Part shown: piece after piece, positions 1 through 64,000 of the stretch
How positions within the stretch are numbered: the stretch's first letter is position 1
Layout: every line of letters begins with the position of its first letter
From: Ardenticatenales bacterium
GTDB lineage: Bacteria; Chloroflexota; Anaerolineae; Epilineales; Epilineaceae
Length of the DNA: 64,000 bases
Assembly (NCBI GenBank): GCA_020853525.1
Contig: JADYYS010000030.1
Span: 1 to 64,000, forward strand
Reading direction: 5' to 3'
Program-made: the position numbers and the translations under genes
Notes under the pieces: generated by a model
Database searches by the model: none
Told to the model about the DNA's origin: nothing
Seen by the model: only the letters and a program-made list of their open reading frames with translations

Positions 1-65
1 CGCCGGCGATCTTCGCGGCCTCCAGGTGCTTGGCCACCGTGGTCTTGGATCGCGCCGTTGGAGAG

Positions 66-84
66 CCCCAACCCGTACTTGGGG
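66..84. other. Small inverted repeat near the left edge; rest of 1-112 unassigned
   Basis: CCCCAA at 66-71 pairs with TTGGGG at 79-84 around a 7-base loop. It lies 29 bases beyond the stop codon of the minus-strand penicillin-binding protein gene, so it could end that transcript, but no T-run follows. Bases 1-60 read on the minus strand give a short helix-turn-helix-like stretch (TTVAKHLEAAKIAG) that is cut by the window edge and has an in-frame stop just upstream and no start codon. I do not call a gene there. Confidence 0.25.
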
Positions 85-112
85 TTCCTTATCCAACGTT
101 TTTGTCCGAATA

Positions 113-2323
113 CTACCGGAACCCCATCGTCCGAGCGAGCTGGAGTCCGTTCGCCCGACAGCCGGGCGGGGCGATGAGCGTACCGTGCTGGCGCGCCCAC
201 TCCAGCGCCGCCTCCTGGACCGGTCCGCTCGGCGGCAGGAAGAGGCCGACGCGGGCCGCTCCCGCACCGGCCGTGCCGTCGAAGCACGAGCCCCCGCCCG
301 GATCGAACCACGCGAACGCCACGCCTTCGTCGCCGGCCTTCCGACCGGCCCCGAACACCTCGTCGCGTCGGGCACACCGCCCGTCGGCGGTAAGCGTCGA
401 GAGGTCGCACACCGGGGCGGAGACGATGCCGGCCGGGCGCGCAAAGCCCTCCGCCGGCGGCGCCCCATCGCCGAAACTCGCCAGCAAGGCGGGGTCGGCG
501 TGCAGGTGCTCCATCACGTCGCGCCAGATCGGAGCGGCGCCCGTGATCCCGAGGACGTTGCGCATCGGGTGGGAATCCTTGTTGCCGGTCCAAACGCCGA
601 CGACGACGTACGACGTCCAGCCGACGGTCAGATTGTCGCGGAAGTCGTTCGTCGTGCCGGTCTTGACCGCCGCCGGGAACGAAAGCTCGAGGGGGCTCGG
701 CCGCGGGAACGCCGGCGTGCGCGCCGCCGCGTCGCTCAACATGTCGTCGATCAGCCAGGCCGTGTCCGCCGAGACGATCTGCGAACCCTCGGCCGGATTC
801 CGCCACAGCTCGCGCCCCGTGGCCAGATCCTCGATGCGCTCGATCGCCGTCGCCGGGACGTGCCGCCCGCCGTGGCCGAACGTCCCGAGCGCACTGGCGA
901 GCTTCACGAGCGGCACCTCGCCCCCGCCCAAGGTCAAGCTGAGCCCGTAGTGCCACGGATCCGGGTCCAGCGGCAGACCGAGCGCCAGGCCGAGCGCGTG
1001 CACGGGCTCGACGCCGACCTCGGCCAACAGGTTGATCGCCGCTGCGTTCAGCGAGTTCGCCAACGCGCGCCTGAGACGCACCGGCCCGCGGTACTGGCCG
1101 TCGTAGTTCGCCGGCCGGTAGGCATCCGGGCCGGTGCCGAACCGGCTCGGCACATCCCACACGACGCTGGACGGCGACCAGCCGCTTGCCAGAGCAGCAG
1201 CGTACGTCAGCGGCTTGAAGGAACTACCGGGCTGGCGCGGCTCGGCGGCCATGTTCACCTGGCCGCCGTTCGGGTCGTCGTAACGGATCCCGCCGACCAT
1301 CGCGCGGATCTCGCCCGTGGCCGGTTCGATCGCGACGACCGCGGCGTCGCCGACGTCGTGCGCGGCCCGCAGGCTCTCGACGTGGCGCTCCGCGATGCCG
1401 CGGACATCGTCCGTGAACGCCGTGTCGATCGTCGTCACGACCCGGAACCCGCCTTGCCTGGCGCGCGCCGGACCGAGCACGCGCGCGACCTCGGAGGTGA
1501 CATAATCCACGAAGTGGCCGACAAGCCGCGGCGGCGGTGGGGGAGGGGTGACGAACGTCAGCGGCGCCTCGAACGCCCGTCGCGCCGACGAGGCATCGAT
1601 CGAGCCGACGGCGACGAGGGAATCGAGCACGGTTCGCTGGCGCGCGCGGGCTGCCGGGAGGAACGTGTCCGGATCGTAGGCGGTCGGCGCTTGCAGCAGC
1701 CCTACGAGAAACGTCGACTGCGCCAGGTCGAGATCGATCGCGTGCCGGCCGAAAAAGCGCTGCGCGGCGGCCTCGATGCCGTAGGCGCGCCGTCCGAAAT
1801 AGGCGATGTTGAGGTAGGCCTCGAGGAGCTCGGCCTTGCTGTATCGGTCATCCAGTTCGGCCGCCAGATAGGCCTCGCGCGCCTTGCGCTCGATCGACCG
1901 GTCGAAGCGCTCCGCCGGCTCGAACGCGACGAGGCGCACGAGCTGCATCGTGATCGTCGACGCGCCCGACACCGTGCCGCCGGCCGACGCGTTCTGCAGC
2001 GCCGCGCGGGCTACGGCGCGCTTGTCGATGCCGCCGTTGTGGTAGAACGTCCGATCCTCGGTGGCGATCACCGCCGCCCGCACCGACTCCGGGATGGACG
2101 ACAGCGGCACCCAGATTCGGTACCCTTCCTTCGCCAGCTCGGCGATCGGCTGCCCGTGCCGGTCGACGTACTCGACCGTCTGCGGCACGGCATGCGTCCG
2201 CACGGCGGCCAGGCGCGCTCGATGGGTCTCGATCGGCACGAGCGTGCTCTCCACACGGACCGTGCAGCCGGCGATAACCGCCGCCAAGAGGAGCGACACG
2301 ATCACTGCAGCACGAACGGGCAC
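113..2323 (-). CDS. Class A penicillin-binding protein (transglycosylase/transpeptidase, PBP1 family) with lipoprotein-type signal
   Basis: This 736-residue protein polymerises and cross-links peptidoglycan at the outer face of the membrane. The GT51 transglycosylase domain comes first, with the catalytic-glutamate motif ATEDRTFY near residue 88 and then GASTITMQLVR. The transpeptidase domain follows, with the serine motif SSFK, an SLN motif and KTGTT. The N-terminus is unusual: a hydrophobic stretch ends in VIAGC with Cys20, a lipobox, where family members normally have an uncleaved transmembrane anchor. The start is GTG with GGAGG seven bases upstream. The C-terminus carries about 90 residues rich in Cys and Gly after the transpeptidase domain. 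Enzyme family is certain; lipid anchoring is inference. Confidence 0.92.
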   Translation of the reverse strand: MPVRAAVIVSLLLAAVIAGCTVRVESTLVPIETHRARLAAVRTHAVPQTVEYVDRHGQPIAELAKEGYRIWVPLSSIPESVRAAVIATEDRTFYHNGGIDKRAVARAALQNASAGGTVSGASTITMQLVRLVAFEPAERFDRSIERKAREAYLAAELDDRYSKAELLEAYLNIAYFGRRAYGIEAAAQRFFGRHAIDLDLAQSTFLVGLLQAPTAYDPDTFLPAARARQRTVLDSLVAVGSIDASSARRAFEAPLTFVTPPPPPPRLVGHFVDYVTSEVARVLGPARARQGGFRVVTTIDTAFTDDVRGIAERHVESLRAAHDVGDAAVVAIEPATGEIRAMVGGIRYDDPNGGQVNMAAEPRQPGSSFKPLTYAAALASGWSPSSVVWDVPSRFGTGPDAYRPANYDGQYRGPVRLRRALANSLNAAAINLLAEVGVEPVHALGLALGLPLDPDPWHYGLSLTLGGGEVPLVKLASALGTFGHGGRHVPATAIERIEDLATGRELWRNPAEGSQIVSADTAWLIDDMLSDAAARTPAFPRPSPLELSFPAAVKTGTTNDFRDNLTVGWTSYVVVGVWTGNKDSHPMRNVLGITGAAPIWRDVMEHLHADPALLASFGDGAPPAEGFARPAGIVSAPVCDLSTLTADGRCARRDEVFGAGRKAGDEGVAFAWFDPGGGSCFDGTAGAGAARVGLFLPPSGPVQEAALEWARQHGTLIAPPGCRANGLQLARTMGFR

Positions 2324-2418
2324 GTTTCGCCTCCAACGGCGCGGGACGATCGGACGGGTCGACCGAAGGAGCGGATACCCGGTTTCGGCGCCTGATTAAT
2401 GCAATTGTAACGGATGGT

Positions 2419-4146
2419 TCAGCGTGCGCCAACCGACCTGCGCAACCGATCGACGTCGGCACCGATCGACGTGAGCCGATCGCCCACCGTGTCCAGCCGC
2501 GAACGCTCGGCCGCGACGAATGTGCGGTACGGCTCCAGCAGCACGTTCAGCCGGCCGTCGAATGCGGCAAGCTCGGAGTCGAACGTTTCGGTGAGGCGGG
2601 CGCGCAGCTCGGCCCGCAGTTCGGCCAGGCGCTCGCGCATCGCCAGCGCCGCTTTCCGCCGGCGATAGGGCAGCACCGCGAGGCCGATCATCCCGAGCGC
2701 GCTGCCCGCGACGATCCCGGTCGCGTCGAAGACGCTCAGCGAGACGATCGCCAGACCAAGGCCGAGCGCGCCGACCTCGAGGAGTGCGGTGTGCGCCAGC
2801 GCCTCGCGCACCGTCGACTCCAGGCGCGCCGCTTCGGCGTTTGGGTCGAACGTGGCGAGCACGGTCGCCGCCTGACGTCCGATCGTGCCGAGAAGCGCCT
2901 GACGGCGGCTGGCGAAGCCCGGCCCCGCTTCCAACGCCAGCGTCTCCAGCCGGCCGGACGTGGCCGTTTCGGCCAGGCGAGCCCGCAACGAGCGCCAGCG
3001 CTGCTCCTCCTGCTCGACGAGCCAATCGATCTCGGCGTTGATGTCGGCTGCGACGTGCGTCGGCGTCGCACCGATCACCTCGTCGTCGAACGCACGCTTG
3101 AGCGCCTCGCGGTCGAGCAGGGCCCGAACGTGCGCCAAGCGCATGTGTTCGTCCAGGAAGGATTCGCCGCGCTCGCGCAAGCCCTGGATCCGCGCGTCGA
3201 TCGTGTCCAGCCGTCCGGCGTGCTCGCGCCGAAGCGCCTGTTCGGATGCCGCTGCCTCGACGTCGATCGCGGCGAGCATCTCGCCGTCCGCTGCGAGAAC
3301 GGCCTGCCGCGCGCCGATCTCGGCCAGCGCATCGGCCGCCACCCGCTCGGCCAGGGCCAGCGGGCTGGAGAGCTTGAGACGCAAGCCTTCTTCGGCCGTC
3401 AGATGCTCGGTCAGCCAGGCATCGAACGCCGCCCAGTCGGCATCGGTCTGGCCGAGCGCGTACGCCTCGCGCGCCCGCCGCGCCGACACGGCCAGCACCG
3501 GCACGGGCTCGCCGATGAGGTTCAGGACCTGTGCGGCGACGAACGCGAGGATCTCCGCCCGCTCGGCATCGGTGCGCACGAGATCGATCTTGTTCACGAC
3601 GACGACGGTCCGGCGGCGCCAGGCGTGGATGAGCGCCATGAGGTCGCGCTCGCTCTCGGGGAACGGGCGATCGGCCGACGTCACGAACACGACGATGTCG
3701 GCCCGTGGCACGAACTCGCGCGTCAACCGCTCGTGTTCCCGCAGCACGGCGTTCGTACCGGGTGTGTCGATGATCGCCAGCTCGCGCAGGCGCGGCGCCG
3801 GAAGCGGTCGCCACAGCACGTCGCCGGCAACGCGCGCCTCCTCGGCCTCGCCGAACACGAGCCACTGCACCTCGGAGGTCGTCGGCGTGACGCCCTCCGC
3901 CAGGTAGGGTCCGCCGAGGAGCGTGTTGATCAGCGCGCTCTTGCCGGCGTTGAACTCGCCGACGACGACGACGAGCAGGAGGGAGGAGAGGTCCTCGGCC
4001 GCCTGCCGCACGCGTCGCATCCCGTCCGGCCGCTCGACCGTGCCGTCCAGGGCATCGGCGAGGTCGGCGAGGAGCGCACGGATCTCGGCAACGATCGCCG
4101 CCATGCGCGGATCGAGCCAACTCGGACCGATCGTTCGTGTCGTCAT
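2419..4146 (-). CDS. Dynamin-like large GTPase
   Basis: The 575-residue protein has a complete GTPase domain: P-loop GEFNAGKSALIN near residue 60, switch threonines in TPTTSEV, G3 DTPGTN and G4 NKID. A long helical region follows, then a hydrophobic hairpin near residues 470-510 (GLGLAIVSLSVF and GSALGMIGLAVL), and a final coiled-coil-like helix. This is the plan of bacterial dynamin-like proteins that bind or remodel membranes; the exact role is unknown. An upstream ATG exists at 4155, but it lies inside a perfect TATAAT, so the ATG at 4146 is preferred and the message would be leaderless. The gene is divergent from the membrane protein at 4227. Confidence 0.85.
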   Translation of the reverse strand: MTTRTIGPSWLDPRMAAIVAEIRALLADLADALDGTVERPDGMRRVRQAAEDLSSLLLVVVVGEFNAGKSALINTLLGGPYLAEGVTPTTSEVQWLVFGEAEEARVAGDVLWRPLPAPRLRELAIIDTPGTNAVLREHERLTREFVPRADIVVFVTSADRPFPESERDLMALIHAWRRRTVVVVNKIDLVRTDAERAEILAFVAAQVLNLIGEPVPVLAVSARRAREAYALGQTDADWAAFDAWLTEHLTAEEGLRLKLSSPLALAERVAADALAEIGARQAVLAADGEMLAAIDVEAAASEQALRREHAGRLDTIDARIQGLRERGESFLDEHMRLAHVRALLDREALKRAFDDEVIGATPTHVAADINAEIDWLVEQEEQRWRSLRARLAETATSGRLETLALEAGPGFASRRQALLGTIGRQAATVLATFDPNAEAARLESTVREALAHTALLEVGALGLGLAIVSLSVFDATGIVAGSALGMIGLAVLPYRRRKAALAMRERLAELRAELRARLTETFDSELAAFDGRLNVLLEPYRTFVAAERSRLDTVGDRLTSIGADVDRLRRSVGAR

Positions 4147-4153
4147 GGAACCC

Positions 4154-4159
4154 ATTATA
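4154..4159 (-). promoter_or_regulatory. -10 box TATAAT, leaderless promoter of the dynamin-like gene
   Basis: A perfect TATAAT on the minus strand is followed by seven bases and then the ATG at 4146, so transcription would begin at or next to the start codon. No good -35 box is visible. Confidence 0.55.
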
Positions 4160-4213
4160 GGTTGGGTGTCCGTTCGCGCGGCGCCGACTTTGCCCCGACA
4201 GAGTGCAGCACGG

Positions 4214-4219
4214 TATACT
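4214..4219 (+). promoter_or_regulatory. -10 box TATACT, leaderless promoter of the 4227 gene
   Basis: TATACT is followed by seven bases and then the ATG at 4227. There is no ribosome-binding site between them, which fits a leaderless message. It faces away from the TATAAT at 4154-4159. Confidence 0.5.
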
Positions 4220-4226
4220 CGGCCGC

Positions 4227-5255
4227 ATGCAGATCGTAACGATGGCGTTGGCGGCAGCGGTGATGACCGCGCTGGCCTACACCGTCCTGACCGAGCGGGC
4301 ATCGTACGCCTCCGTGCGGCGCAGGCAGTTGGACGCCTGGGCCGCGGTCGTGGCGTTCCTCTGCCTGATCTTCCTGGCGTCGGGTGGGCACGATGTGCGG
4401 CAGGCCTACGAGCGGCGCCTGGCCCTCGCACAGTCCGTCACGGCGCCCGTGATCCCGATCGGGCGGCGCGCGCCGGTGAGCCTTCGGACGCCGTCGCCCG
4501 AGTCCGTCGCCCGGCCGGACGGCGCGGTGCGGCGGGCCGAGTCCGCTGCCGCGTCCGGCGCCGCCGAGGCTCTGCCGGTCGCCCCGGACGCGCCGTCCGA
4601 GGCGCCGCGTCCGGCCGCCTCGGACCCGGAACGCCAGCCGGTCGACGGCCTGCGTGCCGGCGACGCGCTTGTCAGCGCGGTCGGCGACGAGCCCGTGCTC
4701 GTGGTCATCGGCACGGAGGCGCCGCCCGAGGCAACCGCCGTCCTCGCCGTCCCGACCGCGGTCCGGCGCTATGCCGTCGACCCACCGCCGCTCATCGTGC
4801 CGACGCTGCGCGCACCGACGGCGCCGCCGAGCATGCCGCAGCCGCTGCCGCCGGCCACGCCGACCGCGACCGCGACCCCGGAGTGCGGCAGCCCCGACGA
4901 CATCGAGCTCGCGCTTTCGATCCGCGACGCGCGCGCGGACCGCAGCGACGGCGACCTCGTCGTACGATACCGCGTGGAAGTCGGCAACGGCGCCGGATTC
5001 CCGGTCACGCTGGCGAACATCAACGTGACGGCCCTCAACTCGGCCGGCGGCAGCGAAACCTACGGCCACGCCACCCGGCCGGACACGACGGTCGGCGCCG
5101 GCGCGTCGGTCGTCCTCGAGGGCGGGCTGCGGCTCGACCGCAGCCCGGGCCCGTTCGGGCGCACCGAACTCTGCATCTCGCTCACCGGCGACACGTGCGG
5201 GCGGCGGAGCCGCTATGAGGCATTCCGTCGCTGCAGCACGGTGAACGGGTTCTGA
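4227..5255 (+). CDS. Unknown membrane-anchored protein with Pro/Ala-rich linker and C-terminal beta domain
   Basis: I do not recognise this 342-residue protein. It starts with two hydrophobic segments (about residues 4-18 and 43-54), then a linker of roughly 180 residues rich in Ala, Pro, Arg and Val. The last 115 residues alternate in a beta-sandwich-like pattern and hold four cysteines (CGSPDD, ELCIS, DTCGR, RRCST), which would suit an extracellular domain with disulfides. The layout is a membrane anchor, flexible stalk and outer domain. An in-frame GTG at 4203 lies upstream of the TATACT box and is rejected for that reason. Confidence 0.7.
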   Translation: MQIVTMALAAAVMTALAYTVLTERASYASVRRRQLDAWAAVVAFLCLIFLASGGHDVRQAYERRLALAQSVTAPVIPIGRRAPVSLRTPSPESVARPDGAVRRAESAAASGAAEALPVAPDAPSEAPRPAASDPERQPVDGLRAGDALVSAVGDEPVLVVIGTEAPPEATAVLAVPTAVRRYAVDPPPLIVPTLRAPTAPPSMPQPLPPATPTATATPECGSPDDIELALSIRDARADRSDGDLVVRYRVEVGNGAGFPVTLANINVTALNSAGGSETYGHATRPDTTVGAGASVVLEGGLRLDRSPGPFGRTELCISLTGDTCGRRSRYEAFRRCSTVNGF

Positions 5256-5310
5256 GTCGAACGGTCGTTCGTCGGGTAGGGAACGTGGACCTGCCGCTGT
5301 CCTGCTAGGG

Positions 5311-5330
5311 GGCGGGCCTATCCGCCCGCC
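5311..5330. terminator. GC-rich inverted repeat between convergent genes
   Basis: GGCGGGC and GCCCGCC form a 7-bp stem with a 6-base loop that contains the stop codon of the minus-strand gene. It sits between two converging genes and may terminate both. There is no T-run. Confidence 0.35.
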
Positions 5331-6334
5331 GTCCCGGCGTCGTCGTCCGTAGCGAAGTCCTCCATCCGGCTGTCGACGTCCGATCCGACCGCGCGCGCCA
5401 CCATGTCGCGCAGCGTCGCTCCACGGCCGTCCGCCGCGAACGCCGACGCGTCCCGCGCATCCACGCCGTGGACCGCTGCGTCCACGACGTCCTGCGGGTC
5501 GAGCGGGCCGAACGCCGCCGCAAAGCGCGTGATGTCGCTCGGTCGGACGCCGTGGATCGCCATCGCGACCACGTCCCGGGGCCGAACGGCCGAGACGTGC
5601 GCCGCCGCTGCGGCGACGAGCTCGGGACTCGCGTCGTGAATCGTCAGGTCGAGCAGATCGCGCGGCCGGAGCTGCTCCCCGAACGTGTCGCGCAGCGGGC
5701 CGATGTCGGCCGGGTCCACGCCGTGATCGGCGAAAGCCACGATCTCGCGCGCCTCGATCGTGGGCCAAGCCTGACGAAGGGCGGACGCCAGCGTCGGCCC
5801 GACGCCGTGGTCCGTGAACCGGACGAGATCGTCGATCTCGAGCTCGGGCAGCAGCCGTCGGAGCTCGCCCGCGTGGGCGGGACGGACGCCGTGGTCGACC
5901 AGGCGCACGAGATCGCGCACCGCCACGCCGCGCACGCCGGCCGCGGCGTAGGCCTCGATGCGCTCGGGCGTGACGCCGTGATGTCGGAGCGCGTCGAGCT
6001 CGCGATCCGCGTCGACCGCAAGGCCGATGGACGAGAGCGCCGCACGCAGCTCGCTCGAGCGGATGTCCCAGCCCGGCTCGAAACGCGCCGTCCGGTCGCG
6101 TTTGGGGGCCGGCGGGACGGGCGGAACGGGCGGAGTCGGAGCCGTCGCCATCCGCGGCGGCGCCGGGGGTGCGGCGGGCCGCGGATCGTCCGATGCATCA
6201 GCCGGGGCGGTGGGCACCGCATCCGCGCCAGGCGCCGTCCGGCCGGCGATCGCCGCCAGTCGCCGTGCCGCCTCGTCGACGTCGATCTCGCCCTGCGCGA
6301 GGCTCTCCAACACCTGCAACACGTTGCTCGCCAT
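5318..6334 (-). CDS. HGV-repeat protein with N-terminal SHOCT-like helix pair
   Basis: Residues 1-30 (ESLAQGEIDVDEAARRL) match the short helix-turn-helix element seen at the end of DUF2089 proteins. A Pro/Ala-rich linker runs to about residue 85. From about residue 111 to 308 there are seven tandem repeats of 28-29 residues; most carry the core [RD]-D/E-[LIV]-V-x4-HGV-x-P. Repeat five reads HDASP instead of HGVxP. The repeats are predicted helical and probably form a solenoid. The tail is acidic. No enzyme motif or membrane segment is seen. The neighbour upstream on the same strand is the DUF2089 regulator, 51 bases away, which has the same helix pair at its own C-terminus. A functional link is inference. 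GAAGGA precedes the ATG. Confidence 0.75.
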   Translation of the reverse strand: MASNVLQVLESLAQGEIDVDEAARRLAAIAGRTAPGADAVPTAPADASDDPRPAAPPAPPRMATAPTPPVPPVPPAPKRDRTARFEPGWDIRSSELRAALSSIGLAVDADRELDALRHHGVTPERIEAYAAAGVRGVAVRDLVRLVDHGVRPAHAGELRRLLPELEIDDLVRFTDHGVGPTLASALRQAWPTIEAREIVAFADHGVDPADIGPLRDTFGEQLRPRDLLDLTIHDASPELVAAAAAHVSAVRPRDVVAMAIHGVRPSDITRFAAAFGPLDPQDVVDAAVHGVDARDASAFAADGRGATLRDMVARAVGSDVDSRMEDFATDDDAGTAGG

Positions 6335-6385
6335 CGTCCTTCGCTCCTTCGTGCGAACCTGCTCGGCTCGTCGGATGTTCGGAGC

Positions 6386-6769
6386 TCAACCCTCGCGCGA
6401 CCCGCTGCCGCCCTCCGCGAGCCACCGCTCGGCGTCCGCCGCCGTCAGCTCCCCGCGCGCGACCGCCTCCAGGACGTCGCGCTGGCGGTCCGGGGGCGGC
6501 GCGGCTGCGCCGAGGCCGAGGCGATCGATCACCTCGCCGAGCCGGCCGCGGATCGTCCAGTAGCCGAGGCCGGTCTCGCGCTCCATCTCCTTGACGTTGC
6601 CGCGGCTGGCGACGAACAGCGCTACGAAGCGGATGTCCTCGGGCGAGAGCTGACAGAACGTGCAGCCCTCGTAGCGGCCGCGAACGGTCGTCTCGCAGGA
6701 CGGGCAGTGCAGCTCGGTGACTTCGATCCGCCCCTGGCACGTCGGACAGCACTCGAGGATCTTGCGCAC
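6386..6769 (-). CDS. DUF2089 family zinc-ribbon / helix-turn-helix regulator
   Basis: The protein has about 127 residues. CPTC and CPSC (plus a later FCQL) make a zinc ribbon, followed by a DNA-binding segment (LSPEDIRFVALFVASRGNVK, then MERETGLGYWTIRGRL) and a C-terminal SHOCT-like helix pair (LEAVARGELTAADAERWL). This order is that of the DUF2089 family. I place the start at the GTG at 6769, because AAGGAG lies eight bases upstream of it. The in-frame GTG at 6778 overlaps that AAGGAG and is less likely. It probably forms a minus-strand unit with the pterin dehydratase upstream and the HGV-repeat gene downstream. Confidence 0.85.
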   Translation of the reverse strand: MRKILECCPTCQGRIEVTELHCPSCETTVRGRYEGCTFCQLSPEDIRFVALFVASRGNVKEMERETGLGYWTIRGRLGEVIDRLGLGAAAPPPDRQRDVLEAVARGELTAADAERWLAEGGSGSREG

Positions 6770-6859
6770 GGGTTCCACTCCTTGTGCGAACGATAGTCTT
6801 TATTGGCGCGTGCTGCAACGCCCAATGTATATCGCACGCCTGAAACGCTCTGAGTTTGG

Positions 6860-7168
6860 TTATCGGGCCAACAATCGCAAGGCGGCCGTCTCCATCGCCG
6901 TCGCCAGCGCGATGTCCAGAGCCGTAACGCCTCCGGCCGCGTGCGTGGACAGCGAGACCTCGACCTTGCGGAAGCTGTTCGACCAATCCGGATGGTGGTC
7001 GAGCCGCTCCGCCGCCAGCGCGCCCGCCGCCATGAACGCGAATGCCTCCACGAAGCTCGGAAAGGCGTACGACCTGTGGAGCGCACCGTCCGCGAACCGC
7101 CAGTCTTCGAGGGCCGCCAGGGCCGCGGTGCGATCCGCGGCGGTCAGGACTTCGGGAACCTTGGCCAT
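6860..7168 (-). CDS. 4a-hydroxytetrahydrobiopterin dehydratase (pterin-4a-carbinolamine dehydratase)
   Basis: This 102-residue protein has the family's signature ERLDHHPDWSNSFRKVEV, whose paired histidines form the active site, followed by STHAAGGVTALDIALA. It dehydrates 4a-hydroxytetrahydropterin produced by aromatic amino acid hydroxylases, or acts in pterin recycling. No phenylalanine hydroxylase is in the window. AAGGAG lies eight bases before the ATG, which fixes the start. Length is normal. A fumarylacetoacetase for the end of tyrosine breakdown lies 14.5 kb away. Confidence 0.93.
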   Translation of the reverse strand: MAKVPEVLTAADRTAALAALEDWRFADGALHRSYAFPSFVEAFAFMAAGALAAERLDHHPDWSNSFRKVEVSLSTHAAGGVTALDIALATAMETAALRLLAR

Positions 7169-7221
7169 CCACCGTTCTCCTTCGTTCGTCCGTCGGCGCC
7201 GTCGCGGCGCCGCCCGGATGC

Positions 7222-7227
7222 TACAAT
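7222..7227 (+). promoter_or_regulatory. Extended -10 box TACAAT upstream of der
   Basis: The sequence TGCTACAAT has an extended -10 form (TG one base before the hexamer). A transcript starting about seven bases downstream would have a leader of about 70 bases before the der ATG. Confidence 0.4.
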
Positions 7228-7304
7228 CGACGCCTGTCACCGATCCAGTCCCCGATCCGGTACCCGAGGTCGCCCCGTGCGGCCGTTCACCGCTTGGTGG
7301 TCGC

Positions 7305-8672
7305 ATGCCCCTCCCCCTTGTCGCCCTCGTCGGCCGGCCGAATGTCGGCAAGTCGACGCTCTTCAACCGTCTCGTCGGGCAGCGACTCGCCATCGTCGAG
7401 GACATCCCCGGCACGACCCGCGACCGCTTGTACGCCAGCAGCGAGTGGTCCGGCTACGACTTCGTCGTCGTCGACACCGGCGGCCTGGCGGCCGACGACG
7501 AGCACGCCTTTGCCGAGGCCGTGCGCAACCAGGCGCTCGTCGCGATCGAGGAGGCGGACGTCGTCGTCCTCCTGACGGACGCCGGCGCCGGCCCGACCGC
7601 CGGCGACCGCGACGTGGCGCAGATGCTCCGCGAGAGCGGGAAGCCGATCGTCCTGGCGGTGAACAAGGCCGAGCAGCGGACGCGGGCGCTCGACGCGGCC
7701 GAGTTCTGGACGCTCGGCATCGGCGAGCCGATGCTCATCTCGGCGATTCAGGGCATCGGCACCGGCGATCTGTTGGACGCCGTCGTGGCCCATCTGCCGC
7801 GCCAGGACGTGGACCCTGCCCCGGATACCCGCCTGCATCTGGCGATCATCGGCCGGCCGAACGTCGGCAAGTCAAGCATCCTGAACCGCCTCGTCGGCCA
7901 CGAGCGCGCCGTCGTCAGCCCCATGGCCGGCACGACGCGCGACGCCGTCGACACGCCGCTGCGCTATCACGGCGACGAGCTCGTACTGGTGGACACGGCC
8001 GGCATCCGGCGGCGCGGGCAGATCGAGCCCGGCATCGAGAAGTACAGCGTGCTGCGCGCGCTCCGTGCCCTCGAGCGGTGCGACGTCGCCGTCCTCGTCA
8101 TCGACGCCGTCGACGGCGTGACGGCGCAGGACGCGCATATCGGCGGCTACCTGCAGGCGGCCGGGGTCGGGGCGATCATCGCCGTGAACAAATGGGACCT
8201 CGTCGAGAAGGACACGAACACGTCCATCGAAGTCGAGCGGACCGTGCGGGATGCGCTCAAGCACTTGGACTACGCGCCCGTCGTCTTCATCTCGGCGCTG
8301 TCCGGCCAGCGCGTCATCAAGCTCGTCGAGCAGGCGATGGCGGTCAACGCGTCGCGCCGGATGCGGATCGGGACGGCCGAGCTGAACCGGCTGGTCGCCG
8401 ATCTGCAGGCCAAGCACACGCTCTCGCGTGCCGGGCGGCCGCTGAAGATCAAGTACGCCACGCAGGTCGGCGTCGCTCCGCCGCACATCGTCTTCTTCGT
8501 GAACGATGCGGAGCTCGTCCACTTCAGTTATGAGCGCTACGTCACGAACCAGATCCGGGAGCGCTTCGGCTTTGCCGGGACGCCGATCAAGCTGAGCTTC
8601 CGCTCAGGCGAGCGACGCGAGGAAAGCGATGCGAAGGCGCGGCGCGGTCATCCGCGATCCCGTACACGGTGA
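7305..8672 (+). CDS. der: Ribosome-assembly GTPase Der (EngA)
   Basis: This 455-residue GTPase has the tandem G domains unique to Der: GRPNVGKSTLFNRL with DTGG and NKAE, then GRPNVGKSSILNRL with DTAGIRRRG and NKWD, and a KH-like C-terminal domain. Der acts in maturation of the large ribosomal subunit. Homology begins directly at MPLPLVALVGRPNVGKS, so the ATG at 7305 is chosen although the reading frame extends upstream. The ribosome-binding site is weak (GGTGG). The last 44 bases overlap the start of the HD-domain gene in another frame. Confidence 0.96.
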   Translation: MPLPLVALVGRPNVGKSTLFNRLVGQRLAIVEDIPGTTRDRLYASSEWSGYDFVVVDTGGLAADDEHAFAEAVRNQALVAIEEADVVVLLTDAGAGPTAGDRDVAQMLRESGKPIVLAVNKAEQRTRALDAAEFWTLGIGEPMLISAIQGIGTGDLLDAVVAHLPRQDVDPAPDTRLHLAIIGRPNVGKSSILNRLVGHERAVVSPMAGTTRDAVDTPLRYHGDELVLVDTAGIRRRGQIEPGIEKYSVLRALRALERCDVAVLVIDAVDGVTAQDAHIGGYLQAAGVGAIIAVNKWDLVEKDTNTSIEVERTVRDALKHLDYAPVVFISALSGQRVIKLVEQAMAVNASRRMRIGTAELNRLVADLQAKHTLSRAGRPLKIKYATQVGVAPPHIVFFVNDAELVHFSYERYVTNQIRERFGFAGTPIKLSFRSGERREESDAKARRGHPRSRTR

Positions 8673-10005
8673 CATCGAGCTGACCGGCGAGGAGCTCTCG
8701 CTCCTCGACACGCCCGACATGCAGCGCCTGCGGGGCGTGCGACAGCTCGGCACGGCCTACCTGGTCTTCCCCGGCGCACAGCACTCGCGCTTCGAGCACA
8801 GTCTCGGCACGCTGCACGTCGCATCGCGGATGATTGATGCGATCAACCGCAGCCGAGAGAGGGCGCCGCTCGAACGGATCGGCATCGCGCCGGACGAGGC
8901 GCGCATCGTCCGTGCCGCCGCGCTGGTGCACGACGTCACGCACATCCCGTTCGGCCACGGCATCGAGGACCAGAGCGGGATTCTGGAGCGGCACGACAGC
9001 CCGGAGCGCTTTCGCCGCGCGCTCGCGCCCTCCACCCCACTTGGTGCGGCCCTGGACGGGATGGGGATCCGGCGCGAGGTCCTGTCCGTCCTCCTGCCGC
9101 CGGGCGTCGGCGACGGGCCGACCGTGCCGCCGTACTGGCGCGAGATCCTGTCCGACACGATCTGCGCCGACATTCTGGACTACCTCAAGCGCGACGCTTA
9201 TTACACCGGTCTGAACCTGCTGTACGACCCGCGCGTGATGGACTACTTCATGGTGGACCGCGCCTCCGGCCACCTCTACGTCGATGTCGCCAAGCGCGGC
9301 CTCGTGCGCGAGGACATCGTCTCCGAACTCGTTCGCGTGCTCGAAGCGCGCTACTTCTTCAGCGAACGGGTCTACTACCACCACGCCAAGATCTCCGCTT
9401 CGGCGATCATCGCCTCGCTCGTCGAAAACGCGTTGATCAGCGGCGGGCTCGCGCCCGAGTCGCTGTATACGCAGACCGACGAAAGCTTGAAGTCCCTCCT
9501 CGCCGGCCACCTGCCGACCGAGCCGGCCGCGCTCAGCCGACAGACCGAGCTCCTCGAGCGCCTCGCCAGCCGCCGGCTCCTCAAGCGCGCGTGCGTGTTC
9601 CCGCGCTACGCGAACGCCGACGCCCAGGAGGCGTTGGTCGCGCGCTTCTTCGCCCGCGGCCAGCACGGCGAGCGCGCCGCCTTCGAGGCCGCGGTGGCCG
9701 ATGGACTGCAGCGTCGCGGCATGACGGACGTCCCGCTCGTGGTGCTATACTGCCCGGCAAGGCGGATGCAGCTCAAGGAGGCGCAGACCCACGTCCGTTT
9801 CCCGGGCGCCTCCACCGTCGAACCGCTCGCCGCGTATCACGACCGCATCCCGCGGTTGGGCGACCTCGAGCGCAGCTACCGCGATCTCTGGAAGCTCTAC
9901 GTGCTCGCCGGTACCGACGACTGGACGGTGCTTGCCACGATCGGTGAGATCGTCCGCGACCTTCTGCCCGAAGCGACGAACGTCTACCGCCCGCGGGACG
10001 CGTGA
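8629..10005 (+). CDS. HD-domain phosphohydrolase (dNTPase-like)
   Basis: The 458-residue protein begins with IRDPVHGDIEL, the usual first motif of this subfamily, then HSRFEHSLGT and the metal-binding HDVTHIPFGHGIED. These give the His/Asp residues of an HD metal site. Related enzymes hydrolyse dNTPs or other phosphomonoesters; the substrate here is unknown. GAGGA lies six bases before the ATG at 8629, so the 44-base overlap with der looks genuine and suggests translational coupling. Confidence 0.88.
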   Translation: MRRRGAVIRDPVHGDIELTGEELSLLDTPDMQRLRGVRQLGTAYLVFPGAQHSRFEHSLGTLHVASRMIDAINRSRERAPLERIGIAPDEARIVRAAALVHDVTHIPFGHGIEDQSGILERHDSPERFRRALAPSTPLGAALDGMGIRREVLSVLLPPGVGDGPTVPPYWREILSDTICADILDYLKRDAYYTGLNLLYDPRVMDYFMVDRASGHLYVDVAKRGLVREDIVSELVRVLEARYFFSERVYYHHAKISASAIIASLVENALISGGLAPESLYTQTDESLKSLLAGHLPTEPAALSRQTELLERLASRRLLKRACVFPRYANADAQEALVARFFARGQHGERAAFEAAVADGLQRRGMTDVPLVVLYCPARRMQLKEAQTHVRFPGASTVEPLAAYHDRIPRLGDLERSYRDLWKLYVLAGTDDWTVLATIGEIVRDLLPEATNVYRPRDA

Positions 10006-10080
10006 AGGCCCCGCACGCCGGCCGGATCCGCTCCGGTCCGATGCACGATTTTCAGGTCCGAACCACAGCGGGAGCACGCC

Positions 10081-11586
10081 ATGTGTGGCGTCATCGGCTT
10101 CTATTCTCCAGCGCGGGACGGCCTCGACGACATCGTCACCGGCCTGTTCCAGATGCAGCACCGCGGCCAGGATGCGTGCGGCATCGTCCTGTCCGACGGC
10201 GCGGCGCTGCGGCTCCACCGCAGCCTGGGCTTCGTGCGCGAGGTGTTTCACCATCGACCGTCGGCCGAGTTCAACGGCCGGATCGGCATCGGGCACGTCC
10301 GCTACCCGACACAGGGCGGCAATCGTCTCGAGAACACGCAGCCCTTTCTCGACGCGCGGCCCGGCGGCACGGCGATGGCGTTGTGCTCGAACGGCGATGT
10401 CGTGAACTACTGGGCGCTGCGGCACATGCTCGAGGCGCGCGGTATCGCCTTCGAGGGAACGAACGACGGCGAGCTCATGCTCCGCCTCGTCGCGACATGG
10501 CACCACGACGACGGCCTGGGCATCGTCGACGCGCTGCGCCGCCTGCAGCGCGAGGTGAAGGGCGCTTATAGCGCCTGCCTGCTCGTCACGGATCGCCTGT
10601 ACGCCTTCCGCGACCCATGGGGCGTCCGGCCGATGACGTTCGGGCGCGTCGATGACGACTGGGTCGTCGCAAGCGAGACCACGGCGCTGGACATCAACCG
10701 CGCCGAGCTGATCGACGAGGTCCAGCCGGGCGAGGTCATCGTTTTTTCGGCGGCCGGCGTCGAGCGACTGGCGCATCCCGACGTCGTCGGCGCGCGCGAC
10801 GGCCGGACGTCGCCGGCGCACTGCGTTTTCGAGCACGTCTACTTCAGTCGCCCGGATGCGCTCGTCTTCGGCCGCTACGCCTACGATGTCCGCAAGCGGA
10901 TCGGCGGCTGGCTGGCGCGGCATGACCCGGTCGTGGCCGACCTTGTCGTCCCGGTCCCCGACAGCTCGAACGCCGTCGCGCTCGGCTACGCGCAAGCATC
11001 GGGCGTGCCGTTCGAGCTGGGCCTCGTGCGCAACCACTACATCGGCCGGACGTTCATCCGGCCCGAGCAGGCGCGCCGTGACGACGGGGTGAAGATGAAG
11101 TTCAACCCGGTCCGTCACCTGTTCGAGGGGCGGCGGGTCGTCCTCGTCGATGACTCGATCGTCCGCGGCACGACGAGCCGCAAGCTGGTGCGGATGATCC
11201 GCGGCGCCGGCGCACGCGAGGTCCACCTGCGGGTCGGCAGCCCGGTCACCGCCAACCCGTGCTTCTACGGCATCGACACCCCGACCCGCGCCGAGCTGAT
11301 CGGCGCCCAGAACGACGTCGAGGCGATCCGCGGCTTCCTGACGGCCGACACGCTCCGCTACATCACCGTCGAGGGCCTGAAGGAATGCGTGGGCGACCGC
11401 GGCGACTTCTGCATGGCGTGCTTCGACGGGAAGTATCCGATCGCGTTGTCGGAGGACAAGCGGTGGGAGGTTGGTGGCGGTGGCGACGCGGTCGACGCGA
11501 TCCATGATGCCCCAACAGGCGCGATCACCGGACGATCCGCCGCGCCGCCGACCGATCGCTCGTCCACGGTGCCGGCGGGGCCATAA
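10081..11586 (+). CDS. purF: Amidophosphoribosyltransferase (glutamine PRPP amidotransferase)
   Basis: PurF catalyses the first step of purine synthesis, joining PRPP and glutamine-derived ammonia. Cys2 (MCGVIGFYS) is the glutaminase nucleophile, so only Met removal is needed; no propeptide is present. QMQHRGQDACGI and GHVRYPTQGG are glutaminase motifs, and VVLVDDSIVRGTTS is the PRPP loop. Cysteines in NPCFYG and FCMACFDGKYP match those that hold a 4Fe-4S cluster in the Bacillus-type enzyme. GGGAG precedes the start. The last 62 bases encode a poorly conserved tail and overlap the end of the converging membrane-protein gene. Confidence 0.96.
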   Translation: MCGVIGFYSPARDGLDDIVTGLFQMQHRGQDACGIVLSDGAALRLHRSLGFVREVFHHRPSAEFNGRIGIGHVRYPTQGGNRLENTQPFLDARPGGTAMALCSNGDVVNYWALRHMLEARGIAFEGTNDGELMLRLVATWHHDDGLGIVDALRRLQREVKGAYSACLLVTDRLYAFRDPWGVRPMTFGRVDDDWVVASETTALDINRAELIDEVQPGEVIVFSAAGVERLAHPDVVGARDGRTSPAHCVFEHVYFSRPDALVFGRYAYDVRKRIGGWLARHDPVVADLVVPVPDSSNAVALGYAQASGVPFELGLVRNHYIGRTFIRPEQARRDDGVKMKFNPVRHLFEGRRVVLVDDSIVRGTTSRKLVRMIRGAGAREVHLRVGSPVTANPCFYGIDTPTRAELIGAQNDVEAIRGFLTADTLRYITVEGLKECVGDRGDFCMACFDGKYPIALSEDKRWEVGGGGDAVDAIHDAPTGAITGRSAAPPTDRSSTVPAGP

Positions 11587-12619
11587 CGAGCTCGGCCAAG
11601 CGGAGCAGCACGACGTCGTAGTTCACCCGCCAGCCGCCGAACGCCTGCCACGCCGCGTCGCGGTCGGCGACGACGCTCACCCCTTCGGCCACAAGTCGAT
11701 CGAGCGCGTCCTCGAACTCGGCGCGCTCGATGCTGATCGGGTCGGCCGGGAAGTGCGGGTCGGCGGGGTGCTTGATTCGGAAGACGTCGCTGATGCGGCG
11801 TAGTGCGATGAAGCCGGCGCGCAGGCAGAGCTCGCGCTGGGCGTCGCGCGGGATCGCGACGCTGCTCGTCACGAGGGCGGCTGCGTCGAGCACCGTCCCG
11901 GCAGCGGTGATCCAGGAACGCTCGGCGCGCGGCGAGCGGAAGAAGGCGAGCCCGGGAATCGTCGTGTGGCTCTCCTCGATGTCGGCGAACAGGGCCTCCC
12001 ATGTCGCCCAGAGCGGCTGCATCGCGTCGTTGCTCTCGAGACGTCCGATGCGGTGCAGTCGCAGCACCATGTCGACGGCCGTCGGCGGCGTGCCGGCACG
12101 CACCTCGAGCATCGTCACCGCTTGCTCGCGCCGGGCGAACGCGGCGTACATCGTCGGCAGGTAGGCGACGAGCAGAGCGACGAGGATCAAGCCGATCGTG
12201 GCCTCGCCGAATGCCAGCGCCGTATGGAGCGTGCCCTTGGGCGCCACGAAGCCGAGCGTTAACAACGACGAGCCGCTCTCGGCGAGCGCGTGCCGCCACG
12301 ACGGGCTGCCCGTCGCGACGAACAAGCCGGCGAACCCGACGAGCGTCATCGCCAGCCACGTCGGCAGGAGGCACATCGTCGCGATCGGCGCGTACGCGGC
12401 CATGACGGCATCGCGGGCCGCGAAGGTCTCGAGGTGCCGCAGGTAGACGTCGAGGCCGCGCCGGACGACGACCCAGACGAGCGTGACGACCGGATCGCGC
12501 GACGCGCGGGGCATGACGAGCAGCCGGACGGCCGAGAAGATCGCGGCGACGACGAGCGCGGCGCCGAGCGCGCCGCTTGCGATTCGCGCGGCGACCGTCA
12601 GCACGGGGCGCCATGACAT
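11525..12619 (-). CDS. Integral membrane protein of unknown function
   Basis: I do not recognise this 364-residue protein. The first half has about four transmembrane segments (near residues 12-35, 45-52 with 80-105, 118-128 and 138-155). The second half is a soluble, mostly helical domain with several Trp and Arg residues. There is no signal peptide and no enzyme motif. No clear ribosome-binding site precedes the ATG at 12619. Its 3' end overlaps the 3' end of purF on the other strand by 62 bases. Confidence 0.75.
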   Translation of the reverse strand: MSWRPVLTVAARIASGALGAALVVAAIFSAVRLLVMPRASRDPVVTLVWVVVRRGLDVYLRHLETFAARDAVMAAYAPIATMCLLPTWLAMTLVGFAGLFVATGSPSWRHALAESGSSLLTLGFVAPKGTLHTALAFGEATIGLILVALLVAYLPTMYAAFARREQAVTMLEVRAGTPPTAVDMVLRLHRIGRLESNDAMQPLWATWEALFADIEESHTTIPGLAFFRSPRAERSWITAAGTVLDAAALVTSSVAIPRDAQRELCLRAGFIALRRISDVFRIKHPADPHFPADPISIERAEFEDALDRLVAEGVSVVADRDAAWQAFGGWRVNYDVVLLRLAELVMAPPAPWTSDRSAARRIVR

Positions 12620-12671
12620 CGGGCAGCGGCGGCACCCCGGATTGCCGCGCCGATCATGAGGATCGGGTCGA

Positions 12672-14576
12672 TCACGGCCACCGTCTTGCCAGGAACGGCA
12701 GGTGGATGAATCCCGACAGCCGTACCTTGCGGTAGCGCACGAGCGTTCCGCTGCCGCCGACGCCCCAGCACGCCGTGTCGTCGGCGCAGTCGAGCCCTTC
12801 CACGCGGTCGTCGAACGCGCGCGGCCAGAGGCGCCACGTTTGTCCGTCGAGGAACAGGATCGTGCCGTTCTGGCCGACGGCCCACGCCTCGCCGTCGGCG
12901 ACGGCGGCCACGGACGTCAGATCGACGGTCTCCGGGCTCGGCCAGCCCTGCCAGCGGCCGCGGTCCATGTACAGGATCGTCCCGCCGTCCCCGACCGCCC
13001 AGCCGGCCGTCGGGCTGAGCATCGCGACGTCGTTCAGCGCGCCGCCGCCCAGCGAGCGCTCGGCCGTCCAGACACCATCCGCGAAGCGCAGAATTGCGCC
13101 CGTAGTGCCCACCGCCGCGCCGTTCGCCGCGTCGACAAAGCTCACGCCGCGCAACGACGCGCCGGTCGGACCCGTGACGGCGGTCCAGGCACCGGCGGTG
13201 AAGTGCAGGATCGTTCCGCTGTCGCCGACCGCCCACGCGTCGTCCGGTCCGACGCTCACGACCGCGTGCAGCGTGTTCGTCGTCGGGCGGTCGCTGCGCT
13301 GCCACGTCCGGCCGTCGAAGCGCAGGATGATCCCGCTCTCGCCGACCGCCCAGCCCGTATCCGGCGACGAGATGTCGACCGCCAGCAGTGTCGCCTCGGT
13401 CGGGCTCTCGGCCCGCTGCCAGTCCGCTCCGTCCCAGCGGGCGATCACGCCGCCGCCCCCGACCGCCCACGCCGCGTCCGCACCGACCATCGCCACGTCG
13501 TTGAAGTCGGCGACGAGCGGCACATAGAGGCCCTGCCAATCGCCGCGGACGCCGTGCAGCAGCGTGCCCCGCCTGCCCATCGCCCAGACCTCCTCGCGCG
13601 CCGGGTCGGCGATGGCGACGGCGCGCGGCACGCCGCCGGTCGGGTTGTCGCTGACGATCCAGTCCTCGCCGTTGAAGCGCACGAGCGTCCCGTCCTCGGC
13701 GGCGGCCCAGGCCAGCATGCGGCTCGGCATGTCGAGGCTGATGAGCGATGCGCTCGTACCACCGTCCTCCTGCTGCCACCGCTGGCCGTTCCAGACGGCG
13801 ACGGTGCCGTTGCCGCCGACGGCATACGCTTCGTCCGCGCTGAAGACGGCTACGCCGTTCAGGGCGACCGAGAGGCCGGTGTTCACTTGTTGCCACTTGT
13901 TTGCGTGCCAGCGCAGCGCCGTCCCCTGCGCCCCGACCGCCCAGCCCTCGTCCGCGTTGGCGAACGCCACGGCGTGCAGCGCCTTCGTGACCTCGGGAAA
14001 GTCGACCGTCGACCACCCTTGGCCGCGCTGGTAGCGGTAGAACCGGCCGTTCTCGCCTGTCAGCGTCGATCCGACGACGTAGCCCCACTCGCCCGTGCCC
14101 ATCCAGATGTCCCGCACCCACGTCGGCTTGGGCAACGGCTCGCGGTCCCACCGGCCGGCGGTGTAGTGCACGACGTCCGGACCGGTGCCGGCGAACCAGC
14201 CCTCGTCCGAACTGATCATGTCCAGTGCATGGAACGAAGCGCCTTCCGGCGTCGCGACCCGCGACCAGATGCCGCCCACCGCGCGTGCCGCACCGCCCTT
14301 GCCCGCCGCCCAGCCGACCTGCGGCGACGGAAAGTCGATCGCGACGAAGTCGATGGCGCCGCACCCCAGCCCCATTCGGGCATCGCAGCGCCATTCGCGG
14401 AACGCCGGCTCAGCCTGGGCGAGCGGGCCGGCCGCCTGCGCCGCCGGAGCCGCGCGAACCGCCCCCACCGCTCCCACCGGAACGGCGTGGTCCCCCGCCT
14501 GGGCGTTGCGGCCGGCCAGCGTCGCCACCGCCATCACGGCGAGCAGGACCTTGGGAAGGACCCTTGTACGGACCAC
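12672..14576 (-). CDS. Secreted beta-propeller protein (Ycf48/PSII-stability-factor-like repeats) with C-terminal Leu-Pro tail
   Basis: From the GTG at 14576 the protein has about 634 residues. It begins with a signal peptide (VLPKVLLAVMAVATLAGRNAQA, cleaved after AQA). About a dozen repeats of roughly 42 residues follow, each with WAVGxxGTILRFDGxxW and a Pro/Thr/Leu turn. This is the bladed pattern seen in Ycf48-like and BNR/Kelch-like propellers. The protein ends in FIHLPFLARRWP, a hydrophobic Leu-Pro and Arg tail like two other secreted proteins in this window. Function is probably binding at the cell surface. An alternative start is the ATG at 14534. The 5' end overlaps the methyltransferase gene by about 167 bases. 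Confidence 0.83.
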   Translation of the reverse strand: MVRTRVLPKVLLAVMAVATLAGRNAQAGDHAVPVGAVGAVRAAPAAQAAGPLAQAEPAFREWRCDARMGLGCGAIDFVAIDFPSPQVGWAAGKGGAARAVGGIWSRVATPEGASFHALDMISSDEGWFAGTGPDVVHYTAGRWDREPLPKPTWVRDIWMGTGEWGYVVGSTLTGENGRFYRYQRGQGWSTVDFPEVTKALHAVAFANADEGWAVGAQGTALRWHANKWQQVNTGLSVALNGVAVFSADEAYAVGGNGTVAVWNGQRWQQEDGGTSASLISLDMPSRMLAWAAAEDGTLVRFNGEDWIVSDNPTGGVPRAVAIADPAREEVWAMGRRGTLLHGVRGDWQGLYVPLVADFNDVAMVGADAAWAVGGGGVIARWDGADWQRAESPTEATLLAVDISSPDTGWAVGESGIILRFDGRTWQRSDRPTTNTLHAVVSVGPDDAWAVGDSGTILHFTAGAWTAVTGPTGASLRGVSFVDAANGAAVGTTGAILRFADGVWTAERSLGGGALNDVAMLSPTAGWAVGDGGTILYMDRGRWQGWPSPETVDLTSVAAVADGEAWAVGQNGTILFLDGQTWRLWPRAFDDRVEGLDCADDTACWGVGGSGTLVRYRKVRLSGFIHLPFLARRWP

Positions 14577-16002
14577 TCGGCCTGCCCTGTGGAGGGCCTT
14601 GGCGCGGGCCGTCGGGGCGCGACGGGCGATCGGAGCCTGCAGGGCGGTCGCGGTCGGGGCGCGGCGCGCCGGGGCGGGAGGGTGCACTGGGCCGTCCTTT
14701 CGGTGGGGCGCCCGGTCGGCCGCCGCGCGTTGGCGCGGGGGAACCGCCGTAGCGCCGCTCGTCCGCGCCCGGCGCGCTGCTGCGCCGGGGCGGCCTATCT
14801 TGCCGCGCCTGGCCCGGATCGTCGACCACCACCTGCAACATCGTGAGGTAGCGCGCCTCGGGAAACCAGCGCGGCGTCGGGTGATCCGGACCGGCGCCGT
14901 AGCGCCCCACGATGCGGACCTTGGCCCCGCGGTCGCGTGCGGCGTCGTCGACGAGCCGGGAGAACGTCCGGGCATCGAGGTGGCTCGAACAACTCGCGGT
15001 GAAGAGGAGCCCGCCCGGCTGCGTCCGGGCGATCGCGAGCCGATTCAGCTGTCGATACGCCGCCGTCGCGCGGTCCAGGCCCGACGCCGACGCGGCCATG
15101 CTCGGCGGATCGACGATGATGATGTCCCACTGCGTGGTGTTGGCCTCGAGCCACGTCTCGACATCCTCGACGACGCACGGGAACGCCCCGCTCTTCGGGT
15201 CGAAGCCGTTCAATGCCAGGTTGTGGCGCGCGGCCTCGATGGCGCCGGCGGCGACGTCGACGCTCGTCACGGCGACGGCGCCGCCGGCGGCGGCCGCCAC
15301 CGAGAACCAGCCGGTGTACGAGAACAGGTTCAGGACGCGCTTGCCCTTGGCGAGCGCCCGGATCCGGCGGCGGTTGTCCCGCTGGTCGAGATAGGCGCCG
15401 GTCTTGTGGCCGCGCACGATGTCGACGTCGAACACCAGCCCGTTCTCCCGCACCCGCACCGGGCCGCGCGGCAGCTCGCCGACGAGCGCGATGACGGCCG
15501 GCCCATCGCCCTGCTGGCGGCGCTGCGGCTTGTAGACCACGTGCTTCACCGACGGCACGGCCTCACACAGCGCCGCCGCGAACGCGGGCAGCAGGTGGGC
15601 CACCGCCGGCGTGTCGGCCTGCACGACCGCGACGTCGGCATAGCGGTCGGCGATCAGGCCGGGCATGTGGTCGGACTCGCCGTGCACGAGCCGCAGGCAA
15701 TCCGTGTCCACCAGCGGCACGTCGCGCTGGCGCCGGGCACACGCCGCCTCGACGCGGGCTCGGATCAGCGCCTCGTCGATCCGCTCGCCGACGGTGTGGG
15801 ACCACAGCCGCACGGCCAGCGGCGACCGGCTGTCGTACAAGCCGCTGGCGACGAACTGGCCGTCGGGCGTCACGATGTCCACCGACGCGCCGGTCGGGAT
15901 GTCCGTCCGGCGGGCCAGGGACTCCGCCCAGAGCCACGGGTGGCCGTCGGCAATGTGCGTTCGCACGTCGCGCACGAGCTGGATCGTTGTCGTGTCCGTC
16001 AT
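14410..16002 (-). CDS. Class I SAM-dependent rRNA methyltransferase (RlmI family) with long Arg/Gly/Pro tail
   Basis: The 530-residue protein has a PUA-like N-terminus (HIADGHPWLWAESLA), the region SDHMPGLIADRYAD and a Rossmann methyltransferase domain: LNLFSYTGWFSVAAAAGGA binds SAM, and DIIIVDPPSM is motif IV. This is the plan of RlmI/RlmK-type 23S rRNA m5C methyltransferases. After the domain ends at about residue 400, roughly 110 residues consist almost only of Gly, Arg, Pro and Ser with RGG-like steps. That tail is unusual for the family and could be an RNA-binding disordered segment. The tail's final codons overlap the signal-peptide region of the propeller gene. Confidence 0.88.
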   Translation of the reverse strand: MTDTTTIQLVRDVRTHIADGHPWLWAESLARRTDIPTGASVDIVTPDGQFVASGLYDSRSPLAVRLWSHTVGERIDEALIRARVEAACARRQRDVPLVDTDCLRLVHGESDHMPGLIADRYADVAVVQADTPAVAHLLPAFAAALCEAVPSVKHVVYKPQRRQQGDGPAVIALVGELPRGPVRVRENGLVFDVDIVRGHKTGAYLDQRDNRRRIRALAKGKRVLNLFSYTGWFSVAAAAGGAVAVTSVDVAAGAIEAARHNLALNGFDPKSGAFPCVVEDVETWLEANTTQWDIIIVDPPSMAASASGLDRATAAYRQLNRLAIARTQPGGLLFTASCSSHLDARTFSRLVDDAARDRGAKVRIVGRYGAGPDHPTPRWFPEARYLTMLQVVVDDPGQARQDRPPRRSSAPGADERRYGGSPAPTRGGRPGAPPKGRPSAPSRPGAPRPDRDRPAGSDRPSRPDGPRQGPPQGRPSGPYKGPSQGPARRDGGGDAGRPQRPGGGPRRSGGSGGGGSRGSGGAGGRPARPG

Positions 16003-16267
16003 GGGGGGTGATCCGTGGAGGGGGCGGGGTCCGACGATCGGTCGGGTTCCGTCTTGGGTCGGGATTCTAGGCGCGCAGGCCCGTCGGATGCTAACCTCAC
16101 GGCCTGCGCGCACCACCCGTTCTCGAGCGCTCTCCGTCACGGCGGGGCGCGGATCGCCGCCGAGCGCGCCGGCGGCAGAAGGCGAAGCTCGACCCGACAG
16201 GCCGCGGTGCGGCGCGCACGGCCGATGCGCCGCGTCGCCGTCGGTCCTGTGCCAAAGGAGGCGAGCG

Positions 16268-17668
<1,401 letters not shown>

Positions 17669-17728
17669 TGGACGGCGGCCGCTCGATGTCCGTGCGCCCG
17701 GTTGCGCGGGGCCATGGCGCCACCATGC

Positions 17729-17734
17729 TACACT
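17729..17734 (+). promoter_or_regulatory. Extended -10 box TACACT upstream of pgsA
   Basis: TGCTACACT is followed by seven bases and then an in-frame GTG at 17742. The same spacing occurs before several other genes here. The transcript would be leaderless if the GTG is used, or have about 40 bases of leader if the ATG at 17781 is used. Confidence 0.45.
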
Positions 17735-17780
17735 CGCAGCCGTGCGGATCGCCGCCGCCCGGACGAATGGGATGTCTTGC

Positions 17781-18368
17781 ATGAATATCGCCAACCGCAT
17801 CACGATGGCCCGGCTCGTCGTCGGCTTGGTGGCGCTGCTCGCCCTGTCCTTGGTCGAGGCGGGTGCCTGGCCCGGGGACGCGGCCACGGGCGTCTGGGTG
17901 AGCTTCGTCCTGTTCCTGCTGGCCACGATCACGGATGCCGTGGACGGCTACCTGGCGCGCAGCCGCGGGATCGTCACCGTCTTCGGCCGGATCGCCGACC
18001 CGTTCGTCGACAAGGTCGTCGTGGCCGGCGCGCTCGTCCTGCTGACCGTCTTCACGGCCACGCGGGTGCTATTGGCGCCGTGGATGGTCGTCGTGATCGT
18101 CTCCCGTGAGTTCCTTGTGACCGGCATCCGGGGCTGGATGGAGAGCGAGGGCATCAACTTCCAGGCGGAGAAGCCCGGCAAGTACAAGATGGTCCTGCAG
18201 GTCATCGCGATCTCCGGCCTGCTCATCGTCCTGGCGACGGGCACCGAGGCCGCGTGGTTCCTATGGACGGTGCGCGTCGTCATCTGGGCGACGCTGCTGC
18301 TCACCCTCTACTCCGGCTGGTTCTACGTCCGCAAGGCGATGAGCGCCACCACCGGCCTTTCGATCTGA
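17781..18368 (+). CDS. pgsA: CDP-diacylglycerol-glycerol-3-phosphate 3-phosphatidyltransferase
   Basis: This membrane enzyme makes phosphatidylglycerolphosphate. The CDP-alcohol phosphotransferase signature is intact: DGYLARSRGIVTVFGRIADPFVD (DGxxAR, then G, D and D). Four to five hydrophobic segments span the rest. Homology starts at MNIANRITMARL, so the ATG at 17781 is chosen. A 13-codon longer form from the GTG at 17742 sits exactly seven bases after a -10 box and cannot be excluded. The next gene, pgpA, performs the following step of the pathway. Confidence 0.94.
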   Translation: MNIANRITMARLVVGLVALLALSLVEAGAWPGDAATGVWVSFVLFLLATITDAVDGYLARSRGIVTVFGRIADPFVDKVVVAGALVLLTVFTATRVLLAPWMVVVIVSREFLVTGIRGWMESEGINFQAEKPGKYKMVLQVIAISGLLIVLATGTEAAWFLWTVRVVIWATLLLTLYSGWFYVRKAMSATTGLSI

Positions 18369-18829
18369 GCCCTTCACCCGCCCGCATCCTCGGCACGCTC
18401 GGCGGGATCGGCCGCTTCCCGGTTGCGCCCGGCACCGTCGCCTCCGCCGCCGCGCTCGCCGTCGCGGCGGCCGTCCCGGCATGCGCGTACGGGCCGACGA
18501 TGCTCGCGCTCATCGCCGCCGCCCTGGCCGTCGCGCCGTGGGCGGCGCGGCGCATGGCCGAGCAGACCGGCGACGAGGATCCGCGCGCCTTCGTGCTGGA
18601 CGAGGCGATCGGCGTCTGGTTGGCGGTGCTGCGGCCGGCGCGGCCGGCGCTCCTGACGTTCGCCCTCGCCTTCGTGCTCTTCCGGATGTTCGACATCTGG
18701 AAGCCGAGCCCGATCCGCCGGCTCGAGCGGATCGGGCGGGGCTGGGGCGTCGTGCTGGACGACGTGGCCGCCGGCGTGCTGGCGGCTGCGGTCATGCTGG
18801 CGATGGCAGCCGTTGGTGGGTTCCCGTAG
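18254..18829 (+). CDS. pgpA: Phosphatidylglycerophosphatase A
   Basis: PgpA removes the phosphate from phosphatidylglycerolphosphate, the product of the gene upstream. Conserved motifs are GIGRFPVAPGTVAS, FVLDEAIGVWLA and FRMFDIWKPSPIRRLER followed by WGVVLDDVAAG. The start is uncertain. Family members begin about 15 residues before the first motif, but no ATG, GTG or TTG exists there. The nearest standard codons are ATGs at 18254 and 18263, deep inside pgsA. A CTG at 18365 overlapping the pgsA stop would give a family-length protein. Coordinates use the first ATG. Confidence 0.85.
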   Translation: MVPMDGARRHLGDAAAHPLLRLVLRPQGDERHHRPFDLSPSPARILGTLGGIGRFPVAPGTVASAAALAVAAAVPACAYGPTMLALIAAALAVAPWAARRMAEQTGDEDPRAFVLDEAIGVWLAVLRPARPALLTFALAFVLFRMFDIWKPSPIRRLERIGRGWGVVLDDVAAGVLAAAVMLAMAAVGGFP

Positions 18830-18864
18830 CAACGGCGAACCCCCCAGCGCCAAGACAACCCCCG

Positions 18865-20013
18865 TCAGCCCCCCGAAGCGTACGCCCGGGCCTCGTCGAT
18901 CCAGGGCGCAACGTCCGGCGGAACACCGTTGTCCCGCGTGACCGCCGCGGCCAGCGCCTGCGCATCCGACGTCGCCAGCCCGGCGAACGTCGTGATCCCG
19001 GCCTCGGCCAGGAGCCGGGCGTACACGGGGCCGATCCCCTTGATCCGCTTGAGGTCGTCGCTGCGCGGTTTGCCGGCGGCCTTTGCGGCGACCTTGTCGG
19101 CGCGGTCGGGCGGCGCGCCGTTCGAAGCGGCCTCCGGCTTCTGGGCGCCCCGTTCGGTCAGCTGCCGAATCCGCGCGTCACGCTTGGCAATCTCGCGCCG
19201 CAGCGCGGCCTTCTCCTCCTCGACGAGGGCCATGTCGTGCTTGTAGGCGGCCAGCAGCTTGGCGTTCGCGGTCTTCTCGGCCGCAGTCGGGTCGACGGCG
19301 GCCACCGGTGCGGCGATCGGGCGCCGCGCGAGCTCGGCCTGCGCTTCCAGCAGGGAAGTCTCGAGCTGGGCGATTTGACGGTTTCGCTCCGCAAACCGCG
19401 GCGTGAGCTCCTCGACGGATCGGCTGAGTTCGCCGCTGCGCTTTCGAACGTTGCCGAGCTCCTCGCGCACGCTCGCCATCTCCTTCTGGAGCTGGACGAT
19501 GCGCTGCTCGCGCTCCTGCGCCTTCGCCTCGGCCGCCCGCGCCGCGGCCTGCGCCTGCTCGATGACCACGCGCAGGTCGACCGCCGGCGCGTCGTCCGCG
19601 ACCGCCCGCTCCGCACCGCCCAGCGCCGCGACGCGCTCGAGCAGTAGCGCCACCCTCATGTCCCGCTCCTGCAACTCGGTCTTGCGGTCGGCGATCGACC
19701 GATCCCGGCGCTCGACCTCCGCCTGGTGTGCCGCGACGAGCGCCTTGCGCGCCTGTCCCGCCGCCTCGAGCTCCCGCCGGGCCGCCGCCAGCTCGTTGGC
19801 CAAGCGCTTCGCCTCGGCACGGTGACCGCCGTCGGCGGCGGCCTGCGCGGCAACGGCGGGGCGGGGAACGTCCAATGCCCGCTGACGCGACGGCGGGGCG
19901 GCCGTCTGGCGGCGGCGCGGCGTCGAGAGCATCAGGGCGATCGTGAAGCCGATGATCCCGCCGATGATCAGCGGGAGGATGGCGCTGCCGAGGCCGTTGT
20001 TCATATCGTTCAT
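18865..20013 (-). CDS. Membrane-anchored coiled-coil protein with C-terminal helix-hairpin-helix domain
   Basis: The 382-residue protein starts with one transmembrane helix (AILPLIIGGIIGFTIALML). A very long coiled coil, rich in Ala, Glu, Arg and Gln, occupies about residues 60-300. The end is a helix-hairpin-helix domain (DDLKRIKGIGPVYARLLAEAGITTFAGLA), the kind found in DNA-binding proteins and in bacterial proteins often labelled 'H3TH/predicted flap endonuclease-1-like 5' DNA nuclease'. Only the DNA-binding fold is supported, not a nuclease. The ATG at 20004 is an equally good start. A TAAACT box about 160 bases upstream is the likeliest promoter. Confidence 0.82.
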   Translation of the reverse strand: MNDMNNGLGSAILPLIIGGIIGFTIALMLSTPRRRQTAAPPSRQRALDVPRPAVAAQAAADGGHRAEAKRLANELAAARRELEAAGQARKALVAAHQAEVERRDRSIADRKTELQERDMRVALLLERVAALGGAERAVADDAPAVDLRVVIEQAQAAARAAEAKAQEREQRIVQLQKEMASVREELGNVRKRSGELSRSVEELTPRFAERNRQIAQLETSLLEAQAELARRPIAAPVAAVDPTAAEKTANAKLLAAYKHDMALVEEEKAALRREIAKRDARIRQLTERGAQKPEAASNGAPPDRADKVAAKAAGKPRSDDLKRIKGIGPVYARLLAEAGITTFAGLATSDAQALAAAVTRDNGVPPDVAPWIDEARAYASGG

Positions 20014-20296
20014 GCTCCGATTACGGGTGGATACGGGGTTCCGCGTGCGCCGGCCGATGGGCGACACCGGATGTGCCTGCAGATGTGGTGGCCCGAAAGC
20101 CGAATGCGGCACGGCGTCGCGTGGCGCCCGGCCGGGCGGTTCGAGCAGGCGATTCGGGGGACGGGACAGTTTACGGGGCGGCGCGGGAAGCGTCAACGAA
20201 TGGAGGCACGCCGGCGCCGCGATCCGGGCGGCACCGGCAGGCGGTGCTTCGTGTAGTCATTCGGCTATTGCGTCCGACCGTGAAGTCCGCAAGCGA

Positions 20297-21484
20297 TCAA
20301 ATGACCGTCGCCACCGATTCGGTCAACCGGGCAAGCGTCGCTTCGATTACGTCCAGTCCGCGTTCGATGTTCGCCATCGAGGTGGTGTAGGCGAGGCGCA
20401 GGTGTCCGTGACCGGCGAACCCGAACGCCGTGCCGGGGCTGCAGAGAACGCCGTCGGCCAGGATCGCCATGGCTATGTCCTCGCAGCCGAGCCCGCCAAC
20501 GTCCACCTTGGGGAAGACATAGAATGCTCCCTCCGGCTTGTGGCACGACACGCCGGGCATGGCGTTCAAACGCCGGACCATCACGTCACGCCGGGCGCGG
20601 AACGCGGCGACCATCTGGGTGGGGTAGTCCGAAGCGTGCTCGAGCGCGACGAGCACGGCGCGCTGCATGGCATCGTTGCTGCAGGCGGTGACGTAGTACT
20701 GGAGCTTCATGATCAGCTGCATCGCTTCGGCGTGCGGCGACAGGACGTAGCCGATCCGCCAGCCCGTCATCGCAAGCGTCTTGCTGAAGCTATTGACCAT
20801 CAGCACCTTGTCATAATCCGGCGTCAGAAAGCTCACGTGCGGCCGGTCGTAGATGATCCGGTCGTACACCTCGTCGGAGATGATCCAGAGGTCGTGCCGG
20901 CGGGCGAAGGCGATCAGCTCGTCGCGTTGGGCGACCGTGAGCGTGGCGCCGGTCGGGTTGGAGGGGAAGTTCACGACGATCGCCCGCGTGCGCGCGTCCA
21001 CGAGCGCCTCGAGCGTCTCGATCTGCGGCACGAACTCGTGCGCGAAGTCGCAGGCGTAGGCGCGCTCCGTGCCACCGAAGATCGTGGCATGCGGGCCGTA
21101 CAGCGGGAAGCCGGGGTCGGGCACGAGGACGTTGTCGCCCGGGTCGACGAGGATCATCGCGCAGTCCAGGAGGGCGTTCGTGCCGGACATCGTGATGCAG
21201 ACGTGGCTGCTGTCGAGGCCCGGACGGTAGGCGGCCCACGATGCCGCGATCGCCTCGCGCAGGGGCGGATAGCCGGCCTGGGTCGTGTACTTGTTGTAGC
21301 CGTCGACCATCGCCTTGTGGAACGCCTCGACGGCCACCGCCGGCGGCTGGAAGTCCGGCTCGCCGAGGCCGAACTGCAGCGTCTCGGCGGTGGCGAGATC
21401 GAACATCTTGCGGATGCCGGTCGGGCCGATCGCCAGCGAGCGCGCGCTGAAATCGGGGGAGCGGCGGGGAGAGGGGGCGGGCAT
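20297..21484 (-). CDS. PLP-dependent class I/II aminotransferase (aspartate aminotransferase-like)
   Basis: The 395-residue enzyme shows the fold-type I pattern: GLGEPDFQPP at the N-terminus, YTTQAGYPPLREAIA, NFPSNPTGA, SDEVYDRIIYD and the PLP-binding lysine in SFSKTLAMTGWRIGY, with a later RLAYTTS substrate-carboxylate arginine. It belongs to the AspB-like group that uses aspartate, aromatic or other amino acids; the substrate cannot be told. GAGG lies eight bases before the ATG. The gene is monocistronic in appearance and divergent from fumarylacetoacetase, so a role in aromatic amino acid breakdown is possible but unproven. Confidence 0.92.
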   Translation of the reverse strand: MPAPSPRRSPDFSARSLAIGPTGIRKMFDLATAETLQFGLGEPDFQPPAVAVEAFHKAMVDGYNKYTTQAGYPPLREAIAASWAAYRPGLDSSHVCITMSGTNALLDCAMILVDPGDNVLVPDPGFPLYGPHATIFGGTERAYACDFAHEFVPQIETLEALVDARTRAIVVNFPSNPTGATLTVAQRDELIAFARRHDLWIISDEVYDRIIYDRPHVSFLTPDYDKVLMVNSFSKTLAMTGWRIGYVLSPHAEAMQLIMKLQYYVTACSNDAMQRAVLVALEHASDYPTQMVAAFRARRDVMVRRLNAMPGVSCHKPEGAFYVFPKVDVGGLGCEDIAMAILADGVLCSPGTAFGFAGHGHLRLAYTTSMANIERGLDVIEATLARLTESVATVI

Positions 21485-21733
21485 CGGCGACCTCGTGTGA
21501 AGATGGGGGTGCCGGGGACGGCGCCCGTCGGTCGGAGTGCGCTCGGCGGCGGCGGAAAGCCTACCGCCCGCGATCACGGGCGTCAATCGCCGCGTTCGCG
21601 ATGCGGTCGACGAAAGCGCGGCCATAGCCCTACCATGACTTCCGACGCCTCGCGCGTGTACCATCGCCGGCCACCCGATGGCGGCGCGCTCGATCCGCCA
21701 TCGCCGCCCGACGGACCACCGGAAGGAAGCGTC

Positions 21734-23014
21734 ATGCCCATCGACCCGAACCGCCGGTCGTTCGTGCCCACGGATGCCGCCGGGCACTTTCCGCTCCAGA
21801 ACCTGCCGTACGGCGCGTTCCGCCCGGCGCCCGGCGCACCCGTTCGGATCGGCGTCGCGATCGGCGACCGCGTGCTCGACCTGGCCGCGGTGACGGATGC
21901 CGGCGTGCTGGAGGGACCGGCCGCGACGACGCGGGCGTTCCATGCGCCCTCGATCAACGCGTTCCTCGGCCTCGGCCCGGACGGCTGGGCGGACGCGCGC
22001 GCGCGGATCGCCGCGCTTCTCGCCGAGGGCAACGCGGCCTGGCTGGACGATCCGCGCTTCACCGCCCCGCCGCTGCACGACCGCGCCGCCGTCGAGCTGG
22101 TGCTGCCGGTCGACATCGGCGACTACACGGACTTCTACGCCTCCCGCCAGCACGCGACGAACGTCGGGACGATGTTCCGCGGCGCCGACAACGCGCTGCT
22201 TCCGAACTGGCGCTGGGTGCCGATCGGCTACCACGGCCGCGCAAGCTCGATCATCGTCAGCGGGAGCGCGGTGCGGCGCCCGTCGGGGCAGCGCAAGGCG
22301 CCCGACGCCGACGCGCCGACGTTCGGGCCGACGCGGCAACTGGATTTCGAGCTCGAGCTCGGCTATGTCGTCGGCGTCGGCAACCCGCTCGGCTCGCCGG
22401 TCTCGGTGGCCGAGGCGCCCGGACATATCTTCGGGTGCGTCCTCGTGAACGACTGGAGCGCGCGGGACATCCAGGCCTGGGAGTACGTGCCGCTCGGCCC
22501 GTTCTTGTCGAAGAACTTCGCGACCTCGATCTCACCGTGGATCGTGCCGCTGGACGCGCTATTGCCCTTCCGGGTGCCCGCGCCGCCGCAGGACCCGGCG
22601 CCGCTCGCCTACCTGGCGCGCCAGGGCGACTGGGCGCTGGACATCGCGCTCGACGTGGCGATCGCAACGGCCGCCGGACGGGCGGGCGGCCGCCCCGCGC
22701 ACCGGATCGCGCGCACGAACGCGTCGACGCTCTACTGGGACATCGCCCAGCAGCTGGCCCATCACACCGTCACGGGCTGCAACCTGCGGCCGGGCGACCT
22801 GCTGGCGACCGGGACGATCAGCGGGGACGCGGCGGACAGCCGTGGGTCGATGCTGGAGCTGTCGTGGCGGGGGCAGGAGCCGGTGGACGTCGGCGGCGGC
22901 GAGAAGCGGGCGTTTCTGGAGGACGGCGACGAGGTGGTGATGACCGGGACGTGCGAGGGGCACGGCGTGCGGTTGGGGTTCGGGGAGGTGCGGGGGACGA
23001 TCGTCGGGGCGTGA
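21734..23014 (+). CDS. fahA: Fumarylacetoacetase
   Basis: This 426-residue enzyme hydrolyses fumarylacetoacetate, the last step of tyrosine catabolism. The catalytic region DYTDFYASRQHATNVGTMFR is intact, including the active-site His, and so are VPIGYHGRASSIIVSG, ELELGYVVG with metal ligands, NDWSARDIQAWEY and GDLLATGTISG. Length and N-terminal domain fit the two-domain eukaryote/bacterial FAH type. AAGGAAG lies five bases upstream of the ATG. No homogentisate dioxygenase or maleylacetoacetate isomerase lies nearby, so the rest of the pathway must be elsewhere. Confidence 0.95.
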   Translation: MPIDPNRRSFVPTDAAGHFPLQNLPYGAFRPAPGAPVRIGVAIGDRVLDLAAVTDAGVLEGPAATTRAFHAPSINAFLGLGPDGWADARARIAALLAEGNAAWLDDPRFTAPPLHDRAAVELVLPVDIGDYTDFYASRQHATNVGTMFRGADNALLPNWRWVPIGYHGRASSIIVSGSAVRRPSGQRKAPDADAPTFGPTRQLDFELELGYVVGVGNPLGSPVSVAEAPGHIFGCVLVNDWSARDIQAWEYVPLGPFLSKNFATSISPWIVPLDALLPFRVPAPPQDPAPLAYLARQGDWALDIALDVAIATAAGRAGGRPAHRIARTNASTLYWDIAQQLAHHTVTGCNLRPGDLLATGTISGDAADSRGSMLELSWRGQEPVDVGGGEKRAFLEDGDEVVMTGTCEGHGVRLGFGEVRGTIVGA

Positions 23015-23074
23015 TGCGCGGCCGTCACGCGCACCCCGTGATCCGACCAACAACCGACCCGTACGTTCCGCGCC

Positions 23075-23704
23075 TCAGCCGCGCACCTCCTCGATCGCGC
23101 CGTCGACGACGAGCCGGACCGTGCCGGCCGTGGCCTCCGACACTTGGTCGACGACGGTCGTTGCCGACTCTTCGTCGACCACGACCGTGATCCCGACATC
23201 CGCGCCGAAATCGCCGTCCCCGACGTCCCCCCCGGCCGCTGCCGCCGCGCGCCGGACGATATCGAACAGGGCGTACGGCGAACGGCCCACAAGCCGCAGT
23301 CGCGTCACCTTGCGCGTCCGGGGGCACGCACCGAGCACGGCCTGCGCGGCCTCGGTGTAGGCGCGGACGAGCCCGCCGGTGCCCAGCTTGGCGCCGCCGA
23401 AGTAGCGGACGACGACGACGGCGACGTCGCCGAGGCCGCTGCCGTTCACGACGGCGAGGATCGGGCGGCCGGCGGTGCCGGAGGGCTCGCCGTCGTCGCT
23501 GGAGCCGTGGGTGACGGTGGCGCCGTGGCCGACGGCAAAGGCGAAGCAGTGATGCGTGGCGTCGGGAAACCGTCGTCTGAGGTCGGCGACGAGGGCGCGG
23601 GCATCTTCGACGGTGGCGGCGCGGTCGGCGACGGCGAGGAACGTCGAGTTGCCGGCCTTGGTGGTGATCTCGGTGCGGGCGGCGGGGACGGGGTACGCGG
23701 ACAT
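23075..23704 (-). CDS. YigZ/IMPACT family protein
   Basis: The 209-residue protein carries the UPF0029 motifs GHGATVTHGSSDDGEPSGTAG and VVVVRYFGGAKLGTGGLVRAY, followed by the ferredoxin-like C-terminal domain. These proteins bind nucleic acids or ribosomes and are tied to translation control; the biochemical role is not settled. The start codon lies only 20 bases from the start of the divergent hydrolase gene. A TATTAT box nine bases before the ATG would give a leader of about two bases. Confidence 0.92.
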   Translation of the reverse strand: MSAYPVPAARTEITTKAGNSTFLAVADRAATVEDARALVADLRRRFPDATHHCFAFAVGHGATVTHGSSDDGEPSGTAGRPILAVVNGSGLGDVAVVVVRYFGGAKLGTGGLVRAYTEAAQAVLGACPRTRKVTRLRLVGRSPYALFDIVRRAAAAAGGDVGDGDFGADVGITVVVDEESATTVVDQVSEATAGTVRLVVDGAIEEVRG

Positions 23705-23712
23705 CGTGTGGG

Positions 23713-23719
23713 CATAATA
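23713..23719. promoter_or_regulatory. Shared two-way -10 element between divergent genes
   Basis: The 20-base gap between two divergent start codons holds CATAATA. On the plus strand CATAAT is six bases before the ATG at 23725; on the minus strand TATTAT is nine bases before the ATG at 23704. Each gene would have a leaderless or nearly leaderless message from the same AT-rich patch. Confidence 0.5.
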
Positions 23720-23724
23720 CACGC

Positions 23725-24495
23725 ATGCCCATCCTTGCCCTGCCGAATCTCGACCTCTACCACGAGCTCCACGGCCCGCCAGACGCGCCGCCGCTCGTGC
23801 TTCTGCACGGCGCCACCGAGACATTCCAGGTCAGCTGGAAGCGGCTGATCGAACCGCTTTCCGGGCGCTTCCGGGTGATCGGTATCGACATGCGCGGGCA
23901 CGGGCGGTCCACGAACCCGGCCGGTGCGCTGGATCTGCGGCAGATGGCGGACGATGTGGCGGACGGACTCGAGGCGCTCGGTATGCCGACAGCCCACATC
24001 TGCGGCTTCTCGGGCGGCGCGTCGACAGCGCTCTTCTTCGGCCTGCGGCACCCGCACCGCGCACGGTCGCTCGTCTTGATCAGCAACAACTTCGCCCGCG
24101 ACGAGGCGCGGCTCAAGGGCGACTTCTGGTCGCCCGACGCGATCCGGCAGCGAGACCCGCTGTGGTTGCATGGCATGGCCGCATGGCACGCCGTGCCGGC
24201 CGAGACGCTCCTCGGCTGGTGGGAGGCGGAGGACCAACTCCGGCCGGACTTCACGCCGGCCGAGCTCGCGGCGTTGCAGATGCCGGTGCTCGTCGTCGGC
24301 GGCGACCGCGATCCGGTGGTGCCGCTCGATCAGACGATCCGGCTCTTCCGGGCGCTACCGAACGGGCAGCTGGCCATCCTGCCCGGCGTCGGCCACGGCG
24401 CGCCGCACCGGGCAGCCGATTGGCTCGACGCGCTGCTCGGGAACTTTATCGACGGCGTCGAAGCCAAGCCACCACTCGAGGGGGATACGATATGA
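23725..24495 (+). CDS. Alpha/beta-fold hydrolase
   Basis: The 256-residue protein has the hydrolase triad: nucleophile Ser in GFSGGAS, Asp in GGDRDPVVP and His in GVGHGAP. The oxyanion-hole segment VLLHGATET comes first. There is no signal peptide, so it is cytoplasmic. Substrate is unknown; lactonases, haloperoxidase-like enzymes and esterases share this pattern. The stop codon overlaps the start codon of the M32 carboxypeptidase (ATGA), so the two are probably translated together. Confidence 0.9.
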   Translation: MPILALPNLDLYHELHGPPDAPPLVLLHGATETFQVSWKRLIEPLSGRFRVIGIDMRGHGRSTNPAGALDLRQMADDVADGLEALGMPTAHICGFSGGASTALFFGLRHPHRARSLVLISNNFARDEARLKGDFWSPDAIRQRDPLWLHGMAAWHAVPAETLLGWWEAEDQLRPDFTPAELAALQMPVLVVGGDRDPVVPLDQTIRLFRALPNGQLAILPGVGHGAPHRAADWLDALLGNFIDGVEAKPPLEGDTI

Positions 24496-26123
24496 CGAAT
24501 CCGACCACGGCGATCCTTCAGACGGACGGTACATCCATCGGCCCGTCGTTCGCGGCCCTCCTCGAGCGGATCCGGCGCCTGAACGACGTCGGCAAGGCGG
24601 CCGGGCTGATGGGCTGGGATCGCGACGTGAACATGCCGGCCGCGGCATCGGCGGACCGGGCGCAACAGATGGCGACGCTGGCGCAGATCGGCCATGAGCT
24701 GCTGGTCGACGAGCGGGTGGGCGACTGGCTGGGCGAGGCGGATCTGGAGGCGCAGCGGTGGGGCGCGGCGGTCGACGCGGTCGAAACGGTCGCCGAGGTT
24801 GCCGACGAAATGACATCGCCGGCGATCGTCGCCGATCTGACCGATCGAACGACGGTCGCCGCCCTCCTGCGCGAGTTCCGACGCCAGCGGGACGACGCGA
24901 TCAAGCTGCCGGGCGAGTTCGTCGCCCGGCGGGCGCGGCTCAGCGGGGCGGCCTACCGTGCCTGGGTGGACGCGCGCGCGGCGTCGGACTGGCCGGCCTT
25001 CCAGCCGCACCTGCAGCACACGGTCGATCTGGCGCGCGAGCAGGCCGGACTCTACGGCTACACGACCGAACCGTACGACGCGCTCCTCGACCGCTACGAG
25101 CGCGGGATGACCTCGGCGGCCGTCGAGCGGCTGTTCGACGCGGCCACCGCGGCCCTGTTGCCGCTGCGCGAGGCGATCGTGCGCGAGGGCCGGCCGGTGA
25201 GCGCGGCGGTGTTGCACCAGCCCTATTCGGTGGAACAGCAGCAGGCGTTCGCCCGTCACATCGCCCCGCTCGTCGGCTACGACTTCGGCCGCGGCCACCT
25301 CGGGACGACGGTTCACCCGTTCGCGTCGAGTTTCTCGCAGTCCGACTGCCGGATCACGACGCGCTGGAACCCGGCGTTCATCAGCCCGTCGCTCTTCGGT
25401 ACCCTCCACGAGTGCGGGCATGCGATCTACGAGCAGCACACGTCGCCGGTCCTGGCGCGCACGCCGCTGGCGCGCGGGACGTCCTCCGGAATCCACGAGT
25501 CGCAGTCGCGGATGATCGAGAACATCGTCGGCCGGAGCCGGGGCTTCTGGCGGGCGCACTTCGGCGCGCTGCAGTCGCACTTCCCGTCCCAGCTGGCGAA
25601 CACGACCGCCGACGAATTCTGGCGGGCGGTGAACCATGTCGGTCCGTCCTTCATCCGCGTCGAAGCGGACGAGCTGACGTACAACCTCCACATCGTCCTG
25701 CGCTTCGGTCTCGAGCGCGCGCTGATCGGCGGCACGCTGGCCGTGGCCGACGCGCGGGACGCCTGGAACGCGGCGACGGAGGATGTGCTGGACATGACCC
25801 CGCCCGACGACGCGCACGGCATCCTGCAGGACGTGCACTGGTCCAGCTCGATGTTCGGCTACTTCCCGACCTACGCCCTCGGGAACCTGTACGCCGCTCA
25901 GCTGTACGAAGCGGCGACGGCGGCCGATCCGGCCGTGGCGGAGGGTTTGAACGACGGCAACGTCTTGCCGCTGCTGGCGTGGCTGCACACGAACGTCCAC
26001 CGGTACGGCAAGGTCTACCCGCCGGCGGAGCTGATCGTGCGGGCCACCGGACACCCCCTCGACGAGGGGGCGTTCGTGCGGTATGCGGATGCGAAGTTCG
26101 GGGACGTGTATGGGCTTGGGTAG
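24492..26123 (+). CDS. M32 family metallocarboxypeptidase (carboxypeptidase Taq type)
   Basis: The 543-residue enzyme removes C-terminal residues from peptides in the cytoplasm. The zinc site is LHECGHAIYEQ (HExxH), with the distal ligand region GIHESQSRMIENIVGRS, and family landmarks GWDRDVNMP near the start and DDAHGILQDVHWSSSMFGYFPTYALGN near the end. Length is typical (about 500-540). It begins inside the stop codon of the hydrolase gene (ATGA) with GAGGGGG just upstream, which indicates translational coupling. Confidence 0.95.
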   Translation: MTNPTTAILQTDGTSIGPSFAALLERIRRLNDVGKAAGLMGWDRDVNMPAAASADRAQQMATLAQIGHELLVDERVGDWLGEADLEAQRWGAAVDAVETVAEVADEMTSPAIVADLTDRTTVAALLREFRRQRDDAIKLPGEFVARRARLSGAAYRAWVDARAASDWPAFQPHLQHTVDLAREQAGLYGYTTEPYDALLDRYERGMTSAAVERLFDAATAALLPLREAIVREGRPVSAAVLHQPYSVEQQQAFARHIAPLVGYDFGRGHLGTTVHPFASSFSQSDCRITTRWNPAFISPSLFGTLHECGHAIYEQHTSPVLARTPLARGTSSGIHESQSRMIENIVGRSRGFWRAHFGALQSHFPSQLANTTADEFWRAVNHVGPSFIRVEADELTYNLHIVLRFGLERALIGGTLAVADARDAWNAATEDVLDMTPPDDAHGILQDVHWSSSMFGYFPTYALGNLYAAQLYEAATAADPAVAEGLNDGNVLPLLAWLHTNVHRYGKVYPPAELIVRATGHPLDEGAFVRYADAKFGDVYGLG

Positions 26124-26193
26124 CGGAGCGGCCAGGCGCACGCGACGACCGTGTGTGGCGGTGCTGTCGATGCGCCGGGCGATCCGCAGCCGT

Positions 26194-26382
26194 TCAGGGA
26201 CCGCGGCCCGCGAGTCCCTCCGCCACCTCCCGCCCAAACCGATCCACCGCCTCCCAATCCGTGAACTCGTACTCCCGCGACGTGTCCGTCGGCCCGCCGC
26301 TGCGCCTGCTGATCATCTTCATGATCCACCGCGTGACGAGCCCGTCGTGCCGATACCGAAGCGCGCCGCCGAACTGCGTCGA
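26194..26382 (-). pseudogene. Remnant of a flavodoxin-domain (HemG-like) gene: C-terminal 62 codons
   Basis: Directly after the TGA of the META lipoprotein gene, and in the same frame, 62 codons read STQFGGALRYRHDG, TRWIMKMISRRSGG, TDTSREYEFTDWEAV and DRFGREVAEGLAGRGP before a stop. QFGGALxY, the WxMK(x)I segment and DTSRxYEYTDWEAVxxFA are the usual C-terminus of flavodoxin-domain proteins related to menaquinone-dependent protoporphyrinogen oxidase HemG. The FMN-binding N-terminal half is absent, and no suitable start exists. I infer that the gene lost its 5' part when the META gene or its flank was joined here. The frame is still open, so the event may be recent. Confidence 0.6.
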
Positions 26383-26982
26383 TCAGCGCGCCGAGAAGTT
26401 CATCGTGGTCGTGCCATCCGCCATCCCAAGCACCAGCGCCGTCCCGTCGACCTGCCACGTGGTCACCCGCCCAAGTTGTTCGACGAAAGCATCCGCGCGC
26501 GACTCCGCGCCGCACTCGTCCGTCGTCGTGACCTTCACGTGCACCGACATCGTGCCTGCCTCATCGGCGTCGTAGGTGCCGGCGGCCTCCTTGCAGTCCG
26601 CCATGACGACGAGCGCACCGGCCGCGAACGTGAGCGTGTACTGCGCGGGATCGGGCGACTTCGTGGCCGATCCATCCGTGGCAACCGTGCCCTGCCACTG
26701 CCAGACGCGCGCCGTCAGGCGGTCACTCATCACGTCCTGGGCGGCCGCGCCCGCGTCGCCCGCGATCGACACGACGGTGCCGCCGGCATCGGCGGCCATG
26801 GCACCGGCCGTCGAGGCGGCGTCGCCGATTTCGGCGCCCGTCGTCTCGATCGCCGGCGCCACCGAGGCCACGCGCGCATCGGCTGTGGCGCCGGCCTCCT
26901 GCATCGTGTCGGAGGACGGTTGGCAGGCGCCGAGCAGCAGGGCCATACCGGTAAGCGTCAGCAGACGGTGGTTGTGCGTCAT
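26383..26982 (-). CDS. META-domain lipoprotein
   Basis: The 199-residue protein starts with a lipoprotein signal (TLTGMALLLGAC, lipobox Cys20), followed by about 75 Ala/Thr/Gly-rich residues. A META/HslJ-like domain covers about residues 92-199: WQWQGTVATDG, YTLTF, VMADCKEAAGTY, ECGAESRADAFVEQL and a closing WQVDGTALVLGMADGTTTMNF. META domains occur in outer, lipid-anchored stress or binding proteins. GAGGAG lies eight bases before the ATG. The domain is complete, so the stop is natural despite the open frame that continues beyond it. Confidence 0.87.
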   Translation of the reverse strand: MTHNHRLLTLTGMALLLGACQPSSDTMQEAGATADARVASVAPAIETTGAEIGDAASTAGAMAADAGGTVVSIAGDAGAAAQDVMSDRLTARVWQWQGTVATDGSATKSPDPAQYTLTFAAGALVVMADCKEAAGTYDADEAGTMSVHVKVTTTDECGAESRADAFVEQLGRVTTWQVDGTALVLGMADGTTTMNFSAR

Positions 26983-27141
26983 CGATTTCACTCCTCGTGG
27001 CTCAAGCCGAATGGCGGCACGCACGGTGGGGCGGCGTGGCGGCCGGGAGGACGGCGCCGCGCGCTCGCCTCGCGCGTACGGGCAGCGTAGCGCACGAACG
27101 CAAACGCGGCCAACAACCCGAACCCGCGCTGCCCTGACCCG

Positions 27142-29469
27142 TCATCGCCCGCCCCACGGCAGGAAGGCCCGTGCCGGCACGGCCATCGCGCCCGAGCATG
27201 CGTTCGCTCGGCCGGGCGTGGGACGTCCGCACAAGTCCCACGCGTCCGCGCCGTCCGTCGTCCGGCCGAGGCTGATGTCCGTCGGCACGACGCCCGTGTC
27301 GATGGAGTCGACGATCGACGTCGCATCGGACAGCACGACGCTGTCGCCGTCCTTGTCCAGACGGAACGGCGCGTGATCGGGACCCTGTGAGCCGTCGCCG
27401 TCGCACCAGATGACCGCGTGCGCGCCCGGCTGGAGGATTCGCGCCGGCAGCCGGAATGCGAACGGGTCATACGGATCGTCGGACAGCGTGTAGGCGGACA
27501 GGTCGACGGGCGCCGTGCCGCGGTTGAAGAGCTCGACCCAGTCCTCGTACTCGCCGGCGTCGTCGACGACGATCGATGTGTTGGACGGCATGACCTCGTT
27601 GATCACCAGCGCCCCCGCCTCGCCGCGCGGCAGGTCGACGCCCGTGACGTCGTAGCGGTAGGGCGCCGTCTGGTTCGCGGCCGGGAAGAACGAGGCGCGC
27701 CCGTCGGCGGTCGCGGTCCGGAAAGCGTACGTCACGCTGCGGCCGGCCCGCTCCGCGGGCAGCGTCGCGGTCCACGTGGCGCCCGCACCGCCCGACCCGC
27801 CCCCGCCCTTGGCCATCGCCACCCGCCGCTCGGCCCCGCCTCGCACGCGGTAGCGGACCTCGACACTTACCGGCGCGTCCGCACCGGAGAATGTGGCCGA
27901 AACCGTCACCGCGTCCGCCGCGGTCGGCGCGGCGGGCGTGGTCGCATGGTCCGTCAAGTGCTGATCCGGCGACGCCAGGGCGGGCAGGCCGCTCAGGTAC
28001 GTTTGGCGGGTGCTCACGAGCGCGAGGAGGCCCGGCTTCGTGCCGCCGCCGAAGCCGCCCGAGCCCACCTGGACGTCGTCGCGCAGGTTCGCCTCGAACT
28101 GGGCCAGGGAGTACGCGCCGGAGATGTTGCCCTGCGAGGCGACCTCGTCGGCCGCAGCTTGGCGCACGAGATCCTGATACGACTGTCCGACCTCCTCGAG
28201 CCACGACCGTTGGAAGACGGTGTCGCGCAGTGCACGGTAGTGGGCGATGTAGTCCGCCTTGAAGGACGGTACGGCCAGAAGGCGCCGGATCAGGGGACGG
28301 TTCGCGTCCGTGGCCTGGGCGAATGGATCGGCGATCGCCGGGTCGCTCGGCGCGCCGCCTCCGCCGCCGCCCGGCCGTCCGCCGCCCACCCGGAGTCCGA
28401 ACAGCCCGAACGACAGGCCGAGGTCCCACGGCACGACGTCCCAGCGCGCGTCCCGCTCGCCGCGGTAGAGGTAGTAGTTCTTGCCGACGTAGTAGCTGTC
28501 GAAGTTCGTGATGATGTTGTTGCCCGCCAGATACCACAGCGCGCTGTCCACATCCAGAATGTCGTTGATCTTCGCCTCGAACTCGGCGTCCGCGATCCCG
28601 CCCATGCCGGCCGGCGCCGCGAGGGCGCGGATCATCTCCCGCAGCTCCTCGTACCCCGCGTCCCCGTCCGCCGCCTTGCCCTTCACCTCGTAGCCCGCCT
28701 TGTACGGCGCCAACGCCTCGCCCTGCCACGTGAGCGGCGACGAGTCGAAGGCGATGCGGGTGGGCGAGTCGCCCTTGACGATCATCCCGTCGTCCTCGTC
28801 GTACCAGTGGTTCGCCCACTCGCTGTTCACCTGCTCGACCATCGAGTAAATGCCCACCACCTTGCCCTGCACGCTCACGCGCGCGAACGCGAAGCGGCTG
28901 ACCGGCATGTACGTGCCGAGCACCTTCAGCGCCAGCGCCTCGCGCAGTTGCGTCGGATCGTTCCAGTTGTTGTTGAGGTTGATGACGTCGATGCCCCAAA
29001 TATCCTGCCCCGGTACGAACGCGTCCGTCGTGATGTTCAACGGCTTCTTCGTCCCCGAGGCGTTCAGCGTCGAGTTCCCCTTGCAGTGCACCCCGACCTG
29101 CCCGACCGTCGTCCCGTCCACCACGAGCTCCGCCGGTACGTTGTCCCGCGGCACGTTCGACGCGCCGCCGCCGGGCCCGCCCATGCCCGGCGGCCGTTCG
29201 CAGCCCAGGAGCGCCAGCCAGTTCGCGCTCGCGAACGTCAGCTGCACGTCGCGCACGGCCGTGTCCGTGTAGAGTTCGGGCGTAGGTGCGGCGTCCTGGG
29301 CGATTGCTGCCGACGACCGCCAGTGCAGCGTCGGCGCCCGACGCGGCGTGGGCAGCCGGCCGCCCCCGCCCGGACCAGCCGCAAGGACGTCCGCCGTCGC
29401 GGCGGCATGCACGGCGACCGACATCCCGAGGGCGACGGCGGCGGTACGAAGGCGGAGGGAAGTCGACAT
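27142..29469 (-). CDS. Secreted CotH-kinase-family protein with lamin-tail domain and C-terminal Leu-Pro tail
   Basis: The 775-residue protein has a signal peptide (residues 1-31). The CotH domain covers about residues 75-430: GVHCKGNSTLN, WDVVPWDLGLSFG with the acidic metal/catalytic cluster, and KNYYLYRGERD. An Ig-like segment follows near 515-600, then a lamin-tail (LTD) beta-sandwich from VINEVMPSNTSIVVDDAGEY to about residue 745. It ends in VPARAFLPWGGR. CotH proteins of spore formers are atypical protein kinases; here a cell-surface role is more likely, and no sporulation genes are present. A Gly-rich insertion interrupts the CotH domain near residue 385. AGGAG precedes the ATG. Confidence 0.88.
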   Translation of the reverse strand: MSTSLRLRTAAVALGMSVAVHAAATADVLAAGPGGGGRLPTPRRAPTLHWRSSAAIAQDAAPTPELYTDTAVRDVQLTFASANWLALLGCERPPGMGGPGGGASNVPRDNVPAELVVDGTTVGQVGVHCKGNSTLNASGTKKPLNITTDAFVPGQDIWGIDVINLNNNWNDPTQLREALALKVLGTYMPVSRFAFARVSVQGKVVGIYSMVEQVNSEWANHWYDEDDGMIVKGDSPTRIAFDSSPLTWQGEALAPYKAGYEVKGKAADGDAGYEELREMIRALAAPAGMGGIADAEFEAKINDILDVDSALWYLAGNNIITNFDSYYVGKNYYLYRGERDARWDVVPWDLGLSFGLFGLRVGGGRPGGGGGGAPSDPAIADPFAQATDANRPLIRRLLAVPSFKADYIAHYRALRDTVFQRSWLEEVGQSYQDLVRQAAADEVASQGNISGAYSLAQFEANLRDDVQVGSGGFGGGTKPGLLALVSTRQTYLSGLPALASPDQHLTDHATTPAAPTAADAVTVSATFSGADAPVSVEVRYRVRGGAERRVAMAKGGGGSGGAGATWTATLPAERAGRSVTYAFRTATADGRASFFPAANQTAPYRYDVTGVDLPRGEAGALVINEVMPSNTSIVVDDAGEYEDWVELFNRGTAPVDLSAYTLSDDPYDPFAFRLPARILQPGAHAVIWCDGDGSQGPDHAPFRLDKDGDSVVLSDATSIVDSIDTGVVPTDISLGRTTDGADAWDLCGRPTPGRANACSGAMAVPARAFLPWGGR

Positions 29470-29659
29470 CGTGTGCTCCTGATCGGTGGTCGGGGTGCGA
29501 AGCGTGGCGGGGGACGGGGGCGGTACAGGATGGGCGGCGGCGACGACTGCCGTCCTTAACCCGAGAGCAGCCAGAAGTGATACGGTCGGACGCGACGAAC
29601 TGATCGGCCGGCAGCGTATTTGACGTGCCAGTCCCCTTGCCTCCGCCGCACCACCCGCC

Positions 29660-30700
29660 CTAAGTCAACAACCCGTCCGCACTCTCCCCCCGCAGCACCG
29701 CCACCACCCCATCCGCCGCCTCGACGCTCACGTTCGCCTGCGCTTCGGCCGTGCTTGCGCCCAGATGTGGCGTGTGGAGGACGTTCGGCAGCCCGAGGAG
29801 CGGATGATCCGCAGGCGGCGGTTCGACGGCGTACACGTCGACGGCGGCGCCGCGCAGCCGACCGGTGCGGAGCGCCTCGGCCAGCGCGCGCTCGTCGACC
29901 AGGCCGCCGCGGGCGCCGTTGATCAGGACGGCCGTGGGCCGCATGCTCGCCAGCGCCGCCGCGTCGATCAGGTGCCGCGACTGCTCCGTCAGCGCCGCAT
30001 GCAAGCTGACCGCATCGCTCTCGGCCAGCAGCGTCGGAAGGTCGACGCGACGCACGCCGCTCTCGGACGCCCGATCGTCGGTCAGGCCCGGGCTGCAGGC
30101 GATGACCTTCATCTCGAACGCCAGCGCCCGCAGTGCGACGAGCCGCGCCACGCGTCCGAAGCCGATGAGGCCGAGCGTCTTGCCGGCCAGCTCCGTCCCG
30201 CTGAAGTCTGCCCGGCGCCATTCGCGCGCGCCGAGCGAGGCGTGCGCCGCCGCGATGTGCCGCACGAGCGCGAGCAGGAGAGCGAAGGCCATCTCGGCCG
30301 TCGCCACGCTGTTCGCGCCCGGCGTGTTCAGGACGTGGATGCCGAACGCCTTCGCCGCCGCGACGTCGATGTTGTCCACGCCCGCACCCGCCCGGGCGAC
30401 GACCGCCAGTCGCGGCCGACCGGCATCGAGGACGGCGCGGTCCACCTGCGTGGCGCTCCGGACGATCAGCGCGTCGTACCCGCCGATCGTCGCCAGAAGC
30501 ACGTCGCGCACCAGGCCGGTCGGCGCGTCGACGGCGATGCCCGCGGCGGACAGGCGCGCGAGCCCGGCAGGGCTGAGGGGGTCGGCGACGAGGACGCGGC
30601 GGTGAGAGAGGTCGTGATCGTGGGAGACGTCGTGGGAGACGTCGTGGGAGACGTCGTGCGAGAAGCCGTGGGAGTGGTCGTGGGAGAGATCGCTCGTCAT
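29660..30700 (-). CDS. serA: D-3-phosphoglycerate dehydrogenase (short form) with His-rich repeat at the N-terminus
   Basis: The 346-residue enzyme belongs to the D-2-hydroxyacid dehydrogenase family. It has GLIGFGRVARLVA for NAD binding and the catalytic Arg, Glu and His in NGARGGLVDE, VDVYAVEPP and HTPHLGAST. VARAGAGVDNIDV and NTPGANSVATAE are typical of phosphoglycerate dehydrogenase. The regulatory ASB/ACT domains are missing. Before the family's usual first residues (RRVLVADPLS) there are about 33 extra residues made of SHDV/SHDH units. No later start codon exists, so they are probably translated. One base separates this ATG from the stop of the aminotransferase gene, so both make serine as one unit. 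Substrate is inferred from context. Confidence 0.88.
   Translation of the reverse strand: MTSDLSHDHSHGFSHDVSHDVSHDVSHDHDLSHRRVLVADPLSPAGLARLSAAGIAVDAPTGLVRDVLLATIGGYDALIVRSATQVDRAVLDAGRPRLAVVARAGAGVDNIDVAAAKAFGIHVLNTPGANSVATAEMAFALLLALVRHIAAAHASLGAREWRRADFSGTELAGKTLGLIGFGRVARLVALRALAFEMKVIACSPGLTDDRASESGVRRVDLPTLLAESDAVSLHAALTEQSRHLIDAAALASMRPTAVLINGARGGLVDERALAEALRTGRLRGAAVDVYAVEPPPADHPLLGLPNVLHTPHLGASTAEAQANVSVEAADGVVAVLRGESADGLLT
30620..30691. repeat. 12-bp tandem repeat inside the 5' end of the dehydrogenase gene
   Basis: Six consecutive 12-mers begin with GTGGGAG or GTGCGAG. The first three (30620-30655) are identical GTGGGAGACGTC; the others differ by a few bases. On the coding strand each perfect unit encodes Asp-Val-Ser-His. 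Unit length is a multiple of three, so copy changes keep the frame. Confidence 0.9.
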
Positions 30701-30701
30701 T

Positions 30702-31817
30702 TCAGGCGCCCGCCCGAGCGCCGTCCTGCGCCAGATAGTCGTCCAGCGCCCCGAGCAGTTCGTCGATGTCCGGGACGTCGAGTTCGCCCATGTGGCCGAT
30801 CCGCCACGTGATGTTCTTCAGTGTGCCGTAGCCGTTGCCCAGGATCATGTTCCGCGTGCGCAGGAAGCGGTTCAGCGCCCCGATGTCCCAGCCGTACGTG
30901 TTGTCGATGCAGCTGACGGTCGGGGACTCGTAGCCCGGCTCGGCGCGCAGCGTGAAGTCCCGATCCCGTGCCCACTCGATCGTCCGATCCCGCATCCGCA
31001 TGTGGCGGGCGAAGCGATTCGACAGGCCCTCGGCCAGGATCCGGTCGAGCTGGACGTCGAGCGCCCAAAGGAGCGAGATCGCGGGCGTTGCCGGCGTCTG
31101 GTGCTTCTCGAGCGAGGCAAGGAGCGTCAGGAAGTCGAAGTAGTAGCCGCGATCGGGCACCGTCTTCGCCCGCGCCACCGCCCGCTCGCTCACGCTGCAG
31201 AACGACAGGCCCGGCGGCAGCGCGAACGCCTTCTGGCTGCTCGTGAGGACGACGTCGAGATCCCAGGCGTCCGGCAGGATGTCCACCCCCGACACGCCGC
31301 TCACCGCATCGACCAGGATGACGATCTCGTCCCCGCCCGGCAGCGCGCGGACCCCACGGGCGATTTCCGCCAGCGGGTTCAGCACGCCCGCGCTCGTCTC
31401 GTTGTGGACAATCGCCAGCGCGTCGAACGAGCCGCCGGCGAGAGCGGCGGCGACCGCGTCCGCCTTGATCGCCCTCCCCGGCTCGGCCGAGAGGACCTCG
31501 ACCTGCTTGCCGTTCAGCGCCGAGACCTCCGCCCAGCGCTCGCTGAACGCGCCGTTCACGCAGTGCAGGACGCGGGAGCGGACGCAGTTCCGGCTGGCGC
31601 CTTCCCACAGCCCGGTCCCCGAGCTCGCGCTGATCAGGACCGGCCGCTCGGTCTGGAAGACCGCCTGCAGCTTGGGCTCGACCCGTTCGACGAGATCGGC
31701 GCACTCCGGCATCCGGTGGCCGTACATCCAGCGCGCCTGCGCGTCGAGGACGTCCGGATGCACCTCGACCGGACCGGGAATGTAGAGCTTGAGGTGCTCA
31801 GCTGGGCGATCCGCCAT
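30702..31817 (-). CDS. Class V aminotransferase, probable phosphoserine aminotransferase (SerC role)
   Basis: The 371-residue PLP enzyme shows the serine-pyruvate/alanine-glyoxylate aminotransferase pattern: IPGPVEVHPDVL, the phosphate-binding SASSGTGLWEGA, HNETSAGVLNP, LVDAVSGVSG and the PLP lysine in LTSSQKAFALPPG. The very tight link to a phosphoglycerate dehydrogenase gene points to phosphoserine aminotransferase activity, because lineages without classical SerC use this subgroup for serine synthesis. Alanine-glyoxylate or serine-glyoxylate activity is the alternative. AAGGAG lies 11 bases before the ATG. It follows tyrS by 43 bases. Confidence 0.9.
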   Translation of the reverse strand: MADRPAEHLKLYIPGPVEVHPDVLDAQARWMYGHRMPECADLVERVEPKLQAVFQTERPVLISASSGTGLWEGASRNCVRSRVLHCVNGAFSERWAEVSALNGKQVEVLSAEPGRAIKADAVAAALAGGSFDALAIVHNETSAGVLNPLAEIARGVRALPGGDEIVILVDAVSGVSGVDILPDAWDLDVVLTSSQKAFALPPGLSFCSVSERAVARAKTVPDRGYYFDFLTLLASLEKHQTPATPAISLLWALDVQLDRILAEGLSNRFARHMRMRDRTIEWARDRDFTLRAEPGYESPTVSCIDNTYGWDIGALNRFLRTRNMILGNGYGTLKNITWRIGHMGELDVPDIDELLGALDDYLAQDGARAGA

Positions 31818-31860
31818 GGTCGGGAGGCTCCTTGGGTGCGCAGGTCCTTGGGGGCGCGGG

Positions 31861-33126
31861 TCAGGCGGGCGAGGGCCGGACGAGCGCGTGCCGTTTCTTG
31901 CCGCGCGCGAGCCGGATCGTGCCGTCCGCGCCGACGTCTTCGAGCGTCACGGCCGTCATCGCGTCCGCCACGACGACGCCGTTCACCGCGGCGCCGCGCT
32001 CGGCGATCACGCGACGCGCATCGCTGCCGCTCTCCGCGAGGCCGGCGCGGACGAGGAGCTGGAAGGCCGGCACGCCCGCCTCGAGGTCGGCACGCGGGAT
32101 CTCGATTTCTGGCAGGCCCCCGCCCGCTCCGCCGCCGGCGAACACCGCACTCGCCGTCGCGGCGGCGTCCCGCGCGGCTGCCTCGCCGTGCAGGAGCGCG
32201 GTGGCCTCGTTGGCCAGCACGATCTTGGCGTCGTTCAGCGCCCGGCCTTCGCGCGCCGCCAGCGCGTCGATCTCGGCCGTCGGCCGTTCGGTGAAGATCC
32301 GGAGCAGCTGGCCGACCTGCGCGTCGTCGCAGTTCCGCCAGTACTGCCAGTAGTCGTAGGGCGAGAGCATGTCGGCCGCGAGCCAGACGGCGCCCGATTC
32401 GGTCTTGCCCATCTTCTTGCCGTCGGCGGTGAGCAGGAGCGGGCACGTCAGGCCCTGCAGCTCGGCGCCGCGCATCCGGCGGGCGAGGTCGACGCCCATC
32501 GTGATGTTGCCCCATTGGTCCGATCCGCCCATCTGCAGCGTGCAGCCGTGCCGATCGAACAGCTCGACGAAGTCGTACGCCTGCACGACGGCGTAATTGA
32601 ACTCCAGGAAGCTGAGCGCCTGCTCGCGGTCCAGCCGGCTGCGGATGCTCTCCAGCGCGAGCAGGCGGTTCACCGTGAAGTGCCGCCCGACATCGCGCAG
32701 GAAGTCGATGTAGCCCAGGGCGCCGAGCCACTCGCCGTTGTCCAGGATCAGCGCGCCGTTCGGACCGTCGACGTCCAGCAGCCGCTCGAACGTGCCGCGG
32801 ATCCGGTCGCGATTCGCCTGGATCGCCGCCGCGTCCAGCACGGGCCGCATCTCGTCCTTGCCGGACGGATCGCCGATCCGCGTCGTCCCGCCGCCCAGGA
32901 GCGCGATCGGGCGGTGGCCGGCCTGCTGCAGCCGCCGCAGCTGCATGATGTTCACGAGGTTGCCGACATGAAGGCTCGGGGCCGTCAGGTCGAAGCCGAT
33001 GTACGCCGTCTGCGGACCGCGCCCCATCGCCTCGTCGAGCGCGGCGAGATCCGTGCACTGATGGATCAGCCCGCGCTCGGCGATGGTGCGCAAGAAGGGG
33101 CTCGACGGCGCCCCGGCGACGCTCAC
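31861..33126 (-). CDS. tyrS: Tyrosyl-tRNA synthetase
   Basis: The 421-residue enzyme charges tRNA-Tyr. IGFDLTAPSLHVGNLV contains the HIGH-type motif. GSDQWGNI and the KMSKS-type loop KKMGKTESGAVWLA follow, and an S4 RNA-binding domain closes the protein (AGLAESGSDARRVIAERGAAVNG). KMGKT is a normal variant in bacterial TyrRS. The GTG start at 33126 overlaps the ferritin stop by four bases (GTGA), so translation is coupled. Two cassette neighbours, ferritin upstream and serine genes downstream, have no obvious functional link to it. Confidence 0.96.
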   Translation of the reverse strand: MSVAGAPSSPFLRTIAERGLIHQCTDLAALDEAMGRGPQTAYIGFDLTAPSLHVGNLVNIMQLRRLQQAGHRPIALLGGGTTRIGDPSGKDEMRPVLDAAAIQANRDRIRGTFERLLDVDGPNGALILDNGEWLGALGYIDFLRDVGRHFTVNRLLALESIRSRLDREQALSFLEFNYAVVQAYDFVELFDRHGCTLQMGGSDQWGNITMGVDLARRMRGAELQGLTCPLLLTADGKKMGKTESGAVWLAADMLSPYDYWQYWRNCDDAQVGQLLRIFTERPTAEIDALAAREGRALNDAKIVLANEATALLHGEAAARDAAATASAVFAGGGAGGGLPEIEIPRADLEAGVPAFQLLVRAGLAESGSDARRVIAERGAAVNGVVVADAMTAVTLEDVGADGTIRLARGKKRHALVRPSPA

Positions 33127-33680
33127 GGCGCCGGTTCCGCCGCCGCCTGCGGCCGGCGTGCCACGTAGTCCTCGACCGCCAGCAGGTTGCCCTCGCCGGC
33201 GCGCTCGACGGTCGCCAGCAGCTCGCCGATCGAGGCGACCTCCTCGAGCTGCTCGGCGACGAACCACTGCAGGAACTGCTGCGCGATGAAGTTCCGCTCG
33301 TCGAGCGCGGTGCCCATGAGGTCGTTGATGTGGCCGGTGACCGCATGCTCCCAGGCCAGCGCCGCGTTCACCGCATCCTCCGCCGAGACGAATGCGTGGC
33401 GCGCCGCCGGTATCGCCGGGATCGCCACCTCGCCGCCCGAGTCGTTCACGAAGTGCACGAACTTCATGGCGTGCATCTTCTCCTCGTCGGCCTGGCGATA
33501 GAAGAAGTCCGCCAACTGCGGCAGGCTGGAGCGATCGAAGTAGCTGGCGATGCTGACGTACTCGAGGGAAGCACCGAACTCGCGTCCGATCTGGGCGTTC
33601 AGCGCGGCCTCGAGCGTGCTGCTGATCAGCTTCCGCTCGCGCGGCTTGGCGCGTCCGTCGCCACCGGTCGATTTGGCCAT
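33123..33680 (-). CDS. Non-haem ferritin
   Basis: The 185-residue protein stores iron. It has the four-helix ferritin pattern with ferroxidase ligands: AQIGREFGASLEY on helix A, ADEEKMHAMKFVHFVND (ExxH) on helix B, and FLQWFVAEQLEEVASIGELL on helix D. Length is close to FtnA plus a short Ala/Pro tail. GGAG lies nine bases upstream of the ATG. It is the first gene of the tight minus-strand run ferritin-tyrS-aminotransferase-dehydrogenase. Confidence 0.94.
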   Translation of the reverse strand: MAKSTGGDGRAKPRERKLISSTLEAALNAQIGREFGASLEYVSIASYFDRSSLPQLADFFYRQADEEKMHAMKFVHFVNDSGGEVAIPAIPAARHAFVSAEDAVNAALAWEHAVTGHINDLMGTALDERNFIAQQFLQWFVAEQLEEVASIGELLATVERAGEGNLLAVEDYVARRPQAAAEPAP

Positions 33681-33776
33681 CTTCGTCGACTCCGTGCGGA
33701 TGTTTCGTCGGGCGGCTGAGTCTAACCGACGGCCCGAGCTAGGGCCAATCCTTCACCTCGCGCCGCCGCGCCGCGC

Positions 33777-33782
33777 TAAACT
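33777..33782 (+). promoter_or_regulatory. -10 box TAAACT upstream of the HIT gene
   Basis: GCGCTAAACTGCC resembles the other -10 boxes in this window (C-TAnACT). Transcription would start near 33790 and give a leader of about 38 bases that contains AAGGGAG, the ribosome-binding site of the HIT gene. Confidence 0.35.
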
Positions 33783-33827
33783 GCCGGCATCCGACCCGAC
33801 CCGCCTGCCGCTCGCAAGGGAGAACCC

Positions 33828-34178
33828 ATGTCCACCGTCTTCGAGAAGATCATCGCCGGCGAGATCCCGGCCGACATCCTCCACCACGACGACCTCGTCA
33901 CCGCCTTCCGCGACATCGACCCGCGCGCGCCGACGCACATCGTCATCGTCCCGAACCGCGCGATCCCGACCGTGAACGACGCGACCGCCGACGACGAGCC
34001 CGCGCTCGGGCGGATGTTCACCGTCGCGCGCACGCTGGCGGCGCGCGACGGGATCGCCGAAGGCGGCTACCGCCTGATCGTGAACTGCAACAAGGACGGA
34101 GGGCAGGAGGTGTTCCACGTCCACATGCACCTCCTGGGAGGACGGGCGCTCGGGCCGATCCTCGCCCGGCCGGGTTGA
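33828..34178 (+). CDS. HIT-family nucleotide hydrolase (HinT-like)
   Basis: This 116-residue protein has the full histidine triad [13 protein letters not shown] and the upstream HinT landmarks [34 protein letters not shown] and [13 protein letters not shown]. HinT enzymes hydrolyse purine nucleoside phosphoramidates. Length is normal and AAGGGAG lies six bases before the ATG. It converges on the M14 peptidase gene with a gap of only 12 bases. Confidence 0.95.
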
Positions 34179-34190
34179 GCGCGGCCCCCC

Positions 34191-35879
34191 TCACGCCAGC
34201 CGGACCTCGCCGCGCAGCGTCCCCGCCCGCGCCCCGTGCGCCGTGACCCCAAGCGTCGCCTCCGCCGGCGCCCGCACGAGCCACTCCGCCTTGCCGCGGT
34301 GATCCGTGGCGCCGTTCGAGAACCAGCCGCCGGCCATCTTGCTGGAGCGGCCCTCCAGGTGGCCGACCTCGACGGCCGGCTGGCCGCCGACAAGGGTGGC
34401 GCCGTCGCCGAGCTGAAGTTCGAGCCGCACGGGGCGGGCGGTGCCGACCTTGCGCGCCTGCTGGCTGGCGGACGTCGCCAGGAAGCCGGTGTTGTCGACG
34501 ACGGCGACGATCCGCCAGACGTCGTCGCCGAGGGCCGTCGCCTCCAGCGCGCGCCACGCGAGGCGCGGGGCGAGGTCGGCGAAGGCCAGGGCGAAGGCAG
34601 CCTGCGGGGCGATCTCGGCCTCCAGGAGGTGCGGCGGGGGATTGCGCCACGTGAGGAAGCCGTTCGCGCCGCCGATCTCGAGGGGCCCGAGCTGTGGGTG
34701 CTCGAAGGGCGTCCAGCCGTGCAGCTGGTCCGGCGCGTTCGCCGCGATCCAGTCGAAGATCTTGACGTCGTCGGCCGTGGGGTGGAAGCGCATCCACTCG
34801 ATGAACCGCTTCTCCTTGTTCTTCTCCTCGATCCCGGCCGCCGTCGGCAGGTCCCAGAGCTCGACGGTGAAGGCGAAGACGCCGCGGTCGCTATAGAGCC
34901 AGTCGTCGAACACGCCGCTGATCACCTCCTTGGGGTGGTAGCGGAAGTGGTGGTAGACGCTGACGTTCGGGTAGCCGGTCAAGTCGGTGCCGCGCTGGCC
35001 GATCGCCTCGTACGTGAACTTGTCGGCCGTGTCCATCTCGTCGTCGGACTTCATGCTGAACGGGCGCAGGATCGCACGGCTGTAGGTGTGGTAGGTCAGC
35101 GCGCCGAAGATGTTGTCGTGCGCGGCGAAGAACCGGAGCACGGCCTGCGCCTCGGGCTCGGAACCGGGATAGTCGCCCGCGCCGTACTGCTGGCCCTCGG
35201 GCCGCCAGCCGCCGGCGAAGTTGCGGTTCAGGTCGAGGCTCTGTTCGGGCCGGGCGAGCTTGATCAAGTGGCCGTCGTAGTTGTGAATCGTGCCTTCCGG
35301 CAGCAGGCGATAGTACGTCCCGCCGTGCTCGTCCGGTGCGCGCTTGATCATGCAGCGCGGGTCGTGATCGGAGGCCTTCCAGTCGCCGTTCGGGTCCTGG
35401 ATCCGCATCTGCAGGATCCGGCCGTTGCCGTCGACGTCCTCGGCGTGCAGGCCGTCCTGCTTGTCCTGGTAGGGGTAGCGCCGCGTGCTGCTGCGCACGT
35501 GGCGCGGCGAAGCGGACAGCGCGAGCGCCGCGCCGTCGGGATTGAGGCGGGGCACCACGTACAGCGCGCCCGTATCCAGGATGCGACGCACCGCATCGTC
35601 GCCGGCGCCGTAGCGCGTCAGCACGCTGTGGATCACGTACAGCGCGGCCATCGACGCCGTCACCTCGGTGGCGTGGATGTTCGCATCGATCCAGAGCGCC
35701 GGCTTGTCCGTGTCCGGTCCGGTCGCCGTGTTCGTGAGGACGATGAGCTCGATCTCGCGTCCCTCGTGCGACAGCCCGAGCACGTCGCGCCGGGCGAGCG
35801 TCGGATGGGCCGCGACGAGCTCGGCGAGTTGCGCCGACAGGTCGTCGTTGTCGTAATACGTGTCGAAGCGGGCGGGCAT
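34191..35879 (-). CDS. M14 family zinc carboxypeptidase
   Basis: The 562-residue protein has an M14 domain in the first two thirds. Zinc ligands sit in DANIHATEVTAS (HxxE) and LTYHTYSRAILRP (His). Catalytic Glu is in VFAFTVELWDLP, and substrate-binding Arg/Asn in SLDLNRNFAGGW. A large insertion near residues 130-230 includes RRYPYQDKQDG. The last 130 residues look like a beta-sandwich. No signal peptide is seen, which is unusual for this group, so export is uncertain. AGGAG lies seven bases before the ATG. Confidence 0.92.
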   Translation of the reverse strand: MPARFDTYYDNDDLSAQLAELVAAHPTLARRDVLGLSHEGREIELIVLTNTATGPDTDKPALWIDANIHATEVTASMAALYVIHSVLTRYGAGDDAVRRILDTGALYVVPRLNPDGAALALSASPRHVRSSTRRYPYQDKQDGLHAEDVDGNGRILQMRIQDPNGDWKASDHDPRCMIKRAPDEHGGTYYRLLPEGTIHNYDGHLIKLARPEQSLDLNRNFAGGWRPEGQQYGAGDYPGSEPEAQAVLRFFAAHDNIFGALTYHTYSRAILRPFSMKSDDEMDTADKFTYEAIGQRGTDLTGYPNVSVYHHFRYHPKEVISGVFDDWLYSDRGVFAFTVELWDLPTAAGIEEKNKEKRFIEWMRFHPTADDVKIFDWIAANAPDQLHGWTPFEHPQLGPLEIGGANGFLTWRNPPPHLLEAEIAPQAAFALAFADLAPRLAWRALEATALGDDVWRIVAVVDNTGFLATSASQQARKVGTARPVRLELQLGDGATLVGGQPAVEVGHLEGRSSKMAGGWFSNGATDHRGKAEWLVRAPAEATLGVTAHGARAGTLRGEVRLA

Positions 35880-35925
35880 CGGTGGCTCCTGAATCGGTGG
35901 GCGGGTGCGTGGCTACGGTGGGTGG

Positions 35926-36972
35926 CTACGGCGCGAGGACGGCAAACGCGGCGCCGTCGGCTGGAACGGTCACTTCGGTGCGAATGGACGCGCTGTGGTG
36001 GACCATGGACAGCGCGTACCGGCCGGGCGGCAAGTCGCTGAAGACCAGATTCTCGTCGAACGGCGCGGTTGGGTGGACGTGCTCGGCCGGATACGTGCGG
36101 CTGTTGGCGATCCAGCGCTCGCCGCCGTCCAGCGCGAACAGCCCGACGAGCGCGCCGTGCAGCGGCCGCCCGACGGCGTCCCGCACGCGGGCGACGACGG
36201 CGCCGGTGCCCGGCACGGGCGCCAGGAACAACAAGGGGTTGCGCGTGGCTTCATAATCGGCCGCTGCGGTGCGGACCTCGAGGTGCAGATGCGGCCCGAG
36301 TGCAATCCCGGCCATCCCGACGGTGCCGAGCTCGGCGCCGCGCTGCACCTTCTGCCCGTAGCGCACCACCGTCGTCGCCAAATGGCCGTACAGCGCGTAC
36401 AGCGGCTGGCCGTCGAGCGTGGCATCATGTCGGACGAGGACGAGCCGGCCGAAGAAATCGAACGTCGGTCCGAAGCGGCGCGCATCGTCCAGGCCCGCAT
36501 AGACCACCGTCCCGTCGCCGATCGAGCGCACGTCGGTACCGGCGCCGGCACCGAGGTCGTTGCCGTGATGGAGGAGGAGCGAGCCTTCGGCGTCCGTCCC
36601 GTAGAGATAGGAGCGCGCGGGCAGCGCGAGGTCGGGCGGATGGAACGGGCGTCCGAAGCGGAAGAACGGGGCAGGCGGCACGACGACGCCCGCCGCGGGC
36701 GTCCACGGCGTCGCCGTCGCGCTCGGCCGCGGCGACGGCGTGGCGGGACGGGGCGACGGGCTGGGGGTGGGGGTCGCAGCCGGCCACGCCGGCAGGCGGA
36801 ACGGAACGGTGGGGAAGGCAGGGCGGGCGATCCGCCACCACCCAAGCAGCACGACGGCGCCGAGAAAGAGGGCGCCGAGCGCAAATCGACGGCGACGTCG
36901 CCGCCGTCGCCGCGGATCCGGCTCGCCGCCGGCCAGCGCGCCGCTGATGGGAAGAGGGGAGAGGGGATTCAT
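35926..36972 (-). CDS. Membrane-anchored M23 (LytM-type) peptidase
   Basis: The 348-residue protein starts with a short cytoplasmic segment containing nine consecutive arginines, then one transmembrane helix (FALGALFLGAVVLLGWW) and a Pro/Thr/Ser-rich stalk. The M23 domain spans about residues 115-245: LLLHHGNDLGAGAGT, YALYGHLATTVV and GPHLHLEVR, which supply the zinc ligands (HxxxD and HxH). A final beta-sandwich-like domain covers the last 90 residues. It should cut peptidoglycan cross-links, or act as a regulator, outside the cell. Its start codon is only 16 bases from that of trmD on the other strand. Confidence 0.92.
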   Translation of the reverse strand: MNPLSPLPISGALAGGEPDPRRRRRRRRRFALGALFLGAVVLLGWWRIARPAFPTVPFRLPAWPAATPTPSPSPRPATPSPRPSATATPWTPAAGVVVPPAPFFRFGRPFHPPDLALPARSYLYGTDAEGSLLLHHGNDLGAGAGTDVRSIGDGTVVYAGLDDARRFGPTFDFFGRLVLVRHDATLDGQPLYALYGHLATTVVRYGQKVQRGAELGTVGMAGIALGPHLHLEVRTAAADYEATRNPLLFLAPVPGTGAVVARVRDAVGRPLHGALVGLFALDGGERWIANSRTYPAEHVHPTAPFDENLVFSDLPPGRYALSMVHHSASIRTEVTVPADGAAFAVLAP

Positions 36973-36983
36973 CGTGGGGGGGG

Positions 36984-36989
36984 AGTATA
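36984..36989 (-). promoter_or_regulatory. -10 box TATACT for the M23 peptidase gene
   Basis: TATACT on the minus strand lies in the 16-base gap between divergent start codons and overlaps the first base of the trmD ATG. The spacing to the peptidase ATG is 11 bases, giving a leader of about four bases. Confidence 0.4.
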
Positions 36990-37801
36990 TGGAGCCAAGC
37001 GAGGCGGGCAACGATCCGCCCGCGCAGGTCGGCGGACCGGCGCCCGGTTCGGACGCGCTGCGCATCGATATCGTGACGTTGTTCCCCGCGATGTTCGCCG
37101 GGCCGTTCGAGCACAGCATGATCGCCCGCGCCGCCGCCGCCGGCCTCGTCGACATCCGCGTGCACGACCTGCGTCTGTGGGCGACGGACCGCCACCGCAC
37201 GGCGGATGACTATGCCTTTGGCGGCGGCGGGGGGATGGTCCTCAAGCCGGAGCCCCTGTTCCGCGCCGTCGAGGACCTGCTCGGGATCGAACCACTCCGT
37301 CCGGAAGGCCCGCCGCCGCCGTGCCCGGTCGTCCTGATGACGCCCCAGGGCCACCGCTTCGACCACGCCCGAGCCCGAAGCCTCGCCGCCGCGGACCGCT
37401 TCGTCCTCCTGTGCGGCCACTACGAGGGCTTCGACGAGCGCGTCCGGCTGCACCTGGCCACGCTCGAGGTCTCGATCGGCGACTTCGTCGTCACCGGCGG
37501 CGAGCTGCCGGCGATGCTCGTGGCGGATGCCGTCGCGCGGCTCCGGCCCGGCGTCGTCGGGCTCGCCGGCGGCGTCGAGTCCGACAGCCACGCCGCCGGA
37601 CGCCTCGAGCACCCGCACTACACCCGCCCGGCCGACTTCCGCGGCTGGACGGTGCCGTCCGTCCTGACCAGCGGCGACCACGGCGCGGTGGCCGTGTGGC
37701 GCAAGCGAACGGCGTTCCAGCGAACGGCGGAGCGCCGTCCCGACATGCTGGCGGCCGTTCCGCCGGACAGGGATGAGGCGCGCTGGTTGGGAGAACTCTG
37801 A
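36989..37801 (+). CDS. trmD: tRNA (guanine-37-N1)-methyltransferase
   Basis: TrmD methylates G37 next to the anticodon and prevents frameshifting. The 270-residue protein has the trefoil-knot SAM site FVLLCGHYEGFDERV and EVSIGDFVVTGGELPAML, with HTRP-like HPHYTRPADFRGW at the dimer interface. About 24 unconserved residues precede the family start (RIDIVTLFPAMF). GGGGAG lies three bases before the ATG. It heads the classical order trmD-rplS-rnhB-yraN; rpsP and rimM, which often precede it, are absent. Confidence 0.95.
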   Translation: MEPSEAGNDPPAQVGGPAPGSDALRIDIVTLFPAMFAGPFEHSMIARAAAAGLVDIRVHDLRLWATDRHRTADDYAFGGGGGMVLKPEPLFRAVEDLLGIEPLRPEGPPPPCPVVLMTPQGHRFDHARARSLAAADRFVLLCGHYEGFDERVRLHLATLEVSIGDFVVTGGELPAMLVADAVARLRPGVVGLAGGVESDSHAAGRLEHPHYTRPADFRGWTVPSVLTSGDHGAVAVWRKRTAFQRTAERRPDMLAAVPPDRDEARWLGEL

Positions 37802-37803
37802 AC

Positions 37804-37848
37804 ATCCTTTTCCACCCCATCCTTTTCCACCCCATCCTTGTCCACCAC
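37804..37848. repeat. 15-bp tandem repeat in the trmD-rplS gap
   Basis: ATCCTTTTCCACCCC occurs twice head to tail (37804-37833) and a third copy has two changes (37834-37848). It begins three bases after the trmD stop codon and is pyrimidine-rich on the plus strand. Confidence 0.85.
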
Positions 37849-37902
37849 AGCACCTCGTGGTAGCATACCGCGGTTCGCCGCACCACCTCTAGGAAGAAGA
37901 CC

Positions 37903-38313
37903 ATGTCCGACCTTGTCAAGAGCCTCGGCGTCGAGCACATGCTCGATCGGCCCGACGCCGTTCCGTATGGCAAGTTGCGCGTCGGGGACACCGTTCGCGT
38001 GCACTTCCGGATCGTCGAAGGATCGCGTGAGCGCCTTCAGGCGTTCCAGGGTGTCGTGATCGCCGTGAACCCCGGCACGTCCGATGCCAACTTCGCGGTG
38101 CGCCGCACCGGCGCGCACGGCGTCGGGGTGGAGCGGATCTTCCCGATCCACTCCCCGCGCCTCGAGCAGCTCGAGATCCTGCGCCACGCCCACGTCCGCC
38201 GCGCCCGGCTGTACTACCTCCGCGAGCGCACCGGCAAGCGGGCACGCCTGCGCGAGAAGCGCCGCTTTGCCGCGGTCGCCCGCGCCGAGCCCGAGGCGAA
38301 CGCCGAATCGTAG
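37903..38313 (+). CDS. rplS: 50S ribosomal protein L19
   Basis: This 136-residue protein sits at the interface of the ribosomal subunits. KLRVGDTVRVHFRIVEGSRERLQAFQGVVIA, FAVRRTGAHGVGVERIFPIHSPRLEQLEI and RARLYYLRERTGKRARLRE are canonical L19 sequence. GGAAGAAG precedes the ATG. It is slightly longer than usual because of a C-terminal Ala/Glu-rich tail. A 15-bp tandem repeat lies in its leader, so expression from trmD read-through and from a local promoter (TAGCAT near 37863) are both possible. Confidence 0.97.
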   Translation: MSDLVKSLGVEHMLDRPDAVPYGKLRVGDTVRVHFRIVEGSRERLQAFQGVVIAVNPGTSDANFAVRRTGAHGVGVERIFPIHSPRLEQLEILRHAHVRRARLYYLRERTGKRARLREKRRFAAVARAEPEANAES

Positions 38314-38325
38314 GGGCAGCCCCCC

Positions 38326-39153
38326 GTGGCTGCCCTCTGCGCCCCGACCGTTCCCGCCATTGACCAAGAACGATCCCTCATCGACGCCGGCCACCGCCAC
38401 GTGGCCGGCGTCGATGAGGTGGGTCGCGGCGCGCTGGCCGGCCCGGTTGTGGCCGCCGCCGTCGTGCTCCGGCTGGCGGACGATCGGGAGCGCGCCGGGA
38501 CGTGCGAGCGTCTGGGGGAGGTGCGCGACTCCAAGGCGCTGGACCGGCCGGACCGCGCCCGCCTCGCGCCGCTCGTCGAGGCTGCAGCGCTGGCCTGGTC
38601 CGTCGGCTGGGCGACGGCGGCCGAAGTCGACATGCTCGGCATCGGACGCGCGACGTGGCTGGCCATGCGCCGATCGCTGGCGGGATTGGCCGTCGTGCCC
38701 GACGCCGTCCTCGTCGACGGTCTGGCGCTGCCGTCGCTCGGCCCGTGGCTGCAACGGAGCATCGTCAAGGGCGACGGGACGGTCCTGTCCATCGCCGCGG
38801 CCAGCGTCGTCGCCAAGGTTCACCGTGATGCATGGATGATCCGACTGGACGAGGCCTGCGCCGGCTACGGCTTCGCATCGCACAAGGGCTACGGTGCGAC
38901 GACCCACCGCGACGCGATCGCGGTGCGCGGAGCGACGACGCACCACCGGCTGACGTGGAGACTGCTGCCGATCGAAGCGACGTCCGAGGCGGCGGCCGAG
39001 CCGGCGGCGGATGAGCGAACCCCCGCCGCCCGCCGCATCGTCGCCCGACGACCGCAAGCCGATGGGCGCGCGCGCGGAAGCGCACGTGGCCGACCGGCTG
39101 GCGGCGACGGGCTGGACGATCCTGGCGCGCAACTGGCGCTGCCGGCTGGGTGA
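38326..39153 (+). CDS. rnhB: Ribonuclease HII with extended C-terminus
   Basis: RNase HII removes ribonucleotides from DNA. GVDEVGRGALAGPVVAAAV carries the paired catalytic Asp-Glu, VPDAVLVDGL and KGDGTVLSIAAASVVAKVHRD supply the remaining acidic residues, and SHKGYGATTHRDAI is the usual C-terminal motif. After that motif about 75 residues follow with no family match, rich in Arg and Ala. Most of them are encoded in the 143-base overlap with yraN, so the tail may be a by-product of selection on yraN. The start is a GTG at 38326. Confidence 0.93.
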   Translation: MAALCAPTVPAIDQERSLIDAGHRHVAGVDEVGRGALAGPVVAAAVVLRLADDRERAGTCERLGEVRDSKALDRPDRARLAPLVEAAALAWSVGWATAAEVDMLGIGRATWLAMRRSLAGLAVVPDAVLVDGLALPSLGPWLQRSIVKGDGTVLSIAAASVVAKVHRDAWMIRLDEACAGYGFASHKGYGATTHRDAIAVRGATTHHRLTWRLLPIEATSEAAAEPAADERTPAARRIVARRPQADGRARGSARGRPAGGDGLDDPGAQLALPAG

Positions 39154-39406
39154 GCTCGACATCGTCGCCCAGGACGGCGCGTGCCTTGTGTGTGTGGAGG
39201 TCCGGGCGCGGCGCGGGACGCGGTTCGGGTCGCCCGAGGAGAGCGTCGATGCGCGGAAGCAGGCGCGCCTCGCGCGCCTCGCCCAAGCGTATGTCCAGGC
39301 CGCGGGCTGGCACGGACCGTGGCGGATCGACGTCGTGGCCGTCGAGTCGTCCGGCGACGGAACGCCGCAGCGCGTCCGGCACTACAAGAGCGCGGTCGGG
39401 TTGTGA
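39011..39406 (+). CDS. YraN family protein (UPF0102, predicted nuclease fold)
   Basis: The 131-residue protein has the restriction-endonuclease-like UPF0102 motifs: GARAEAHVADRLAATGWTIL, RNWRCRLGELDIVAQDG and CVEVRARRGTRFGSPEESVD, followed by the Lys-rich helix. The acidic and lysine residues of the fold (E, D, ExR/K) are present. An alternative start is the ATG at 39062, which would shorten the rnhB overlap. The stop codon overlaps the miaA start (GTGA). YraN genes next to rnhB are common in bacteria. Confidence 0.92.
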   Translation: MSEPPPPAASSPDDRKPMGARAEAHVADRLAATGWTILARNWRCRLGELDIVAQDGACLVCVEVRARRGTRFGSPEESVDARKQARLARLAQAYVQAAGWHGPWRIDVVAVESSGDGTPQRVRHYKSAVGL

Positions 39407-40320
39407 CGATCGTGCGTGCGATCGTGCTCGTCGGTCCGACCGCGGTCGGGAAGTCGGGCTGCGCCCTCGCGCTGGCCGAGATTGTCGGCGGAGAGATCGT
39501 CTCGCTGGACTCGCGGCAGCTGTACGCGGGGATGGACATCGGCACGGCCAAGCCGACCGCGTCCGAGCGCGCACGCGTGCCCCATCACCTGATCGATGTC
39601 GCGGACGCGGCGGACGTCCTTTCGCTGGCCGAAGTGCTGGAACGCGCCGAACGGGCGGTCGCCGACACGCTGGCGCGCGGGCGGCGGCCGATCCTCGTCG
39701 GCGGGACCGGGCAGTACGTCCGGGCCTACCTCGAGGGCTGGTCCGTGCCGGCGGTTCCGCCCGACCCCGATCTGCGCGCCGAGCTCTTCGCGGCCGCGGA
39801 GCGCGACGGGCCGCCGGCGCTCCATGCGCGCCTGGCGGACGTCGACCCAATCTCCGCGGCCCGCCTCCACCCGAACAACGTGCGGCGCATCGTCCGGGCG
39901 CTCGAGGTGTTCGCGCACGGGGGGCGGTCGCTGTCCGAGCTGCAGGCCGAGCGGCGGAGCGTGCCGGACGCCGTCGTCGTCGGCCTGGCCCGCGACGCGG
40001 ACGACCTCGGCCGGCGGATCGACGCGCGGATCGACCAGATGATCGCCGCAGGGCTGGAGGGCGAGGTTCGGGCGCTCGTCGCGCGCGGCGTCGGGTTCGA
40101 CCACCCGAACATGAGCGGCGTCGGCTATGCCGAGTGGCGGCCGTACTTCGAGGGGGACGGCACGCGGGACGATGTCGTCCAGCGTCTCCGTTGGACGACG
40201 CGCAAGCTCGTGCGCAAGCAGTCGCTGTGGTTCCGACCGGACGATCCGCGGATCCGGTGGGTGGCGGCGGCGGATGACGACGGGCGGAACGCGGCCGCGG
40301 TCGCGGCCGTCGTGGGGTAA
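39403..40320 (+). CDS. miaA: tRNA dimethylallyltransferase
   Basis: MiaA adds a dimethylallyl group to A37 of tRNAs that read codons starting with U. The 305-residue protein opens with IVLVGPTAVGKSGCALALAE (P-loop). SLDSRQLYAGMDIGTAKPT, PHHLIDV, ILVGGTGQYVRAYLEGW and HPNNVRRIVRALEVF are family signatures. The start is GTG, overlapping the yraN stop by four bases. It closes the trmD-rplS-rnhB-yraN-miaA run and converges with trpS across a 79-base gap. Confidence 0.96.
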   Translation: MTIVRAIVLVGPTAVGKSGCALALAEIVGGEIVSLDSRQLYAGMDIGTAKPTASERARVPHHLIDVADAADVLSLAEVLERAERAVADTLARGRRPILVGGTGQYVRAYLEGWSVPAVPPDPDLRAELFAAAERDGPPALHARLADVDPISAARLHPNNVRRIVRALEVFAHGGRSLSELQAERRSVPDAVVVGLARDADDLGRRIDARIDQMIAAGLEGEVRALVARGVGFDHPNMSGVGYAEWRPYFEGDGTRDDVVQRLRWTTRKLVRKQSLWFRPDDPRIRWVAAADDDGRNAAAVAAVVG

Positions 40321-40399
40321 ATCCGACGCGGGCGCGGTGGATGCGGCGCGACGGCCGCGCGAAGTCCGCGCGGCGTCGGCCGTCCGCTTGTCGCCCCCG

Positions 40400-41488
40400 T
40401 CACTCCGCGCGCTTGTGCGCCTTCTCCGCCCGCCGCACGATCCGGTTCCACGCGCCGGTCAGGCCCATCGCCTGCTTGACCGCCTTCATCGTCTCGCGGG
40501 CCTCATCGCGCATCCGCAGCGTGCCCTCCACGATCAGCGCGTCGACGAAGCCGCCGCGTGCGGCGTAGTCGGCCCGGCGCTCGCGGATGGGTGAGAGGAA
40601 GGCCTCCAGGACTTCGAGCAGGTGCGCCTTGACCTCGACGTCGCCCACCGTGCCGGTGCGGTAGCGCGCCTTCAGGGCGTCGACGGCCGCGGTGTCCGGG
40701 TCGAAGAGGTCGAGGTAGTCGAAAACCGGGTTCCCCTCGACCGTGCCGGGAATGTCCGCGTGCACCCGCTTGGGGTCCGTGTACATGCTCCGCACGCGGC
40801 GGCGGAGCGTCGCGGCATCGTCGGACAGGAAGATCGCGTTGTCGAGGCTCTTGGACATCTTCGCGTTGCCGTCCGTTCCGACGAGCGTTCCGCCGACGAC
40901 GAAGGCGTCCGGGATCGGGAAGACCTCGCCGTACGCGCTGTTGAAGCGGCGGGCGATCTGGCGCGTGATCTCGACGTGCGATTCGTTGTCCTTGCCGACC
41001 GGCACGACGTGCGCCCGCGGCAGGAGGATGTCGGCCGCCTGGAGCACGGGGTAGCCGAGCAGGCTGTACGGGATCTGCTCGAGCCCGGCGGCCGAAGCCA
41101 TGTCCTTGATCGTCGGCAGCTGCTGGAGGCGCTCGACGGTCACGAGCGACGACAGGAGCAGTTGGAGCTCGTACACCTCGTGCACGGCCGACTGCAGGTA
41201 GAACGTGACCGCGGCCGGGTCGATCCCGACGGCCAGATGGTCGAGCACGATCTCGCGCGCATGCTCGCTGATATGCTCGATGTCGTCCTTCGACGGCTTC
41301 GTCGTCAACATGTGCAAGTCGGCGATGATGAAGAAGCTGTCGTGGTCGTGCTGGAACGCCAGCCGGTGTCGCAAGCTGCCGACGTAGTGTCCGAGGTGGA
41401 GGCAGCCCGTCGGGCGGTCGCCGGTCAGGATCCGCTTGCGGTGCTCCCCTGGCGCCGTTTCCCGGGCTGCGGTGTGAGGTTCGTCCAC
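40400..41488 (-). CDS. trpS: Tryptophanyl-tRNA synthetase
   Basis: The 362-residue enzyme charges tRNA-Trp. GDRPTGCLHLGHYVGSL holds the HIGH-type motif and GNAKMSKSLDNAIFLSD the KMSKS loop. YPVLQAADILLPRAHVVPVGKDN is the tryptophan/ATP pocket region. GGAG lies eight bases before the GTG start. Upstream on the same strand, 66 bases away, is the pyrimidine-nucleoside phosphorylase gene, so the two probably share a message. Confidence 0.96.
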   Translation of the reverse strand: MDEPHTAARETAPGEHRKRILTGDRPTGCLHLGHYVGSLRHRLAFQHDHDSFFIIADLHMLTTKPSKDDIEHISEHAREIVLDHLAVGIDPAAVTFYLQSAVHEVYELQLLLSSLVTVERLQQLPTIKDMASAAGLEQIPYSLLGYPVLQAADILLPRAHVVPVGKDNESHVEITRQIARRFNSAYGEVFPIPDAFVVGGTLVGTDGNAKMSKSLDNAIFLSDDAATLRRRVRSMYTDPKRVHADIPGTVEGNPVFDYLDLFDPDTAAVDALKARYRTGTVGDVEVKAHLLEVLEAFLSPIRERRADYAARGGFVDALIVEGTLRMRDEARETMKAVKQAMGLTGAWNRIVRRAEKAHKRAE

Positions 41489-41554
41489 GCTTTCACTCCA
41501 GAGTTCGGCTGCCGGCCGCCCGACATTACGGAAGTCATCACGGAAGGACCGTCC

Positions 41555-42892
41555 TTACGGAAGGATCGTCTCGCGCACGAGCGGCCGTGGCGGCGCCGCA
41601 CCGTGCCCATCGCCAAAGCGCATCGCGGCGCGCACCGCCGCCGCGCCCGCCTCGGCGGCGGCCGCGCTGTGCGCGTGCACCCACGCCAGCGTGTCGCCTA
41701 TCGACACAGCGGAACCGACCTTGGCCCCCAGGACGATCCCGACCGCCGGATCGATCGCCTCGCCCTTCACGCGCCGCCCGGCGCCGAGCGCCACCGCGGC
41801 ATCGCCGAGCGCACGCGCGTCGACCGTGGTCAGGACGCCCGCGCGCTCCGACGGCACGGCGTGAACGATCGCCGCGCGCGGCAGGCGCCCATCGTCGTCG
41901 ATCGCCCTCGGGTCACCGCCCTGCGCCTCGACCATGCGCTTCAAGCGTTCGAGCGCCTGCCCGGAGCGGATCGCTTCGAGCAGGGCGGGCCGCGCCTCGT
42001 CGACCGTGGCGTACGTGCCGCCGGCGACGTGCATGAGGCCGGCGAGTTCGAGCGAGAGGGCGGTGAGGTCGTCCGGGCCGGTGCCGCGCAGCGTCTGAAC
42101 GGCCTCCCGCACCTCGAGCGCATTGCCGATCGCAAACCCGAGCGGCTCGTCCATCGCCGAGATCAGCGCCGCCACGCGGCGCGGCGGGTCGGCCGCGCGC
42201 CCGAGCGCGACCATCGTCCCGGCCAGCGCACGGGCAGCGGCCAGGTCGGTCATGAAGGCGCCTTTCCCGACCTTGACGTCCAGCACGATCGCCCGTGCGC
42301 CGGCCGCGAGCTTCTTGGACATGATCGAGGCCGCGATGAGGGGCAGGCTCGGCACCGTGCCGGTCACGTCGCGCAGCGCGTACAGGATGCGATCGGCCGG
42401 CGCAAGATCGGCCGACTGTCCGGCGATGACGAGCCCGACGTGCTCCGCGTGCCGGATGAACCGCTCCGTGTCCAGATCGACGGTGAGGCCGGGGATGCTT
42501 TCCAGCTTGTCGAGCGTCCCGCCCGTGTGGCCGAGCCCCCGGCCGCTCATCTTGGCGACGACGAGCCCGGTTGCGGCCGCGAGCGGCCCGACGACGAGCG
42601 TCGTCTTGTCACCGACGCCGCCGGTGGAGTGCTTGTCGACGATCGGTCCCGCGATGCGCGACAGGTCGAGTCGGACGCCGCTGTGGGCCATCGCGTCCGT
42701 CAGCGCCGCCGTCTCGGCAGCGTCCATCCCGCGCAGCACGACGGCCATCAGCCACGCCGCGAGCTGGTAGTCCGGCACTTCGCCGCGCACGACGGCGCCG
42801 ATGAGCGCCGCGATGTCGGCCGCGCCGAGGGCGTGCCCGTCGCGCTTGGCTTCGATCAGAGGCAGGATCGAGTGCATCGGAGTCGCGTCCAT
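41555..42892 (-). CDS. Pyrimidine-nucleoside / thymidine phosphorylase
   Basis: The 445-residue enzyme splits thymidine or uridine with phosphate in nucleoside salvage. VDKHSTGGVGDKTTLVVGPLAA binds phosphate; KMSGRGLGHTGGTLDKLESIPG and SIMSKKLAAGARAIVLDVKVGKGAFM are further signatures. The C-terminal alpha/beta domain is present. Whether it prefers thymidine only (DeoA) or both pyrimidine nucleosides (Pdp) cannot be told. The ATG at 42892 lies six bases after TATACT, a leaderless arrangement; the ATG at 42877 is the alternative. Confidence 0.94.
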   Translation of the reverse strand: MDATPMHSILPLIEAKRDGHALGAADIAALIGAVVRGEVPDYQLAAWLMAVVLRGMDAAETAALTDAMAHSGVRLDLSRIAGPIVDKHSTGGVGDKTTLVVGPLAAATGLVVAKMSGRGLGHTGGTLDKLESIPGLTVDLDTERFIRHAEHVGLVIAGQSADLAPADRILYALRDVTGTVPSLPLIAASIMSKKLAAGARAIVLDVKVGKGAFMTDLAAARALAGTMVALGRAADPPRRVAALISAMDEPLGFAIGNALEVREAVQTLRGTGPDDLTALSLELAGLMHVAGGTYATVDEARPALLEAIRSGQALERLKRMVEAQGGDPRAIDDDGRLPRAAIVHAVPSERAGVLTTVDARALGDAAVALGAGRRVKGEAIDPAVGIVLGAKVGSAVSIGDTLAWVHAHSAAAAEAGAAAVRAAMRFGDGHGAAPPRPLVRETILP

Positions 42893-42898
42893 CGGATC

Positions 42899-42906
42899 AG
42901 TATAAT
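42899..42906. promoter_or_regulatory. Overlapping two-way -10 boxes between the phosphorylase gene and trmFO
   Basis: AGTATAAT reads TATAAT on the plus strand (42901-42906) and TATACT on the minus strand (42899-42904). The minus box is six bases before the phosphorylase ATG; the plus box is 44 bases before the trmFO ATG, which has its own AAGGA. No -35 box is clear on either side. Confidence 0.55.
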
Positions 42907-42950
42907 GGCGCTGCCCATCCGGGCGGTCCCCCGAACGAACAAGGACTGGC

Positions 42951-44405
42951 ATGCCCAACCGCACCGACCCCGAACGCGCTCCCCGCCCCCACCTCGCCGT
43001 CGTCGGCGGGGGGCTGGCCGGCTGCGAGGCCGCATGGCAGGCCGCCCAGCGCGGCGTCGACGTCACGTTGTACGAGATGCGTCCGCGCCGCACGACCCCG
43101 GCGCACACGACGGACCGTTTGGCCGAGCTCGTGTGCTCCAACAGCCTCGGCAGCACGCTGCCCGACCGTTCCGGCGGCCTGCTGAAATCCGAGATGCGCC
43201 TGCTCGGTTCGCTCGTCCTCGCGGCGGCCGAAGCGGCGGCGCTGCCCGCCGGCGGCGCGTTGGCCGTCGACCGGGCGCTGTTCGCCGAGGGCGTGACGGC
43301 GGCGCTCGAGGCCCATCCGCGGATCACCGTCGTTCGGGAGGAGGTCACGCGCGTCCCGGACGGACCGGCGGTCATCGCCACCGGGCCGCTGACGAGCGAC
43401 CTGCTCGCCGCCGACCTCGTCCGCCTGACGGGCGCCGAACATCTCTACTTCTACGACGCCCTGGCACCGATCGTCGCGGCCGACTCGATCGACATGGGCA
43501 TCGCATTCCGCGGCTCGCGCTGGGGCAGGGGCGAGACCGAGGCCGGCGACTACATCAACTGCCCGATGAACGAGGCCGAGTTCACCCGCTTCTACGACGC
43601 GCTGTGCGCCGCCGAGCGGATCCCACTGCCGGCGTTCGAGGACGCACCGGCGCCCGTGGCCAACGGATCCGGCGCCGTCGCGGCCGACGCATTCTTCGAA
43701 GGCTGCCTGCCGATCGAGGTCATCGCGCGGCGCGGCAAGAAGTCGCTCACGTTCGGACCGATGCGGCCGGTGGGTTTGCGCGATCCGCGCTCCGAGGGCC
43801 GCCCGTACGCCGTCGTCCAGTTGCGACAGGACAACGTCGCCGCCACGCTCTACAACCTCGTCGGCTTTCAAACGAACGTGCGCTGGGGCGAACAGGAGGC
43901 CGTGCTGCGCCTGATCCCCGGCCTCGAGGCAGCCGAGTTTGTCCGGCTGGGCCAGATGCACCGCAACACGTACATCAACAGCCCCGTCCTGCTCCGGCCG
44001 ACGATGGCGATGCGCGACCGGCCCGACCTCTTCTTTGCCGGCCAGATCACCGGGATCGAGGGCTACACCGGCAACGCGGCCAGCGGGCTCGTCGCCGGCG
44101 CCAACGCCGCCCGGGCGATTCTCGGCCGGACGACGGCCAGCCTGCCGGTCACGACGATGCTCGGCGCGCTCTGCCACTACGTCACGCACGCCGATCCGGC
44201 GCACTTCCAGCCGATGAAGTCGAACTTCGGACTCATGCCGCCGCTCGACGCCCCTCCGCGCGCCAAGGCGGACCGCCACCGCGCATACGCCGATCGGGCG
44301 CTAGCCGACCTTGCGGTCTGGGCGGATGACGTCGATTGGGGGCCGCCGCCGGCCCTGGTGCCGGCGCGGGCGGCGCGGCCTGAAATGGAAGGCGCCGGCG
44401 CATGA
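42951..44405 (+). CDS. trmFO: Methylenetetrahydrofolate-tRNA-(uracil-5-)-methyltransferase
   Basis: TrmFO makes 5-methyluridine 54 in tRNA using folate and FAD. The 484-residue protein starts with the FAD loop [19 protein letters not shown] and [14 protein letters not shown] and [15 protein letters not shown] contain the two functional cysteines. [12 protein letters not shown] and [20 protein letters not shown] are family motifs. AAGGA lies five bases before the ATG. The stop overlaps the hflX start (ATGA), linking two genes of tRNA/ribosome function. Confidence 0.96.
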
Positions 44406-45988
44406 CGAAACGGAATGCGTCCGCCAAGAAGGAAGCCATCGCCAGCAGCCGGGCGGCTCGGGCAGGGAAGGGCGTCGTAGGGGACGGCACAGGGGACGAC
44501 GCCGAGGCGTTCGACGACGCGCTCGACGCTTCGGACGACACCGCGGACGGCGACCCCGAAGACGACCCCGAACTCGAGGTCGTGCATGAGACCGACAACC
44601 TCGCGGGCGACGAGCGGCTCGACTGGCAGCTGCGGGACGTCAAGCCGACCGAGCGCGGCTTGCTCGTCGGCGTGGACATCGCCGGCGAGAGCGCGTGGCC
44701 GATCGCCGCGTCGCTCGACGAGCTCGGGGCGCTCGCCGAGACCGCCGGCGTGGGCGTCGTCGGCCGGGCAACGCAGCGGCGGCGCTCGCCCGAACCGAGC
44801 ACGCTGGTCGGACGCGGGAAGGTCGAGGAGCTCAAGGAGGCCGCAGCCGATCTGTCGGTCGACGTCGTCCTGTTCGACCGCGAGCTCTCGCCGCGACAGC
44901 AGCGCAACCTCGAGAAGGCGCTCGACAAGAAGGTCATCGATCGTACCGCCCTCATCCTGGACATCTTCGCGCAGCATGCGCGCACGCGTGACGGCATGCT
45001 GCAGGTCGAGCTGGCGCAACTGGAGTACCGGCTGCCGCGCCTCACGCGGATGTGGACGCACCTCGCGCGCCAGGCGGGCGGACGGGCCGGCGGCGCGGGC
45101 GGCGGTGTCGGGGTGAGAGGGCCGGGCGAGACGCAGCTCGAGATCGACAAGCGCGAGATCGGGCGGCGGATCGCGTTTCTCAAAGGGCAGATCGAGACGC
45201 TGCGCGCCCAGCGCCGACAGAGCCGGCGGCGGCGCCAGCGTTCCGGGCTGCCGACGGTTTCGCTCGTGGGCTATACGAACGCCGGTAAGAGCACCCTGTC
45301 GAACGCGCTCGTCGGCGAGGCCACGATCTACGCTGCCGATCAGCTCTTCGCGACGCTCGATCCGACGACACGGCGCATCCAGCTGACGAGCGGACGGCAG
45401 GCTCTGATCAGCGACACCGTCGGGTTCATCCAACGGCTGCCGACGGAACTCGTCGCCGCCTTCCGCGCGACGCTGGAAGAGGTAGTGGAGGCGGATGTGC
45501 TGCTGCACGTCGTCGATCTGTCGCACCCGGCCGCGATCGACCAGGCGGAGACGGTGGAACGGGTGCTCGGCGAGCTCGGCCTCGAGTCACCACCGATGGT
45601 CGTGGCCGTGAACAAGATTGACCGCGTCATCGAGGCCGAGACGTGGCGCGGGCTGCGCCGAAGCGGCGACGGCGCCGCGCTCATCGACGCGCTCGACGAC
45701 GTCCCGCGCTGGGCGCTCCTCACGGCGCGCTATCCCGACGCCGTGCCGATCTGCGCAGCTGAGGGCATCGGCCTGGATGCGCTGCGCGATGCGCTGGACG
45801 AGGCGCTTCGCGGCGGCCTCGTGCCGGCCGAGCTCCTGATCCCATACAGTGCCGGCGAGCTCCTGCACCGGCTGCACACGTACGGCGTCGTGGACGACGA
45901 GCGCTACGAAGCCGGCGGCACCCGGATCACGGCGCAAGTGCCGCCGTACCTGTTGGGCGACGTCGAAGCCTACCGCGTGAAGAGCTGA
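44402..45988 (+). CDS. hflX: Ribosome-associated GTPase HflX
   Basis: HflX splits stalled ribosomes. The 528-residue protein has the HflX N-terminal domain ([52 protein letters not shown]), the loop [12 protein letters not shown], and a GTPase domain with [25 protein letters not shown] and NKID. About 75 acidic, low-complexity residues precede the conserved part, which is longer than usual. It begins inside the trmFO stop codon. Its end is four bases from the end of the converging TolB-like gene. Confidence 0.96.
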
Positions 45989-45992
45989 CCGC

Positions 45993-47375
45993 TCAGCGGC
46001 GCCGAATCGGCGGTACGGCGCGGAACAGCCGCGGCAGATAGATCGGACCGGCGCGGGGCGCGGTCGCGGATGCGGTCGGCGTGGCCGTGACGGTCGGCGG
46101 TGCCTGGGTCGCGGGCGGGGTCGATGTGGCGGGATCGGGCGGCGTCGAGGTCGGCTCCGTCGTCGGTGACGCCGTTGGCCCAGCGGTGGGGGTGGCGGTG
46201 CCGGCCGTCCAATCGGGCATGAACCCGAACTCGAAATTCGTCGCGCTGTTCGGCGCCTCGGCCCCGCCCGCCGCGCCGGTCAGTCGACCGACGGTTCGGG
46301 ACGCGACGTCGATCCGGTACAGGCCCTTGAACTGACCGGCGGTGCGCGTGAACGGATCGGCGGGGCGCGCACGTTGGGCGGGCACGGCGGGGCGCGGCTC
46401 CATCGGCGGAGCAAGGCGTGCCGTGATCGCAAGGTTGTGGGAGAAGGTCGTCTCCAGCAGTCGCACGCCGGCGTTCGCGATGTTGGCGAACAGGATCTCG
46501 CTGCCGTCGGGTGACCACGACCACGCGTCGCTCGCGAGCTCGCACAGCCGTTCGATCCGGCCGGTGAGCGGATCGTACGTACTGAGGGCGCCGAACGGCA
46601 GGTTGTTCCGATTGCCGATGAAACCGATCCGCTCGCCGGCCGGATCGAAGCGCGGGAAGCGGACGTGCTCGTCCGGCAGCGCCAGCACCGACCGTCGATC
46701 CGTGCCGTCGGGGTGAACGGTGTGGAGCGTCCACCGGTCGCCGGGCGCCGGCGCATGGGCGAGGGCGACGAACGCGATCCGGGTGCCGTCGGGCGACCAA
46801 TCCGGATCGCGCTCGTCGATGGCGGGGGTATCGGTCAGGGTCCGCCGCGATCCGTCGGGCGAACCGTCGTCGCACCAGATCTTCAGATCGAAGCGGGTCT
46901 CGTCATCCGCGCGCCCGCCGTTGTAGACCAGGCAGCGACCGTCGGGCGACCACGCTGCATCGCCGCTCAGTCCGTCGCGGACGACGACGGTGCGCGGCAC
47001 GCCGCCGTCCGTATCGACGATGTGGAGCGTCGCGGCGCCGTCGCGGAATGTGGCGAACGCGACGCGCTGTCCGTCGGGCGACCAACGCGGCTGATCCTCA
47101 CCTGCGGCGGACTCGCTGATGTCCGACAGACGCGACTCGTTCGATCCGTCCGGATCGGACGTGAACATGTCGAACACTTCCACAGCTTGACGGGTGTACA
47201 CGATCCGGCCGGCGGCCGGCATGGCCGGCGGGAATTCCTGCCGCTCGTCGGCCCGGACCACGCCGTGCCGGTCAAGGTCGCCGGGCGAGACGCCGGACGC
47301 GGTGATCGCGGCGGCGTGGGCGAGCGCAACTGCTGCGCAGGCGGCGGGGCGTCGGCGTGCGATCCGGTTTGTCAT
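45993..47375 (-). CDS. Secreted TolB/PD40-repeat protein with Pro/Thr stalk and C-terminal Leu-Pro tail
   Basis: From the ATG at 47375 the protein has about 460 residues. A short signal-like stretch (RRPAACAAVALAHAAAITASG) is followed by at least five PD40 blades with the core W-SPDG-x-R/I-AF (QPRWSPDGQRVAF, DAAWSPDGRCLVY, DPDWSPDGTRIAF, FDPAGERIGFI, WSWSPDGSEILF). A Thr/Pro/Ala-rich stalk of about 60 residues then leads to GPIYLPRLFRAVPPIRRR. Such propellers bind partners or glycans; the target is unknown. The tail matches two other secreted proteins in this window. TATCAT lies six bases upstream of the ATG, so the message would be leaderless. Confidence 0.86.
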   Translation of the reverse strand: MTNRIARRRPAACAAVALAHAAAITASGVSPGDLDRHGVVRADERQEFPPAMPAAGRIVYTRQAVEVFDMFTSDPDGSNESRLSDISESAAGEDQPRWSPDGQRVAFATFRDGAATLHIVDTDGGVPRTVVVRDGLSGDAAWSPDGRCLVYNGGRADDETRFDLKIWCDDGSPDGSRRTLTDTPAIDERDPDWSPDGTRIAFVALAHAPAPGDRWTLHTVHPDGTDRRSVLALPDEHVRFPRFDPAGERIGFIGNRNNLPFGALSTYDPLTGRIERLCELASDAWSWSPDGSEILFANIANAGVRLLETTFSHNLAITARLAPPMEPRPAVPAQRARPADPFTRTAGQFKGLYRIDVASRTVGRLTGAAGGAEAPNSATNFEFGFMPDWTAGTATPTAGPTASPTTEPTSTPPDPATSTPPATQAPPTVTATPTASATAPRAGPIYLPRLFRAVPPIRRR

Positions 47376-47381
47376 AACGCG

Positions 47382-47387
47382 ATGATA
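47382..47387 (-). promoter_or_regulatory. -10 box TATCAT, leaderless promoter of the TolB-like gene
   Basis: GGTATCAT on the minus strand is followed by six bases and then the ATG at 47375. No ribosome-binding site fits in between. Confidence 0.5.
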
Positions 47388-47443
47388 CCACGCCGCGCGC
47401 ATCGTCAAGGGGGTGGGAGGGGAAGGGGACCCAACGGGCGGCG

Positions 47444-47489
47444 GACAGCACGAAGGCGGATGGGGTTCCCCATCCGCCTTCGTGCTGTC
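47444..47489 (-). terminator. Perfect 22-bp inverted repeat, probable terminator
   Basis: Two 22-base arms (47444-47465 and 47468-47489) are exactly complementary with only two bases between them; the inner part reads GGCGGATGGGG/CCCCATCCGCC. It lies 14 bases past the stop of the small exported protein gene at 47504 and upstream of the TolB-like gene. No T-run follows, as is common for GC-rich terminators. A protein-binding palindrome is the alternative. Confidence 0.6.
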
Positions 47490-47503
47490 GGATGCGCCGG
47501 TCG

Positions 47504-48001
47504 TTAGTTGCCCGTGGCCGGAATCGGGGGATCGAGGCGGATCGGCGCCGGCGTGCGGATCGTGTAGTGGCGGATCCACACCAGCGCGGCGCGTGCCTCG
47601 GACAGGTCGTGGGCGATGGCGGCATCGAGGGCGACCGGTGCGCCGCATGCGGTGGCGGACAGCACGCTGAGCGCGTCGACGGCGTCCGCCAGGCGGTTGT
47701 GCTGTGCAGCGAGCGCGGCGGGTGCGACCGTCCCCGAGAGATCGTCGGCCATGGAGTTGCCGCGCGCGGCGAGGTCGGCGATCTCGGCCGAGCACACGAG
47801 CTCCGGCTTGGCGACGGTGGCCGAAGCCATGCTGTCGACGTCGTTCGTCCATGCGGTGATCACAGGTGCGAAGTCGCGCATCGCGTCGCGGTACGTGTCG
47901 ATCTCGTCGGCGCTTGCGCGGGCGGCGGTGGCGACCAAGGCGGCGGTCAGGGAAGCGGTCAGGGCAATGGTCTGGATCAGGCGGCGAATGTTCCGGCGCA
48001 T
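47504..48001 (-). CDS. Small exported protein of unknown function
   Basis: I do not recognise this 165-residue protein. A clear signal peptide (residues 1-31, cleaved after ARASA) is followed by an all-helical, Ala-rich domain with two cysteines (ELVCSAE and TACGAP) that could form a disulfide. The end is a Pro/Ile-rich tail. No family motif is seen. GGAG lies seven bases before the ATG, and TAGACT about 50 bases upstream is a likely -10 box. Confidence 0.75.
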   Translation of the reverse strand: MRRNIRRLIQTIALTASLTAALVATAARASADEIDTYRDAMRDFAPVITAWTNDVDSMASATVAKPELVCSAEIADLAARGNSMADDLSGTVAPAALAAQHNRLADAVDALSVLSATACGAPVALDAAIAHDLSEARAALVWIRHYTIRTPAPIRLDPPIPATGN

Positions 48002-48346
48002 GTTCGTCTCCGTTTGGTGGCGCTGTCACGACTGCAGTGACGATGCACAGTCTACCTGCCGGTCGGGGCCGCCGCTTGACCACGGCGTGCCGGCGGCGCG
48101 ACGCCCGACGGTCCCGGTGCTGACGCAGTGGTGACGGCGTGCTGACACAGGGTGGAGGCGCGGCGGGCGGCGGTAACCGAACCAGGGCGCGTCGCGATTG
48201 CGGCGCGTACCGGAATGTCGCACTATGGTCATTATGTCGATTGACGAGGATTCCGGGGGAGTCGGCGGCCGGCCGATCGGTCGCATGCCTTGCGCTATAC
48301 TCGTGCACCCCGCCGTCCGCCCCTGATATGCGAGGTTCGTTGGGTC
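48002..48346. other. Divergent intergenic region with promoters and an operator-like palindrome
   Basis: This 345-base gap separates the exported-protein gene (minus) from ctpA (plus). On the minus strand TAGACT (48049-48054) would start a transcript near 48042, where GTCACGACTGCAGTGAC (48025-48041) forms an inverted repeat that could be an operator. On the plus strand GCTATACT (48296-48301) points at ctpA. I see no open reading frame or RNA gene in the remainder. Confidence 0.4.
48296..48301 (+). promoter_or_regulatory. -10 box TATACT upstream of ctpA
   Basis: TGCGCTATACTCG has the same form as the boxes before the tRNA gene and the 4227 gene. The leader would be about 39 bases and contains GAGG before the ctpA ATG at 48347. 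Confidence 0.45.
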
Positions 48347-49858
48347 ATGCGGTACTTCTTGCGGCTTACGTTGTTGTTCGTGGTGGCGTTGGTCGTCCTC
48401 CTGTTCGCGTTCGCGCTCGGGTACCGGTCCGCGGACCGGTTGGATCCGGCGCTCACGGCCCGACTCGAGGCGCTCGTCGCGCGGCGGGCGGACGGCGGCG
48501 CGGCGCTCGGCGCACGGGCCCCGGATGCGGCGGCGAACGGTGCCGACTCCGACGCCGCATCGTCATCGCCGACGGACCCGACGACCACGGCGGATCCGGC
48601 CGCGCCGACGGCAGACGGCTTGGCCGATGCGGGCTTCGACACGTTCTGGTCGGCGTGGAAGGCGATCACCGACACGTACGGCAGTGAGCTGCCCGACTCC
48701 AAGGTGATCACGTATGGTGCCATTCGCGGCAGCCTGCGCGCGCTGAACGACCCCTACACGCTCTTCTCCGATCCGGTGGACACGGAGATCCAGCGGCCGG
48801 AACTCGAAGGCGAGTTCAGCGGCATCGGGGCGTTCGTCAATCAGAACGACCAGGGCCAGTTGGTGATCCAGACCCCGATGCGCGGCCAGCCGGCCGAGAA
48901 GGCCGGCATCAAGTCCGGTGACATCGTCCTCAAGGTGGACGGACGCGATATCGCAGGGCTCGAGACGAACGAGGCCGTTCTCCTGATCCGCGGCAAGAAA
49001 GGCACGCGCGTGGTGCTCACGCTGCTGCGCGAAGGCACGCCGGAACCGTTCGACGTCGGGGTCGTGCGCGACACGATCAAGGTCCCGTCGGTGAACACCG
49101 CGCGGCTCTTGTCGGAGGAAGGCGCGCCGACGGTCGGCTACATCGAGCTGACCGTGTTCGCTCAGGAGACCCGCGATGAGATGCGTACGGCCATCCGTGA
49201 CCTGCGCGAGGCCGGCATGCAGGCGCTCGTGCTCGACCTGCGCAACAATCCGGGCGGGTACTTGAACGCGGCCATCGGCGTGACGAGCGAGTTCGTCGAG
49301 AGCGGCGTCGTCACGTATCGCGAGGACCGGGCCGGCGTTCGCAACGAGGAGCGGGTCGTGCCGGGCGGCACGGCGTATGACGTGCCGCTCGTCGTCCTGG
49401 TCAACGGCGGCAGCGCCTCCGCCAGCGAGATCGTTGCCGGGGCGATCCGCGACCACGACCGCGGTGTGCTGGTGGGTGAGCAGACGTTCGGCAAGGGCTC
49501 CGTCCAGAACGTCCACCATCTGTCAGACGGCTCCGAGCTGCGCGTGACGGTCGAGATCTGGCGCACGCCGGACGGCTCGCTCATCCACCGCCGCGGCATC
49601 GCGCCGACGATCCTCGTCACGCCGCCGCCACAGCCGACACCCCTCCCGACCCCCACCGGCGCGACCCCGGCGCCGTCCGCAACGCCGGAGCCGACCCCGT
49701 CGCCGGCAGCCACGGCCGTCGACGGCGCGGGATCCGCCGGCGACGTTGCCGCGCCGGACGACGCCGGTGCCGGCGACGCACCGGACGCCGATGCGCCACC
49801 GGACGTCCAGCTTGAACGAGCGGTCCAAGAAGCGCTGCGCCTGCTGGGAGCCCGTTGA
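48347..49858 (+). CDS. C-terminal processing peptidase (S41, CtpA)
   Basis: This 503-residue membrane-anchored protease has an N-terminal transmembrane helix (TLLFVVALVVLLFAFALGY), an Ala/Thr-rich stalk, a PDZ domain at about residues 150-235 (GIGAFVNQND, GQPAEKAGIKSGDIVLKVDG) and the S41 core. The catalytic pair is intact: Ser358 in GGSASASEIVAG and Lys383 in TFGKGSVQ, 25 residues apart as in E. coli Tsp. A Pro/Thr/Ala-rich tail and a final helix follow. It overlaps the next gene, a dead paralogue, by one base, and smpB follows that. Confidence 0.95.
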   Translation: MRYFLRLTLLFVVALVVLLFAFALGYRSADRLDPALTARLEALVARRADGGAALGARAPDAAANGADSDAASSSPTDPTTTADPAAPTADGLADAGFDTFWSAWKAITDTYGSELPDSKVITYGAIRGSLRALNDPYTLFSDPVDTEIQRPELEGEFSGIGAFVNQNDQGQLVIQTPMRGQPAEKAGIKSGDIVLKVDGRDIAGLETNEAVLLIRGKKGTRVVLTLLREGTPEPFDVGVVRDTIKVPSVNTARLLSEEGAPTVGYIELTVFAQETRDEMRTAIRDLREAGMQALVLDLRNNPGGYLNAAIGVTSEFVESGVVTYREDRAGVRNEERVVPGGTAYDVPLVVLVNGGSASASEIVAGAIRDHDRGVLVGEQTFGKGSVQNVHHLSDGSELRVTVEIWRTPDGSLIHRRGIAPTILVTPPPQPTPLPTPTGATPAPSATPEPTPSPAATAVDGAGSAGDVAAPDDAGAGDAPDADAPPDVQLERAVQEALRLLGAR

Positions 49859-51249
49859 TGAACACCGACCACACGCACGACATGCAGCCGGATGGGCTTC
49901 AATCCGCTCCGCTCGCCACCCCGGCACCGCGGCTCAGGCGCGGCGGTGCCGTCATGCAGTTCGTCGTCGGCTTCGGCTTGATCGTGGCTGCCTGGGTGTT
50001 CGGTGTCGTCGCGCGCGTCGCGCAGCGGCAGCTCCCTCCCCTGCCACCGAGCGATGTCGTGCCTCCGGCGCAGTTCGAGCAGCTGTACGGCGAAGCCTGG
50101 GATTATGTCAACTCCGAGTTCTACGGTGACCGGCCCGCCCCGGCGGCGATCACGGACGGCGCGGTCGAGGGCATGGTCGAGGCGCTGGACGACCCGTGGG
50201 CGCTCGTCGCGACGCCGGCGGCCGGTGCGCAGCGTGTCGGATCGACCGATGGTGCCGTCGGGCACGGTTCAACGTCCGATGATCCGCTGTCGCCGGTGTT
50301 CGTCGCCCCGCTCGGATTGTGGATCGTCGAGACGAGCCGCGGGGCCCGTGTGCTGGCGATTGTTCCTGACGGCGTGGCCGCGGAGGCGGGCATCGCGGCC
50401 GGCGACCTGATCGTGCGTGCGGAAAACGGCTCCGGCACCGACGCGATCCCCACCCCGACGCCGGCGGCCACCGAGAAGGCCGCGGCGGACGGGCACGATC
50501 CGGTGACGAGCGGAGATCGCCTGCCGCCGGTGGCGGTCGTACTGGCGGACGGGACGATGCCGGACGTCGAGGTCGTGGTCGCGCGCGATGACACTTCGAT
50601 CTTTGCGCGGACGCTGACCCGGTCCGTCGAAAGCGCCGTACCGGACGGGCCGGGGGTGGCGCTGGACGGCGACGTGCTTCGCATTCGGCTCGCCCACTTG
50701 ATGCCGGGCGCCGCGGCGGACCTGGCCGCATTGCTGGCCGCAACCGGGCAACGGCAGCTGTCGTCCGTCATCCTCGACTTGCGGGACAATCCCGGCGGCA
50801 GCCGCACCGAGCTTGCCCAGGTGGCGGGTCACTTCATGACCGGCACGGTCTGGATCGAGCGCGCGCGCGATGACGAGGCGCCGATCGAACACCCGGCGGA
50901 GGCTCCGGGCGACGGACCGTCGCTCACGGCCGCCGATCTAATCGTCGTCGTGAACGGCGGGACGGGCGACGAGGCCGAGATGTTGGCGGCGGCACTACGG
51001 GAGGCGCGGGGCGCGCGGCTCGTCGGCGAAGCCACTTTCGGGCACGGCACGTTGCAGTCGCTGCGCGAGATCGGACGGCTGCAGCTGCGGTTGACGACCG
51101 GCACGTGGCAGTCGCCGGGCGGGAACGACATCGCGGAAACCGGCATCGCGCCGGATGTCGTCGTCGAGGGGCGGGCCGAACAGGACGCGGCGGCTCTCTC
51201 GCTGACGACGGCTGCGAGCAAGGCGCAGGCGGCGGACGGCGGTGGCTGA
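49858..51249 (+). CDS. Catalytically dead CtpA paralogue (S41 pseudoprotease)
   Basis: The 463-residue protein has the same plan as the CtpA encoded just upstream: one transmembrane helix (FVVGFGLIVAAWVFGVVARV), a degenerate PDZ segment (VLAIVPDGVAAEAGIAAGDLIV) and an S41 core (SVILDLRDNPGGSRTEL). The catalytic residues are replaced. The serine motif reads NGGTGDEAEML, with Asp371 where CtpA has Ser, and TFGHGTLQS puts His396 where CtpA has Lys. The 25-residue spacing is kept, so the alignment is secure. It is likely a regulator, chaperone or partner of the active CtpA. The ATG lies in TGATG, sharing one base with the ctpA stop codon. Confidence 0.88.
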   Translation: MNTDHTHDMQPDGLQSAPLATPAPRLRRGGAVMQFVVGFGLIVAAWVFGVVARVAQRQLPPLPPSDVVPPAQFEQLYGEAWDYVNSEFYGDRPAPAAITDGAVEGMVEALDDPWALVATPAAGAQRVGSTDGAVGHGSTSDDPLSPVFVAPLGLWIVETSRGARVLAIVPDGVAAEAGIAAGDLIVRAENGSGTDAIPTPTPAATEKAAADGHDPVTSGDRLPPVAVVLADGTMPDVEVVVARDDTSIFARTLTRSVESAVPDGPGVALDGDVLRIRLAHLMPGAAADLAALLAATGQRQLSSVILDLRDNPGGSRTELAQVAGHFMTGTVWIERARDDEAPIEHPAEAPGDGPSLTAADLIVVVNGGTGDEAEMLAAALREARGARLVGEATFGHGTLQSLREIGRLQLRLTTGTWQSPGGNDIAETGIAPDVVVEGRAEQDAAALSLTTAASKAQAADGGG

Positions 51250-51838
51250 TCCAACGGCTCGGGCGACACCACCGGTGGGGCGAGGCCCGGCCAAGGGTGC
51301 ACCGTCCGGCCGGGCAAGCGGCGCGTCGTCGACCCGTGCCAAGGGCGCGCCCGGCAAGCCCGGCGGCAAGGCGGATGGTCCGGCCCCCGTCAAGGTCGTC
51401 GCGACGAATCGCAGGGCGCGGCATGACTTCGAGATCACGCGCACGCTCGAGGCCGGCATCGTCCTTCTGGGCAGCGAGATCAAGAGCCTGCGCGCCGGCC
51501 GCGTCAGCCTGCAGGAAGCGTACGTCTCGATCGATCGCGGCGAGGCTTGGCTGGTCGGCGCGAACTTCGCGTCCTGGCAGGCCGCCAGCTACAGCGACCA
51601 TGACCCCTTGCGCCGCCGCAAGCTCCTGCTGAAGAGCAAGGAGATCTTCGAGCTCGGCCGGACGGTCCAGCTGAAGGGCATGACGCTCGTGCCGATGCGG
51701 CTCTACCTCAAGGGCGGCTGGGCGAAGCTCGAGATCGGTGTCGGACGCGGCAAGAAGCTGTACGACAAGCGCGACAGCCTCAAGCAGCGCGACACGGCCC
51801 GCGAGATGGCCCGCGCAACGGCGCGCTCCGATCGCTAG
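51242..51838 (+). CDS. smpB: SsrA-binding protein SmpB
   Basis: SmpB carries tmRNA to stalled ribosomes. The 198-residue protein contains NRRARHDFEITRTLEAGIVLLGSEIKSLR, VSLQEAYVSI, KEIFELGRTVQLKGMTLVPMRLYLKGGWAKLEIGV and the C-terminal tail GRGKKLYDKRDSLKQRD. About 50 extra residues rich in Gly, Ala, Pro and Lys precede the conserved part. The start is a GTG that overlaps the end of the pseudoprotease gene by eight bases. The tmRNA gene lies 157 bases downstream, the usual smpB-ssrA pairing. Confidence 0.95.
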   Translation: MADPTARATPPVGRGPAKGAPSGRASGASSTRAKGAPGKPGGKADGPAPVKVVATNRRARHDFEITRTLEAGIVLLGSEIKSLRAGRVSLQEAYVSIDRGEAWLVGANFASWQAASYSDHDPLRRRKLLLKSKEIFELGRTVQLKGMTLVPMRLYLKGGWAKLEIGVGRGKKLYDKRDSLKQRDTAREMARATARSDR

Positions 51839-51859
51839 TACCCTGTCGCTAGTACCCTG
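51832..51859. repeat. 14-bp tandem duplication across the smpB stop codon
   Basis: TCGCTAGTACCCTG occurs twice in direct succession. The first copy contains the TAG stop of smpB, so the duplication adds a second in-line TAG downstream. Confidence 0.8.
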
Positions 51860-51888
51860 TCACTGGACACACTTCGGGTGTCCGACAG
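51857..51888 (+). terminator. Hairpin after smpB
   Basis: CTGTC and GGACAC (51857-51870) pair with GTGTCC and GACAG (51878-51888) around a loop containing TTCG, with a three-base bulge. It would end the ctpA-pseudo-ctpA-smpB transcript ahead of the separate tmRNA promoter. Confidence 0.5.
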
Positions 51889-51934
51889 AGGTAGGCATCC
51901 ACAGACTCCGCAGTGACAGCGTGCCAGTACCCGC

Positions 51935-51963
51935 TTGACGCCGCCCGGCGCGGCCGCTATCGT
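51935..51963 (+). promoter_or_regulatory. Sigma-70-type promoter of ssrA
   Basis: TTGACG at 51935-51940 and TATCGT at 51958-51963 are separated by exactly 17 bases. Transcription would start near 51970, and the mature 5' end at 51996 would then be made by RNase P. This is the best two-box promoter in the window. Confidence 0.7.
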
Positions 51964-51995
51964 TGTCGCCAGCGTCGCGCATGCGCGGCGCCCCC

Positions 51996-52343
51996 GGGGA
52001 TGTTATGGATTCGACGGGGAGGGCTGGTTCCGGATTGCGTGCCGAGCTTGGCTCAAGCTCGTTAAACAGGGCCAAAAACATAGAAGCCGAGCCAACGCTC
52101 GCTCTCGCCGCTTAAAGCGGCGATGCCCGCCCGGTGTATCGTAGGCGCTCCGGGGCCGGGTATCATGCAGTCGACGTGCCGCCGCCCCCATGCTGATCAG
52201 GGCAGCGAAAGACAATCGGCTGGTACGGTCCGGGCGCTCTGCCGGGTGAGGTTGGGCCGTACGAGATACAGGTGATCCGGAGACGCACGTGGTACATCCG
52301 TTGCCGAACTTTTCGGACGCCGGTTCGATTCCGGCCATCTCCA
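51996..52343 (+). ncRNA. ssrA: Transfer-messenger RNA
   Basis: The one-piece tmRNA begins with GGGGATGTTATGGATTCGAC and ends with the T-arm GGTTCGATTCC and CATCTCC plus discriminator A. The seven-base acceptor stem GGGGATG/CATCTCC closes with one G-U pair. CCA is not encoded. The tag frame runs from 52071 to the TAA at 52113 and reads AKNIEAEPTLALAA; the LALAA end is a protease (ClpXP) signal. Pseudoknot-like GC stems fill the middle. It lies after smpB and is followed by a strong terminator. Confidence 0.96.
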
Positions 52344-52347
52344 AGAA

Positions 52348-52383
52348 CGCGGGGGGCGAGATTCGCCCCCCGCGCTTGGTTTA
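52348..52383 (+). terminator. Rho-independent terminator of ssrA
   Basis: A perfect 12-bp stem (CGCGGGGGGCGA with TCGCCCCCCGCG) and three-base loop span 52348-52374, followed by CTTGGTTT. Confidence 0.8.
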
Positions 52384-52465
52384 ACGGGCTTGGACTAACG
52401 GCACCCTTCCTGCGGGTTCAGCCGACGCGACCGGACCGCGCGAGCGCGACCGCTCCGTCCGTCGA

Positions 52466-53032
52466 TCACTCGCAGGCGACCAACCCGGCCATGATCCGCT
52501 CGAACACATCGTCCACCGTGCCTTCGCCGTCCACGGCCACGAGCTTGCCCTGCGCGCGGTAGAACCCGATCACGGGCTCGGTATCGCGCCGGAACGCCGC
52601 CAGTCGCGTTCGGATCACGTCCGGATTGTCGTCGGAACGGCCGCGACCGGCCATGCGCTCGACGACGGTCGTCTCGCTCACGTCGATGAACACCGCGGCC
52701 CCCACGTTCCCGGCGCCGATCTCGCCAAGGAGCGCGTCCAGCGCGTCGGCCTGCGCCACGGTGCGTGGGAAGCCGTCGAAGAGCACGCGGCCCTTGCCAT
52801 GCACGTCCGGCCGGTCCAGGCGATCGGCGATCATCCGGATCGTCACTTCGTCCGGCACGAGCGCGCCGGCGTCCATGTACGTGCGCGCGAGCTCGCCGAG
52901 CGGCGTGCCGCGGCCGAGGTGATCGCGGAACAGGTCGCCCGAGCTGATGTGGACCAGGTCGAGCGCAGCGGTCAGGCGCTCGGATTGGGTGCCCTTGCCG
53001 GAACCGGGCGCGCCGAGGAGGATCACGATCAT
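52466..53032 (-). CDS. adk: Adenylate kinase (short form)
   Basis: The 188-residue enzyme balances AMP, ADP and ATP. ILLGAPGSGKGTQSERL is the P-loop. ISSGDLFRDHLGRGTPLG and LFDGFPRTVAQADAL bind AMP, and GRGRSDDNPDVIRTRL is the short lid, without the zinc-binding extension of long adenylate kinases. The frame is open 47 codons further upstream, but that part is low complexity. The ATG at 53032 starts at the family's first residues and has AAGG eight bases before it. It lies 137 bases after mutS on the same strand. Confidence 0.95.
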   Translation of the reverse strand: MIVILLGAPGSGKGTQSERLTAALDLVHISSGDLFRDHLGRGTPLGELARTYMDAGALVPDEVTIRMIADRLDRPDVHGKGRVLFDGFPRTVAQADALDALLGEIGAGNVGAAVFIDVSETTVVERMAGRGRSDDNPDVIRTRLAAFRRDTEPVIGFYRAQGKLVAVDGEGTVDDVFERIMAGLVACE

Positions 53033-53169
53033 CGGAGGTGCCTTGTGCGGGAGAACGGAATCGATCACGGGATCGGGAACGAGATCGGGGGCGGGATCGA
53101 AAGCGGGGCGATCCGCGGCGGTGCCTGCCCGGGATCGGTCGACGATTGTACCGCCCCGTCGTCCGGCTG

Positions 53170-56001
53170 TCATCCCTGCGCCATCCGCCGGAGCTCGTAC
53201 AGCCGCGTCAGCGCCTCGAGCGGCGTGAGCCCGTCGAGGTCCATCGCACGCAGCGCTTCCAGTGCCGGATGCGGCGCCGCCGCGGGCGCCGGCGCGAAGA
53301 GGGAGAGCTGTCCCTTCTCGTCGGCCACCGGCCGGCCGACCGCCTCCTGCAGCGGAACGCCGTCGCCCTCCTCCAGGCGCTCGAGCAGCGCCCAGGCGCG
53401 GCGCACGACGCTCTGCGGCAAGCCGGCCAGCTCGGCCACGTGCACGCCGTACGATCGGTCGGCGGCGCCGTCGACGACGCGGTGCAGGAACACGATACGG
53501 CCGTCCGTCTCGGCCACCTTCATGGACAGGTTGCGCACGCGCGGCAGCAGCTCGGACAGCGCGGTGAGCTCATGGTAGTGCGTGGCGAACAGCGTTCGTG
53601 CACCGAGGCGCGGGTGGTTGTGAACGTGCTCGAGCACCGCCCAGGCGATCGCAATCCCGTCGTATGTGCTCGTGCCGCGCCCGAGCTCGTCGAGGATGAT
53701 CAGGCTCCGCGGCGTGGCGTGGTGGAGGATGTTGGCCGTCTCGACCATCTCGACCATGAACGTGCTCTGCCCCGCCGCGATCTCGTCCTGCGCGCCGATA
53801 CGCGTGAAGATCCGGTCGACGAGCCCGATCCGCGCCCGATCCGCCGGCACGAAGCTCCCGACCTGGGCGAGGAGCACGACGTGCGCGACCATTCGCCCGA
53901 CGGTGCTCTTGCCGGCCATGTTCGGCCCCGTCAGGAGCACGATCTCCCCCTCGGCCAAGCCGATGTCGTTGGGCACGAACGGCGCGCCGGCGACCCGCCG
54001 CTCGACGACCGGGTGGCGCGCGCCGACGAGCTCGAGGGAGCGGCTGTCGTCCAGCGACGGCCGAACGTAGTGGTGGGTCGCGGCGACGTCGGCCAGGCTG
54101 GCGAGCGCGTCGAGGATGCCGAGGTCCGTGGCGGCGGCCAGGAGCACCGGCGCGGCGGCGGCCACGTCGGCGACGAGGTCGCGAAAGATCGTTCGCTCCA
54201 GCGCCTGGATCTGCTCCTCGCCGCCGAGAACCTCGGCCTCGCGCGCCTTGAGCTCGGGCGTGACGTAGCGTTCGTTGTCGACGAGCGTCTGACGGCGTTC
54301 GTAATCTTCGGGAGCGCTGTCGGCCATGGATTTCGGCAGCTCGAGGTAGTAGCCGAACACCCTGTTGTAGCCGACCTTCAACTTGCGCAGGCCCGTCCTC
54401 TCCCGCTCCCGCCCTTCGAGCGATGCGATCCAAGCCCGCGCCGCGCTGATGCCCTCGTGCAGCGCATCGAGGGCCGCGGACGCGCCCGGCCGGATCGTAC
54501 CGGCGCTGCCGACGACGGCCGGCGGCTCGTCGACGAGCGTTCGCTCGATCCGCGCGGCAACCTCGCCCACGTCTTGCCGGCACAGGCCACCGAGGTGCTT
54601 GACCGTCGTCCCGCCCGCATCCGAAACGATCGTCGCGACCGCCGGCACCGCGCGCGCCGCGCGCGCGAGCGCGAGGACCTCGCGCGGGCCGGCGTAGCCC
54701 GCGACGGCACGGTTGACCAGGCGCTCGAGGTCTGGCGTGCCGGCAAGCGCGTCGCGCATCGCGGCGCGCGCTTCGGGCGCGTCGACGAGCGCGCCGACGG
54801 CGTCGTGGCGGTGAGCGATCCGCGCGGCGTCGACGAGCGGGCGGTCGAGCCAGGCGCGGAGGGTACGGGCGCCGAGAGCGGTGCGGGTCGTGTCCAGCAC
54901 CGAGAGCAGCGTGCCGCCGCGCGCATCGCCGCGCAGCGTGACCGAGATCTCGAGGTTGCGCCGCGTCGCGGCATCGAGCGTCATGTAGTCGTCGACAGCG
55001 TACGTGGCCAGTCCGGTCACCTGGGCCAGCCGGCCGCGCTGGGCGACGAGGGCGTAACCGAGGGCGGCGCCGGCGGCGGCGCAGGCCAGCGGGCGGTCCT
55101 CGCAGCCGTACGCGCGCAGGGTCGTTGCGCCGAAGTGCTCGAGCAGCACGCGCCGGGCGTTCGCGTCCTCGAACTGCCATCGGGCATGGCCCATGACGAC
55201 GGTCGGCAGGCCGCTCTGGCTGAGCTGTTCTTTCAGGCGCGCCGTGAACGCATCGTCCGTGGCGCTCTGCGGCTCGGGTACGACGACTTCGGCCGGGCGA
55301 AGTCGGACAAGCTCGTCAAACGCGTGTCGCAGGCTGTCTGCGCCGTCGAAGTCGGTCGTCGTGAACGCGCCGGTGGAGATGTCCAGGTGCGCCAGGCCGA
55401 CGCCATCGCCCTTGGGCGCGCACACGAGCGCCGCCAGGTAGTTGGCCTGGCGCGCCTCGAGCAGATCCCCCTCGATGAGCGTGCCGGGGGTGACGACGCG
55501 GACGACCTCGCGGGCCATGAGCTTGGGCCTGGCGGCGGGCTTGGCGGTTCGCACAGCCGGCCCCGAGGCGGCGTCCGGACCGGGCGCCGTCGCCGGAACG
55601 GACGGTTCGGCTGTTGTCGTCGGAACCGACGGTTCGGCCGTCATCGTCGCCCGGCCGCTGTCACCCTTGGCATCGGCCTGCGACATCCCGGCGCGGCTCA
55701 TCCGAGAGCGCTTGTCCGCGCCTCCGTCGCCGCCGCTTTGCTCGACGATCGCGACCTTGACGCCGGCGCGCACGAGCTGTGCGATGTAACCGTCGACGGC
55801 GTGGAACGGGACGCCGGCCATCGGGATCCGCCGGTCCTTGCTGACCGGCCGGCTCGTGAGGACGACGTCGCAGACGCCTGCGAAGCGTTCGGCGTCCTCG
55901 TTGAAGGCTTCATAGAAGTCGCCCAGGCGGAAGAAGATCAGGCAATCGGAGAACTGCGCCTTGATCTCCGCCCACTGCCGGAGCATGCTGGAGTCACTCA
56001 T
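53170..56001 (-). CDS. mutS: DNA mismatch repair protein MutS
   Basis: MutS recognises mismatches. From the ATG at 56001 it has 943 residues. GDFYEAF is the mismatch-binding Phe-x-Glu motif; TGPNMAGKSTVGRMVA is the Walker A loop, ILDELGRGTSTYDGIAIAWA the Walker B/signature, and LFATHYHELT follows. Between the recognition and connector domains lies an inserted linker of about 75 residues with the repeated unit TAEPSVP, probably disordered. The frame is also open upstream through a 12-bp tandem repeat to an ATG at 56067, which would add 22 residues containing ISQL units. The later start fits the family better. Confidence 0.96.
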   Translation of the reverse strand: MSDSSMLRQWAEIKAQFSDCLIFFRLGDFYEAFNEDAERFAGVCDVVLTSRPVSKDRRIPMAGVPFHAVDGYIAQLVRAGVKVAIVEQSGGDGGADKRSRMSRAGMSQADAKGDSGRATMTAEPSVPTTTAEPSVPATAPGPDAASGPAVRTAKPAARPKLMAREVVRVVTPGTLIEGDLLEARQANYLAALVCAPKGDGVGLAHLDISTGAFTTTDFDGADSLRHAFDELVRLRPAEVVVPEPQSATDDAFTARLKEQLSQSGLPTVVMGHARWQFEDANARRVLLEHFGATTLRAYGCEDRPLACAAAGAALGYALVAQRGRLAQVTGLATYAVDDYMTLDAATRRNLEISVTLRGDARGGTLLSVLDTTRTALGARTLRAWLDRPLVDAARIAHRHDAVGALVDAPEARAAMRDALAGTPDLERLVNRAVAGYAGPREVLALARAARAVPAVATIVSDAGGTTVKHLGGLCRQDVGEVAARIERTLVDEPPAVVGSAGTIRPGASAALDALHEGISAARAWIASLEGRERERTGLRKLKVGYNRVFGYYLELPKSMADSAPEDYERRQTLVDNERYVTPELKAREAEVLGGEEQIQALERTIFRDLVADVAAAAPVLLAAATDLGILDALASLADVAATHHYVRPSLDDSRSLELVGARHPVVERRVAGAPFVPNDIGLAEGEIVLLTGPNMAGKSTVGRMVAHVVLLAQVGSFVPADRARIGLVDRIFTRIGAQDEIAAGQSTFMVEMVETANILHHATPRSLIILDELGRGTSTYDGIAIAWAVLEHVHNHPRLGARTLFATHYHELTALSELLPRVRNLSMKVAETDGRIVFLHRVVDGAADRSYGVHVAELAGLPQSVVRRAWALLERLEEGDGVPLQEAVGRPVADEKGQLSLFAPAPAAAPHPALEALRAMDLDGLTPLEALTRLYELRRMAQG

Positions 56002-56019
56002 GGGGGGTCCGGATTGAGC

Positions 56020-56066
56020 GATCAGTTGAGAGATCAGTTGAGAGATCAGTTGAGAGATCACTTGCA
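56020..56066. repeat. 12-bp tandem repeat upstream of mutS
   Basis: GATCAGTTGAGA occurs three times without change (56020-56055), followed by a partial fourth copy. On the mutS strand it encodes Ile-Ser-Gln-Leu units if the upstream ATG at 56067 is used; otherwise it lies in the leader or promoter. Confidence 0.9.
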
Positions 56067-56106
56067 TCGTGGGCGGGCGGGAGAACGCGTCTCGACCGAA
56101 CGAACG

Positions 56107-57054
56107 ATGCCGCCCGGCACGGTGCGGCTCGGCGTCGATCTCGGTGGCACCTGGCTGCGCGCAGCGGCGGTGTCGGCCGAAGGGCAGATACTATCACACG
56201 ACCGGCGGCCGACTCCCGACCGCTCGGCCGAGGACGTCGTTGCAGCCATCGTGGACGGGGTCACGGCCGTCCAGGCGCGGATCGCCGCGCTGCCGGCGGA
56301 CAGCCGACCGACGCTCTCCGTGGATGCGCCGCTCGTCATCGCCGCTCCCGGGCCGCTCGACGTCCCGGGCGGGCGGATCCTGGCCACCCCGAACCTGCCT
56401 CACCTGCGCGGCTTTCCGCTCGCCGCCGCCGTCGCCACCGCGCTCGGTCGATTCGTCCACCTGCAGAACGACGCGACGATGGGGGCGCTCGGTGAGGCGA
56501 CGTTCGGCGCGGGGCGGACCTTCGACGTCGTCCTGTTCCTGACGGTCAGCACGGGCATCGGCGGCGGGCTGGTCATCGACGGCCGTCCGTTCACCGGCGC
56601 GACGGGCCAGGCGTGCGAGCTCGGACATCTGATCGTCGATGGTCGTCGCGACGCTCCGCGCTGCGGGGCCGGGCACGCAGGCTGCCTCGAGGCGCATGCC
56701 AGCGGGAGCGCGATCGGCCGGGCCGCGGCGGCGGCGGGGATGGTGGGAGGTGCTGCGGCGGTGGCGGCGGCGGCCCGCGCCGGCGACCCGGTGGCGACGG
56801 CGGTGCTGCGCGATGCCGCCCGCTGGCTCGGCCTCGGGATCGCCAGCGCGACGAGTGCATTCGATCCGGACATCATCGTTCTCGGCGGCGGTGTAATGGG
56901 GGCGTGGGACGTGCTTTGCGACGGCGTGCTGGCGGGTGTCGAGGAGGCGGCGATGAGCGACGGGTGGCGGCGCGGGGGTGTCGTGGTCGGGACGCTCGGG
57001 GACGAGGCGGGGGTGGTGGGGGCGGCCGTGTGGGCGGCGGCCGGTCGTCGGTGA
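56107..57054 (+). CDS. ROK-family sugar kinase (glucokinase-like)
   Basis: The 315-residue protein has the ROK ATP loop RLGVDLGGTWLRAA, the substrate motif NDATMGALGEATFGAG and VSTGIGGGLVIDG. The zinc site is altered: CELGHLIVDGRRDAPRCGAGHAGCLEAHASG has one Cys fewer than the usual CxCGxxGCLE pattern. Glucose or N-acetylmannosamine/glucosamine kinases share this layout; the substrate is unknown. No ribosome-binding site is clear; a GTG at 56122 is an alternative start. It is divergent from mutS. Confidence 0.9.
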   Translation: MPPGTVRLGVDLGGTWLRAAAVSAEGQILSHDRRPTPDRSAEDVVAAIVDGVTAVQARIAALPADSRPTLSVDAPLVIAAPGPLDVPGGRILATPNLPHLRGFPLAAAVATALGRFVHLQNDATMGALGEATFGAGRTFDVVLFLTVSTGIGGGLVIDGRPFTGATGQACELGHLIVDGRRDAPRCGAGHAGCLEAHASGSAIGRAAAAAGMVGGAAAVAAAARAGDPVATAVLRDAARWLGLGIASATSAFDPDIIVLGGGVMGAWDVLCDGVLAGVEEAAMSDGWRRGGVVVGTLGDEAGVVGAAVWAAAGRR

Positions 57055-57127
57055 CGCCGGGCCACGGATCATGCGACTGCGGACAAGCTCTCTCGTCCCG
57101 TCGCATTCGCCGTGCGCGTGCTGTCCG

Positions 57128-58348
57128 CTACCCCCCACACCCCGCCGCCACGTACCGCTCCACGTTCGCCAGATGTTCCTCGTACGTCACGGCGAACACG
57201 TGCGTCCCGTCGCAGGCCGGGCCGGCGACGAAGTACATCCACGGCCCGTCGGCGGGGGTCAGAACCGCTGCGATCGCCGCGAGCCCGGGGCTGGCGATCG
57301 GTCCCGGCGGCAGGCCCGGCAGTTGGTACGTGTTGTACGGCGAGACGACCTGCTTGTCGGTGTCGTACAGCGGCCTCTTCCACCACGTGCCGGGCAGCGG
57401 ATCGCTCTGGAAGCCGAGGGCGTACTGCAGTGTGGGGTCGGCGTTCAGGATGTAGGGCGGCTCGGCGAGGCGGTTGAGGTAGACGCGGGCGATCTGCGGC
57501 AGCTCGGCGGCCAGGACGCCTTCGCGCTGGACGATCGACGCCAGGATCACCGCCTCGTGACCATCGGTCAATCCGACGGCCTTCGCGCCCGCGTCCAGGT
57601 CCGCCGGTACGCGCTCGGCGAACGTGGCCAGGAGCTTGGACAGCGCCGCTTCCGCCCCGGCGGCGGGGACGAAGCGATAGGTGTCGGGGTAGAGGTAGCC
57701 TTCCAGCGACGGGCCCGCGCGTGCGGCCACGACGGCGGGCGTGTCGAACTCGCCCGCCGCAGCCGTCGTGGGGTCGGCGATGAGCGCGAGGAAGGCGGCG
57801 CGGTCGACGATGCCGGCGGCCGCGAGGACGTCGGCCGCCTCTTCGGCGCGGAGGCCCTCGGGCAGCGTCACGCTCACGTCCGTGCCCTGGGCCACCGCGA
57901 GGGCCCCGAGCACCTCGGCCGCCGTCATGTTCGTCGCCAGCTCGTGGTCGCCGGCCTGGATCAGGCGGTCCCCGCCGGTGACTTTCGCCAGCAACACGAA
58001 CGCGTCCGCATCGCGTACGAGCCCGATGGCCGCCATGCGCGACGCGATGTCCTGCACCGGTTCGCCCGCCACGACCGTGAAGTGGAGCGCCATCGGATCG
58101 CTTCCCGGCGCGGACAGGTCGTCCGCGGCCAGGCGGAGCATCGCCTGACCGACCGGTCCGCGCAAGAGCGCTCCGCCGCGGCCGGCGCGCACGGCAAGCG
58201 CTGCCGTTGCGGCGCCGCCGCCCAGGACGAGGACGGCGGCGAGGACCGCCCAGGCGCGCCAACCGCACCCCTTCCGGGTTGCGTCAGGCCAGGCGTTCCC
58301 CTGTTCGGCGCGCTCGACGCCCGAGATCGGCAGCGGGTCATCGACCAT
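57128..58348 (-). CDS. mltG: Endolytic transglycosylase MltG (YceG family)
   Basis: The roughly 406-residue protein has a transmembrane helix (WAVLAAVLVLGGGAATAALAV), LysM-like beta-alpha modules (FTVVAGEPVQDIASRMAAIGLV) and the YceG domain: LEGYLYPDTYRF, ILASIVQREGVLAAELPQIARVYLNRL, NADPTLQYALG and SPYNTYQLPGLPPGPI with the final YFVAG. It cuts new glycan strands near the membrane. The active-site stretch reads SIVQRE where E. coli has SIVEKE. ATGs at 58351 and 58348 are both possible. It overlaps the end of ruvX by about 10 bases. Confidence 0.93.
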   Translation of the reverse strand: MVDDPLPISGVERAEQGNAWPDATRKGCGWRAWAVLAAVLVLGGGAATAALAVRAGRGGALLRGPVGQAMLRLAADDLSAPGSDPMALHFTVVAGEPVQDIASRMAAIGLVRDADAFVLLAKVTGGDRLIQAGDHELATNMTAAEVLGALAVAQGTDVSVTLPEGLRAEEAADVLAAAGIVDRAAFLALIADPTTAAAGEFDTPAVVAARAGPSLEGYLYPDTYRFVPAAGAEAALSKLLATFAERVPADLDAGAKAVGLTDGHEAVILASIVQREGVLAAELPQIARVYLNRLAEPPYILNADPTLQYALGFQSDPLPGTWWKRPLYDTDKQVVSPYNTYQLPGLPPGPIASPGLAAIAAVLTPADGPWMYFVAGPACDGTHVFAVTYEEHLANVERYVAAGCGG

Positions 58349-58910
58349 CATGGGCTCCCGGTTCCGCCTGCTTTGCACGTTCCGCGACGCGGACGCCGCG
58401 ACTCCGCCCCGCCTCGCCGTCCGCGCCGGGTCCAGTCTCCCCCTGCTCACGCAGCCACGATTCCAGCATCACCGCCGCCGCCGCCGCGTCGATCGCCCCC
58501 TTGTCGGCCGGACGCCCGCCCGAGCCGCGCCGCACCGCACGAGCACCGCGCCCTGAGGCCAGCCGCACCACCGCCTCCTGGCTCGTGTTCCCCTCGTCGA
58601 CCTCGCGCACCTCGATGCTCGGACCGAGGGCGGCCGCAAGCGCGCCGGCCAGCGTGCGCGCCGGTGCCGCGACGGCGCCCTCGTCGCCGCTGGCGAGATG
58701 CGGGATGCCGACAAGGATGCGTTGGACCGCCTCGTCGCGCGCCACGGCGACGATCGCCGCAACGAAGTCGGGCGTCCGGCGCCGGTCGATCGCCCCAAGC
58801 GGCCGGGTCGTGATGCCGAGCGCGTCGCAGACCGCGAGGCCGACGCGGCGCGAGCCGTAGTCCACGGCCAGCGTCCGGCCGATCTGCCGAATGGCCCCGT
58901 TACGAACCAC
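58338..58910 (-). CDS. ruvX: Holliday-junction resolvase-like / pre-16S rRNA nuclease YqgF
   Basis: The 190-residue RNase H-fold protein has LAVDYGSRRVGLAVCDALG with the first catalytic Asp, ILVGIPHLASGDEG, EVDEGNTSQEA and DKGAIDAAAAAVMLESWL with the last Asp. The family matures the 16S rRNA 5' end; a resolvase role is less well supported. A Gly/Arg-rich tail of about 30 residues follows. The start is GTG, 11 bases inside alaS, and the end overlaps mltG. The order alaS-ruvX-mltG recurs in many bacteria. Confidence 0.94.
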   Translation of the reverse strand: MVRNGAIRQIGRTLAVDYGSRRVGLAVCDALGITTRPLGAIDRRRTPDFVAAIVAVARDEAVQRILVGIPHLASGDEGAVAAPARTLAGALAAALGPSIEVREVDEGNTSQEAVVRLASGRGARAVRRGSGGRPADKGAIDAAAAAVMLESWLREQGETGPGADGEAGRSRGVRVAERAKQAEPGAHDGR

Positions 58911-61548
58911 GCTGCCCCCGCACGAGTTCCGTCACGTCCGCCAGCGCGCCGTCCAGCCCGCCGGCGTCCCGCCCGCCGGCCTCTGCCATGTGTGCCCGCC
59001 CGCCGCCGCCGCCGCCCAGACGCTCGGCCAGCGCCTTGACGAGCTTGCCGGCGTTCAACCCACCGGCCACGAGATCGTCGGACACGCTGGCGATCACGCG
59101 CGGATTGCCGTCGATCACGGCGCCGAGGACGAGGACGCCGCTGGGAACGGCGGCACGCAGCGCTTCGATCTGCGTGCGCAGCACCTCGATCGAATCCGCC
59201 TCGGCGCGCGAGGCCAGGACGGGCACGCCGTCGACGTCGACGGTCGAGGCGGCCAAGTGGCTTGCGCCCGCCGCGGCGAGATCCGCCCTGGCCGCCGCGA
59301 GCTCGCGCGCGAGCTCACGGGCGCGGCCGACCAGCTCGTCGACGCGTGACTCCAGGCCGTCGGGCGTCTGGGCGCCGACGCGTTCGGCGAGCAAGCCGAG
59401 CCGCGCGCGGTTCAGCCGCGCCGTCCGCTCGGCCTCACGGCCCGTCAGGGCCTCGATCCGGCGCAGGCCGCTGCCGACGGACTGCTCGCTCACGAGCAGA
59501 AACAGGCCGATCTCGCCCGTGCGAGTCACGTGCGTACCGCCGCACAACTCCTTGCTCACGCCGTCGATTTCGACGACGCGCACGATGTCACCGTACTTCT
59601 CACCGAAGAGCATCGTCGCGCCGAGCTCGCGGGCGTGGTCGAGGGGCATCTCGTGCGCGCCGACGGCCGTGTCCGCCCGGATCGCCGCGTTGACGGCGGT
59701 TTCGATTGTTGCGAGCTCGTCCTCGGAGAGCGCCTTCAGGTGCGCGAAGTCGAAGCGCAGCCGATCGGGCGCGACGAGGGAGCCGCGCTGTTGGGCGTGC
59801 TCGCCGAGCGTGGTCTGCAGCGCGTTGTGGAGGAGATGGGTGGCCGTGTGGTTGCGGCGGATGTTGTCACGGCGCTGCATGTCCACGACCGACACGACTG
59901 TCTCGCCGACATGCACCTCGCCCTCCGTCACGCGGCCGATGTGGGCCATCGTGCCCCGCACCGGCTTCACGGCATCCGTGACGATCATCCGCCCGCGAGG
60001 CGCGTCGATCCGGCCCTCGTCGCCCACCTGGCCGCCGCTCTCCGCGTAGAACGGCGTCGCGTCGAGCACGATCTCGACGTAGTCGCCGGCGCGTGCAACG
60101 TCGACGCTCTCGCCGTCGACGAGAATCGCCTCGATCCGCCCTTCCGCCGCGGTCGTCTCGTAGCCCAGGAACATCGTCTCGCCCAGCGCCAGACGGCGGT
60201 AGCGCTCGGCCCGGTCGCCGGCCGCGAACTTGCCGCCGACGCGCCCGCGTGTGCGCTGATCGGCCATGGCCGCGTCAAAGCCTGCCTGGTCGATGCCGAG
60301 GCCGTGTTCCTCGGCCACCACTCGGGTCAAGTCGGGCGGGAACCCGAACGTGTCGTAGAGCTTGAACACGTCCGCGCCGTCGATCGCGCTGCCGCCCGCT
60401 GCCTTCACCCGCCCGATGAGCTCGTCGAGCAGGCCGAGGCCGCTCTCGAGCGTTCGGGCGAAGCGGGCTTCTTCCTCGGCAACGACCTCGCGAATCCACT
60501 CGGCGCGCTCGACGAGCTGCGGGTAGGCTTCGCGCATCGTCGCGATCACGGCGTCGACGACGTGGCCGAGGAACGGGCCGTCGAAGCCGAGCTGGCGGCC
60601 GAAGCGCATCGCCCGGCGCATGACGAGGCGGAGCACGTACGCCCGGCCGTCATTGCCGGGCACGACGCCGTCGGCGATGAGAAACGTCATCGCCCGGCCG
60701 TGGTCGGCCAGGACGCGGTAGCCCACCTGGTTCGCCGCACGCGCCGCGTCGTCGTGGCCCAGACGAGCCTGGACGACGTCCATGATCGGGCGGAAGAGAT
60801 CCGTATCGTAGTTGGCGTACACGCCCTGCAGGACGGCGCTCGTGCGCTCGAGTCCCATCCCGGTATCCACGCCTGTTCGGGGAAGCGGCACGCGCGTGCC
60901 GTCCTTGTGCTGGTCGAACTGCATGAACACAAGATTCCAGATCTCGACCCAGCGGCCGTCATCGGGGTCGAACGGGCTGTCCGGTGCGGTGTTGCCGCGG
61001 GTGGAATACGTCGGACCGAAGTCGTAGTTCAGCTCGGAGTTGTAACCGCACGGTCCGACGTCGGCCATCATCCAGAAGTTGTCCTTGTCGCCGAGCTTGG
61101 CGATCCGGGCTTCCGGCAGGCCGACGCCGTCGCGCCAGAGCGCGAACGACTCGTCGTCGTCGCGGTGGACCGTGGCCACGAGGCGCGACGGATCGATGCC
61201 GAGCTCGCGCGTGACGAAATCCCAGGCGAGCTGGATCGCTTCCTTCTTGAAGTAGTCGCCGAAGCTGAAGTTGCCGAGCATCTCGAAGAACGTGTGATGC
61301 CGTGCGCTCGGGCCGACGTTCTCGAGGTCATTGTGCTTGCCGCTCACGCGCATGCACTTCTGGCTCGTCACGGCGTTGGCGTACGGCCGCGCCTCGAGTC
61401 CGAGAAACGTGTCCTTGAACTGGACCATGCCGGAGTTCGCAAACAGGAGCGTCGGATCGTCCGGCACGAGCGATCCGGACGGTACGACGCTGTGGCCGCG
61501 TGCGGCAAAGTAGTCCAGGTAGCGTTGGCGGATCTCGGCGCTCTTCAT
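58900..61548 (-). CDS. alaS: Alanyl-tRNA synthetase
   Basis: The 882-residue enzyme charges tRNA-Ala and edits mischarged Ser/Gly. The catalytic domain begins with IRQRYLDYFAARGHSVVPSGSLVP, followed by FANSGMVQFKDTFLG and the class II motif TFFEMLGNFSFGDYFKKEAI. The editing domain has NHTATHLLHNAL and ELCGGTHVTRTG, the zinc ligands. The C-terminal oligomerisation/C-Ala domain (GGGGGRAHMAEAGG) is complete. Two ATGs (61554 and 61548) are six bases apart; GGA spacing favours the second. No T-box leader is visible. Confidence 0.97.
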   Translation of the reverse strand: MKSAEIRQRYLDYFAARGHSVVPSGSLVPDDPTLLFANSGMVQFKDTFLGLEARPYANAVTSQKCMRVSGKHNDLENVGPSARHHTFFEMLGNFSFGDYFKKEAIQLAWDFVTRELGIDPSRLVATVHRDDDESFALWRDGVGLPEARIAKLGDKDNFWMMADVGPCGYNSELNYDFGPTYSTRGNTAPDSPFDPDDGRWVEIWNLVFMQFDQHKDGTRVPLPRTGVDTGMGLERTSAVLQGVYANYDTDLFRPIMDVVQARLGHDDAARAANQVGYRVLADHGRAMTFLIADGVVPGNDGRAYVLRLVMRRAMRFGRQLGFDGPFLGHVVDAVIATMREAYPQLVERAEWIREVVAEEEARFARTLESGLGLLDELIGRVKAAGGSAIDGADVFKLYDTFGFPPDLTRVVAEEHGLGIDQAGFDAAMADQRTRGRVGGKFAAGDRAERYRRLALGETMFLGYETTAAEGRIEAILVDGESVDVARAGDYVEIVLDATPFYAESGGQVGDEGRIDAPRGRMIVTDAVKPVRGTMAHIGRVTEGEVHVGETVVSVVDMQRRDNIRRNHTATHLLHNALQTTLGEHAQQRGSLVAPDRLRFDFAHLKALSEDELATIETAVNAAIRADTAVGAHEMPLDHARELGATMLFGEKYGDIVRVVEIDGVSKELCGGTHVTRTGEIGLFLLVSEQSVGSGLRRIEALTGREAERTARLNRARLGLLAERVGAQTPDGLESRVDELVGRARELARELAAARADLAAAGASHLAASTVDVDGVPVLASRAEADSIEVLRTQIEALRAAVPSGVLVLGAVIDGNPRVIASVSDDLVAGGLNAGKLVKALAERLGGGGGGRAHMAEAGGRDAGGLDGALADVTELVRGQRGS

Positions 61549-61633
61549 CGGCATCGTCCAAACGGGTGGGGCACCTGAGGTTGGGGCGCGGGGCGAACGA
61601 TCATTCTACTTACCACGCCTCCGGCGGGGGGCG

Positions 61634-61912
61634 TCAGCACGTGCAGGGCCGGCCGCCGCACTTGGGACACCCCGCGGCGAAACGGGCCGCGGCCGCGGCC
61701 AAGTCGACGCCGTGGAGGGTCGCGAGCGTGACGAGCCACGCCAGCACGTCGCCGAACTCGCCCAGCCGCTCGGCCTCGTCGCCACGGCGGATCGCCTCCG
61801 CCAGCTCGCCGACCTCCTCGACGAACCATAGAAACGCGGCGGCCTCCCCGCGCGCCCGGTCCCGGGCGCCGTAGGTCTCGTCGATGACCGTCTGAAACGT
61901 GCGGATGTCCAC
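61634..61912 (-). CDS. MazG-like nucleotide pyrophosphohydrolase with Cys-rich tail
   Basis: This 92-residue protein fits the short MazG-like fold. RGEAAAFLWFVEEVGELAEAIRRGDEAERLGEFGDVLAWLVTLAT gives the EEVGEL and EFGDVLAW metal-binding motifs of the all-alpha NTP pyrophosphatases. It ends in CPKCGGRPCTC, five cysteines that could bind zinc and that are not part of the core fold. AGGGA lies before the GTG start at 61912. It likely cleans non-canonical nucleotides. Confidence 0.88.
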   Translation of the reverse strand: MDIRTFQTVIDETYGARDRARGEAAAFLWFVEEVGELAEAIRRGDEAERLGEFGDVLAWLVTLATLHGVDLAAAAARFAAGCPKCGGRPCTC

Positions 61913-62030
61913 GTGCCGTCCCTGGTGTATGATCGTCCTCGCCGGCGCGCGCCCGCGCGCATGCCGGGTGCGATGCCTTTCGGACCGACCTCGACTTCTC
62001 CCCTGACCCCCGCCAGGAGCCTTGAAGCCT

Positions 62031-63302
62031 ATGCGCGCCGTCAACGGGATGCACATTTCGAACCATCGCCACTGGGACATCGAGCTCATGCTCAAGGCCG
62101 CCAAGGTGCGCGGCGCGGTGACGATCCTGCACCACATGATGTTCGAGCACGACGCCGTGGCCCAGCAGTGGGGCGATGCCGAGAACGCGTACTGGTACAA
62201 CAAGCTCCGTTGGGGCTGGCCGCCCCAGGGCATCCCGGCCGCGCCCGAGCGGCTGATCCACGTTCGGATGTTTCACCCGAACTGGCGGGCGATCGACCCG
62301 AAGGTATGGGCCGAGCACAGCGTCCGGATGCTCTCGAGCTGGCGGAACGGCGCGCAGAGTGCGAACCTCTGGGAGGATCCGTTCGTCTGCGTTTCTGCGT
62401 GCAACGAGCAGAACCTCGAGCCCTACCTGGCGACGACCGCCGCCGAGTACGACAAGATGGGCAAGTGGCAGATCGACTTCTGGAACGAGGTCGACCGGCT
62501 CATTCCGGGCCGCAAGGCCCTCTCGTGCTTCGGCGCACTGGCCTTCGGCCACGACGCGCAGCCCGACGTGCCGGACAGCGAGTACCAGGTTCCGGCCATC
62601 AGGGACGCCGTCCAGCGCGTCGAGATCATGGCCACCCACCCGTACGGCCACATGGAGTGGGGCGCCCAGGGCGACAAGACGCTGCCCGGCGGCAGCGACG
62701 CGTTTTGGCACATGCTGCGTGATTTTCGGCCCAAGGGTTGGCGGGACACCGTACAGCCTGGTCGGCCGCCGGATCCGGGCGGCGTCCGCGCGCAGTTCCC
62801 GACCAAGCCGCTGCTGGTCAGCGAGAGCGGAACGTTCGCACACAACGACCCGGCACGCGCGACGAAGACGATCACGGCGATGCGCGGCCTGCTCGACGCA
62901 TGCGTCGCCGACGGCAAGGTGCTCGGCGTGACGTGGTTCATCTGGAACTCGGACGAAAGCCACCCGACGAACGTCATCTGGCCCAATGTCCCGCTGCGCA
63001 ATGCCATGGCCGACCTGGCCGAGGTGACGACGAACGCCGCCGTTCCCGTCCGCGGGGCGCCCGGCCCAGGCCCGGTCGACCCCGGCCCGACGCCGCCACC
63101 CGTCGAGCCGGCCGTATTCCCGGCGATCAAGGTCCTCCAGGGCGAGGGGATGTTCGCCGTCGCCCGCCGCGCGTATGGGGACGCGGATGTCGCCCGCAAC
63201 GCGCGGCGCCTCGCGGACGCCAACGGGATGGGCTGGCCGCCGGTGCTGCGCGCGGGGATGGTGCTGAAGGTGCCGGGGTTCAGGGCGGTGCGGGAGGCGT
63301 AG
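62031..63302 (+). CDS. Glycosidase-like TIM-barrel protein with C-terminal LysM-like domain
   Basis: The 423-residue protein resembles the glycosyl-hydrolase (clan A) pattern: FVCVSACNEQNLEPY (a plausible acid/base N-E pair), HPYGHMEWG on a later strand, and LLVSESGTFA with a candidate nucleophile Glu. After a Pro-rich linker (GPGPVDPGPTPPP) comes a LysM-like module (IKVLQGEGMFAVARRAYGDADVARNARRLADANGM) that could bind glycan. There is no signal peptide. It does not match a glycosidase family that I can name, so the enzyme role is tentative. AGGAG lies 11 bases before the ATG; a TTG at 62022 is another start. Confidence 0.75.
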   Translation: MRAVNGMHISNHRHWDIELMLKAAKVRGAVTILHHMMFEHDAVAQQWGDAENAYWYNKLRWGWPPQGIPAAPERLIHVRMFHPNWRAIDPKVWAEHSVRMLSSWRNGAQSANLWEDPFVCVSACNEQNLEPYLATTAAEYDKMGKWQIDFWNEVDRLIPGRKALSCFGALAFGHDAQPDVPDSEYQVPAIRDAVQRVEIMATHPYGHMEWGAQGDKTLPGGSDAFWHMLRDFRPKGWRDTVQPGRPPDPGGVRAQFPTKPLLVSESGTFAHNDPARATKTITAMRGLLDACVADGKVLGVTWFIWNSDESHPTNVIWPNVPLRNAMADLAEVTTNAAVPVRGAPGPGPVDPGPTPPPVEPAVFPAIKVLQGEGMFAVARRAYGDADVARNARRLADANGMGWPPVLRAGMVLKVPGFRAVREA

Positions 63303-63330
63303 GCCGGATCGGCGCCGCGATCGGCGACGC

Positions 63331-63336
63331 TATACT
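63331..63336 (+). promoter_or_regulatory. -10 box TATACT of the tRNA-Ser gene
   Basis: ACGCTATACTGTTG lies 18 bases before the mature 5' end of the tRNA. A start near 63343 would leave a short 5' leader for RNase P. No -35 consensus is seen. Confidence 0.5.
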
Positions 63337-63353
63337 GTTGCGCACGCATGTCG

Positions 63354-63441
63354 GGAGGAGTGCCGGAGAGGCCAAACGGCGCCGCCTTGAAAGCGGATGG
63401 CCCGCAAGGGCACGGGGGTTCGAATCCCTCCTCCTCCGCCA
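63354..63441 (+). tRNA. tRNA-Ser (anticodon UGA)
   Basis: The 88-base gene has acceptor stem GGAGGAG/CTCCTCC, a D-arm starting at CCGG, the anticodon loop CTTGAAA (anticodon TGA), a long variable arm (GGCCCGCAAGGGC region) that marks a class II tRNA, and T-arm GGGGGTTCGAATCCCTC. The CCA end is encoded. It would read UCA and, by wobble, UCG codons. Confidence 0.96.
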
Positions 63442-63492
63442 TACGCCCGCTGCGACGTTGCGGGTGGTGCGCGGCCGGGTCGCCGGTCGTGC

Positions 63493-64000
63493 TCAGGGCG
63501 CCTCGCTGCCGGCGACGGTGACACCGCCGAGCGCCCGCATGTGCCATTCCCGCCACACCTGGCCGTACAGCGCTTCCACCCGCTCCGCGATCGCCGGCCA
63601 GCCGTACGCCTCGGCCGTGGCGGTGCCGTGCTCGCCGAGCGTGTCGTGGATCTCGGGCAGCGCGAGGAGGGGCTGAAGTTTGGCGGCCAGCGCCTCTGGG
63701 TCGCCGTCCGGCACGAGAAAGCCGGTGCGGCCGTCCCGGATCAGCGTCGACAGGCCGCCGACGTCGGAGGCGATGACCGGCGTGCCGCACGCCATCGCCT
63801 CGAGCGCGACCATCCCGAAGCTCTCGTAGCGCGACGGGACGACGACGACCTCGGCGGCGTTGTAGTAGTAGCGCAGATCGTCCTGACCCAGCGAGCCGAT
63901 GAAGCGCACGAGGTGGCCGAGGCCGAGCGACTCGGCGAGGTCGTTCAGGCGGCCGAGTTCGGCGTCCGCGCGCCGCAGGTCCTCGCTCGCATCGCCGCCC
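63493..64000 (-). CDS. Glycosyltransferase family 4 (GT-B), 5' end beyond the window
   Basis: The reading frame enters from the right edge and ends at 63493, giving at least 169 residues of the C-terminal GT-B domain: LRYYYNAAEVVVVPSRYESFGMVALEAMACGTPVIASDVGGL, with the donor-binding E-x7-E pattern (ESFGMVALE), then GFLVPDGDPEALA. Upstream residues SLGLGHLVRFIGSLGQDD also fit. The group includes sucrose-phosphate synthase-like and MshA-like enzymes; the sugar is unknown. The ATG at 63909 is internal, since homology continues to the edge. Confidence 0.93.
   Translation of the reverse strand, partial: GGDASEDLRRADAELGRLNDLAESLGLGHLVRFIGSLGQDDLRYYYNAAEVVVVPSRYESFGMVALEAMACGTPVIASDVGGLSTLIRDGRTGFLVPDGDPEALAAKLQPLLALPEIHDTLGEHGTATAEAYGWPAIAERVEALYGQVWREWHMRALGGVTVAGSEAP

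Follow-up and report, generated by a model that had tools for sequence, protein, structure and literature searches.

The window, by which we mean the whole stretch of 64,000 nucleotides analysed, carries two adjacent genes on the minus strand, one for a protein with tandem HGV repeats (P0001) and one for a DUF2089 regulator (P0002), with the following features:

5318..6334, minus strand: P0001, HGV-repeat protein with a predicted α-solenoid, 338 aa, ATG at 6334
6242..6322, minus strand: N-terminal SHOCT-like helix pair, P0001 aa 5-31 (PF22746, E 6e-5; helices 2-13 and 19-29, pLDDT >90)
6080..6238, minus strand: proline-rich linker, predicted disordered, P0001 about aa 33-85 (pLDDT mostly 39-58)
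5342..6058, minus strand: predicted α-solenoid of 28-29-residue HGV repeats, helices between P0001 aa 93 and 331 (periodicity; pLDDT about 96 over most)
6386..6769, minus strand: DUF2089 regulator with zinc ribbon, HTH and C-terminal SHOCT-like element (PF22747, PF09862, weak PF22746; mechanical start 6778)
6423..6482, minus strand: C-terminal SHOCT-like helix pair of the DUF2089 regulator (weak PF22746, aa 100-118; aligned with homologues)
6790..6818, minus strand: promoter-like site TTGCAG-N17-TATCGT upstream of the DUF2089 gene, in the place of operator-bearing promoters in homologues

Genes for a class A penicillin-binding protein (113-2323, minus strand) and a dynamin-like GTPase (2419-4146, minus strand) lie near the pair, and penicillin-binding-protein-like genes are also found upstream of the pair in two relatives (G588 and G646). 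A 350-aa open reading frame (4203-5255, plus strand), convergent with the repeat gene, has hydrophobic N-terminal stretches and no Pfam match.

P0001 contains seven repeats of 28-29 residues, six of them with an exact HGV and one with HDA, followed by a partial eighth (ATLRDMVARAV). This regularity is well beyond what shuffled sequences produce: at lag 28 the protein has an autocorrelation of +0.43 BLOSUM62 units per residue, against a best value of -0.19 at any lag of 20-40 in 2,000 shuffles, and six HGV motifs were seen in 0 of 20,000 shuffles. The same 28-29-residue spacing is found in 18 of the 20 repeat proteins, the motif of the other two being too degenerate for measurement. Residues 5-31 of P0001 match PF22746 (SHOCT-like_DUF2089-C) with E 6e-5 and 22.9 bits for a cut-off of 27 bits; seven homologues score above it (29.8-34.1 bits) and the protein at L095 reaches 24.0 bits. 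The N-terminal SHOCT-like helix pair is present in every repeat protein that we read, and several homologues also have the proline-rich linker. HGV repeats probably also occur in other bacterial proteins. The repeat matched no family in Pfam or NCBIfam, a DUF4097 (Toastrack) match was absent from P0001, PADLOC gave no result, and our literature searches found no paper on the HGVTPE motif or on M56/BlaR1 repeats. The α-solenoid repeat family of P0001 is unnamed and outside the coverage of both domain databases.

The neighbouring regulator matches the PF22747 zinc ribbon (E 6.6e-12, 45.7 bits, cut-off 27.6) and the PF09862 HTH (E 1e-16, 60.8 bits, cut-off 33.4). Its C-terminus matches PF22746 weakly (11.7 bits, E 0.2) and those of its homologues at about E 0.001, the SHOCT-like element being visible by alignment in all of them. 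Compared with the mechanical start at 6778, an in-frame GTG at 6769 agrees better with the way the family begins (MRKILE). DUF2089 has been described as a ZnR-HTH-SHOCT-like protein linked to Toastrack contexts (PMC11237479). An earlier note, made from the letters of this DNA, had described seven tandem 28-29-residue repeats, a helix pair common to both proteins and a DUF2089 neighbour with a zinc ribbon, an HTH and a SHOCT-like element ending at 6769; all of this holds, the helix pair being the named Pfam domain PF22746 and position 6769 the in-frame GTG.

An AlphaFold2 model of P0001, with homologues as the alignment, has a mean pLDDT of 84.8 and is helical throughout: a hairpin of two helices (2-13, 19-29) is followed by a disordered linker and then by the α-solenoid (93-331, about 96 for most of it). 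A homologue (G253) was predicted with the same plan and a mean pLDDT of 87.7. The solved folds closest to the solenoid are those of TAL effectors, BurrH and mTERF, in which two-helix repeats build a superhelix, as may those of P0001. The similarity amounts to Z 6-8 with rmsd mostly of 9-16 Å and no Foldseek E under 0.01, a level that helical repeats in general tend to reach. We took the profile matches with 8v2d, a designed nanocage (E 2e-6), and with alanyl-tRNA synthetase to be generic helical-repeat similarity as well. A solenoid that, like TAL effectors or mTERF, binds nucleic acid and so lends the regulator DNA specificity would suit these nearest folds, and the H followed by G/D/N/E/H in the repeat loops is superficially like repeat-variable diresidues. 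However, G, N, D and H are also ordinary helix C-cap residues, the unit has 28-29 residues compared with 33-35 in TAL effectors, and P0001 has no significant sequence or structure match to these proteins. Nucleic-acid binding is disfavoured by the acidity of the solenoids (pI 4.1-5.7 and net charge -3 to -54 across all 20). On this ground we rejected a TAL-like role as the main reading and consider it very improbable.

Searches with the repeats only, in overlapping draws of 150, 298 and 400 genomes from the class or phylum (about 650 genomes in total), found repeat proteins in 20 genomes, that of the window included. A DUF2089 gene is directly adjacent on the same strand in 20 of 20 repeat-protein loci, and in a separate, 21st locus (G274) a single MFS-type gene stands between the two. 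The order is not the same everywhere: at 11 loci in the window's class DUF2089 is directly upstream of the repeat gene, and at nine loci in other classes the repeat gene comes first with DUF2089 directly downstream. In this second lineage DUF2089 has lost its zinc cysteines and kept the HTH and the SHOCT-like element; the sequence frame of the ribbon is also kept (L122, L123, L125-L131). We regard the pair as a unit because most of the other flanking genes differ between genomes, and since the same pair recurs across Chloroflexota, the two proteins very probably work together. DUF2089 itself is common (over cut-off in 104 of 150 class genomes) and the repeat protein rare (9 of 298 genomes). 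A search of a genome contig collection with P0001 gave no match, a second contig search mostly picked up other DUF2089 partners by their SHOCT element and not by repeats, and no HGV repeats were found in plasmids, phages or viral contigs; the weaker hits of one repeat search look like noise and were set aside. At three loci of one family (f76) in another class (L126, L127 and L129), an ABC ATPase gene, accompanied at two of them by one for an ABC-2-type permease, is divergent from the pair and could be a regulatory target.

The promoters of relatives offer a view of how the pair may be controlled. In clade 1, 10 of the 12 regions upstream of the pair hold a total of 16 CAAAN4TTG sites (0.4 expected), many of which overlap the -35 hexamer or sit between -35 and -10; in clade 2, seven of the nine regions hold 11 TTGCCAT/ATGGCAA sites (0.5 expected). 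These motifs were chosen after inspection of the sequences, and some of the genomes are congeneric. For 112 other DUF2089 genes, the upstream regions show no enrichment of either motif. In the window, which is 71% GC, the promoter region of the pair holds no exact CAAAN4TTG copy. When the spaced operator doublet was searched genome-wide in ten genomes, it was found at the pair promoter in four (G646, G195, G253 and G180) with few other hits, which suggests local autoregulation, and the reversed control pattern gave no hits. The pair is thus likely to be locally autoregulated through clade-specific palindromic operators, judging from the promoters of its relatives. At two loci (L127 and L129) the stretch from promoter to repeat gene contains inverted repeats (e.g., TTGCCATAGTGATT...AATCACTATGGC), which may be an operator or an RNA hairpin. 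Gene adjacency and operator motifs at the pair promoter in relatives would also be expected if the pairing were a regulatory operon and nothing else, with DUF2089 controlling expression of a repeat protein that scaffolds elsewhere without signalling back. We think this improbable: the gene order is swapped in the second lineage and both proteins keep the same type of short tag, which goes beyond what simple co-expression needs.

The HGV-paired regulators form two groups in the DUF2089 tree, with 3 label changes compared with 18.5 after shuffling. The regulator of the window groups with HGV-paired DUF2089s of two other genomes (G117 and G072; 96/92), and the second DUF2089 of its own genome (G000:C26) groups instead with genomes of the same family (98/95). 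As the window's regulator is apart from its own paralogue, the pair represents a separate paralogous lineage. The GC content of the pair (74%) is close to that of the window (71%), and two MAGs of the same family, 81-84% complete, yielded no HGV gene. The cluster around the second DUF2089 (L001/L056) encodes two more SHOCT-bearing proteins, one with a coiled-coil-like middle.

A SHOCT-bearing neighbour is found at 97 of the 121 unique DUF2089 loci surveyed in the class. Among 53 large partners, 23 have Toastrack (DUF4097), eight pentapeptide repeats and three HGV repeats, with three chains holding both Toastrack and pentapeptide repeats. At the base of the HGV group in the tree is a DUF2089 (G008) whose partner combines SHOCT with pentapeptide repeats. 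Proteins with a SHOCT-like element and pentapeptide repeats stand beside DUF2089 at L070 (4332-5501), L190, L207, L213, L217, L219 and L237, three of them also fused to Toastrack. The α-solenoid fills the place held by the Toastrack β-helix in known DUF2089 modules and, elsewhere in the class, by pentapeptide repeats; we found no mention of it in the literature on DUF2089 and Toastrack. The pair is a variant of the DUF2089/SHOCT regulatory module with an unnamed α-solenoid family, whose function we infer as follows.

The two genes may form a two-protein regulatory module in which the state of the solenoid reaches an autoregulated DUF2089 through the SHOCT-like elements, a reading to which we give even prospects of being right. 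The DUF2089 protein would bind an operator at its own promoter and so control the pair. Its partner would carry an N-terminal SHOCT-like tag matching that of the regulator and, beyond a flexible linker, an acidic α-solenoid located in the cytoplasm, which would most likely bind a protein or other stress cue; the state of this scaffold would be passed to the regulator via the SHOCT-like elements, by direct pairing or by shared tethering. Gene pairing, domains, the predicted solenoid and the clade-specific operator motifs in relatives support the module computationally; what we infer is the autoregulation, contact through SHOCT, a role in sensing and the kind of cue. SHOCT-like elements on both members speak for the module, as does the retention of the regulator's element even where the zinc cysteines are gone. 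The earlier note had proposed that the shared element could mediate contact, with the repeat protein as a sensor or scaffold, and had named two outcomes that would speak against this: a structure prediction lacking a solenoid, or genes that do not occur together in relatives. Neither came about, since P0001 is modelled as a solenoid (at about 96 pLDDT) and the genes form a conserved pair (20 of 20 loci). With the shared element real as well, the proposal is partly supported; the two proteins may touch through that element, and the repeat protein may be a sensor or scaffold.

With respect to such contact, no coevolution signal between the two SHOCT-like elements was seen over 145 pairs, an underpowered sample (Neff 89), in which their mutual information did not exceed that of columns in the zinc ribbon or HTH. 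The one canonical SHOCT put to an experimental test proved not to homo-oligomerise (PMC3581485). Both results, together with the proposal that SHOCT-like domains act as membrane anchors (PMC11237479), would fit elements that do not pair with each other but hold the two proteins at the inner membrane or on some third partner they share, the solenoid scaffolding an envelope-stress complex and the regulator being retained or released. PspC and Toastrack proteins elsewhere in the genome, and the penicillin-binding protein and dynamin-like GTPase nearby, point in the same direction. Against this, no membrane-protein gene is conserved beside the pair, and a search of the genome, 96.9% complete, gave no PspA (PF04012), so that the pair is not a classical PSP system. 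We see tethering of this kind as rather unlikely, though to be taken seriously.

Going beyond this locus, the two-protein module could belong to a general modular signalling class in which DUF2089 is the output half and the scaffolds (Toastrack β-helix, pentapeptide β-helix and HGV α-solenoid) are interchangeable via the SHOCT-like tag; the HGV protein would then be a new cytoplasmic sensor scaffold setting the activity of an autoregulated transcription factor. We advance this tentatively, with somewhat less than even confidence. SHOCT-like domains and DUF2089 are widespread, with almost no functional work behind them, and this compact module, in which a solenoid is predicted, both members carry a matching tag and the operators are short palindromes, makes it directly testable whether the tags connect regulator to scaffold. 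The pair also draws attention to a repeat family outside Pfam and NCBIfam, and to the three kinds of repeat scaffold that occur as DUF2089 partners.

Among known systems, the DUF2089-Toastrack (DUF4097) contexts of the extended PSP/Lia envelope-stress network (PMC11237479) share with our pair a DUF2089 with zinc ribbon, HTH and SHOCT-like element, and an adjacent partner that carries a SHOCT-like element on a repeat scaffold. They differ in that the scaffold of P0001 is a predicted α-solenoid instead of a β-helix, and that its locus has no Toastrack, PspA or PspC. The HAAS-PadR systems (PMC11237479) similarly combine a small HTH regulator with Toastrack or pentapeptide repeats to which a helical signalling domain is fused, although their HTH is another one and their helical tag is HAAS, not SHOCT-like. 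Finally, SHOCT proteins (PF09851; PMC3581485) and SHOCT-like_DUF2089-C (PF22746) share with the pair a short tag of two helices, terminal in a wide range of proteins; P0001 itself scores under the Pfam cut-off for the latter, and what sets the present case apart is that the tag is carried by both members of one gene pair.
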